Below are positions 1 through 35,115 of a stretch of 35,115 nucleotides of DNA, piece by piece. The position numbers and the translations under genes are program-made. Source of the DNA: Parabacteroides sp. (lineage in GTDB: Bacteria; Bacteroidota; Bacteroidia; Bacteroidales; Tannerellaceae); the NCBI GenBank assembly GCA_022775005.1, contig JALFJR010000054.1, positions 1 through 35,115 of the forward strand, read 5' to 3'. Every line of letters begins with the position of its first letter. Within the stretch, counting starts at the first letter, position 1. The notes beneath the pieces were generated by a model. That model did no database searches. It was not told the origin of the DNA and saw only the letters and a program-made list of their open reading frames with translations.

Positions 1-1374
1 CTCCTCGAAATCGACTTTGGGAAGCGACTGCTTCGTGTAGATCTCGTAGGCGGTTCGGCAAGCAGCCTCGATCACACCACCGGTCGTACCAAAGATCACG
101 CCGGCTCCGGTGGATTCGCCTAATGGATTATCAAACTCACCGTCGGGAAGTTCCTCGAAATTGATGTTGGCGTAGCGGATCAAGCGCGCCAGCTCACGGG
201 TGTAGATGGAGTAGTCCACATCCGGGTTGCCATCGACGGCGTGCTCCGGACGGCTGGCCTCATATTTCTTGGCCAAGCAGGGCATGATAGATACCACTAC
301 CATCTTCTCGCGGGGGATACCCATCTTTTGGGCGAAATAGTTCTTCGCAACGGCACCGAAGATCTGCTGCGGACTCTTCGTGGTGGAGAGGTAATCACGC
401 AACTCCGGGTAATGCTGCTCTACGAAGCTGACCCAACCGGGGCAGCAGCTGGTCATCAACGGGATCTTGACGGATTGATCGCCCGCGAGGTATTGGCCAA
501 GGCGTCCTAACAGCTCGGTTCCCTCCTCCATGATCGTTACATCGGCTCCAAAGTCGGTATCGAATACGTAGTCGAAGCCCAACTGACGCAGGGCGGTCAC
601 CATCTTGCCAGTCACCAAAGTACCCGGCGCAAAACCGAAGTCACGCCCTAAAGCGGTACGTACGGCAGGCGCTGTCTGTGCGATGACAATCTTATCTGGA
701 TCGGCCAAAGCCTCCAATACGGGGTCTTGCGTGTTGCGTCCGCTCAAAGCGTTGACGGGGCAGACGGAGACACACTGTCCGCAATAGGAGCAGGTACTGC
801 CGGCGATGTCACGCTCGAAGGCGGTGGAGACAGCGGCGTGGAAGCCACGGTTGACTGCCGTCAAAGCGCCTACGGTCTGGATCGTGTTACACATGGTCTC
901 GCAACGGCGGCACATGATGCACTTATTGGGGTTACGCACAATAGAGGGCGAACGGTCGATCTCGAACTCAGACATCTCGCCCTTGTAACGAATCTGGCGG
1001 ATGCCCAAGCTATGCGCTAAATTCTGTAACTCGCAATGGCCGTTACTACTACAAGTCAAGCACTCTGCCGGGTGGTTGGAGAGCAACAGCTCCATGACGG
1101 TCTTGCGTGCGTTGATCACACGGGGAGTATGCGTATGAACGACCATGCCTTCCGTGCACTCCTGCTTGCAAGAGGGGGCAAGGTTGCGACGTCCTTCGAT
1201 CTCCACCACGCAGATGCGGCAAGCACCGGGATTGTTCTCATAGTGTAATTCCTCTAACTTCATGTAGCAGAGCGAGGGGATATGGATGCCTATACTTTTG
1301 GCGGCCTCCAAGATGGTTGTGCCTTTGGGCACCTCCAATGTTTTGTTATCTATGGTTAATTTAACTGTTTCCAT
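1..1374 (-). CDS. hydA: [FeFe] hydrogenase catalytic subunit (HydA), incomplete at C-terminus
   Basis: Catalytic subunit of an NADH-linked, possibly electron-bifurcating, cytoplasmic [FeFe] hydrogenase that makes or uses H2. The first 458 residues are visible and the rest lies off the left edge. In order: an N-terminal ubiquitin-like [2Fe-2S] domain (cysteines in SLCYMK, GACRIC and APSC), a His/Cys [4Fe-4S] segment (HPAECLTC, NGHCELQ), a two-cluster ferredoxin domain (CIMCRRCETMC and CSYCGQCVSVCPV), then the H-cluster motifs L1 (TSCCPGW) and L2 (MPCLAKKYE). The third H-cluster motif would lie beyond the edge. The start is ATG (METVKLTIDN), 17 bases after the hydB stop, so the two genes are one transcription unit. 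The domain order matches long group A hydrogenases of the HydABC type. I am confident of the family; bifurcation is inferred. Confidence 0.95.
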   Translation of the reverse strand, partial: METVKLTIDNKTLEVPKGTTILEAAKSIGIHIPSLCYMKLEELHYENNPGACRICVVEIEGRRNLAPSCKQECTEGMVVHTHTPRVINARKTVMELLLSNHPAECLTCSSNGHCELQNLAHSLGIRQIRYKGEMSEFEIDRSPSIVRNPNKCIMCRRCETMCNTIQTVGALTAVNRGFHAAVSTAFERDIAGSTCSYCGQCVSVCPVNALSGRNTQDPVLEALADPDKIVIAQTAPAVRTALGRDFGFAPGTLVTGKMVTALRQLGFDYVFDTDFGADVTIMEEGTELLGRLGQYLAGDQSVKIPLMTSCCPGWVSFVEQHYPELRDYLSTTKSPQQIFGAVAKNYFAQKMGIPREKMVVVSIMPCLAKKYEASRPEHAVDGNPDVDYSIYTRELARLIRYANINFEELPDGEFDNPLGESTGAGVIFGTTGGVIEAACRTAYEIYTKQSLPKVDFEE

Positions 1375-1391
1375 ACTAAATTGCAAAATGA

Positions 1392-3320
1392 TTAATGAAC
1401 ATAAACGGCTCCAAACTTACACTTATCCAAGCATGTACCGCAGCGGATGCAGGCTTGTGCGTCGATGACGTGCGGCATCTTTCGATCACCCTTGATGGCA
1501 CCCACCGGACAGGTACGTGCGCAAAGCGTACAGCCACGACATTTCTCGGGGTTGATGAAGTATTGCGTCAAGTTGCGGCATTGATGAGCCGGACAGCGTT
1601 TCTCTTTCACGTGTGCCAAATACTCCTCCGGGAAGTTGTCCATCGTAGAGAGTACCGGGTTGGGAGAGGTCTGTCCCAGACCACAGAGCGCCGTATCTTT
1701 AATCACTAATGCTAAATTGCGCAGGCGGGTCAAATCCTCCTCTGTTCCGTTACCATTGGTGATCTTTTGCAGAATCTCGTTCAAGCGCTTGTTGCCGACA
1801 CGGCAGGGGGTACACTTACCGCATGACTCCTCCACGGTGAAGTCGAGGTAGAACTTCGCCATCGCTACCATACAGTCGTCCTCATCCATTACGATCATAC
1901 CTCCGGAACCCATCATGGAGCCGGCAGCCAGCAGGTTGTCATAGTCGATCGGCAGGTCAAGATGTTTCTCCGTCAAGCAACCACCAGAGGGACCACCTGT
2001 CTGCACCGCTTTGAATCGCTTGCCATCTTTGATGCCTCCACCAATGTCGAAGATCACTTCACGCAGGGTCGTACCCATCGGCACCTCAATCAGTCCTACG
2101 TTATTCACCTTACCCGCTAAGGCAAACACTTTGGTTCCCTTGCTCTTGGCAGTGCCGATACTGCTAAACCATTGCGCACCTTTCAGCAAGATCACCGGCA
2201 CGTTGGCATAGGTCTCGACATTGTTCACGTTGGTCGGGCAACCCTTGTAACCTTTCTGGCTGGGGAAGGGAGGTTTCACAGTGGCCTCACCTCGCAAACC
2301 TTCCATACTATGGATCAAGGCTGTCTCCTCACCGCAGACGAATGCACCTGCTCCATAACGAATTTCAATGTCGAAAGAGAAGTCGGTGCCAAAGATATGC
2401 TCACCCAACAAACCGCACTCTTCCGCCTGTTTGATAGCGACCTTTAAGCGGTGTACAGCCAAGGGATATTCCGCACGGATATAGACCAAACCTTTGGAAG
2501 CACCTGTGCAATAGCCGTTAATGGCCATCGCCTCGATGATAGAGTGGGGGTCACCCTCCAAGATGGAACGATCCATAAAGGCACCGGGGTCACCCTCGTC
2601 GGCGTTGCAGACCACATATTTCTGGGGAGCCTGCTCTTTGCGGGTGATTTGCCATTTCAAACCGGTGGGGAATCCGCCACCACCACGTCCACGCAAACCA
2701 CTATCCATCACCTCCTTGATGACCTCTTCTGGTGTCATCTCGGTCAAGGCCTTGCCTAAAGCCTCATAACCGTCACGGGCAATGTATTCGTTGATATTCT
2801 CCGGGTCAATGAAGCCACAGTTGCGCAGGGCTATACGCAATTGCTTTTGATAGAAGCGAATATGTTTGGAGTCGGGTACTGCGCTTTTCGTCTCGGGATT
2901 GACGTAGAGCAGGTGCTCCACCTTGTGGCCATTGACGATGTGCTCTTGGATGATTTCTCCCGCATCGCTGGGTTGTACCTGAACATAGAAGGTATTGTCA
3001 GGGATAATCTTGACGATCGGTCCCTTCTCGCAGAAACCGAAGCAACCCGTACGAATCACCTTCACTTTGTCTTGCAATCCCGCTTTGATAATCGCCGCAT
3101 GGAGATTCTCCATGATTTGCTCACTTTGTGAGGCACGGCAACCGGTACCACCGCAAACCAAAATCTCATACCCTTCATTGGTACAAGAAGAGGCGGAATC
3201 GGCTACTTGAACGGGCTGTTCAGGAGCGTTACTTTTCTCGCGTAAATCCAAGGAGGCTTGCATCGTTTCTCGCATCCTCCTTAGGTCATTCAATGTCTTG
3301 ATCTTATTCATGGTCTTCAT
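1392..3320 (-). CDS. hydB: NADH-linked hydrogenase subunit HydB (NuoF-like flavoprotein)
   Basis: FMN- and NADH-binding electron-transfer subunit that partners HydA. The 642-residue protein starts with a thioredoxin-like [2Fe-2S] domain (C56, C61, C93, C97 in LVCGGTGCRAS and TGCFGFCEKG). A NuoF core follows, with the Gly-rich nucleotide/FMN loop GLRGRGGGGFPTG near residue 208 and the [4Fe-4S] motif ESCGKCTPCRVG. The C-terminus adds a two-cluster ferredoxin domain (CRGCTLCARTCPVG and CIRCGTCLDKCKFG). This three-part layout is that of HydB in HydABC complexes and of related NADP-reducing hydrogenase subunits. It is first in the operon with hydA. A NuoE-like HydC is not adjacent upstream, where the next gene is cysE. 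A second in-frame ATG three codons downstream could also serve as the start. Confidence 0.95.
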   Translation of the reverse strand: MKTMNKIKTLNDLRRMRETMQASLDLREKSNAPEQPVQVADSASSCTNEGYEILVCGGTGCRASQSEQIMENLHAAIIKAGLQDKVKVIRTGCFGFCEKGPIVKIIPDNTFYVQVQPSDAGEIIQEHIVNGHKVEHLLYVNPETKSAVPDSKHIRFYQKQLRIALRNCGFIDPENINEYIARDGYEALGKALTEMTPEEVIKEVMDSGLRGRGGGGFPTGLKWQITRKEQAPQKYVVCNADEGDPGAFMDRSILEGDPHSIIEAMAINGYCTGASKGLVYIRAEYPLAVHRLKVAIKQAEECGLLGEHIFGTDFSFDIEIRYGAGAFVCGEETALIHSMEGLRGEATVKPPFPSQKGYKGCPTNVNNVETYANVPVILLKGAQWFSSIGTAKSKGTKVFALAGKVNNVGLIEVPMGTTLREVIFDIGGGIKDGKRFKAVQTGGPSGGCLTEKHLDLPIDYDNLLAAGSMMGSGGMIVMDEDDCMVAMAKFYLDFTVEESCGKCTPCRVGNKRLNEILQKITNGNGTEEDLTRLRNLALVIKDTALCGLGQTSPNPVLSTMDNFPEEYLAHVKEKRCPAHQCRNLTQYFINPEKCRGCTLCARTCPVGAIKGDRKMPHVIDAQACIRCGTCLDKCKFGAVYVH

Positions 3321-3410
3321 GGATTAAAAATGGTTGCGTAAGGAGGAGATTTCCTGTCTTAGGCATTACCATTTATTACATATTTATGCAAGCAATTTAT
3401 CACTAATGCG

Positions 3411-3443
3411 CAAATTTAGGGATTCAGTTTGATAATTATGCAA
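3411..3443 (-). promoter_or_regulatory. Probable promoter of hydBA
   Basis: On the minus strand the -7 element TAAATTTG (3411-3418) matches the Bacteroides consensus TAnnTTTG exactly. A -33 TTG (3441-3443) lies 22 bases upstream of it. It predicts a leader of roughly 85 bases before hydB and separates hydBA from the upstream cysE operon. Consensus match only; no transcript data. Confidence 0.6.
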
Positions 3444-3482
3444 CATTTGGCAAGAAAATGCTCGGTTTCTATTACTTTTTTC

Positions 3483-4370
3483 TCATTTTGCCTCAATCGC
3501 GCTGGATTGGGTGATTTTTGAGAAGGGAGGAACGCTATGTGTAAGCCAGATATTACCGCCAATGATTGAGCCTCGCCCGATGGTAATACGTCCCAAAATA
3601 GAAGCATTGGAATAAATGGTAACATGGTCTTCAATGATCGGATGGCGAGGCAGATCCATTGGTAATCCCTCCTCGTCAAGCGTGAAATTCTTCGCACCTA
3701 AGGTGACTCCTTGGTACAAGCGCACATGGTTGCCAATGATGGTGGTTTGACCAATTACGACTCCAGTTCCATGATCAATGCTGAAGTATTCGCCGATTTG
3801 TGCCCCCGGATGAATGTCGATACCGGTATAGGAATGGGCCATCTCGGTAATGATGCGGGGGATGAGAGGTACTTGCAACTTGAAGAGCTCATGAGCCACT
3901 CGTTGATGCAGGAAGGCAATCATGGCCGGATAGCAGAAGATCACCTCGCTGGCGCTTTTGGCCGCCGGATCGCCATCCAAGATCGCTTTCACATCGGTCG
4001 AGAGCAGATGCTTCACATGGGGTAAACGATCCATGAAATCTAAGGCGATCGCATAGGAGCGGGCTTTGGCTTCTCCGGAGGCCTCTGCGTCGAAACAGAG
4101 TCCGTTGTAGGTCTGCTCTTGCAGTAGGTCATAGATTTGCTCTAAATGAACGCCTGTGTAATAAGACATAGAGCTGTGTCTGGCTTCTCCCGCTTCGCCG
4201 AAAAAACCAGGAAACAGCACGTTTCGTACCAACAGCATCATCTCTTTCAAGGCCGTGATAGAGGGCGAGGGTTTCTGATGCAGCGGAATGTAGGGATAGG
4301 CTGATTCCCCTGCGTCAGATAACCGCTCCACGTTTTGTTGGATGTGCGCTAAAATATCGGCTCGTTTCAT
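3483..4370 (-). CDS. cysE: Serine O-acetyltransferase (CysE/EpsC type)
   Basis: Transfers acetyl from acetyl-CoA to L-serine, giving O-acetylserine, the first step of cysteine synthesis. With the ATG at 4370 (MKRADILAHIQ) it is 295 residues. An all-helical N-terminal domain occupies residues 1-180. A left-handed beta-helix of hexapeptide repeats follows (GIDIHPGAQIG, then SIDHGTGVVIG with the active-site-type His near residue 200, then NHVRLYQGVTLGA). The length and long N-terminal region fit the EpsC-like form. An in-frame TTG five codons upstream exists, but the ATG begins only two bases after the upstream lipoprotein stop and is preferred. It is the last gene of the kinase/phosphatase operon, an unusual place for a housekeeping enzyme. 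Confidence 0.93.
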   Translation of the reverse strand: MKRADILAHIQQNVERLSDAGESAYPYIPLHQKPSPSITALKEMMLLVRNVLFPGFFGEAGEARHSSMSYYTGVHLEQIYDLLQEQTYNGLCFDAEASGEAKARSYAIALDFMDRLPHVKHLLSTDVKAILDGDPAAKSASEVIFCYPAMIAFLHQRVAHELFKLQVPLIPRIITEMAHSYTGIDIHPGAQIGEYFSIDHGTGVVIGQTTIIGNHVRLYQGVTLGAKNFTLDEEGLPMDLPRHPIIEDHVTIYSNASILGRITIGRGSIIGGNIWLTHSVPPFSKITQSSAIEAK

Positions 4371-4372
4371 AA

Positions 4373-6550
4373 TCAATTGTCCCAAACAGGATCATATTTT
4401 AGTAATGTGTTGGATCCGGTTCCTAAGCCGATGTAAATTTTCTCGTTCAGCACAAAAATGCAGTGAAAACTTCGTTGGGCTGTGGAAAGTTGGGTTTTCT
4501 TTTCCCAAATTTTTGTTTGCGTATTGTATCGCCAAATGTATCCATCGGTATCAACTCCATATATATAATAATGGAGTGTAGTTGCTCCTAACAATCCCTT
4601 TCCTGGAAAAGAAGTCTCTTCTTGCCAACTCTCTGCTCCGTCAGTTGACGACCACAGTTTCTGGCTATAGGTAGCACTATTATAATTCCTATTGGTAATG
4701 CCTAATCCTGCGTAAAGTGTATTCTCTATACTTAATGCCACACCCCCAAATTGTGCGATAGGGAAATTAGGCCGTTCAAACCAATTGGACGAGCTGATGT
4801 CGTATGCCCAACCACCAGTAGCAATGCTATCATTTTCTGTACGTCCGCCGATGAGGTATGCAATACCATCTTGTACGCAAGAGGCTGCACGATATAATCC
4901 TTGTGGACGAGTGATTTGGTCTTCTGTTTGGATCTCCCAAAGATTAGAGAGTGTAGAATAGAAATACAGTTCATTAGTGACTCTGCCTGATTCGTCAAGT
5001 CCACCAAAAGCCCACATTCCGAAGCCTTGGCTAAACAGGATCTGTTCACTCAGTGCTTTGGGCTGTGAGCGAAGCTGCATCCATTCGTTTCGTGATCCGG
5101 CGATATATGCCCACAGTTGATTGGAATAAGTGGCTCCATTGTCACCACCTAACAAAATACCTATATTGTTGATTACCGTGAATGCGGTAGAACCTGCCAT
5201 ACGATGACCTCCTTCAAACTCCTCTTTCATAGCTGTAATGATATCAGGCGTTGTAAATGAGATTTCTTCTCCATATTCAGTGCCTTCTTCGTTTGTTGCG
5301 TATGTCCGTAGATAATATGTTGTACCACCACGTAATCCTTCGATTTGTCCAGAAAATAATCCTGCTCCTGATCCTAATGCTTTATGACCAATAGAATTGG
5401 TTAAGTTAACCTGTGGTTTTGTACTCCAACATACACCTGATTCTTTTACTGGAGAGACTCCTTCTGCTAAAACTTCTCCTCCGACTACGATGTAGCCGTC
5501 TTTGATTTGACTAGTACCTACAGTGTCGGTATTCAATGTTGGCAACATGCTAAGTAGGACGGTACGAATGCCAGCTCCATCTGTATAACGGGTACCTATC
5601 GAATTCGTTGCATAACCACGCACATAGTACTCCTTTTGTTGTTCCATTTTGGCTATACGTCCAATAAATGTACCTATTCCATTACCACAGACTACGGTGT
5701 CGTTCTTTTCGATAGTAGGGTATTCACTGTTACTGAAACAAAAGCCCCATTGTGTTACCGGAGAGTCTCCTTCGTTGGTAATTGCCAATTGAAAATCGGC
5801 ATATTGGTAATCTATACTTACAAGCTTAAATTCTTTCTTATCTAAAAAAGGAAGCCCATCTGTTGTTGTAAATGATTCGATTTGTGCACCGTTATAAGTA
5901 CCAAATTTGTTAGCGGCGTATGCGCGCAAGTAATAAGTCGTTTGAGGTTTTAATCCATTAATTGTGCAATAGAAAGAATCTGTTTCCATAGGAATCACAA
6001 TCAAAGAATCTGTATCGGAGGGGGTGGCATTTGTCATCAAATAAATACCTCGTTTTTCTACTGTTGCCTCTCCAGGAGTCGTAATTACACCACCACATTC
6101 AACTTTTGTAGCAAAGATATGGGTTGGTTTTAATGTCTTAACACTGCCTAAGCCATCGGTAGTCTTGAAAGAAAGTACATCTCCAAACGCAGTGTCTATT
6201 TCATTGATAGCAAACGCTTTGATGTAATAATTGTGGTTGGGGATAAGCCCTTCAATGGTTGTCTCGAATTTGGCTTTTCGTTTGGACACAGTTTTCGATT
6301 GTTTTGCTTGGAAAACAAAATCTGCTGTGTTTCCCCAGCAGAAGCCAGACGTAGTTACAGGAGCACCATTTTCCTGCACAACTTCTCCACTTACAGACAC
6401 AGTGGAGGCATTTGAACCTAAAATCTCCAATGTCTCTACGGTTGGTTTCTTTGCGTTTTTTAATCCCCCTTCTATGATTGGGTCTTCAACGCAACCATTC
6501 ATTAATAGGGCGATTCCTAATACTATGCTATATATTTGGTTATATCTCAT
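4373..6550 (-). CDS. Surface lipoprotein with FN3-like repeats and a Kelch-type propeller
   Basis: Predicted lipoprotein of 725 residues, probably exposed on the outer membrane. I chose the ATG at 6550 (MRYNQIYSIV) because it gives a clean SPII signal ending in LMNGC; the ATG at 6589 would put 13 extra residues before it and overlap the previous gene. After the lipobox come four beta-rich repeats of about 95 residues. Each ends in a motif like YYIKAFAINE or YYLRTYATNE and carries a GFCW/GVCW core; they resemble fibronectin type III modules of Bacteroidetes surface proteins. From about residue 440 the protein is Kelch-like, with blades showing GG turns and W residues (AFGGLDESGR, AYLIGGRTEN, WEIQ, WEKKT). 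It follows a predicted outer-membrane barrel and precedes cysE. A binding or sensing role is inferred; the ligand is unknown. Confidence 0.88.
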   Translation of the reverse strand: MRYNQIYSIVLGIALLMNGCVEDPIIEGGLKNAKKPTVETLEILGSNASTVSVSGEVVQENGAPVTTSGFCWGNTADFVFQAKQSKTVSKRKAKFETTIEGLIPNHNYYIKAFAINEIDTAFGDVLSFKTTDGLGSVKTLKPTHIFATKVECGGVITTPGEATVEKRGIYLMTNATPSDTDSLIVIPMETDSFYCTINGLKPQTTYYLRAYAANKFGTYNGAQIESFTTTDGLPFLDKKEFKLVSIDYQYADFQLAITNEGDSPVTQWGFCFSNSEYPTIEKNDTVVCGNGIGTFIGRIAKMEQQKEYYVRGYATNSIGTRYTDGAGIRTVLLSMLPTLNTDTVGTSQIKDGYIVVGGEVLAEGVSPVKESGVCWSTKPQVNLTNSIGHKALGSGAGLFSGQIEGLRGGTTYYLRTYATNEEGTEYGEEISFTTPDIITAMKEEFEGGHRMAGSTAFTVINNIGILLGGDNGATYSNQLWAYIAGSRNEWMQLRSQPKALSEQILFSQGFGMWAFGGLDESGRVTNELYFYSTLSNLWEIQTEDQITRPQGLYRAASCVQDGIAYLIGGRTENDSIATGGWAYDISSSNWFERPNFPIAQFGGVALSIENTLYAGLGITNRNYNSATYSQKLWSSTDGAESWQEETSFPGKGLLGATTLHYYIYGVDTDGYIWRYNTQTKIWEKKTQLSTAQRSFHCIFVLNEKIYIGLGTGSNTLLKYDPVWDN

Positions 6551-6563
6551 GAGAAATATAAGT

Positions 6564-7541
6564 TTAAAAGAAAATACCGATACCGGCATTTAAATCCATG
6601 TATTTAAAGTTAATGGTGCTACACCCAGCGCTAAGGAAGAAGTGTGAACCAAATTTAACCATGGCATCTACCTCACCTGCCACACCTTCATAAGAAGAAT
6701 CTACATTTTTGCACCAAAGCTCTCGGCTCTGCTCGTATTGCTCATAGCTATGTGTTGTAAATGAGTACAGAAGCACTCGTTGTCCGTATCCAACACCGGC
6801 AGATACATAGAGCCAAGGAGCACATTTTATGACCAGACCAGCTGTTCCTGAGAAAGTGTTTTTTTTGGCTTTTTGTGAGGGCGTTAATGCGTATGACTCG
6901 TTGCTCGAACCAGAGAAATTGATGATTTCTCCTTTGTCATTGCAGAGGTCAGAATAGTCGTGGAAAGACATGTTAGTCTTAAAGCGTACGTACCATCCGA
7001 TGCGGGAGCCTACGCCTCCAAAAGTCAATCCATAGGGCGCCTCGATTGAGAAGGCATAGCCAACGAAGAACTCCATGCGTTGATGAGGGGAAGTGATCGC
7101 TATCGTATCAACGATGTGTTGTTCAGGTGTGGGAGGTGCTAACAAGTTTTGCTGATAGGTTTGCCAATAAGAAGCTAATTCTTCACTTTTTGGTGTACCG
7201 ATACCCTCTGTGTAATAGGTGATCAATAAAGCGATCGCATCTAAATCCTCTTCTGTCGCTTTTACGGAAAGACAATTTAGACATTTGGTCATCAAACTGC
7301 GCATAGAGGGACGCATTTGCTCATTTGATAGCCAAATAGAGGTCAGCTGGTTAATGCTATAGGAGTCGCAATCAGCTACACCTTCTTCGTACCACATTTT
7401 TGCATCGCTATAATCTTGTCTTTTCATCGCCTCGTCTCCCTTTCGGTTGTACTCCGTACGTTGTTGTGACCAAAGTGCAAAAGGAAAAAAGATGCAGATA
7501 AGTCCTATCCAAATTCTTCTCATTACTAGATTGTTATTCAT
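6564..7541 (-). CDS. Predicted outer-membrane beta-barrel protein with N-terminal TPR-like segment
   Basis: Unrecognised family, 325 residues. A Sec signal peptide (MRRIWIGLICIFFPFALWSQ, from the second Met; the ATG at 7541 adds six residues) leads into a TPR-like helical pair around residues 30-57 (GDEAMKRQDYSDAKMWYEEG). A helical middle follows, then from about residue 160 alternating amphipathic strands rich in Gly and aromatics. The protein ends in GIGIFF. A terminal Phe is the usual sorting signal of outer-membrane barrels, so a small barrel of perhaps eight strands is inferred. It starts four bases after the kinase stop and ends just before the Kelch lipoprotein start, placing it as a possible envelope partner of both. 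Confidence 0.85.
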   Translation of the reverse strand: MNNNLVMRRIWIGLICIFFPFALWSQQRTEYNRKGDEAMKRQDYSDAKMWYEEGVADCDSYSINQLTSIWLSNEQMRPSMRSLMTKCLNCLSVKATEEDLDAIALLITYYTEGIGTPKSEELASYWQTYQQNLLAPPTPEQHIVDTIAITSPHQRMEFFVGYAFSIEAPYGLTFGGVGSRIGWYVRFKTNMSFHDYSDLCNDKGEIINFSGSSNESYALTPSQKAKKNTFSGTAGLVIKCAPWLYVSAGVGYGQRVLLYSFTTHSYEQYEQSRELWCKNVDSSYEGVAGEVDAMVKFGSHFFLSAGCSTINFKYMDLNAGIGIFF

Positions 7542-7545
7542 TCTG

Positions 7546-9387
7546 TTAATAATAGCTCAAGCCTTCTCCTACTAATATGCCCTCCGTGTTATATATGTCG
7601 AACAGATTATCCGGTCGTTCGAAAGCACGGCCCTGCTCTGCAATACCTACGCTAATGTATTTGCAGGGAATACGTTCTTCACCCTTCGTATCAATTGCTC
7701 CATATTTATTATTCGCTTTTTTTCGAACGATCTTGTATCGGCCAAAAGCCATTTTCTCTTCATATTGTGCTAATCTGTCGGTTATTTGTTTTTGTTCGGC
7801 TTGTTCATCGCATTGGATGAGTAACCGTACAACCTCCTCTGTCAGTTTAGTCTCTTTTGCTTGGGTTAAATCTGTTTTTGCGCCGGCAAAATCTGCTTTC
7901 GCTAATTTCTCCTTACCCGATTGTAACAATGTTTGGTATTGATTCTCCACATTTATAGATGGCTGAATAGGCTTGCTGTCTAACGGCTTGGAGGGGGGAG
8001 TTGCCTGTTGTTTTTCTTCCTGTTGTGAAAGCGTATTCACTGTCGAAGAAGGGGTGGAGATTTCTGCCTCTTGGGTGTGAGGAACAGATTCCTTATCTAT
8101 GGACTCACCTTTCACATCTTCCTCTTCTGCTTGTATTTGCACCTCTTTTTTAGAGATGGTTGATAGGGATTCTGAGGAAATGTTCCCTTCTTGTAAAGAG
8201 GTGGATTTGTCGTTAATCTCCGTATGCTCACGTTGCCAGAAAATTGTGAAAGCTGCACTAACCAATGCTACGAACCCAATCAGCATAGCCGTGATTCGTT
8301 TGATGCGAGAAGGATTGGCTGATTGAGCCGATATTTGCTTCTCTTGGGATTGTGCGGAAGGTGTGGCAACCATTGTCTCTTCCCCATCCAATGGGAGGGA
8401 AAATTGACTGTTCCTTTGATAGACAAGGGTCGTCTCCTCTTCTGTGGGCGAAGTGGTAGCTGACGCTGCGGGAAGCAGGGGATTGAATGTTGTCTGAGGT
8501 AACTTGCTCAAGAGTTCTTTGATAGACGCATACCGATCTGTAGGGATGATTTGCATGGCTCTTAGGATCACTGCCTCCGTTTGCTCGCTAATTGCCGGAT
8601 TCAATTCACGAGGGCGTTTGAGTGGACGAGTTGCCCGCAGGATTGATTCCGTGGGAATTTTACCTGTGAGCAAGTTGTAGATGGTTGCACCTAATGAATA
8701 GATGTCCGGACCAGGAGAGAACTGCTGTATGCCCTCATTGTCATACTGCTCGATAGCTGCAAAACCCTTAGAAAGGGTGAGCATGGTTGTGCTTGTTTCC
8801 TCTTGCTCAATATCATATCGTTTCGATACGCCAAAATCAATCAAGCGGGCGTTACCGTTTTTGTCGATCAAGATGTTGCTGGGTTTGATATCAAGATGAA
8901 GGATGTTTTTCTCATGAACAAACTGTAATGCTTCACCGATTTGACGGATATAATACAATACTTGATTCTCAGGTAAAATTCCCTCTTTCTCCAAAAGAGA
9001 CTTGAGTGAATAGCCGTCGATATACTCCATGGCTATATAGGCTGTGTTATGTTCCTCAAAAACTTCTAACACATTGACTATATAGGGGTGGTGTACTTCT
9101 GAGAGGATACGTGCCTCTTTGATCAGTTTTTCTTTGAATTTATCGAAGAGCTGTTTGCCTGTCTCTGAATGGACACGCACAGCTAACGTGTCAGGGTCAC
9201 GATAGCAATAATCTTTGAAAAAATACTCTTTGATGCAAATGGGTACTTCTGTCTTAACGGTGCCTAACGGCCCTTTTACTTCCGTGAACCAGATACCCTT
9301 ATAGGTTATACCAAACCCACCTTGCCCAACTACATGGGTAAGCCTATATTTCCCATTTTGAAGAAGATGTTCGTTTGGCAAATTCAT
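7546..9387 (-). CDS. Hanks-type Ser/Thr protein kinase with one membrane segment and WG-repeat tail
   Basis: Protein kinase of 613 residues. The N-terminal kinase domain (about residues 12-300) has all key elements: Gly loop GQGGFG (21-26), ATP-anchoring Lys53, helix C Glu91, catalytic loop HLDIKPSN (H164, D166, K168, N171) and metal-binding DFG (D184). A low-complexity Ser/Thr/Glu linker follows, then one membrane helix at about 365-385 and a charged region. The last 70 residues look like one and a half WG repeats (KYGAIDTKGEERIPCKY). The kinase should be cytoplasmic and the tail periplasmic. PP2C, FHA and LytTR genes lie directly upstream, and envelope genes follow after four bases. This is a typical kinase/phosphatase pair; the WG tail instead of PASTA repeats is notable. 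Confidence 0.95.
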   Translation of the reverse strand: MNLPNEHLLQNGKYRLTHVVGQGGFGITYKGIWFTEVKGPLGTVKTEVPICIKEYFFKDYCYRDPDTLAVRVHSETGKQLFDKFKEKLIKEARILSEVHHPYIVNVLEVFEEHNTAYIAMEYIDGYSLKSLLEKEGILPENQVLYYIRQIGEALQFVHEKNILHLDIKPSNILIDKNGNARLIDFGVSKRYDIEQEETSTTMLTLSKGFAAIEQYDNEGIQQFSPGPDIYSLGATIYNLLTGKIPTESILRATRPLKRPRELNPAISEQTEAVILRAMQIIPTDRYASIKELLSKLPQTTFNPLLPAASATTSPTEEETTLVYQRNSQFSLPLDGEETMVATPSAQSQEKQISAQSANPSRIKRITAMLIGFVALVSAAFTIFWQREHTEINDKSTSLQEGNISSESLSTISKKEVQIQAEEEDVKGESIDKESVPHTQEAEISTPSSTVNTLSQQEEKQQATPPSKPLDSKPIQPSINVENQYQTLLQSGKEKLAKADFAGAKTDLTQAKETKLTEEVVRLLIQCDEQAEQKQITDRLAQYEEKMAFGRYKIVRKKANNKYGAIDTKGEERIPCKYISVGIAEQGRAFERPDNLFDIYNTEGILVGEGLSYY

Positions 9388-9434
9388 ACTTCGTTGTATT
9401 TAACTTCTGTTTTAATCTGCCAAAGATAATTCTT

Positions 9435-10241
9435 TTAAGCTAAAGAGTAAAGAAAAGAAAGAAGATTTTGTTTTAAACGTGTTGTCCCTTCTGTTCTTCG
9501 TAAGGGTATTAAATAGAAAGAGTAGTTGTCACGTGTCTTGCCTTCACAAATTTCCAATAGATTCTCTTTGATTTCTATAGGATTATGTGCATTGCTGAAT
9601 AATTGTAGGAGTTGCTTGTCATCCATACGCTCCAATGCGCCGTCGCTGCATAAAAAGAGCCAGTCTCCGGTTTGAATATCCTGCCATTGAATGACTTCGG
9701 CCTCAGTAGGAATATGACTTCCTTGGATAGCCCGCAGAATAAGATTGCGTTGAGGATGGATCCGAGCTTCAGCGGGAGTGATACGCCCCAAACGCACCAA
9801 AGAATTCACTAATGAATGATCTTCTGAACGATAAAGTGCTTTCCCTTTGCGGATATAATATATCCGGCTATCGCCAATGTGGGCTAAAGTTAAACTCTTT
9901 TTACCTATGTAGGCCAACGTCAAGGTAGTGGCCATGCCTGTTGCTTCTGGATGTTCTTGTAAATAGGAGTCAAAGCGTGTCTCTGTGTAATGAACAGCTT
10001 GTTGGATAAACTCGACAGAAGGATCCTCGTTCCCTAAAAAGGTGGTGAAATAAGTTTGTAAGGCGTCACATGCCAATGCGCTTGCTATCTCGCCACGCTC
10101 TGCGCCTCCGACTCCATCGCACACTAGAAAGAGTCGCTGACTACTTTCTGTATATTCTGACGATGGATAGATGCAATCCTCATTGTTTGCTCTACCACCC
10201 TTTTCACAAACTGCACAAGGTTTACCAATCGTTATCATCAC
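9435..10241 (-). CDS. PP2C-family Ser/Thr protein phosphatase
   Basis: Metal-dependent phosphatase of 268 residues that probably reverses the action of the downstream kinase. PP2C motifs appear in the usual order: NED at the N-terminus (residues 20-22), CDGVGGAERG (41-50), GMATTLT, HIGDSRIYYI, FLCSDGALERM and the closing RDNYSF. All metal-ligand aspartates expected for the family are present. It is cytoplasmic, with no signal peptide or membrane segment. The gene lies 47 bases upstream of the kinase and 11 bases downstream of the zinc-ribbon FHA gene. The protein is about the size of stand-alone bacterial PP2Cs such as PppA or Stp1. Confidence 0.95.
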   Translation of the reverse strand: MMITIGKPCAVCEKGGRANNEDCIYPSSEYTESSQRLFLVCDGVGGAERGEIASALACDALQTYFTTFLGNEDPSVEFIQQAVHYTETRFDSYLQEHPEATGMATTLTLAYIGKKSLTLAHIGDSRIYYIRKGKALYRSEDHSLVNSLVRLGRITPAEARIHPQRNLILRAIQGSHIPTEAEVIQWQDIQTGDWLFLCSDGALERMDDKQLLQLFSNAHNPIEIKENLLEICEGKTRDNYSFYLIPLRRTEGTTRLKQNLLSFLYSLA

Positions 10242-10252
10242 AAAACCAGCAT

Positions 10253-10768
10253 TTAATCATTAAAACGGATCACGGTATGTCCTAAGATAATTTCATCGTT
10301 ATCATTGAGGACAACCACCTCTCCGTCTCCCAGGTAATTGTTATTATACAACGTATGATTTTTGCTGTTATTGTCAGAAAGATAATGTTTATAGCCTCCT
10401 TTGCCATCTTTTTTTACTTCAATGACAGCATGCTCTCGACTCATTGTTCGATCACCTGTCTGAATGGGGAGAGAGGCTTTGGATGCATTTGATTTACGTC
10501 CGATTATGAGCGTCCCTTCATGCAAGGAGAGATGCTGCTCTGGTGTATTCTCATCAGGTAATACAGTCAATCGCCCTATATCTGTCTTCAAAGGGTGAAT
10601 CAAAATGGTGTCAGGATCATTGTTTCCTTCTCTGTTGCCAGCTGAGAGCAAAGATATCGGAATAGCCCCTTTGCACTTGGGGCATTTGAAAGAGGTAAGA
10701 CCGAGGGGAATCTTCCCCTCGTCCACCTTCAATCCAATTAGGCAATGTGGACATTTAATGGCTATCAT
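10253..10768 (-). CDS. Zinc-ribbon FHA-domain protein
   Basis: A 171-residue phosphothreonine-binding adaptor. The N-terminus is a zinc ribbon with two CxxC pairs (C6, C9, C29, C32). An acidic linker leads to an FHA domain from about residue 84: GTLIIGRKSN, then MSREHAVIEV with the phosphate-binding Ser110, Arg111 and His113, then SKNHTLYNN in the place of the usual NGT loop, ending in LGHTVIRFND. Its start overlaps the stop of the acidic-protein gene by four bases (ATGA), which implies translational coupling. Partner and phospho-target are unknown; by family knowledge it should bind a threonine phosphorylated by the operon kinase. Confidence 0.92.
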   Translation of the reverse strand: MIAIKCPHCLIGLKVDEGKIPLGLTSFKCPKCKGAIPISLLSAGNREGNNDPDTILIHPLKTDIGRLTVLPDENTPEQHLSLHEGTLIIGRKSNASKASLPIQTGDRTMSREHAVIEVKKDGKGGYKHYLSDNNSKNHTLYNNNYLGDGEVVVLNDNDEIILGHTVIRFND

Positions 10769-11019
10769 ACGATAAACGTAATGTCAGCGTCATACATGTC
10801 CGTTGCAGTCATGTCCAACGTATCAACGTCGGAAAGCATTACCGTATCGTCAGCCAATGTGATAAAATCCTGATGATCAACTTCTACAAAGTCCATGTCT
10901 TCAACAATGATCGCTTCGCTTAAATCTACATCCAGATTATCCACATCAACGAGCACGGCATCTGCGGGCATGGCATCATTGCCATCTAACGTCACAAATG
11001 TGTACTCTTCTTCTTGCAT
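10765..11019 (-). CDS. Small acidic protein lacking Lys and Arg
   Basis: Unrecognised 84-residue protein. By my count it has about 19 Asp and 6 Glu but no Lys or Arg at all, giving a strongly negative charge. The sequence is a loose repeat of short hydrophobic-acidic phrases (VLVDVDNLDVDLSEAIIVED, then DFVEVDHQDFITLADD, then VMLSDVDTLDMTATDMYDAD), as if short beta-strands each ended in Asp. There are many Thr residues next to acids, which could be kinase targets. It overlaps the next gene by four bases and sits between two FHA genes. I regard it as real because of the coupling and operon position. Its function is unknown; a phospho-acceptor, FHA ligand or metal-binding role is only speculation. 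Confidence 0.75.
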   Translation of the reverse strand: MQEEEYTFVTLDGNDAMPADAVLVDVDNLDVDLSEAIIVEDMDFVEVDHQDFITLADDTVMLSDVDTLDMTATDMYDADITFIV

Positions 11020-11059
11020 AACCCTTGCTTTTAAATGTTTAAACTAATTGAATCCGCAA

Positions 11060-11067
11060 CAAAAGTA
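11060..11067 (-). promoter_or_regulatory. Possible internal promoter before the acidic-protein gene
   Basis: The only sizeable gap within the signalling run (11020-11160) carries TACTTTTG on the minus strand, an exact match to the Bacteroides -7 consensus. It lies about 40 bases upstream of the acidic-protein start. No good -33 TTTG sits 19-21 bases further upstream, so this is a moderate call. It would allow the acidic protein, FHA, phosphatase and kinase to be expressed apart from the LytTR gene. Confidence 0.45.
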
Positions 11068-11160
11068 GTAAATGCTGTGGATTATGCTATCGAAGAGGAA
11101 ACCTTGCAATCCAACGTCAGAATTTACTGTACAAACAGATAGGTTTTAATGAACAAGCGT

Positions 11161-11823
11161 TCATTTGTCTGCGTCTTTTGCCCATTTTGCTTGACAAGAG
11201 GAGATCGGGCACTTCTTTCGATTGAGCAATGACTCCCATGGTATCTCTCCCAAGAAAGTCCCGCATTTCGGGCAGACATAATCAATCTTGAATTGGTTGG
11301 CTAATGCCTGTAGCAGCATTGGGATCTTAGAGGCCTGTTTGGCTCCTAAATAGATGCCAACTGTTGGTGCTACAATCGTAATGAACAGGCTCAAAATTAA
11401 TAATGTCGAGTTTCCTTTGCCGAAGAAGCCAACAACAACACCGATCACACCTGGTAATGCGAAAGGTAGAGATTGCATCAAACGTGTTTTGAATTGGTTG
11501 GATGATTGAATTCGCACCTTCTCTTGGATGTAATGATCATAGACTACTTTCAGTTGAGCAAACTCTTCGCTATAATCGTTCCCGGCCTTTAGTAGATCGG
11601 AGAGCGTTAATGTATATCGCTCTCCTAAACGAATTCGGTCACTCTTCGAGATGCGTTTACGAACTACCTGTGCCTCATTCACAAAAGTCCCATTGGTTGA
11701 TTCCAGATCTTCCAATAACCAATTGCCGTCTGGCTCAGAGACTAGACGAGCATGATGCCGACTAACTTGCGAATCATCAGCAACGTAATCATTGTCGTTG
11801 GCTTTGCCTATAGTAATGATCAT
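11161..11823 (-). CDS. FHA-domain membrane protein with C-terminal zinc ribbon
   Basis: A 220-residue protein with three parts. The FHA domain (1-75) shows SRHHARLV (21-28) and the classical STNGTFVN loop (42-49), so phosphothreonine binding looks intact. A charged helical linker (80-115) leads to two membrane segments (about 118-133 and 140-160, LLILSLFITIVAPTVGIYLG). The C-terminus has a zinc-ribbon-like set, CPKCG near 184 and CPISSC near 205. Both ends should be cytoplasmic. It follows the LytTR gene by 12 bases. It may recruit phosphorylated proteins to the inner membrane near the kinase. The FHA and zinc-ribbon pairing is shared with the other FHA gene in the operon, but in reverse order. 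Confidence 0.92.
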   Translation of the reverse strand: MIITIGKANDNDYVADDSQVSRHHARLVSEPDGNWLLEDLESTNGTFVNEAQVVRKRISKSDRIRLGERYTLTLSDLLKAGNDYSEEFAQLKVVYDHYIQEKVRIQSSNQFKTRLMQSLPFALPGVIGVVVGFFGKGNSTLLILSLFITIVAPTVGIYLGAKQASKIPMLLQALANQFKIDYVCPKCGTFLGEIPWESLLNRKKCPISSCQAKWAKDADK

Positions 11824-11835
11824 TACGTTTTCTCC

Positions 11836-12225
11836 TTACTTGGATTCACCATCTGTTGAGGCTTTTCCCATCTCTTTCTCCAAAGTCTCTTTCAGCACTT
11901 TCAATGGATCTTTTGAGATGACTACCTCTTTAGCTTTACCCTCTTCGGTCAGCAGTAGCAGGCGTTGTTTAGGAAGATTAATTTGCAAGATATGGTTTTT
12001 GTTGATGATATGGCTCTTACCTACACGCATCAAGATCTTCCCGACACCTTCTACCTGCTTGCCCAAAATCTCCTCAATTTTACCAATGTTGATTGCGAAC
12101 GTAAATTGGATTCCACTGGAAAGCAGTAACTTTGTGTAGTTTCGATCTGCTTCAAAATAAAGAATTTGTCCAATTCGGATTCTAAGTAATTCGTCCCTGG
12201 TTTTTATGATTAGATATCTATCCAT
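11836..12225 (-). CDS. LytTR-domain DNA-binding protein (stand-alone)
   Basis: A 129-residue protein consisting of a LytTR DNA-binding domain and a short charged tail. Typical LytTR phrases are present: IGQILYFEADRNYTKLLL, a basic strand near FAINIGKIEEIL, and MRVGKSHIINKNHILQIN. No receiver domain or membrane segment is attached, unlike most LytTR response regulators, so it probably senses through partners or abundance. It is the first gene of the kinase/phosphatase operon and has a consensus promoter 40 bases upstream, so it may regulate its own operon. The Lys-rich C-terminus with Thr and Ser residues could be a kinase substrate; that is speculation. Confidence 0.9.
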   Translation of the reverse strand: MDRYLIIKTRDELLRIRIGQILYFEADRNYTKLLLSSGIQFTFAINIGKIEEILGKQVEGVGKILMRVGKSHIINKNHILQINLPKQRLLLLTEEGKAKEVVISKDPLKVLKETLEKEMGKASTDGESK

Positions 12226-12264
12226 TTTTGGTAGTGTTTTGCAAATAGTCTCTTTTTACAGTTG

Positions 12265-12272
12265 CAAAGGTA
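12265..12272 (-). promoter_or_regulatory. Promoter -7 box of the LytTR-kinase operon
   Basis: TACCTTTG on the minus strand matches TAnnTTTG exactly and is followed by GCA, a common context. A TTTG lies 15 bases upstream (12288-12291), closer than the usual 19-21. The leader before the LytTR gene would be about 35-40 bases. It probably starts the long operon down to cysE. Confidence 0.6.
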
Positions 12273-12329
12273 CGTTCTTTTGTATTTCAAACCTAATTTT
12301 GTGGATAGAAATTATTTTATGGGTAAAAC

Positions 12330-12360
12330 AAACCCCTCAGGATAAATCTCTGAAGGGTTT
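12330..12360 (-). terminator. Rho-independent terminator after the M28 peptidase gene
   Basis: An 11-bp stem with one mismatch (AAACCCCTCAG against CTGAAGGGTTT, loop of nine) is followed on the minus strand by a T-rich run. It lies 27 bases beyond the peptidase stop and isolates that gene from the LytTR operon promoter. Confidence 0.8.
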
Positions 12361-12386
12361 GACTCTAAAATTAGGTATTTGTGGGC

Positions 12387-14483
12387 TTATTCTACTAATC
12401 CGGCCTCTTTGAGCATGTCAATGAAACGAGTGATATCTGTTAAGCTATCAGCGTCGGGGAACTGTGCGTCTTGCATTTTCTTTATGTCTAAAATGCTAAG
12501 TTTACCAGAAGTGGTTAGCTTTGCGATGTCATCACTATGCGCAAGAGATAGTCGAGCACTTCCTCCGTTGATTAACTGATATTTGGCGATCAATTCTTTT
12601 GGAATATTGCGCAGTACGCCATAGCCTGTCTCCTTAACTTTGGCTGTTGCATGTGGAAAGACCTTCGCTGCTGCTTTTTCCTCTGCAGTCAGTTCCACTC
12701 GCTTAGGTGCGGTGATGCCCAACAGGGTTGCACGAGCCTTCATAGCTGCGTCAATCTCTTTGCTGTTGCTCTGCGCCTTCTCGTTTATAAGTGATTGTAA
12801 CGTGGCAATATGTGCTTTCAAGACCGTGCTGTTTGGAGCTAATTCCAGCACACTTTCCAGTGTGGCCTGTTCGTTGAGCAATAGAGCATCTTGATCAAAA
12901 TGTGCCTTCTTATAGGCGGCTGGCAGTTGATTTGCAGCTGCCTGTGCTAAAGCAGAGAGATCTTCTGCGGCTTTCAATGAAAGACGTTTGGTTGAGCCGG
13001 CAGATACCTCGCTGGCAATAGCTAAGGCCACTTGCTCGTCAGCAGCTGCGATGGTGTATGCTGTAGCAGCTGCCAGGACAATGGCACGATGCAACTGTGT
13101 CGGGTCGCAAATAGAAGGGCGGTCACCAGAGGTGTGGTAATAATTGTCTGGCCAGGTGATCATGATCACGGCTGGTACCTGTACACCCCAATCGTTCAAC
13201 ACTTCATGATCGGAAGCGCCATAGTGGGCGTTGATTGCATAGTAGAAAGGATCTTGTGAGCCGGTTAAACTATAGACCGGCTTTAAAGCTTCGGGGCGTC
13301 CTACGCCGGTAGCAACAAATGATTTGTTGGTCGCACCCATATAGTGGTAGAATGATTCTGCTACGTCATTCAAGTAGTGGGGGTTACCCATTGTTGTGCG
13401 ATGTAGGCAATAGTAAGAGCCACTCTTGCTGAGCCATAGGCCGACCATATCTAAGTTAATACCGCAGAGCGTGCGATTCAGGATCTCTTTGTGCTGCGTA
13501 GCCCAAGGGATGGAACCTTGAAACTCAGGAACCCAAAGAAAGCGCAGGCTTCGTTTTGGGCGGGGTAGTCGGCCGCTCTCGAACAGTTCATTCAAGGTGC
13601 GTGCTACCTCTATCAGGGCTGCTGCCCCTGAGATGTTATCGTTGGCTCCTAACTTTACATAACCTTCAAACAGATGTGCAGTGAAGATTACCTCCTCGGC
13701 ATTTGGATCTGTACCGGGGATGACGCAAGTGGGTACCTCTAAATCTGTATCCTCCTCAGTCGTTTCAACTTTGGCATGTACAGTGATTTTCTCACCCTTG
13801 AGCAGACGATCTCGCAAAGCGTATCCATCTCTTGGAGTCAAGTTGAAACAGAATGTGGGGTTCTCGCTGCGGATGCCACTGTTCGGGATTTGGAGCGGAT
13901 CAATCAAAGGGCGAGGTCCATAGAAGCTGATCACGCCCAGGGCACCGGCAGCAACAGCCTTATCGTGTACACGTGAAGCGGCAGCTTCCGTCACGGCGAT
14001 CTTCCCTTTCAGATCAACGGCGGCCAGCTCATGTGCCTCTCCTCGGCCAATCCAGGCTAATTGAGCGGTCACGTCTGCGCTTTTGCTCCCTTGTCCCAAA
14101 ATGGCGGCTAAATCTTGATAGTCTGCTATCTTGACTTGTTTGGGAGAGACTTCCCAAAGCGAGGCACTCACACCATCCCATGTCTTTGTCTTGCCTACCT
14201 CCTCGATGGTGGCATTAGCGATGCCGAAACGCTTCAACTGAGCCACTACATATTCCGACTCCATGAAATGTCCTTGGTAGTCGGCGTGTTGACGATCTCG
14301 CTCATAGGGAGCAATGTCCATGATGTAATTGAAGGCACGATCGCCCGATGATTCACCGACCAGTTGGTCGTAATAGGCCTCTGGAAGCAGGCAATGATTG
14401 AAGGGGGTCGTGTAATTCTGACCCGAGGCAATCGTGGAGAGACAAGCTGCTCCGACGATGCACGCATGTTTGAATAGTTTCAT
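12387..14483 (-). CDS. Exported M28-family metallopeptidase with PA-like insert
   Basis: A 698-residue secreted zinc peptidase-like protein. A signal peptide ends near residue 21 (CLSTIASGQ). Residues 100-250 contain a PA-like beta domain (AWIGRGEAHELAAVDLKGKI). The M28 core gives probable metal ligands H270, D282 (GANDNISGAAAL), E320 (FLWVPEFQGS), D345 (INLDMVG) and H450 (DNYYHTSGD). The first motif reads HLFEG, not the usual HxD, and the usual Glu pair is PEF, so the catalytic site departs from typical M28 aminopeptidases. The C-terminal 230 residues are helical and not recognised. The gene lies 49 bases after the LysE-type gene with no clear promoter between, so co-transcription is likely. 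Periplasmic or surface peptide cleavage is inferred; activity is uncertain. Confidence 0.9.
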   Translation of the reverse strand: MKLFKHACIVGAACLSTIASGQNYTTPFNHCLLPEAYYDQLVGESSGDRAFNYIMDIAPYERDRQHADYQGHFMESEYVVAQLKRFGIANATIEEVGKTKTWDGVSASLWEVSPKQVKIADYQDLAAILGQGSKSADVTAQLAWIGRGEAHELAAVDLKGKIAVTEAAASRVHDKAVAAGALGVISFYGPRPLIDPLQIPNSGIRSENPTFCFNLTPRDGYALRDRLLKGEKITVHAKVETTEEDTDLEVPTCVIPGTDPNAEEVIFTAHLFEGYVKLGANDNISGAAALIEVARTLNELFESGRLPRPKRSLRFLWVPEFQGSIPWATQHKEILNRTLCGINLDMVGLWLSKSGSYYCLHRTTMGNPHYLNDVAESFYHYMGATNKSFVATGVGRPEALKPVYSLTGSQDPFYYAINAHYGASDHEVLNDWGVQVPAVIMITWPDNYYHTSGDRPSICDPTQLHRAIVLAAATAYTIAAADEQVALAIASEVSAGSTKRLSLKAAEDLSALAQAAANQLPAAYKKAHFDQDALLLNEQATLESVLELAPNSTVLKAHIATLQSLINEKAQSNSKEIDAAMKARATLLGITAPKRVELTAEEKAAAKVFPHATAKVKETGYGVLRNIPKELIAKYQLINGGSARLSLAHSDDIAKLTTSGKLSILDIKKMQDAQFPDADSLTDITRFIDMLKEAGLVE

Positions 14484-14532
14484 ACTCTTGTTATTTGTTT
14501 AATCATATAATGTCATCATCATCTTCTATACC

Positions 14533-15120
14533 CTAAAAACAGAGCAGGTAGAGTGCGCACAGCACCAAGGCGATAGCAGAGAAATGATCGACTTGTCGAC
14601 CATAACGCAGGAAGAAATTGCGCATCACATCTCCAGCCATCAGCCAAGTCAGGTTGGCACCTGGGCCTGCTATCAGCAGCCAGGCGGCCGCCTCAAAGAG
14701 GTCCTCCAGCCGATCGGAGTAGGGCAGGACGAAAGTACTGAACACCGTGAGATCGAACAGCAGCATCTTAGCATTCGTAAGTTGTACCAACATACCGCTT
14801 ACAAAACCACACTCTCTCGATTTAGCGGTCTTATTGGCTCCACCGCTTCGCCAGATCCAATAAGCTAAATAAAAAATGTAGGCAGCACCTAACACTTTCA
14901 TATAACCTACATAAGAGCCAAAAGCTACTCCTAATAAGTGAGTAAGCAGAGCCATGGCAGAGACAGCGATGGAAAAACCTACCAACATACCTAACCACAT
15001 CACCAACGAAATCTTACGACCGTGGCGTAACGACATAGTTAATGCATAAATATTGGCAGGACCTGGGGTGAACCCGACAAGCAGGATCTGCAAGAGAAGT
15101 GTAGGCAGGTGTTCGTTCAT
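14533..15120 (-). CDS. LysE/RhtB-family amino-acid exporter
   Basis: A 195-residue inner-membrane protein with about six membrane helices. It carries the family signature GFTPGPANIYALTMSLRHGR in the first helix and loop. Helices follow at about 38-60 (VMWLGMLVGFSIAVSAMALL), 64-86, 110-130, 140-165 and 178-195. The length is typical of LysE/RhtB exporters, which remove amino acids or related small solutes by proton exchange. The substrate cannot be told from sequence. The neighbouring peptidase and oligopeptide transporter make export of surplus amino acids from peptide use a reasonable inference. Confidence 0.92.
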   Translation of the reverse strand: MNEHLPTLLLQILLVGFTPGPANIYALTMSLRHGRKISLVMWLGMLVGFSIAVSAMALLTHLLGVAFGSYVGYMKVLGAAYIFYLAYWIWRSGGANKTAKSRECGFVSGMLVQLTNAKMLLFDLTVFSTFVLPYSDRLEDLFEAAAWLLIAGPGANLTWLMAGDVMRNFFLRYGRQVDHFSAIALVLCALYLLCF

Positions 15121-15210
15121 GCGTTCAATGCTACTTATTCACACCGCGAACTTACATAATAATTGGAAAGATAAAGGTGAATATTCCAAAAAACATGCGT
15201 AACGGTGTAG

Positions 15211-15244
15211 AATGCCTACGGATGCGACCCTATCCGTAGGCATT
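15211..15244. terminator. Perfect 13-bp hairpin between SpoIID/LytB and LysE genes
   Basis: AATGCCTACGGAT pairs fully with ATCCGTAGGCATT across an eight-base loop, 24 bases beyond the SpoIID/LytB stop. It is probably the terminator of the OPT-SpoIID operon. No T-run follows on either strand, so it may instead slow decay of the upstream mRNA or act with Rho. Confidence 0.6.
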
Positions 15245-15267
15245 AGATATAATCAGGAACGATCTGT

Positions 15268-16608
15268 TTACCATTTTGCTTCGATGGTGGCTCCGGGGAA
15301 ATAATGGGTGAGGATGGCATCGTAAGTATATCCTTTTGCACCCATTACGGCTGCACCGATTTGACAGAGTCCTACGCCGTGTCCCCATCCTGCGCCAGTG
15401 AGTATGAAGCAAGTAGGCACACCGTTGGCTGATAGTTCTTTATCTACTACAAACGCTGAGCTGTAAAGGTGAGACTCAGAGAGTGTCCGACGAATCTCCA
15501 GCTCTTTGCCAATGATGAGGCTGCGCTGGCTCCCTATAATCTTTAAGCGCACGATACGTCCTGATCCACCTCTCTCCAAGGGAACCAGATCGAGGATTTG
15601 TCCGAAGTCGATACCCGATTTCCGGTGGATCAGCTCTGCTAACTCCTCCTGTGTATAAATTACTTGCCAACGATAAAAATCCGTCGTTTCTTGGTCATAG
15701 TTGTTGAGCACTTGACTGAGAATTGCCTTATCCGTCGTGTGGCAGAAAGCGGAAGGTGCTGTCCTGATCCATTTTTGGGCTTCCTCTTCGTTAGTGAGGT
15801 CGGGGTGCTCCTTTTCGGGTGCATCTCGCAAGACCGCTAAGTAGGGATGGTCAATCGGTTCCCAGCAGTTCTCAAAACGTTCGGTCACTCCTCCGCAACA
15901 CTTCGAGAAGCGAGCATCGCAGATGACGCCGTCGTAGAGCAAGACTTCACCCCGTGTTTCCTGGATAGCTTCCTTTACGACCGGATTGGTTTCTCGGGTG
16001 ATCCCTTGGTAACGCTGGCAGTGATCATCGGCACAGACATCGAACAGCACGTGATCTTCTCGGTCGTACCAACGAATCAGTTGCTCCTCATCTTGCTGGC
16101 AACTGGTATAGGGTTTTTCACCTTTGGCCAATTGTTGGTTTTTCTCGATCTGAGCTAAGAGCCAGCTACGGGAGATGACGGCGTGTGCTTTCAACAGTTG
16201 CTTGGAGGCGTTAGCGCTCATCTCAGATGAGATAACACTGGTTAGATACTCCTCGGCGTCAATCTGGTTGATGGCAACGATTCCCTCCTCAGTTACGGCC
16301 AGGTTGAGTGCTCCCCGGAATCGTTGGTCTTCCCGGCGTTGCCAATGAAAGTCCACACCAATTGTCACTGCTTTTAGATCGAAAGAGCAGCTCTTCTTAT
16401 CAGTTGGCTCGAAAAAGAGATCTTCGTAGAGCTTTCCGTTGAACAGGATCTTGCCGTTGGTCCAGATAGCACGTTGCTCCCCTTGCAACTCTTCTCCCGT
16501 CTCCGTTTCAATGTAGGAGCCGTTGAGCACAAAAAGGATAGATTTTTGGGTCATGATACCCACGTTGACCATGGGTGTATGGGATTTTTTCTGTTTCTCT
16601 GTCATCAT
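15268..16608 (-). CDS. SpoIID/LytB-domain protein (putative peptidoglycan glycan lyase)
   Basis: A 446-residue protein with a SpoIID core. The phrase EYLTSVISSEMSANASKQLL carries Glu129 at the position of the catalytic Glu of SpoIID lytic transglycosylases, followed by KAHAVISRSWLL in place of the usual KAQAVAARTY. A Cys/His-rich middle (SCQQDEE, DVCADDHC, FSKCCGGVTERFENCW) could bind zinc, and the C-terminus carries the family motif GWGHGVGLCQIGA. Homologues cut glycan strands, yet no signal peptide is seen here. The start codon overlaps the OPT transporter stop by four bases (ATGA), which indicates coupling; a second ATG follows directly. Such genes are known outside spore formers, but their role in Bacteroidetes is not established to my knowledge. 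Confidence 0.9.
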   Translation of the reverse strand: MMTEKQKKSHTPMVNVGIMTQKSILFVLNGSYIETETGEELQGEQRAIWTNGKILFNGKLYEDLFFEPTDKKSCSFDLKAVTIGVDFHWQRREDQRFRGALNLAVTEEGIVAINQIDAEEYLTSVISSEMSANASKQLLKAHAVISRSWLLAQIEKNQQLAKGEKPYTSCQQDEEQLIRWYDREDHVLFDVCADDHCQRYQGITRETNPVVKEAIQETRGEVLLYDGVICDARFSKCCGGVTERFENCWEPIDHPYLAVLRDAPEKEHPDLTNEEEAQKWIRTAPSAFCHTTDKAILSQVLNNYDQETTDFYRWQVIYTQEELAELIHRKSGIDFGQILDLVPLERGGSGRIVRLKIIGSQRSLIIGKELEIRRTLSESHLYSSAFVVDKELSANGVPTCFILTGAGWGHGVGLCQIGAAVMGAKGYTYDAILTHYFPGATIEAKW

Positions 16609-18605
16609 TTTTCTTTTTTTGCATGTAAGGAGTTAAACGTAAGATAGGTGATCAGTGCGATATACATCAGGATGGCTACCCCTTCCGCTCCCCGGCTGGT
16701 GGCCCACTCCTCATTCATAAGGTTGATGCCGCCGAAGCGCAATGCCGCACTGACAACTCCCATCAAGGCACCGCCGGCGATAAAACCAGAGGCTAACAGC
16801 GTACCCTTCTCCAAACGGGCCGTGTTGATGCTTTGGTCTTTGCTGCGGCTGCCAACATACCAGCTGATGGCACCGCCGATCAAGAGCGGAGTATTGAGGT
16901 CGAGCGGGATAAACATACCCAGTGCGAAGGCCAAGGCTGGTACTTTGCAGAAATTAAGGACAATGGCTAATACCGCACCAATGCCGTAAAGAATCCACGG
17001 TGCGCCCGCTCCACTCATCAAGGGCTCAATAACGGCAGCCATAGCGTTGGCTTGGGGTGCGGCTAATTGGCCAGTCGTGAAACCGTAGGTTTGGTTTAGG
17101 ATCAAGATCACACCTCCTACCGTAGCTGCTGATACTAAGGTGCCCAAGAACTTCCACGTTTGCTGTTTGGCAGGGGTGCTGCCTAACCAATAACCAATTT
17201 TTAAGTCAGTGATGAAACCTCCGGCCATAGAAAGCGCCGTGCAGACCACACCGCCGATGATAAGTGCAGAGACCATTCCGGCCGCACCTTTTAAACCAAC
17301 CGTCACCATGATGATGGAGGCGAGGATCAGGGTCATCAATGTCATGCCGGAAACTGGATTGGTGCCCACGATAGCGATGGCGTTGGCGGCCACTGTCGTG
17401 AAGAGGAAGGCTATCACACCCACCAGTAACAGACCGATTACGGCATGGAACCAATTATGGAGCACACCGAACTGGAAGAAGAGGAAGGTGACGATCAGCG
17501 CAGCGATGATGCCAAAGGTGATCACTTTCATGGAGAGGTCTTTCTGGGTGCGCAGCGTGGTGGCTGTGGTAGCCTCACCCTTGCCTTTCAGCTCTTTGGC
17601 TGCTAAGCCCACAGCTCCTTTGATGATTCCCCATGACTTGATGATGCCGATTACACCAGCGGTTGCGATGCCTCCGATACCGATATGGCGGGCGTAGGTG
17701 GTGAACAATTGCTCGGGGCTCATGCTGCCCACTGTGGCCGTGATAGCGCTGTTGCCCAGGGTGAGCACCTCATCGCCAAAAAAGAGGGAGAGGAGTGGCA
17801 GGATAATGAGCCATACCAAGAAGGAGCCTGCGCAAATGATCAGGGAGTATTTCAATCCGATGATATAACCTAAGCCCAACACAGCGGCACCTGTATTGAC
17901 TTTGAATACTAATTTCGCCTTGTCGGCCAAGAGAGAACCTGCCTCAACCACCCGGGTGCTGATCGTCTCACCCCACCAACCGAAGGAGGCCACGATGAAG
18001 TCATAGAGCCCACCAATCAATCCAGCGAAAATCAAAGGCTTGGCTTGGTTGCCTCCCTTCTCGCCCGATACCAATACTTGTGTGGTGGCTGTCGCTTCGG
18101 GGAAGGGGTATTTGCCGTGCATATCGGAGACGAAATATTTACGGAAAGGGATCAGCAGCAAGATGCCGATGATGCCACCCAGCAGGGAGCTCATGAACAC
18201 CTCGAAGAAATTCACGGTGATCTCCGGGTATTTGTCTTGCAGGATGTAGAGTGCCGGGAGCGTGAAGATAGCCCCAGCCACGATCACGCCACTGCTGGCA
18301 CCAATGGATTGGATCATGACATTCTCGCCCAAGGCGTTCTTGCGTTTGAAGGCGCTGGATAGCCCGACGGCGATGATGGCGATAGGGATAGCAGCCTCAA
18401 ACACCTGGCCCACTTTCAGCCCTAAGTAAGCGGCGGCCGCACTGAATACAACCGCCATCAGTAAGCCCCAGAGCACCGACCAGGGTGTCACCTCTGGGTA
18501 TTGTTGGTTGGGCGACATGAGGGGCTCGTAGTGTTCTCCCTCTTTCAGTTCTCGGTAGGCGTTTTCGGGAAGCCCGTTTGCCTTTTCTTCATTTTCTGCT
18601 TTCAC
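16605..18605 (-). CDS. OPT-family oligopeptide transporter
   Basis: A 666-residue inner-membrane transporter with some 14-16 hydrophobic helices that begin around residue 42 (WSVLWGLLMAVVFSAAAAYL). The family pattern is clear: GLKVGQVFEAAIPIAIIAVG and NVMIQSIGASSG near the N-terminus, KYPFPEATATTQVLVSGE near residue 165, and GSTPAKQQTWKFLGTLVSA in the second half. By family knowledge it imports short peptides or metal-chelate-like compounds with protons. The start is GTG at 18605; no ATG occurs until residue 30, inside the conserved pre-helix segment, so GTG is preferred. It is first in a two-gene operon with the SpoIID/LytB gene and may take up peptides released from cell wall or diet. Confidence 0.95.
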   Translation of the reverse strand: MKAENEEKANGLPENAYRELKEGEHYEPLMSPNQQYPEVTPWSVLWGLLMAVVFSAAAAYLGLKVGQVFEAAIPIAIIAVGLSSAFKRKNALGENVMIQSIGASSGVIVAGAIFTLPALYILQDKYPEITVNFFEVFMSSLLGGIIGILLLIPFRKYFVSDMHGKYPFPEATATTQVLVSGEKGGNQAKPLIFAGLIGGLYDFIVASFGWWGETISTRVVEAGSLLADKAKLVFKVNTGAAVLGLGYIIGLKYSLIICAGSFLVWLIILPLLSLFFGDEVLTLGNSAITATVGSMSPEQLFTTYARHIGIGGIATAGVIGIIKSWGIIKGAVGLAAKELKGKGEATTATTLRTQKDLSMKVITFGIIAALIVTFLFFQFGVLHNWFHAVIGLLLVGVIAFLFTTVAANAIAIVGTNPVSGMTLMTLILASIIMVTVGLKGAAGMVSALIIGGVVCTALSMAGGFITDLKIGYWLGSTPAKQQTWKFLGTLVSAATVGGVILILNQTYGFTTGQLAAPQANAMAAVIEPLMSGAGAPWILYGIGAVLAIVLNFCKVPALAFALGMFIPLDLNTPLLIGGAISWYVGSRSKDQSINTARLEKGTLLASGFIAGGALMGVVSAALRFGGINLMNEEWATSRGAEGVAILMYIALITYLTFNSLHAKKEK

Positions 18606-18664
18606 GATATTAAAATGTTAGTTGTTAATCTTGAGCTATGCCCGGAAGGCCGGGTGAACGGTGA

Positions 18665-18695
18665 CAAATGTACACTTTTTGGTTGATAATCGCAA
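18665..18695 (-). promoter_or_regulatory. Promoter of the OPT-SpoIID operon
   Basis: Minus strand: -7 TACATTTG (18665-18672) fits the Bacteroides consensus exactly, with a -33 TTG (18693-18695) 20 bases upstream. It faces away from the recR promoter in the same 163-base divergent region. Confidence 0.7.
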
Positions 18696-18736
18696 GGGGA
18701 TTCCTCTTTTTGGTTTTATAATTGCGCCTTTTCTTA

Positions 18737-18744
18737 TATATTTG
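18737..18744 (+). promoter_or_regulatory. Promoter -7 box of recR operon
   Basis: TATATTTG followed by GCG matches TAnnTTTG exactly, 24 bases before the recR ATG. A TTTG at 18709-18712 is 24 bases upstream, slightly farther than usual, so the -33 assignment is uncertain. Confidence 0.6.
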
Positions 18745-18768
18745 CGTTCCTAAAATAATGAAGACGGA

Positions 18769-19386
18769 ATGAATCAACGATATCCTTCCACGCTGCTGGA
18801 GCATGCGGTGAATGAGTTGGCCTCCCTGCCCGGAATTGGTAGGAAGACGGCTTTGCGGTTAGCACTCTATATGTTACGTCGAGATTTAGGCTATACAGAG
18901 CGCTTCTCGACCGCTCTCTTGACCCTGCGTCGGGAGGTGAAGTATTGCCAGGTTTGCCACAACCTGTGCGATGAGGAGGTTTGTCCTATTTGCGCCAATC
19001 CAGCGCGTGATCATTCGTTGGTCTGCGTAGTGGAGAATGTCAAGGAGGTGATGGCCATTGAGAACACCGGCCAGTTCAAGGGAGTCTATCATGTCTTGGG
19101 CGGTATTATCTCCCCGATGGAGGGGATCGGGCCTAACGATTTGGAGATTGATAGTCTCGTGAAGCGAGTCGCTGAGGGAGAGGTGAAGGAGGTGATCTTG
19201 GCCTTGAGCACGACGATGGAGGGAGATACGACCAACTTTTTCCTCTATCGTAAACTCTCTCCATTGGGTGTGCGGATCAGTGTGATCGCACGAGGTGTGG
19301 CGATTGGCGACGAGATCGAGTATGCCGATGAGGTGACGTTGGGGCGCTCGATCGTGGATCGTACGGAGTTCACTTTGAAAGGGTAG
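18769..19386 (+). CDS. recR: Recombination mediator RecR
   Basis: A 205-residue DNA repair protein that helps load RecA on gapped DNA in the RecFOR pathway. It begins with an N-terminal helix-hairpin-helix ([20 protein letters not shown]), then a four-Cys zinc finger ([16 protein letters not shown]). The Toprim domain follows ([30 protein letters not shown]), with a C-terminal Walker-B-like segment ([19 protein letters not shown]). Length and order are standard. It starts at the ATG 25 bases beyond a consensus -7 box and is 45 bases upstream of the glycosyltransferase, so the three plus-strand genes are probably one transcript. Confidence 0.97.
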
Positions 19387-19431
19387 GGCGATAGGGTTAT
19401 CAAATCTATAGATATTAATAAGGTATAAAGC

Positions 19432-20607
19432 ATGGGTTACGACGAGATAAAATTATCCATTGTCATTGTCAATTACAATGTGAAGTATTTTTTGGAGCAA
19501 TGCCTCTATTCGGTGCGGGCAGCTACGACCAATTTGGATGCGGAGGTGTTTGTGGTGGATAACCATTCCACTGACGATTCGTTGGCCTACCTGAAACCAC
19601 GCTTCCCCGAGGTGATCTTTATCGAGAATGCGGAGAATGTGGGCTTCGCGAAGGCCAACAACCAAGCCATCCGGCGAGCAAGGGGTCAGTATGTGCTGCT
19701 GCTCAACCCCGACACGGTGGTGGGTGAGGATAGCCTGCGCAGTCTTTGCTATCAGATGGACGAGGATGAGACGATCGGTGCCTTGGGGGTGAAGATGCTC
19801 AACGCCGAGGGCCATTTCTTGGCGGAGAGCAAGCGCTCTTTCCCAACCCCCTGGGTCTCTTTCTGCAAGCTGTTTGGCTTGGCGAAACTCTTCCCCTACA
19901 GCCCTCTCTTCGCCCGCTACAGTTTGCCCTATCTGAATCCCGACAAGCCACATCGGGTGGAGGTGTTGGCCGGAGCCTTCATGCTTATGCGCCATGAGGC
20001 GCTGGATAAGGCCGGGTTGCTCGACGAGTCCTTCTTCATGTATGGCGAGGACATCGACCTCTCTTACCGCATCGTGCAGGCGGGCTATAAGAATCTTTAT
20101 TATCCGGAGCGGTTGCTTCACTACAAAGGAGAGAGTGCCAAGCAGGATGACCGGCGTTACATCGAAGCCTTCTATGGGGCGATGTTGATCTTCTATCAGA
20201 AGTATTATCCCAACTCCAGTGGACTGCTGCGAGGGCTGATCCGGTTGGCCGTACGCCTGAAGGCGCTCACCGCCTCTGGCGCCTCCAAGCAGAAGAAAAA
20301 GGGATTGCCCCATCACCGTTTGCTGGTGATCAGCGAGGCCGATCATTTCGAGCAGGTGAAGATGGCTTGTGGGGAGGCGATGCCTGCGCTGGAGCGGGCT
20401 AATCTGTGGAACCTCGACGAGGAGCGGGTGATGAATGCGATCTGCCGACGCAACCAGATGAAGGGCTTCACCGACTATGTCTTCTGCTACCCCGATGTCC
20501 GTTTCGAGCAGATGCTCCTCTTTATGGACACGCTGAAAAGTCATCGAGTTTCTTATCATATCTTTAACACCAAAAGCGGGCGGTTAGTCTCGGCCGGACA
20601 GTTATGA
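19432..20607 (+). CDS. Family 2 glycosyltransferase with C-terminal extension
   Basis: A 391-residue GT-A enzyme. It opens with the GT2 strand LSIVIVNYNVKYFLEQCL and shows FVVDNHSTDDS, NVGFAKANNQAI, LLLNPDTVV (DxD-like) and EDIDLSYRIVQAGYKN, the hallmarks of rhamnosyl-type GT2 enzymes. The catalytic part ends near residue 290. About 95 more residues follow a Lys-rich linker and form a separate alpha/beta-looking domain (HHRLLVISEADHFEQVKMA to SYHIFNTKSG) that I do not recognise. It has no strong membrane helix. The stop overlaps the following GNAT gene by four bases. A role in surface glycan or O-antigen-like synthesis is inferred. Confidence 0.93.
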   Translation: MGYDEIKLSIVIVNYNVKYFLEQCLYSVRAATTNLDAEVFVVDNHSTDDSLAYLKPRFPEVIFIENAENVGFAKANNQAIRRARGQYVLLLNPDTVVGEDSLRSLCYQMDEDETIGALGVKMLNAEGHFLAESKRSFPTPWVSFCKLFGLAKLFPYSPLFARYSLPYLNPDKPHRVEVLAGAFMLMRHEALDKAGLLDESFFMYGEDIDLSYRIVQAGYKNLYYPERLLHYKGESAKQDDRRYIEAFYGAMLIFYQKYYPNSSGLLRGLIRLAVRLKALTASGASKQKKKGLPHHRLLVISEADHFEQVKMACGEAMPALERANLWNLDEERVMNAICRRNQMKGFTDYVFCYPDVRFEQMLLFMDTLKSHRVSYHIFNTKSGRLVSAGQL

Positions 20608-21134
20608 CGGGCTATCTATCGGATGAGGAGATCCGGCTTCGCGCCTTGGAGCCGGAGGACTTGGAGGTGCTCTATCGCTGGGAGAACGATAGCACCCTCT
20701 GGGAGGTGGGCAACACGTTGGCTCCCTTCTCCCGTTATGCCTTGAAGCGCTATATCGCCGAGAGCCACCAATCCTTCTACGAGGTGCATCAGCTGCGTCT
20801 GATCATTGAGTTGGTGGCAGAGAGAAGGGCGATCGGCATTGTCGATCTGTTCGATTTCGACCCCCATGCCAATCGGGCGGCCTGTGGCATCTTGCTCGAT
20901 CCCGACGAGCAGGGGAGGGGCTGGGCCACCCGTGCCCTGCGCCTATTGATCGGCTATGCGTTTCATCGCCTGGCCCTGCACCAGCTGTATGCGCATGTGC
21001 CCGAGGCCAATCAGCCCAGTATGCGCCTCTTCGTGCGCTGCGGCTTCCAGCCGACGGGCTGCCTGAAAGAATGGATCCGGGTGGCAAGCGGCTTCGCGGA
21101 TGTGCGGGTGATGCAGCTGCTTGCCCGGCCCTAA
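20604..21134 (+). CDS. GNAT-family N-acetyltransferase (RimJ/RimL type)
   Basis: A 176-residue acetyl-CoA-dependent acyltransferase. It starts LSDEEIRLRALEPEDLEVLY, typical of the RimJ/SpeG branch. The acetyl-CoA pyrophosphate loop is DEQGRGWATRALRLLI, and the C-terminal strand HQLYAHVPEANQPSMRLFVR carries the conserved Asn/Ser region. The ATG overlaps the glycosyltransferase stop (ATGA). The substrate is unknown: a sugar amine, polyamine or protein N-terminus are all possible, and the coupling to a glycosyltransferase favours a sugar. Confidence 0.92.
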   Translation: MTGYLSDEEIRLRALEPEDLEVLYRWENDSTLWEVGNTLAPFSRYALKRYIAESHQSFYEVHQLRLIIELVAERRAIGIVDLFDFDPHANRAACGILLDPDEQGRGWATRALRLLIGYAFHRLALHQLYAHVPEANQPSMRLFVRCGFQPTGCLKEWIRVASGFADVRVMQLLARP

Positions 21135-21143
21135 GCGCAAAAA

Positions 21144-21170
21144 AAGAGGCAGCCGTTTGGGCCGCCTCTT
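21144..21170. terminator. Bidirectional terminator between GNAT and TPR genes
   Basis: AAGAGGC pairs with GCCTCTT around an inner three-bp stem. On the minus strand it is followed by a run of seven T residues, so it is a strong terminator for the TPR gene. On the plus strand it lies just after the GNAT stop and can serve that operon as well. Confidence 0.85.
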
Positions 21171-21195
21171 CCGCTATACTGACTCGTAAAAGAGA

Positions 21196-22413
21196 TTATT
21201 GGTTCATCTCCTTCTCGATTGCCTCAAACTTGTCGCCCATGTTGAGGTTGTAGTAGATACCTCTCAAAGCGATCATGTAGTCGCGCTCGTCCGGCTTAGC
21301 CTGGTGTGCCTTCTCGAAGTAGGGCAATGCCTTCTGGAACAACTCCTTCGCCTTGTTCAACTCCTCTTGATACTGCTTCGCGTCGTTGATCATGTTAGCC
21401 TCGCCCTGCTTGTTGACTGCCTGGTTGTAGTAAACACGACCCAAGTTAGAGATTGACTCGATGTAGTCCGGGTTGATAGAGAGGGCTTTCTGGAAGTACT
21501 CCTCAGCCTTGGCGTAATCCTTCAAACCTGTCTCATACACGCGGCCCATCACGTCGTAGAGCTGCGGGTTGTTCTGATCCTTGGCGATAGCCTGGTTGAG
21601 GTAGCTGATTGCCTCGTCGTTGCGGTTTGAATAGATGTAGTTGTTGATCAAGCTCAACAGGTAGTACGGCTCCTCGGGGAACAGCTGCATACCCTCTTTC
21701 AAGGTGTTCTCCAAACCTACAGAGTCCTTTGCCTGCTCATACTCGTAGCAGAGATATTGATAGATATCGTTGCGACGGTAATCCGTGCCCTTCGCGCGTT
21801 GCAGCGCAGCCACAGCCTTCTCGTGGTTGTTGATCTGCGTAGCGGCTACGGCAGCATAGAACTGAACGGTCATGAAGTTAGAGTCGCGTTCTGCTGTCGG
21901 CGTGCCCTTGAACATATCCAGATCAGAGATCTCCAAGTACTGCTCGAAGAAGTCGGATGCCTTCTGATAGTCCTTCTGGTCGAAATAGTAAGCACCACCA
22001 TTGATGTAATACACGTGGTTAGCGCCCAGGATGCCCTTGATGTCTTTCGTGAAACGGGGTTTCACCTTGCCCTTCTCGTTGGGCTGCTGATCCAGCTCGT
22101 AGGCCTTCTTGAAGTAGGGCAGGATAGCGCCCAATGCCTCATACATCTTTGCCTCGTCGGGCTGCTGGCCGAGCATCTGCTTCGTGCGCTCGTTGCTGAA
22201 CTGCTGATCCTCAACGAAACCGGCTACATACCAAGTCTTGGCGTCGTTTTTCGTCTCAGCGTTGTCCAGCGCGCCCTTGATCAGAGAGCGGGCCTCGGCA
22301 TAGTCCGCATTCTGGCTTTTTGCGATCGACTGCGCTTGGTTGACTGCGCTTTTCTGCGCGAATGCAGCGGTAGCCGCGGCGCAGAGTGCCATTGATAACA
22401 ATACTTTTTTCAT
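21196..22413 (-). CDS. Exported TPR-repeat protein
   Basis: A 405-residue periplasmic protein. The signal peptide is MKKVLLSMALCAAATAAFAQ. The mature part is helical with tandem TPR units, clearest at about 260-345 (PQLYDVMGRVYETGLKDYAK, then AEEYFQKALSINPDYIESIS) and around the final AKELFQKALPYFEKAHQAKP. It has a good purine-rich ribosome site (AAGGAAAG) just before the ATG, which is uncommon in this window. It lies 55 bases after gyrA and is probably co-transcribed with it. Proteins of this type act as scaffolds for envelope complexes; no specific partner is evident. Confidence 0.92.
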   Translation of the reverse strand: MKKVLLSMALCAAATAAFAQKSAVNQAQSIAKSQNADYAEARSLIKGALDNAETKNDAKTWYVAGFVEDQQFSNERTKQMLGQQPDEAKMYEALGAILPYFKKAYELDQQPNEKGKVKPRFTKDIKGILGANHVYYINGGAYYFDQKDYQKASDFFEQYLEISDLDMFKGTPTAERDSNFMTVQFYAAVAATQINNHEKAVAALQRAKGTDYRRNDIYQYLCYEYEQAKDSVGLENTLKEGMQLFPEEPYYLLSLINNYIYSNRNDEAISYLNQAIAKDQNNPQLYDVMGRVYETGLKDYAKAEEYFQKALSINPDYIESISNLGRVYYNQAVNKQGEANMINDAKQYQEELNKAKELFQKALPYFEKAHQAKPDERDYMIALRGIYYNLNMGDKFEAIEKEMNQ

Positions 22414-22468
22414 CGTCTTTCCTTTTTTGAAATTAATACTATAATATGCTCTGTCAATAGTTTATTCG

Positions 22469-24985
22469 CTATGCCTGCTCATCCGGCTGCCCCTCGGGTT
22501 GGCCCTCCGGGTTCTCCACCTGCTCCTCCTCGCTCTCCGAGAGCACCTTGCAGACGGAGGCGATCTCGTCGTTGCGCTTCTCTAAGTTGATCAGGCGCAC
22601 GCCCTGCGTAGCCCGTCCGATCACGTTCAGATCGGCCACGTTGAGGCGGATCGTGATGCCCGACTTGTTGATGATCATCAAGTCGTTCTCGTCGGTGACG
22701 TTCTTGATCGCCACGAGCTTGCCCGTCTTCTCGGTGATGTTGATGGTCTTCACGCCCTTGCCGCCTCGGTTGGTGATGCGGTAGTCGTCGATCGACGAGC
22801 GCTTGCCATAGCCCTGCTCCGAAACGACCAGCACGGTCTCCTTCTCCTTGTCCTTGATGCAGATCATGCCTACCACCTCGTCTGAGCCGTCCTCGTCGAG
22901 CGTCATGCCACGCACGCCGGTGGCGGTACGTCCCATCTCACGCACGGTGCTCTCGTGGAAGCGGATCGCCCGCCCGTTGCGGTTGGCGATGATCACCTCG
23001 TTGTCGCCGTTGGTCATGCAGACCTGGATCAATCCATCGTCCTCACGCAGCGAGATGGCGTTCACGCCGTCTCGGCGAGGCCGTGAGTAGGCCTCTAACA
23101 GCGTCTTCTTGATGATGCCTCGCTTGGTGCAGAAGAGCAGGTAGTGCGAGTTGATGAACTCCGTGTCTCTCGTCAGGTTCTTCACGCGGATAAAGGCCTG
23201 GATCTTGTCGTCCGCCTCAATGTTGAGCAGGTTCTGGATGGCGCGCCCCTTGGCGTTCTTCGCCCCCTCGGGAATCTCATACACCTTCAGCCAGTAGCAG
23301 CGCCCCTTCGCGGTGAAGAAGAGCAGCGTGGCATGCATGGAGGCGGGGTAGATATATTCCACGAAGTCCTCGTCGCGGGTCTCCGATCCCTTGACGCCTA
23401 CGCCCCCTCGGCCCTGCGCACGGAACTCGCTGAGCGGTGTCCGCTTGATGTAGCCCATGTGCGAGAGGGTGATGATCATCTCGTCGTCGGAATAGAAATC
23501 CTCCGGGTTCAGCTCCTCCGAGGCATAGACGATGTCGGTCTTGCGCTCGTCGCCCCATTTGGCCTTGATCTCCAGCAGCTCGTCTTTGATTACCTTCATG
23601 CAAAGATCGTCGTTGGATAAGATTTCCTTCAAGTAGTTGATCAACTTCTCGATCTCCTCATACTCGGCGCGCAGCTTGTCTTGCTCCAGCCCTGTCAGCT
23701 GGCGCAGGCGCATCTCCACGATGGCCCGGGCCTGGACGTCGGAGAGCGAGAAGCGCTCCTTCAGCCGATCGATAGCCTCCTGCGGGCTCTTGGATGCCTT
23801 GATGATGGCGATCACCTCGTCGATGTTGTCGGAGGCGATGATCAATCCCTCCAGGATGTGGGCCCGCTCCTCCGCCTTGCGCAGGTCGAACTTCGTACGG
23901 CGAATCACCACCTCGTGGCGATGATCCACGAATGCCTTGATCAAATCCTTCAGGTTGAGCAGCTTGGGCCGCCCGTCCACCAAGGCGATATTGTTGACGC
24001 TGAACGATGACTGCAGCGCCGTCATTTTATACAGTTTGTTGAGCACCACGCTGGCGTTGGCGTCGCGCTTCACATCGACGACGATGCGCATACCCTGGCG
24101 GTCGGTCTCGTCGTTGACGTTGGAGATGCCCTCTAATCGCTTCTCGTTCACTAAGTTGGCGATGTCTTTGATCAGCTCCGCCTTGTTCACGCCATAGGGG
24201 ATCTCGCTGATCACGATCTTCTCGTGGCTGTTTTCCACCTCGATCTCCGCCTTGCCCCGGATCACGATGCGCCCGCGACCGGTCTCGAAGGCCTCTTTCA
24301 CGCCCCCGTAGCCATAGATCGTGCCTCCCGTCGGGAAGTCGGGGGCCTTGATGAACTGCATCAGCCCCGTCACGTCGATATCGCCCTTGGTGTCGATGTA
24401 GGCCACGCAGCCGTCGAGCACCTCGCTCAGGTTGTGGGTCGGCATATTGGTCGCCATGCCGACGGCGATACCCGAGGCTCCGTTCACCAGCAGGTTCGGG
24501 ATGCGGGTAGGCAGCACGGTCGGCTCCTTCAACGTATCATCAAAGTTCAATTGGAAGTCAACGGTCTCCTTGTCGATGTCGCGCAGCATCTCCTCGGCCA
24601 GCTTGCTCAGGCGCGCCTCAGTGTAACGCATCGCTGCGGGGCTGTCGCCATCCACGGAGCCGAAGTTTCCTTGTCCATCCACCAAGCAATAACGCATGGC
24701 CCACTTTTGCGCCATACGCACCATGGCGAAATAGACAGAAGAGTCGCCGTGCGGGTGGTACTTACCGAGCACCTCGCCGACGATTCTCGCAGACTTTTTA
24801 TAAGGTTTGTCGGAGGTATTACCCAGTTCGTTCATACCGAATAATATGCGGCGATGAACCGGCTTAAAACCATCCCTAACATCGGGAAGGGCACGAGAAA
24901 CAATGACCGACATTGAATAATCAATGTAGGCGGTTTTCATCTCCTCTTCAATGTTAATCTTTATAATTCTGTCTTGATCAATCAT
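22469..24985 (-). CDS. gyrA: DNA gyrase subunit A
   Basis: Breakage-reunion subunit of DNA gyrase, 838 residues. The catalytic Tyr is Y121 ([10 protein letters not shown]). The quinolone-determining region reads [18 protein letters not shown]82, equal to E. coli Ser83, is the sensitive-type Ser, while the site of E. coli Asp87 is Phe86. The conserved [20 protein letters not shown] follows. The C-terminal six-bladed wheel has the GyrA box in the form TNRGGKG. The tail is acidic and Pro/Gly/Gln-rich ([20 protein letters not shown]). The start at ATG 24985 ([11 protein letters not shown]) is standard. It is the last core gene before the accessory module to its right. Confidence 0.98.
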
Positions 24986-25023
24986 TTAGATATATATTTA
25001 TTACACTAAATCTCTCACTCATC

Positions 25024-25031
25024 CAAAAATA
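25024..25031 (-). promoter_or_regulatory. Probable gyrA promoter -7 box
   Basis: TATTTTTG on the minus strand matches TAnnTTTG, 38 bases before the gyrA ATG. No matching -33 TTTG is seen at the usual distance. It lies in the 121-base gap between the M15 peptidase gene and gyrA. Confidence 0.45.
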
Positions 25032-25106
25032 CGCACGAAGGTACGGTTTTTTCTCGTAGCACGAAAGAAATGCGGCGAAAAAATGAATGAAACGCTTGCC
25101 GGGGAC

Positions 25107-25595
25107 TCATCGCGCCCGGAGGACCTGATTCCGGTTCTGACGGGGGTCGGCCTTGCAAGAGACGTGGATCCAACAGGTGCCCTGGCGGTTGTGCTCCCAG
25201 ATCAGCTGATCGAAGGTGGTGTTGTCCATCAGCCAGCGAAACCATGTGCGCCCCTCGGCGGTGGAGGGCAGGTGCAGGTCGGCCGCCTCGCCACGCAGGT
25301 GCTGGCTCTGCGACGCGCCCCCAACCGCTTGGTTGAGGGCTGGGCAGCGATAGCCACTGCTGATCACGATCGGCTTGCCGGCGAAAGCCCGCAAAGGTTC
25401 GAGCACCACCTCGCAGAGCGTTTTGAGATGGGGGATGAGGGCCGCTGGCACCCGGTTGTCGATGCCAAGGCGGTCGGCGGTGGCCGAGCGGGCAAATTCT
25501 TCCACGGAGAAATGAGGGGTCAGTTGCCCGCTGGCTAACGCAACACGTTGCGTCCCTACATTTATTTGATAATCTGTTGTTTGTCGCATACGCAT
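25107..25595 (-). CDS. M15-family D,D-/L,D-peptidase, endolysin-like
   Basis: A 162-residue zinc peptidase of the peptidase M15A (phage-endolysin and VanY-like) type. The motif SGYRCPALNQAVGG leads to SQHLRGEAADLHL, giving the SxHxxGxAxD pattern with zinc ligands His and Asp, and WIHVSC supplies the last His. The N-terminus FSVEEFARSATADRLGIDN is the usual short lead-in. There is no signal peptide, as expected for a canonical endolysin that needs a holin. Two ATGs (25595 and 25589) are possible; an in-frame TTG farther upstream is not needed. It is the last gene of the accessory operon, after the spanin-like lipoprotein. It probably cleaves cell-wall peptide bridges during lysis or release. 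Confidence 0.92.
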   Translation of the reverse strand: MRMRQTTDYQINVGTQRVALASGQLTPHFSVEEFARSATADRLGIDNRVPAALIPHLKTLCEVVLEPLRAFAGKPIVISSGYRCPALNQAVGGASQSQHLRGEAADLHLPSTAEGRTWFRWLMDNTTFDQLIWEHNRQGTCWIHVSCKADPRQNRNQVLRAR

Positions 25596-25613
25596 TTGAA
25601 TGAACAATGAATT

Positions 25614-25994
25614 TTAATGAATGAATGATTTAAACCGCAGGAGAAATAGGAGGAGGACGATGAGCCCCACAGCGGCCAAGAGTTTGGCATACCAAGGCGT
25701 GCGTGCGACCTCACGCACCACCTCCACCTCCCGGATCACCGGGATGGAATCGACCTGATGGATGCGGATCGTGTCGGTGAGCCGTCGGTAGCGATAGGCC
25801 ACGCTCCGGTCGTTGATATACACCGTGTCGTGCGAGCGATCCACCGTGCGATCCCGATAGATGAAGACGCTGTCTTGCTTGACGTTCGTGACCTGCACGG
25901 TGTCTCTCATGACCCGCTCCACGACGGGAAGTTTCCGCTGCGTTCCGCACCCCGTGAGGAGGGTGCAGAACAGGAGGCATAGCAGCAGTCTCAT
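25614..25994 (-). CDS. Small lipoprotein with C-terminal membrane helix, u-spanin-like
   Basis: A 126-residue protein with two membrane anchors. The N-terminus is an SPII signal ending in LTGC (Cys16). The middle, about residues 24-98, is strand-rich and highly charged (DTVQVTNVKQDSVFIYRDRT). A membrane helix follows at about 101-121 (KLLAAVGLIVLLLFLLRF), then the basic tail FKSFIH. A lipid anchor at one end and an inner-membrane helix at the other, with a beta-type ectodomain, is the layout of unimolecular spanins such as phage T1 gp11 (known from the family), which fuse inner and outer membranes at lysis. Its ATG overlaps the DUF5675 stop, and an M15 peptidase follows 18 bases later. The spanin role is inferred from architecture and position only. 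Confidence 0.85.
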   Translation of the reverse strand: MRLLLCLLFCTLLTGCGTQRKLPVVERVMRDTVQVTNVKQDSVFIYRDRTVDRSHDTVYINDRSVAYRYRRLTDTIRIHQVDSIPVIREVEVVREVARTPWYAKLLAAVGLIVLLLFLLRFKSFIH

Positions 25995-26431
25995 AGCCTA
26001 TCCTCCTTGACTTCGAGCGTGACGGAATGGCCCCTTTCGAGGCTTTTGCGGATGCGCCCATAGAGGGTGTCGAAGGCCATACGAGGATGGATCAGCAGGC
26101 CACGAGCCCCACGGGTGCCGACCAAGATATGCCCCTCCCGGCGACCATGGATGCCGTTGCCCGGCTTCAGCAGCGTGCAGCAGCGGGGCAGGCAGGTGTT
26201 GTAGCTCACCTCCTGCTGCTTCACGCAGGCCTCGCACGCCTGTTTCTTGCCTACGCAGATCATTTTGCGCCCGAATTGACGGCATTTCACGAGGCAGAGC
26301 GGATAGCTACGCCCCGTTTTCAGGCAGGCCTGGCTGTTCTCTAACGTGTCGCAAATTTGGCGACCATCTATAACGAGGTGACCTTCAGTGAGTTCACCTT
26401 TTGTGAGGATTCTTTGAATGGATATAATCAT
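25991..26431 (-). CDS. DUF5675-like protein
   Basis: A 146-residue protein starting MIISIQRILTKGELTEGHLV. The pattern of a short N-terminal strand, then VIDGRQICDTLEN, a basic Cys-rich middle and GNGIHGRREGHILVGTRG resembles the DUF5675 family seen in phages and Bacteroidetes islands; this is recalled from family patterns, not searched. The middle has an unusual cluster of Cys (CEACVKQQEVSYNTCLPRCC). The ATG at 26431 is preferred; the frame is open farther upstream, but those codons overlap the primase gene and the repeat at its end. It is coupled to the lipoprotein gene by a four-base overlap. Function is unknown; cell-wall or lysis association is inferred from neighbours. Confidence 0.82.
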   Translation of the reverse strand: MIISIQRILTKGELTEGHLVIDGRQICDTLENSQACLKTGRSYPLCLVKCRQFGRKMICVGKKQACEACVKQQEVSYNTCLPRCCTLLKPGNGIHGRREGHILVGTRGARGLLIHPRMAFDTLYGRIRKSLERGHSVTLEVKEDRL

Positions 26432-26471
26432 GGATAGAAAGAATGAAATAGGAATACGTATATACATTTTT

Positions 26472-27443
26472 TTAGCGGGTAACAGGTAACAAGGCAACAT
26501 TTTGTGCTGCCCACCACTGGCCGAAGTCCTTGTAACCCTCGGGCAGCTGGTGGCGGACCAGTTGCGGGAAATGCTCCTTTAGCTCCACATAGAGTCGCTC
26601 CCCCGGTGCGTCCCGATCCGGACAGATGTGAAGATTGAGCGATGCCTGTTTCCTGTTCAGCCGATGGAGCAGCTGCAGATCTTGGGTCTTCAGCAGCGTG
26701 GCAGAAGGGATGGCGATCGCCTTATGGCCTGCGCTCAGCATCGCCCAACAGTCGGAGCAGCCCTCCGTGAGGAACAGCGCCTCGCCCTCCTGCAGCTGTC
26801 GCAGTTCCGGGAGGTTGTAGATCCCGCAGATAGCCCCCTTGGGAAACTGGAAACGGGGTTTCTCTGGCTCCTTCCCTAAGTAGCGAGCCTGCACACTCAG
26901 CAAACGACCCTCCACGTCCCGATAGGGGATGAGCAAGGCGGGGGCGTTAAACCAACCGTCGTTCAGGTTGCGGGTCATAGGCACCGGGTGAGCGATGCTG
27001 CTCAAGCCCAGCCGACCGACCACCTCCTCACGGATGCCTCGCTGCTCGAAGAGGAAGCAGACGGCCTCGGGGATCAGCACGGGATGAGCGATCAGGCTTT
27101 CCAGATGGACCAGGTCGATCTGCGGAGTGGTGCGCTTCACGGGGGGCTGAGGCGCTTGTCGCTGTGCGGCCACGATCACGTTGTGCGCGTCAGCCAGCCA
27201 ATGGCAGGCCTCGACGAAGGACTTGCCCAGATACCGCATCACCAAGTCGATCGGTCCCGAACCGTGGGCTCCGCAGACGAAGCAACGATAGGAGTTCTTA
27301 CCTCTCCGGAACATCAGCGAGGGATGGCTGTCATCATGGAAGGGACAACGTGCCCGCCCTCGACTGACGGAGAGCCCTAACCGCTCGGCGACCCGCTCGA
27401 TCGGAAGGTCACGGAGCTTCTGTATGTCGGATGCGGTCAACAT
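26472..27443 (-). CDS. CHC2 zinc-finger / Toprim primase
   Basis: A 323-residue DNA primase-like protein. The N-terminal CHC2 zinc finger is clear (ARCPFHDDSHPSLMF with the later CFVCGAHGSG). A middle helical region is followed by a Toprim domain (EALFLTEGCSDCWAMLSAGH, then CPDRDAPGERLY). This compact form is common in phages and integrated elements and is shorter than chromosomal DnaG. I chose the ATG at 27443, one base after the upstream DUF3987 stop; an ATG at 27467 would add eight residues and overlap it. Its last codons (AAQNVALLPVTR) lie in a repeat that recurs at 32595-32620. It probably primes replication of the element together with the DUF3987 protein. Confidence 0.9.
   Translation of the reverse strand: MLTASDIQKLRDLPIERVAERLGLSVSRGRARCPFHDDSHPSLMFRRGKNSYRCFVCGAHGSGPIDLVMRYLGKSFVEACHWLADAHNVIVAAQRQAPQPPVKRTTPQIDLVHLESLIAHPVLIPEAVCFLFEQRGIREEVVGRLGLSSIAHPVPMTRNLNDGWFNAPALLIPYRDVEGRLLSVQARYLGKEPEKPRFQFPKGAICGIYNLPELRQLQEGEALFLTEGCSDCWAMLSAGHKAIAIPSATLLKTQDLQLLHRLNRKQASLNLHICPDRDAPGERLYVELKEHFPQLVRHQLPEGYKDFGQWWAAQNVALLPVTR
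26485..26510. repeat. Direct repeat copy 1 (GGYAACAA-type), inside the primase 3' end
   Basis: 26 bases that match 32595-32620 at 25 positions. Just upstream lies another GGTAACA, so the locus is a short tandem of GG(T/C)AACAA units. The two copies are 6.1 kb apart and bound the replication genes, the small genes and the plus-strand cassette. Confidence 0.85.
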
Positions 27444-27444
27444 C

Positions 27445-28884
27445 TTAAGCCAGTTTTTGATAGACATACTTCTGGGTTTCCTCGATCCACCCCTTGGCCT
27501 TCCACTTGCTGAGGAAGATGCGGGAGGGTGTGCTGATCTCCAACCGCTTGATCAGCTCGTCGAGCTGGTCACGGGTGAAGGTCTGGCTCAGCTGGTCGAA
27601 GAGGGGCACTCTCACCCGGCTCTCGCCCTGGATGCGCTGCTGTGTCAGCTCCTCGTACCGCTTGCCCCATCGGCTGAGCATGGAGTCGAGGATGTATTGG
27701 GCTGCGAAGAGGTAGATCTGCTTCACCCGTTTGCGGTGCTTGGTAGAGAGCTGTTGCGAGCCCGCCTCCAACCCATAGAGATAGGCGCAGAGGGTGGCGA
27801 TGCGGAACGCGGAGACCGACGAGCGCTTGAAGAAGGTGTTATGGGCACGGCTTCCGGAGCGCAGGGTCTGACGGCGTTGCTCCTCGCACCACGCATGGAC
27901 GGTCGGGAACAGCCATTGCATGTCGATGAACAGCTCAGGCTGGATGGTGCCCTCGGCCTCGTTATAGACATCGGCATCCATCCGTTCGAGCATCTCGTCG
28001 ATCGTGGCCTGTTGCTGCTCGGTGAGCATCTTGAAGAGGGGAGCCTCCTCACCCAAAGCGTCCATAAGCCGGATGAGGATGCTACGGGTCACGCCACCTC
28101 CCTCGATGAACCCCTTGTCGGCATAGGCATCCACAGCGCTTGGCGTGGCCAAGTAGAGCGAGCATTGCAGAATATCGACCGTGGCCGAATAGGCATTGTC
28201 GCTCAGATAGTCCACCCCATAGGTGCTGTGCAGGTCGTAGCTGGTGCGGGCGATCGTCTTGATGTTGGAGAAGGCACGCTTGTTGCTCTCCACGGCTGCG
28301 CTCAACTCATCAGTGAACGACCAGAGCGTCAAGGGTGTACCGAAGTAACGCTGCGGAGCGTCGGCACGCTTGATCAGCTGGGCGATCGAGATCGAGATCG
28401 GGCAGGTGCGGATGACGGTACGTGGCGGATCGGGCAGCTTCTCGGTTTTCGAGGCCGTCTGCTTCAGCTCCCGATAGGCCTGCTCCTGACGGCGTTGCTC
28501 GTCGTCACGTCGCTTCAGATGCGCCATGATCACCTTCTCCACGTTGTTGCGTGCGAAAGACTTACCAGAGCTCTGCTCACCCTCGATGAGGGTTTGCAGC
28601 AGCAGGGCGTGCTCGTTTTGGCCATCGTAGAGGTAATAGACCCGTATGCGAGTGGCCACGCAGCTGAGGCAGGTGACAGCCGCGAAAAAGGTAGGCACCT
28701 TGAAGGCTGCGGGTGCGTTGTGCATCAACTCACGGATCACCACGGGTTGATCCTTGTCCTTCGGCAGCTTGTACTGCGGAGTCTTCACCTCGTCGGTCTC
28801 CTCCTCGTTGCGTTCGGGAGTAGGGGGAAGGCTCTGGGAGCCCTCCTCCGTGGGAAATAACTGGATCGAGTCGTCGTTCATCAT
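27445..28884 (-). CDS. DUF3987-like NTPase (replicative helicase-type)
   Basis: A 479-residue protein with a P-loop, GEQSSGKSFARN, and the following ALLLQTLIEG strand. Conserved-looking phrases are FTDELSAAVESNKRAFSNI (Walker-B-like DE) and GVTRSILIRLMDAL. The layout agrees with DUF3987 proteins, which sit beside CHC2 primases in Bacteroidetes and phage elements and are thought to act as helicase-like replication ATPases. The C-terminal 90 residues are helical and may bind DNA (RDQLDELIKRLEISTPSRIF). ATGs at 28896, 28884 and 28881 are all possible; 28884 directly follows the stop of the upstream gene. A long antisense frame covers it but is a codon-usage shadow. Confidence 0.88.
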   Translation of the reverse strand: MMNDDSIQLFPTEEGSQSLPPTPERNEEETDEVKTPQYKLPKDKDQPVVIRELMHNAPAAFKVPTFFAAVTCLSCVATRIRVYYLYDGQNEHALLLQTLIEGEQSSGKSFARNNVEKVIMAHLKRRDDEQRRQEQAYRELKQTASKTEKLPDPPRTVIRTCPISISIAQLIKRADAPQRYFGTPLTLWSFTDELSAAVESNKRAFSNIKTIARTSYDLHSTYGVDYLSDNAYSATVDILQCSLYLATPSAVDAYADKGFIEGGGVTRSILIRLMDALGEEAPLFKMLTEQQQATIDEMLERMDADVYNEAEGTIQPELFIDMQWLFPTVHAWCEEQRRQTLRSGSRAHNTFFKRSSVSAFRIATLCAYLYGLEAGSQQLSTKHRKRVKQIYLFAAQYILDSMLSRWGKRYEELTQQRIQGESRVRVPLFDQLSQTFTRDQLDELIKRLEISTPSRIFLSKWKAKGWIEETQKYVYQKLA

Positions 28885-28888
28885 CCCG

Positions 28889-29206
28889 TTACGCATTGGT
28901 TTTCATGTATTGGATGAAATGAGCGATCTCCTCCTCCACGCAGCGACCCGCATAGTCGAGCCCCTCGGAGAGGGGGATGTCGAACGACAGGTGGTAGTGC
29001 TTCGAGGTGGTGCGCAGCTTGCCATGCTTCGTAGAGGTCAGCTGCTCGGTGTAGAGCGGGCCACGGCTACCCTCCCTGATGGGGATGGCGACGATCGTGC
29101 CCGAAGGCATCTGATAGACCCGTGCCCGGAAGCGGTCGGTCGATTCGTTGGTGTCGATCACGATAGGAGCCTGCGTCAACTCCGTAGCAAAAATTTCAGT
29201 ACTCAT
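28889..29206 (-). CDS. Hypothetical protein of the accessory module
   Basis: Unrecognised 105-residue protein, probably cytoplasmic, with no signal peptide or membrane helix. The first half is strand-rich (APIVIDTNES, RFRARVYQMPSGTIVAIPIR) and a small helix ends it (CVEEEIAHFIQYMKTNA). Its stop codon abuts the DUF3987 start, with 15 bases to the gene before it. It could be a replication accessory factor by position; sequence alone supports no function. Confidence 0.8.
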   Translation of the reverse strand: MSTEIFATELTQAPIVIDTNESTDRFRARVYQMPSGTIVAIPIREGSRGPLYTEQLTSTKHGKLRTTSKHYHLSFDIPLSEGLDYAGRCVEEEIAHFIQYMKTNA

Positions 29207-29221
29207 AAAGCTATCTGTTTG

Positions 29222-29494
29222 TTAGTTATACATGCGGGGTTCAATGCGCCAAGGAGCCTTCTCCTCCATGCCGTAGCTGGTCAAGAAGACAAAGACTGCG
29301 GCCAACATCCAATCATCTTGCGCAAATTCGGGCAGGTTCCCGAAATAGATGTAGTCGGTCAGTGCGCTGCACAGCTTGACCTGCGACGGCTTCTTCAGGT
29401 GGCGAAACACGGCAGCAACCTCAGCCTGCTGCTTGGCTGTCAACTTCCTCCACAACAGGGATTGTGGACTGTCCGGAAAGATCATTTTCTCCAT
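29222..29494 (-). CDS. Hypothetical protein of the accessory module
   Basis: Unrecognised 90-residue protein, mostly helical, with no signal or membrane segment beyond a hydrophobic patch (WMLAAVFVFLTSYG) that is too weakly placed to call. Basic and aromatic residues (LLWRKLTAKQQAEVAAVFRH) would fit a small DNA- or protein-binding factor. It follows the OB-fold-like gene by 10 bases in the same operon. Confidence 0.8.
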   Translation of the reverse strand: MEKMIFPDSPQSLLWRKLTAKQQAEVAAVFRHLKKPSQVKLCSALTDYIYFGNLPEFAQDDWMLAAVFVFLTSYGMEEKAPWRIEPRMYN

Positions 29495-29504
29495 ACGGTT
29501 TAAA

Positions 29505-29789
29505 TTAAAATGCGTTGTTTGTACTCAGTTTGACAATATCCTGCACCATGCAGTCCATGTAGAGCTGCTGGTTATACTCTCGGACCGTGAAGCGCAGGCA
29601 GGCAAAGACCACGTCGTTCGGATAGAACTTCAGCGAGGCCATGTTGCCTAAGAGCGTAGCCGCGAAAGCATTCTCATACTTACCTCCAAGTTCCTGAAGA
29701 ACCAAGGTGCATTTCTGCGTCTGTGTGCCGTCCTGGCGTTGCACGCTGACGGCCTGGGTTTGTTGAACCACTCTGAAAACTTGTTTCAT
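29505..29789 (-). CDS. Small OB-fold-like protein (DUF3127/SSB-like)
   Basis: A 94-residue protein made almost wholly of strands: FRVVQQTQAVSVQRQDGTQT, KCTLVLQELG, AFAATLLGN, VVFACLRFTVREYNQQLYMD, MVQDIVKL. The ordering, with a late VxFxLRFxxREYNxxLYxDxxxxD-type strand pair, recalls DUF3127 and other single-strand-binding OB folds common in Bacteroidetes mobile elements. This is pattern recall and unverified. A consensus -7 box lies about 42 bases upstream. It is a plausible single-strand DNA binding partner for the primase and DUF3987 protein. Confidence 0.82.
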   Translation of the reverse strand: MKQVFRVVQQTQAVSVQRQDGTQTQKCTLVLQELGGKYENAFAATLLGNMASLKFYPNDVVFACLRFTVREYNQQLYMDCMVQDIVKLSTNNAF

Positions 29790-29830
29790 CTTCTTGCTGT
29801 TTTAAAATGTTGATTTCTAAATCTCTGCTG

Positions 29831-29838
29831 CAAAGATA
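29831..29838 (-). promoter_or_regulatory. Promoter -7 box inside the accessory operon
   Basis: TATCTTTG followed by GCAG on the minus strand matches TAnnTTTG. It would start a transcript for the OB-fold-like gene and all genes down to the M15 peptidase. A perfect hairpin at 29846-29865 lies directly upstream. Confidence 0.5.
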
Positions 29839-29845
29839 CGGGGAG

Positions 29846-29865
29846 GCCTCCGTGTAAACGGAGGC
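29846..29865. terminator. 8-bp perfect hairpin after the 161-residue gene
   Basis: GCCTCCGT and ACGGAGGC form a stem with a four-base loop, eight bases past the stop of the gene at 29873. No T-run follows on the minus strand, so termination would be partial or the hairpin may protect mRNA ends. It is placed exactly between that gene and the next -7 box. Confidence 0.5.
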
Positions 29866-29872
29866 GCTCGGT

Positions 29873-30358
29873 TTACTGTCCGAATTGGCGCAGAATCCGT
29901 TTGACCACCCGGATTTCGGGCTGATCGAGCAGGTAGCGGCTCATCCCGCTGTAATGCTTGGTGCGATGCTGGGTGCCTTCGAGCGTGCAATGCAGCTGCA
30001 CGGCCGACACCTCCTGCTGATAGACCCCCTGCTCGTGCAGCAAGCAGACCACTGCGGTCACCCGATACCAGTTCACCTGTCCACGTGTCCGGCTGTAGCG
30101 AGTGAGGAAAAAGAGCGGCTGTAGCTGCTCATCATGCAGAATGGAGACCCAGATCTCATGCACCTCAGCGTTCAGCGCATAGGGAGAGAGGCGATCCACA
30201 TAGGCCAGGATCTCGGCAATCCGCTGCTCGGTAGTATCGGCTGATGGGGTAGGGGGCACTATAAAAAGTCTTCCTTCGTGGGCTGCACGCTGCAGACCCT
30301 CCATGTCTTTGAAGTCCTCGGGGAGGACGGGTTGTAAATGCTGTTTCTTAACTTCCAT
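29873..30358 (-). CDS. Hypothetical protein, first gene of the accessory module
   Basis: Unrecognised 161-residue protein with no signal peptide. The N-terminus is Pro-rich and probably loose (HLQPVLPEDF, IVPPTPSADT). From residue 43 a mixed alpha/beta body follows with conserved-looking aromatic phrases (EIWVSILHDEQLQPLFFLTR, QVNWYRVTAVVCLLHEQGVY) and a basic C-terminus (HYSGMSRYLLDQPEIRVVKR). That body resembles a winged-helix DNA-binding unit only vaguely. It is transcribed away from the plus-strand cassette, out of a region full of repeated TTTGCACC motifs. A role as a regulator or replication initiator binding those motifs is a testable guess. Confidence 0.78.
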   Translation of the reverse strand: MEVKKQHLQPVLPEDFKDMEGLQRAAHEGRLFIVPPTPSADTTEQRIAEILAYVDRLSPYALNAEVHEIWVSILHDEQLQPLFFLTRYSRTRGQVNWYRVTAVVCLLHEQGVYQQEVSAVQLHCTLEGTQHRTKHYSGMSRYLLDQPEIRVVKRILRQFGQ

Positions 30359-30396
30359 CGTATCAATTATTTAGAATTTTACGATGCGAAGAAGCG

Positions 30397-30543
30397 GGTG
30401 CAAGATCCAACCCTCCAAGCCCCCCGGTTTTCTACTTTTTTGCACCCCTAATCAGTTGCTACATAGCTTTATACAACAAAGGTGCAAACCGCCCGAAACG
30501 ATTTGCACCTTGTTTGCACATTTTTTATACATGCGTTTGCACC
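30397..30543. promoter_or_regulatory. Array of six TTTGCACC-type motifs (operator or iterons)
   Basis: Copies of TTTGCACC or its complement GGTGCAAA start at 30397 (GGTGCAAG), 30439, 30481, 30502, 30513 (ending CACA) and 30536. Start-to-start steps are 42, 42, 21, 11 and 23 bases, close to 4, 4, 2, 1 and 2 helical turns. The third and fourth copies form a perfect 10-bp inverted repeat (AAGGTGCAAA / TTTGCACCTT). A T-rich stretch lies between the fifth and sixth copies. The last copy covers the -33 box of the plus-strand promoter. It may be an operator for the divergent genes or a replication origin. Confidence 0.75.
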
Positions 30544-30568
30544 GAATCACAAAAAAAGACTACTTTTG
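30536..30568 (+). promoter_or_regulatory. Strong consensus promoter of the plus-strand two-gene cassette
   Basis: -33 TTTG (30536-30539), a 21-base spacer and -7 TACTTTTG (30561-30568): a textbook Bacteroides promoter. An AAGGAG ribosome site (30592-30597) precedes the ATG at 30600. The -33 box is part of a TTTGCACC repeat, so repressor binding there would block it. Confidence 0.8.
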
Positions 30569-30599
30569 TGAAACGTGAATCAGCATAAACTAAGGAGCC

Positions 30600-31478
30600 A
30601 TGAAAGCAGATGAAAACAATGAAATGCAGACTCAGAAAGCGCATGACTTCTTGAAGGATGTGCAGTATCAGAACGCCGTGTTTGCCATCCGACAGATCGA
30701 AACGGATCGGGATGGACTTACCTTACGGGAAATCTGGGAAGAGACCGAGAAACTCCGGGAACGGCTACTTGGCGTGGAGGGTGAGTTGCGTGACAGCTAC
30801 TTGATCGATTGGCTCCCAAACCCAGAGAAAGCCTACGAAGGCATCTCCAAGCATCCTGTGCGCACGCAGATGTGCGTCTTGATCCTCTTCGCCCTTAGGC
30901 TCATCAAGGCCGAGCGTGATCAAGAGAAGAACCCGCACAGGGAGATTATCCGAGCCATCGTGCGATTGGTGGGCGAGAGAGCCAAGCAGGAGGCCGCGCT
31001 GATGGAGGATCTTCGCCGGTTGATACGGGTCATTGATCAAGATGGCGATGCCAACGAAGCGAAGGGCAAGGTCGTGGAGTTTGGCGTGGATATCCTCCAG
31101 CAAAAGAATTGGAGCGAGGAGTTGCGAACCATCGTGGAGCGGTATAAGAAAAAAGCCTACGAGGCCGGCATCATCGCCAATGAGGCCCTTTTTGAGTCCA
31201 TCTGGGAGGTATTGCTGCTGGATGAATGGTTCGTCAGCCGGATGAGCCAAAAGAGCTTGGAGCAGCCGTTCAACCTGAGGCTGCTGTTCAATGTCTATGG
31301 AATGATATTCAGGCGTGTGCCTTCGGTTTATTACGCGTCGAAGATCAGGGGTGGCCAGTCGTTGGCAAAGCGTATTGGTGAAAAGGAAGGAGGTAGGCTC
31401 TATTCCAAGGATTATTTCAATGACACGACGCATTTTGACCGTTTCTGCACCATCATGACTAACAACAAAATTGGATAA
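30600..31478 (+). CDS. Hypothetical helical protein, first gene of an unknown two-gene cassette
   Basis: Unrecognised 292-residue protein, probably cytoplasmic, rich in charged alpha-helix (GLTLREIWEETEKLRERLLG, HREIIRAIVRLVGERAKQEA). There is no signal peptide, membrane segment or classical enzyme motif. The C-terminal 80 residues are richer in aromatics (FNLRLLFNVYGMIFRRVPSV, then DYFNDTTHFDRFC), suggesting a folded core that follows an elongated helical region. It has its own strong promoter and ribosome site and is followed after three bases by the 354-residue gene. It lies between a replication-lysis module and a Type III restriction gene. Control, defence or replication roles are all possible; none is shown by sequence. 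Confidence 0.85.
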   Translation: MKADENNEMQTQKAHDFLKDVQYQNAVFAIRQIETDRDGLTLREIWEETEKLRERLLGVEGELRDSYLIDWLPNPEKAYEGISKHPVRTQMCVLILFALRLIKAERDQEKNPHREIIRAIVRLVGERAKQEAALMEDLRRLIRVIDQDGDANEAKGKVVEFGVDILQQKNWSEELRTIVERYKKKAYEAGIIANEALFESIWEVLLLDEWFVSRMSQKSLEQPFNLRLLFNVYGMIFRRVPSVYYASKIRGGQSLAKRIGEKEGGRLYSKDYFNDTTHFDRFCTIMTNNKIG

Positions 31479-31481
31479 GCG

Positions 31482-32546
31482 ATGAATTTTGAGGTATATA
31501 ACTACCAGTGCAGCCCGCTGTCGGTAGAAGAGGGATTTTTCACGAGTGAGGCACAGGCTTACAGAGCGGAAGCGTTGCAGGCCATGGAGGAGCATTTAGA
31601 GATCATCGACCGGATGCTGACCGCCGACAAGTTGGACTACCCTATGGACTCAAAGATGGGCGTGCCCTTCAAGGAGGGGAACCTGCTGCTGTTGATGCGC
31701 CGGAAAGCGCGCAAGCGTCAGGGCGTGAGTGATAGGCTGCAGGCCGAGCTGACGCGGCCCTACCTGAAGGCGCTCGTGCTCTATGCCCGTGAGGGCTTCT
31801 ACGTGATGCGTGTGCAGAACAAGACGCTGCTCTCCAGCGAGCGTGAGTGGGAGAAGCGTTATGACATCAACGAGCCCTCCTGCTTGGCGATTCTGGCCAA
31901 CACCTACGGTAGGCAGCTGCTGTTGGTGGAGGTCAACGGAGCCTTCGGGACTCCCCGAAAGCGATCCACGCAAGCTGTCGCGGACATTTTCGAAGACACT
32001 TTCAAGGCGCTGCTCAAGCCCCATAAGCTCGACGTGAATTTCCGCCCCCACTATGGCACGAGGGACGTGTGGAAGTGCATGATGGAAAAATACAAGCAAG
32101 GGATCGCGTTGAAGAGTCTCTATTTTGAGTTTGACTATCCCAACATGGCTGAGGATGCCCGGCTGCTGGGGGGCTACTTCGAGGAGATAGGCATCAGCCT
32201 GAATGCCGCCCAGGAATACAAGCTGAAAGGGCATCATGGTCAGCCCCTCAACTTCGATCCGAACGAGCAAAAACGCAATCCAGACATTGCTTCCATCGTG
32301 GAGTATGGCGGTAAGACGGGCAACAAGCAGGAACATACCTTCATGGACGGCACGAAGATGACCTACAACGCGGATCGGTTGGGGATCTCCGTGTTGCAGG
32401 CTCTGGGCAAGCTGTTGTCTATTTTGATCCGACTACAGGAGGAGCATACACAAAGGCAGCAAACCTCCCTGTTTGATGGGCCGCTGACCGCTACGCTCAG
32501 GGACGAGCTGGCCAAGTGGCTGAACGGACTCACAGCAGAGGCGTAG
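31482..32546 (+). CDS. Hypothetical protein, second gene of the unknown cassette
   Basis: Unrecognised 354-residue protein. It starts MNFEVYNYQCSPLSVEEGFF and has a mixed alpha/beta body. Noticeable phrases are GVPFKEGNLLLLMRRKARKR, FYVMRVQNKTLLSSEREWEK, SCLAILANTYGRQLLLVEVN, VNFRPHYGTRDVWKCMMEKY and LYFEFDYPNMAEDARLLGGY. The strand pattern with paired self-similar hydrophobic strands is reminiscent of abortive-infection or DUF4747-like proteins, but this is only an impression. The last 60 residues form a long helix (VLQALGKLLSILIRLQEEHT) and a tail. Translation is probably coupled to the gene three bases upstream. It converges on the restriction gene, with an 18-bp inverted repeat between them. 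Confidence 0.85.
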   Translation: MNFEVYNYQCSPLSVEEGFFTSEAQAYRAEALQAMEEHLEIIDRMLTADKLDYPMDSKMGVPFKEGNLLLLMRRKARKRQGVSDRLQAELTRPYLKALVLYAREGFYVMRVQNKTLLSSEREWEKRYDINEPSCLAILANTYGRQLLLVEVNGAFGTPRKRSTQAVADIFEDTFKALLKPHKLDVNFRPHYGTRDVWKCMMEKYKQGIALKSLYFEFDYPNMAEDARLLGGYFEEIGISLNAAQEYKLKGHHGQPLNFDPNEQKRNPDIASIVEYGGKTGNKQEHTFMDGTKMTYNADRLGISVLQALGKLLSILIRLQEEHTQRQQTSLFDGPLTATLRDELAKWLNGLTAEA

Positions 32547-32552
32547 CCGGGG

Positions 32553-32612
32553 AAATGTTGCCTTGTTACCTACCTACAGAAAGTCAGGTAACAAGGTAAC
32601 AAGGCAACATTT
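32553..32612. repeat. 18-bp perfect inverted repeat between convergent genes
   Basis: AAATGTTGCCTTGTTACC (32553-32570) pairs fully with 32595-32612 across 24 bases. The right arm is also part of the 26-base direct repeat shared with the primase gene end (26485-26510). It may act as a two-way terminator, though T-runs are weak on both sides. Confidence 0.85.
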
Positions 32613-32620
32613 TGGGCTGC
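32595..32620. repeat. Direct repeat copy 2 (GGYAACAA-type)
   Basis: Matches 26485-26510 at 25 of 26 positions, the difference being one G for T. It is preceded by another GGTAACAA. In the minus-strand frame it reads AAQNVALLP, the same phrase as the primase C-terminus, so it could be a vestige of a primase-like gene end or a recombination site. Confidence 0.85.
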
Positions 32621-32658
32621 TCGCTCCATTGCCTTGAGTTCGTCAAGTGCATGGTAAA

Positions 32659-35115
32659 CTATTTTGTCACCATATCATACAAACTCTTGTAGTCCTTGGC
32701 AACGTCGTAGATATAGCCGTTGTCGCTGATGGCTTTGAAATGGCGACGGGCACATTCAATCTTACTATCCTCAGAGCCACGGAGCTGTGACCCCTGGAGG
32801 TCATTACCCTTCGACTCTGCCACGAAATAGACGTGCTTGACACTTCCTTCCTTGAAGGCTACTGCCCAGTCGGGATTGTACTTGCCCATAGGCGTATTGA
32901 TATAGAAGCCGTTGGGCAACTTAGTATAGACCACTACGTCATCTTCGTGCTCCAGCGATTCTGCAAAGTTCTTCTCCGTACCCATGCTGTCGAGCACCAC
33001 GAGGTCGTAGAGCGACTTGGTGGACTCAATGGCGTTGATGCCCAACTTGCCTCGCAGCATATTCTCGGTGAAGATGTCGGTCGAGAACCGATCTTCCAAC
33101 TTCTCATACCTGATGCACTGAATAACGGCCAGCGCCTTGCAGTCGTTGATGATCAACCCAGCCTTAATGATGAACTCTTCCGGATTCAGCTGGAACAGCT
33201 GGAAGGTCGTAGGCTGAATGCCCTTCAGGATTTCGACAATCGTCTTACGGGTCAAGCCTGTCGCTGTGACCAGTTTGCCAATCAGGTCGTAGGTCACCCC
33301 CTTGCCAACGGCCTCGGTCACACGAATCGTGCGGCTCTTGCCTTGGGTCATGGCTACACCTGCTTCCAATGATTCCCTGTCTTTGACACCATCGAGCGAG
33401 CCACGTTCCACAACGATGCGAATCTCAGTCACCTTCAGGTTGTCATCCAATGCTTTGATGGACTTCTTCACAAGGTCTGTCGTGTCGAAGTTCACCTGAT
33501 AGTAAGTGCGTTGGTTAATGCGCTTCCACAGATTCTGGAACTCCTTCTTGTCAAAGTTCTCCTTCTGGAATTTTGCAGCCTTTGGCTTGCGTCCATCATC
33601 AGGTTTGAATGAAGACGGGTCAAATACAGTGTCAAGAGCAGCTATGATTCCGTCCTTCAAATCGTTAACCTTACCAAAGTCAAGAGTACCATTTCGTTTA
33701 GCTTCGTGATATTCCGCAGTCAACGCTCCCTCGTCGTCAACATACTCTTGACGAATAAGGGCATTGTAGATGGCTCGTGCTTGCGCAAGGTCAAAACGTT
33801 CGTTGGTTCCGTCGGCTTTGGTGTAAGGCTTACCCTCAAAGAGGTTGGGAGTGATGATGACAGGTCTGTCTCCACACGCTTCAGCCATTTCCGTCTGTAG
33901 CTTCTTGGCAAAGTCATCATAACTCTCACTGGCTATGACGGTGAGGATATTGGTGTCAAAGACATGGTCACCCAGCACATCGGCATCCTGCCGCTCTCCA
34001 TTCTGGTTCACACACAGGCGCATGCCACGTCCCACCTCCTGCCGCTTCTTTGTCTCGTTGTCCGAGTTCTTCAAGGTGCATATCTGGAACACATTCGGAT
34101 TGTCCCAGCCCTCCTTCAAGGCAGAGTGCGAGAAGATGAAGCGCACTGGTTCTTTCAGCGACAACAAGCGTTCCTTGTCCTTCATGATGAGGTCAAAGGC
34201 TCGTTCCTCGTTTTCGCCCTCCTTGTTGCCAGATTCAACCGCCTTGCCCTTCTTGTCCATCGAGAAATAGCCCTGATGCACTTTCTCCGCTGCATTGCGC
34301 GGGTCTGAGAGATAGCGCAGATAGGCCTCATCGCCAAAGGTTGGCAGGAGTTCAGAGACTACATTTCTGTATTCCTCCTCAAACATCTTGGCAAACTTGC
34401 CTTTCGTCTCCGGACCCTCATACAAGCGGTAACTATCCACATGGTCAATGAAGAAAAGGCTGAGCACCTTGATCTTCTGCCCAAACAGCTGACGTTCACG
34501 CTCCAAGTGGGTACGGATGGTCTCGCGAATCTGAATACGACGCAAGTAATCTTCGTTAACAGCACCCACGGCATCCCCCTCATGCAGCACCAAGCCATTG
34601 ACAAGGCGGACGGTGCCTTCAAGACCATCGATGCGCTCCACGATGAAGTTGTTACGATACTCGTTCAGCTCTCCACTTTGGTCAAAGAGATTGAAGCCTT
34701 CGCCCACCACTCTGCTTGTCTGCTTAGTGCCCGTGGCAGTCTTCACGTCATAGCTGATACGCGCCTGTGGGTTACCCTTGCTGATGACGATCTCCTCCAG
34801 ATAGACGTAGCCGTTGGTAGCCGTAGAGCCTATCTGCCTGATGCCCTTCACCTCAATCTTCTTCACGAGTTTCTGATTATAGGCATCGATGGCATCCAGT
34901 CGGTACATCATGTTGTAGATGTCGTCCTTACGGTGCGTAGCACTATAGAGCAGGGTGAACAGGGGTTTGAACAGCGCCAATCCCTTGCGCGTCTTGTTGC
35001 CCTTATCCACGCCCAGCACACTCTGAGGCTCATCGATGATCATGATCGGGTGACACTGGCTGAGCACATCGATAGGACGGCGGCTGCCAAACTCATCACG
35101 CCTGTCGAAGATGAT
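32659..35115 (-). CDS. res: Type III restriction enzyme Res subunit, incomplete at N-terminus
   Basis: The frame is open to the right edge, so the first part of the protein (helicase motif I) is missing; about 818 residues are seen. SF2 helicase motifs include the DEAD-like MIIDEPQSV, the SAT motif LLYSATHRKDD, motif V-like FSHSALKEGWDNPNVFQICT, and motif VI RQEVGRGMRLCVN. The C-terminal nuclease shows a PD-(D/E)xK pattern, NPDWAVAF then VYFVAESKGND. Together these identify the cleaving and translocating subunit of a Type III restriction-modification enzyme, which acts with a Mod methyltransferase. Mod would be expected upstream, beyond the right edge. A GTG at 35067 is not the real start. 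It ends 112 bases from the convergent unknown gene. Confidence 0.94.
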   Translation of the reverse strand: MIFDRRDEFGSRRPIDVLSQCHPIMIIDEPQSVLGVDKGNKTRKGLALFKPLFTLLYSATHRKDDIYNMMYRLDAIDAYNQKLVKKIEVKGIRQIGSTATNGYVYLEEIVISKGNPQARISYDVKTATGTKQTSRVVGEGFNLFDQSGELNEYRNNFIVERIDGLEGTVRLVNGLVLHEGDAVGAVNEDYLRRIQIRETIRTHLERERQLFGQKIKVLSLFFIDHVDSYRLYEGPETKGKFAKMFEEEYRNVVSELLPTFGDEAYLRYLSDPRNAAEKVHQGYFSMDKKGKAVESGNKEGENEERAFDLIMKDKERLLSLKEPVRFIFSHSALKEGWDNPNVFQICTLKNSDNETKKRQEVGRGMRLCVNQNGERQDADVLGDHVFDTNILTVIASESYDDFAKKLQTEMAEACGDRPVIITPNLFEGKPYTKADGTNERFDLAQARAIYNALIRQEYVDDEGALTAEYHEAKRNGTLDFGKVNDLKDGIIAALDTVFDPSSFKPDDGRKPKAAKFQKENFDKKEFQNLWKRINQRTYYQVNFDTTDLVKKSIKALDDNLKVTEIRIVVERGSLDGVKDRESLEAGVAMTQGKSRTIRVTEAVGKGVTYDLIGKLVTATGLTRKTIVEILKGIQPTTFQLFQLNPEEFIIKAGLIINDCKALAVIQCIRYEKLEDRFSTDIFTENMLRGKLGINAIESTKSLYDLVVLDSMGTEKNFAESLEHEDDVVVYTKLPNGFYINTPMGKYNPDWAVAFKEGSVKHVYFVAESKGNDLQGSQLRGSEDSKIECARRHFKAISDNGYIYDVAKDYKSLYDMVTK

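Follow-up and report, generated by a model that had tools for sequence, protein, structure and literature searches.

An eight-gene LytTR, FHA, PP2C and Ser/Thr kinase operon of Tannerellaceae as a possible phosphothreonine relay linking the cell envelope to a single promoter

The PknB-GarA and OdhI systems of actinobacteria combine a membrane-bound Hanks-type kinase with a PP2C phosphatase and FHA proteins, of which GarA carries an ETTS switch. The Parabacteroides locus described here differs from them in bearing zinc ribbons on both FHA proteins and in possessing an acidic partner, a LytTR regulator and outer-membrane proteins; it is not known to have a metabolic target. LytTR regulatory systems such as HdrRM and BrsRM (PMC6193735) consist of a LytTR regulator without a receiver domain and a membrane protein encoded directly after it, and direct repeats of 9 bp separated by a 12-bp spacer lie just above one of the promoters of the locus. 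In these systems the membrane protein inhibits the regulator, and a repeat placed just before the promoter of the regulator's own operon serves positive autoregulation. Our locus is built alike, but its membrane protein is an FHA-TM-zinc ribbon protein, its repeat accompanies an additional promoter inside the operon rather than preceding the regulator, and it adds a kinase, a PP2C, a zinc ribbon-FHA protein and envelope genes. The LRS-like operons of Bacteroides in the same paper are of another build, with NfeD/DUF2154.

Three further systems share the kinase and the phosphatase. The PpkA-PppA-Fha pathway of type VI secretion (T6SS; PMC3953482) also has the FHA reader, while our locus has a transcription regulator and envelope proteins. 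KKP (PMC11341870) likewise couples PP2C with a Ser/Thr kinase and FHA, but it has two kinases, with FHA fused to a kinase, and is prophage-borne, as opposed to one kinase and separate FHA proteins in a conserved operon. In the GAP1-N2 GTPase-centric conflict systems (kinase, PP2C, vWA; PMC7159879) the kinase also lies beside a PP2C; neither a vWA domain nor a GTPase is found among our nine genes. Our literature searches on Ser/Thr kinase signalling in these Bacteroidota brought up no paper on this gene set. Our tentative view, and the best explanation of the whole, is that the operon encodes a phosphothreonine relay which connects the cell envelope with a promoter of its own.

Gene set, order and extent of the operon

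The window (the whole 35,115-nucleotide stretch of Parabacteroides sp. DNA that was analysed) contains nine open reading frames within positions 3483-12225, all on the minus strand according to its ORF list. They are given below in the direction of transcription, with the sites discussed later.

12265..12272, minus strand: -7 box (TACCTTTG) of the Bacteroides-type promoter P1, which precedes LytTR and has no GTACA repeat
11836..12225, minus strand: LytTR, stand-alone DNA-binding protein of 129 aa without a receiver domain (PF04397, 6.4e-10)
11161..11823, minus strand: FHA1, FHA domain (PF00498, 1.1e-19), hydrophobic membrane segments (about residues 115-160, from hydropathy) and C-terminal zinc ribbon
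11107..11136, minus strand: candidate site for LytTR, formed by a pair of 9-bp direct repeats on either side of a 12-bp spacer (from GTACA and a period of 21)
11060..11067, minus strand: -7 box (TACTTTTG, TAnnTTTG) of internal promoter P2, which lacks a -33 box, 65 bp below GTACA
10765..11019, minus strand: ACID, acidic protein of 84 aa, net charge -25, predicted to be disordered (AlphaFold2 mean pLDDT 53), with candidate phosphosites EEYTFV (Thr7) and DDTVM (Thr59)
10253..10768, minus strand: ZFHA, N-terminal zinc ribbon (conserved CxxC pairs), linker and FHA domain (PF00498, 7.3e-13)
10598..10612, minus strand: DTILI (Thr54), a candidate phosphothreonine motif of the ZFHA linker
9435..10241, minus strand: PP2C phosphatase (PF13672, 7.6e-16; Stp1-like, 1.4e-50, below its own cut-off)
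7546..9387, minus strand: KIN, cytoplasmic Hanks-type kinase (PF00069, 3.6e-42) with a single TM (about residues 365-383, from hydropathy) and a predicted periplasmic C-terminus
8422..8442, minus strand: EEETTLV (Thr319/320), a candidate phosphothreonine motif of the KIN juxtamembrane linker
8365..8385, minus strand: second candidate motif of this linker, GEETMVA (Thr338)
6564..7541, minus strand: OMP, N-terminal TPR/Sel1-like helices and an OmpA/OmpX-like beta barrel (AlphaFold2 pLDDT 93; weak Sel1 matches)
4373..6589, minus strand: KELCH, predicted to be a lipoprotein, combining FN3-like repeats with a kelch propeller; its likely lipobox shows Cys-V-E-D-P
3483..4385, minus strand: cysE (CysE match 2.5e-45, below its cut-off)

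The initial annotation described a nine-gene run; the nine genes and their domains are indeed there (including PP2C_2, kelch and fn3, with a weak barrel match of OMP, 2e-4, below the cut-off), but the operon comprises eight genes, LytTR to KELCH (4373-12225, minus strand), because cysE adjoins the kelch gene in just 30 of 64 loci. Another gene takes that place in 21, no kelch gene is present on the contig in 9, and the contig ends near it in 4; cysE is a frequent neighbour. Also rejected as members were a hydrogenase-like gene (within the fetched stretch in 16/60 loci) and the upstream M28 peptidase gene (1/60). A viral origin was discarded as well, the scan of viral contigs with the kinase returning no match.

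Of 60 kinase-orthologue loci of Tannerellaceae (the window's own locus left out), 46 have all eight genes in this order, as do 43 of the 64 loci of a second set, which has assemblies in common with the first and is not independent of it. Such agreement goes beyond chance. The operon is a conserved module, as had been supposed, and not an oddity of one strain. Contig ends account for most loci without the full order in both sets; the 14 such loci of the 60-locus set comprise eight contig ends, two split kinase frames and four with kinase, OMP and kelch only. A kinase orthologue occurs in 61 of 70 Tannerellaceae genomes, and it can exist without the other five genes, since three loci of the 64-locus set (L146, L184 and L199, each preceded by 4.8 kb or more of sequence) retain kinase-OMP-kelch alone.

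The regulator is well conserved (64-98% identity in 50 Tannerellaceae loci, 77-88% in 45 of these), with PF04397 as its sole Pfam match over the cut-off, and the Cys, SRH and NG residues of FHA1 are conserved. The zinc-ribbon matches and the MJ0042 motif of ZFHA fall below the cut-off. ACID has no family match in the Pfam scan and its model is too poor for a fold search; it is nonetheless a conserved gene, with blastp matches in 52 loci and presence in most of the 64-locus set. The catalytic residues of KIN are invariant in 20 aligned rows. Unlike that of Stk1/PknB PASTA kinases, its predicted periplasmic part has no PASTA repeats (Pfam; NF033483 scores 189 bits against a cut-off of 450) and instead exhibits a weak WG repeat (0.0014, below the cut-off). 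Foldseek matched OMP to small OmpA/OmpX-type barrels (best E-value 2e-6, target-normalised TM about 0.5). An acidic residue at +3 of KELCH (30/55) is at most suggestive of a surface-export signal, since the Cys caller was crude. Another ZFHA-like gene, the only one elsewhere in the genome, lies on a 9.4-kb contig without kinase, PP2C or FHA1 and was set aside as a member of a separate, stand-alone ZFHA family.

Two putative promoters and a candidate LytTR site

A TAnnTTTG box, the -7 consensus of Bacteroides-type promoters, is present in 53/53 regions upstream of LytTR in the 64-locus set (7.6 in shuffles) and in 53/54 gaps between FHA1 and ACID (7.3 in shuffles). A -33 TTTG at the usual spacing accompanies P1 in 24/52 cases, versus 3/54 for P2. 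The 141-base interruption of the run noticed earlier (11020-11160) is preserved as a gap in 54 loci of this set (median 135, range 68-261). GTACA occurs in 55/55 gaps (6.8 in shuffles) and above LytTR in 5/53 P1 regions, the 9-12-9 repeat being situated at the internal promoter instead. Identity between half-sites is highest at a period of 21 (5.4 of 9 positions, with other tested periods at or below 3.53). GTACA and the -7 box are 65/66 bp apart in 42/54 gaps and 76/77 bp apart in 8/54, spacings that differ by one helical turn; the remaining four are at 39 and 97/98 bp.

LytTR regulatory systems have sites of this type, with 9-12-9 direct repeats a short way above the promoter (PMC6193735), and as read from the sequence the gap, with its second promoter lacking a -33 box below such a repeat, has the architecture of a LytTR site. 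We regard this promoter logic as well supported; LytTR would bind at the repeat, and the predicted P2 transcript, running from ACID through KELCH, supplies the link from regulator to envelope that the initial annotation proposed. Beyond the family, the corresponding gap of a Prevotellaceae cluster (L203) contains an analogous repeat, equalled in 1/200 shuffles, and there too the -7 box follows at 65 bp; among the diverged clusters, the repeat of L066 is matched by 28/200 shuffles and no repeat stands out in L064 and L068.

Only one site with at most one mismatch to the repeat pattern, that at 11107..11136, was found in the 3.14-Mb genome with a pattern fitted to Parabacteroides, which a looser site could escape. 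With up to three mismatches the 22+15 matches equal those of the control (23+15), so a wider regulon cannot be claimed. The single site would suit a LytTR that is a plain autoregulator of P2 for operon dosage, the phosphorylation branch acting post-translationally on the envelope with no feedback on LytTR, and so would the lack of a LytTR gene in the fetched stretches of 6/9 clusters from other families of Bacteroidales. However, FHA1 directly follows LytTR in 53/53 LytTR-bearing loci of the 64-locus set, which suggests that the two are tied together, and we consider plain autoregulation unlikely, if the most serious of the alternatives to the phosphothreonine relay.

Candidate phosphothreonine motifs and the proposed relay

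An acidic-Thr-hydrophobic motif is present in the KIN linker of 30/60 sequences (1.0 in shuffles), half of the linkers thus having no match, and in the ZFHA linker of 29/56 (0.4 in shuffles), compared with 1/60 in the periplasmic linker taken as a control (1.7 in shuffles) and 0/53 in FHA1. A first, plainer pattern, [DE][DE]T.[ILVM], gave 30/60 against 2.3 for KIN and only 6/56 against 0.7 for ZFHA; a control pattern with a polar +2 residue was somewhat raised as well (13/60 against 7.8). All enrichments reported here are inflated, because they were obtained from related sequences, with plain shuffling as the null and with motif patterns picked after inspection. Among six cytoplasmic proteins of the window the motif is found in KIN (twice), ZFHA and ACID (once each) and in none of LytTR, FHA1 and PP2C. 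A related pattern occurs at the N-terminus of 9/19 long acidic partners (0.42 in shuffles), the other 10/19 having no N-terminal motif; Thr7 of ACID is replaced in several Tannerella rows. By analogy with the ETTS switch of GarA, the motif N-terminal to the FHA domain of ZFHA, here enriched in the linker, might permit a putative binding in cis.

We propose that P1 would express LytTR and the membrane protein FHA1, and that LytTR bound at the repeat would activate P2, which has no -33 box of its own and would drive ACID, ZFHA, PP2C, KIN, OMP and KELCH. The predicted periplasmic part of KIN, probably together with the latter two, may sense the state of the envelope, a signal that is among the most speculative elements of the scheme. 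KIN would then phosphorylate the threonines of its own juxtamembrane linker, of the ZFHA linker and probably of the disordered ACID, and the phosphorylated motifs could serve as docking places for FHA1 and ZFHA. We infer that phosphorylation closes the loop: docking may alter whether FHA1 holds LytTR at the membrane or frees it, by analogy with LytTR regulatory systems, and so set P2, with PP2C resetting the relay. The FHA1-LytTR link is the weakest part, and control of LytTR by FHA1 is as speculative as the envelope signal. Several observations weigh against the relay: the KIN linkers and long acidic partners without the motif, the loci that retain kinase-OMP-kelch alone, the few clusters from other families with a LytTR gene, and the diverged clusters without a convincing repeat.

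KIN might instead phosphorylate LytTR itself and so alter its DNA binding, FHA1 and ZFHA just scaffolding the kinase and its substrates. The LytTR family includes the response regulator ComE. Phosphorylation of ComE at Thr128 by StkP increases its affinity for DNA (PMC6010298), and in our operon LytTR is encoded together with a kinase. On the other hand, the window's LytTR has none of the motifs found in KIN, ZFHA and ACID, and the pairing of LytTR with FHA1 in gene order would be left unexplained; we judge this route unlikely, a shade more so than plain autoregulation.

Relatives in Bacteroidota and the wider meaning of the operon

Conservation of the neighbourhood holds within Tannerellaceae but not in Bacteroidales at large: among the genomes searched the exact operon is confined to this family, and a looser core, made up of PP2C, the kinase, the two FHA proteins and an acidic partner of greater length, has a patchy distribution in Bacteroidota. 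In nine genomes from other families of Bacteroidales, chosen for an FHA1 homologue extending past the FHA domain, PP2C and kinase genes are each found in the fetched stretches of eight, so that the FHA genes do not live mostly apart from the pair; LytTR, present in three of the nine clusters, is not universal in the core. An acidic partner lies at most 1 kb upstream of ZFHA in 9/10 Bacteroidales places outside the profile.

Caspase-like genes accompany 8/22 diverged loci read (four confirmed as Peptidase C14, the rest assigned by eye), and the operon could be a defence or cell-death system, as these relatives might be. In PADLOC, KIN matches many defence-kinase models and PP2C one, and KKP provides a precedent (PMC11341870). 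This reading is nevertheless improbable: the distribution of the kinase in the family resembles that of a core gene more than of a defence island, the operon contains no protease gene, and LytTR, FHA1, ZFHA, OMP and KELCH have no PADLOC match (in a scan that left out ACID). That the operon is the threonine-phosphorylation switch of a T6SS is extremely improbable, despite the kinase, PP2C and FHA protein that both have (PMC3953482) and PpkA among the solved structural relatives of KIN, because no secretion genes occur among the nine and the VipB sheath profile has no match in the 97.9%-complete genome (its control matched in E. coli only, its reach into Bacteroidota sheaths being unproven). The initial annotation was right in that no T6SS sheath gene turned up in the genome and no vWA domain among the nine genes; its comparison with the T6SS pathway holds in the sense of "works like" but not beyond, and that with TerY-type triads fails, no vWA match being found among the nine genes or in the upstream M28 gene.

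Returning to the phosphothreonine relay, a more general form of it is possible, if rather doubtful: the products of a Bacteroidota-wide core, namely a kinase, a PP2C, the two zinc-ribbon FHA proteins (one of them in the membrane) and an acidic phospho-scaffold, may be joined by one repeated phosphothreonine motif. In Tannerellaceae this core would serve as a circuit for envelope stress, with LytTR under phosphothreonine control via its membrane partner, and in relatives it would control caspase-like proteases. For gut commensals such as Parabacteroides the operon is a tractable locus, with candidate substrates and with a promoter and candidate binding site usable as a reporter. It may represent a phosphothreonine-gated LytTR switch, and since some of its relatives carry caspase-like proteases, one may ask if cell death in other members of the phylum is governed by this kind of relay.

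Conservation of the operon in Tannerellaceae

4373-12225, minus strand: eight genes in the order LytTR, FHA1 (FHA-transmembrane segment-zinc ribbon), ACID (84-aa acidic protein), ZFHA (zinc ribbon-FHA), PP2C, KIN (kinase), OMP (TPR-barrel) and KELCH (lipoprotein).

ORF and domain reading of the window recovered all nine ORFs, with their domains, of the gene run proposed in the initial annotation. Orthologous loci from named genomes assign the window to Parabacteroides (Tannerellaceae). The kinase is matched (E <= 1e-10) in 62 of 70 family genomes, including its own (3.14 Mb in 109 contigs) and one, G040, that holds diverged kinases only; the best match among 47 other genomes of the order has an E-value of 6.7e-48. 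Neighbourhood conservation, the check suggested in the initial annotation, extends the eight-gene order well beyond one strain: it is complete in 46/60 loci at other kinase orthologues (the family set, annotated by profiles built from the family) and in 43/64 loci with an orthologous kinase (L139-L202, the named set, drawn from the best 80 named loci), the two sets sharing members and their counts not being independent. The 14 incomplete family-set loci comprise eight at a contig end, two with a split kinase frame and four (L050, L062, L063, L089) with kinase, OMP and kelch genes and no other upstream member. In the named set, the first five genes are absent from L146, L184 and L199 and the last two from L201, and the other 17 incomplete loci either break off at a contig end or carry a split frame; L152 carries an extra 880-aa gene after ZFHA. 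Since the kinase, TPR-barrel and kelch lipoprotein are retained in L050, L146, L184 and L199 without the genes from LytTR to PP2C, they appear able to work as a three-gene unit. Of the proposed nine-gene run, the eight genes hold as a conserved set, but the flanks vary beyond them, cysE being next in 30/64 named loci (from the best 80). The window's M28, LysE-like and SpoIID-like genes recur in 1/60 family-set loci, that of the closest relative (L070). The ARAGORN tRNA call at 23905-23990 (minus strand, four-base anticodon gctc) falls within a long same-strand ORF and is probably spurious.

The aligned kinase rows retain Lys53, Glu91, His164-x-Asp166, Asn171 and Asp184-Phe-Gly, and the PP2C Asp motifs are kept as judged by eye; we presume the usual catalytic roles for the former and metal binding for the latter. 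The OMP model (pLDDT 93) has a helical N-terminus followed by a barrel, with small Ail/OmpX/OmpA-type barrels as the best Foldseek matches (E 2e-6, target TM about 0.5). ACID, modeled with a mean pLDDT of 53, is probably disordered.

Two promoter-like sites and a LytTR-type repeat

Boxes were called against what we take to be the Bacteroides promoter consensus, and all counts in this paragraph refer to named loci from the best 80. Above LytTR (P1), 53/53 loci have a -7 box (7.6 in shuffles) and 24/52 a normally spaced -33 box. Within the FHA1-ACID gap (P2; 141 bases in the window), a -7 box occurs in 53/54 loci (7.3 in shuffles) and a -33 box in 3/54. This gap carries TTTNGTACA-N12-second half, with GTACA in 55/55 gaps, the window among them (6.8 in shuffles), and in 5/53 regions upstream of LytTR. 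Half-site identity is highest at a period of 21 (5.4 of 9), other periods from 10 to 32 giving at most 3.53. GTACA lies 65/66 bp from the -7 box in 42 of 54 gaps and 76/77 bp in eight, spacings that differ by one helical turn; the remaining four have 39 and 97/98 bp.

LytTR regulatory systems (LRS; a stand-alone LytTR regulator with a membrane protein) use 9-bp repeats with a mostly 12-bp spacer just above promoters (PMC6193735), and the candidate repeat of the operon resembles these sites in its 9-12-9 arrangement just above P2, a promoter-like site inside the operon. The FHA1-acidic gap of a Prevotellaceae MAG (L203) contains CTTCGTCAA-N12-CTTCGTCCA (matched by 1/200 shuffles), and the distance from this repeat to a -7 box is 65 bp. 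A similar repeat stands above the kinase in L066 (equalled by 28/200 shuffles), and scans of L064 and L068 for the repeat gave nothing notable. Across the own genome, no site other than that of the operon matches the pattern at <=1 mismatch; at <=3 mismatches, the numbers of sites equal the control.

An acidic-Thr-hydrophobic motif

The cytoplasmic linker of KIN, between the kinase domain and the transmembrane segment, is poorly conserved save for acidic-Thr-hydrophobic stretches. The pattern [DE].?[DE]T[ILVMT][ILVM], picked after inspection of the sequences, is found in 30/60 kinase linkers (shuffles 1.0), 29/56 ZFHA linkers (0.4), 1/60 periplasmic linkers (1.7) and 0/53 FHA1 proteins (0.2), where the nulls are residue shuffles and the sequences are related to each other. 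The plainer [DE][DE]T.[ILVM] is found in 30/60 kinase linkers (2.3) and 6/56 ZFHA linkers (0.7); in the kinase linker its serine version gives 1/60, its basic version 0/60 and its version with a polar +2 residue 13/60 (7.8). In the window, the motif occurs twice in KIN and once each in ZFHA and ACID (Thr59), and is absent from LytTR, FHA1 and PP2C. ACID also has EEYTFV near its N-terminus, as do many long acidic proteins of the diverged clusters described below, and several Tannerella ACID rows miss its threonine. A related motif is present in 8/19 diverged kinase ORFs (a count without shuffle), with EETKV, EETKI and EETRI consecutive in that of L203, and falls within the first 60 residues of 9/19 long acidic proteins vs 0.42 (L233 being cut at its start).

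A looser core across Bacteroidota, and a proposed mechanism

An FHA1 profile built from the family and three diverged clusters matches 29/296 phylum genomes, mostly by the FHA domain alone, and 21/247 order genomes at 1e-10. Nine order-sample genomes from other families are matched across 116 or more of the 217 positions. Each of them also contains a ZFHA match, which shares the FHA1 contig in eight; in the ninth (G544) the locus sits at a contig end and ZFHA is on another contig. In the stretches read around these FHA1 genes, PP2C occurs in 8/9, a kinase in 8/9 and a LytTR gene in 3/9 (one weak).

In these diverged clusters the place of ACID is taken by an acidic protein of greater length. 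It shares the block SFxEAF..AR..VGxGGxFxWxGxxYxTY and also has a Gly-rich hydrophobic segment and a tail rich in Asp. A profile of eight such proteins matches 4/296 phylum and 10/247 order genomes, the own genome in both. A ZFHA match lies <=1 kb away at three of the five phylum-sample places, all of which, the own included, are profile rows; the other two (G306:C40, G365:C1) adjoin a weak or eye-called ZFHA. At 9/10 new order-sample places the acidic gene precedes a ZFHA match by no more than 1 kb, and the contig of the tenth (G421:C33) has no such match. The own genome has one such long-acidic cluster on contig 97, in addition to the operon. Among the 22 diverged loci read (L064, L066, L068, L130-L133, L136, L203, L229-L241), eight contain a gene for a secreted caspase-like protease, assigned to Peptidase C14 by Pfam in L064, L231, L232 and L236 and by eye in L132, L136, L233 and L240. 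Further features observed are:

L068 (own genome, contig 97, 15501-35500): a diverged further cluster in the order LytTR-FHA1-kinase ... acidic-ZFHA-PP2C; small secreted proteins, present in duplicate, and a 241-aa protein lie between its two parts.
L203, 9200-13562: past the cluster, a further kinase, another gene and a fusion of PP2C with a multi-pass membrane region that is RodA/FtsW-like by eye.
L129 (own genome, contig 43), 1841-2359: stand-alone zinc ribbon-FHA gene with counterparts in other Bacteroidales. In L134 and L135 it adjoins a gene beginning MIKLAQHIE / MIELAQHIE. None of the three loci (L129, L134, L135) has a called kinase or phosphatase.

The single parts of the operon belong to known kinds. 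We found no description of their combination in the open-licence papers searched for Ser/Thr kinase signalling in Bacteroidota, and it may be described elsewhere; a table in a 2005 survey has the entry 2 for the kinases of Bacteroides thetaiotaomicron (PMC1262709).

Alongside the observed genes, order, promoter-like sites, repeat and motif, we propose a mechanism in which the kinase would phosphorylate the acidic-Thr-hydrophobic motifs, the FHA domains would read them once phosphorylated, PP2C would reverse the phosphorylation and LytTR would bind the P2 repeat. We speculate that FHA1 could be a phosphothreonine-gated holder of LytTR, and that an envelope signal might arrive via the kinase C-terminus, OMP and the kelch lipoprotein. 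The operon would be a variation on Hanks kinase/PP2C/FHA signalling, extended by a transcription branch that resembles the LRS and may belong to them.
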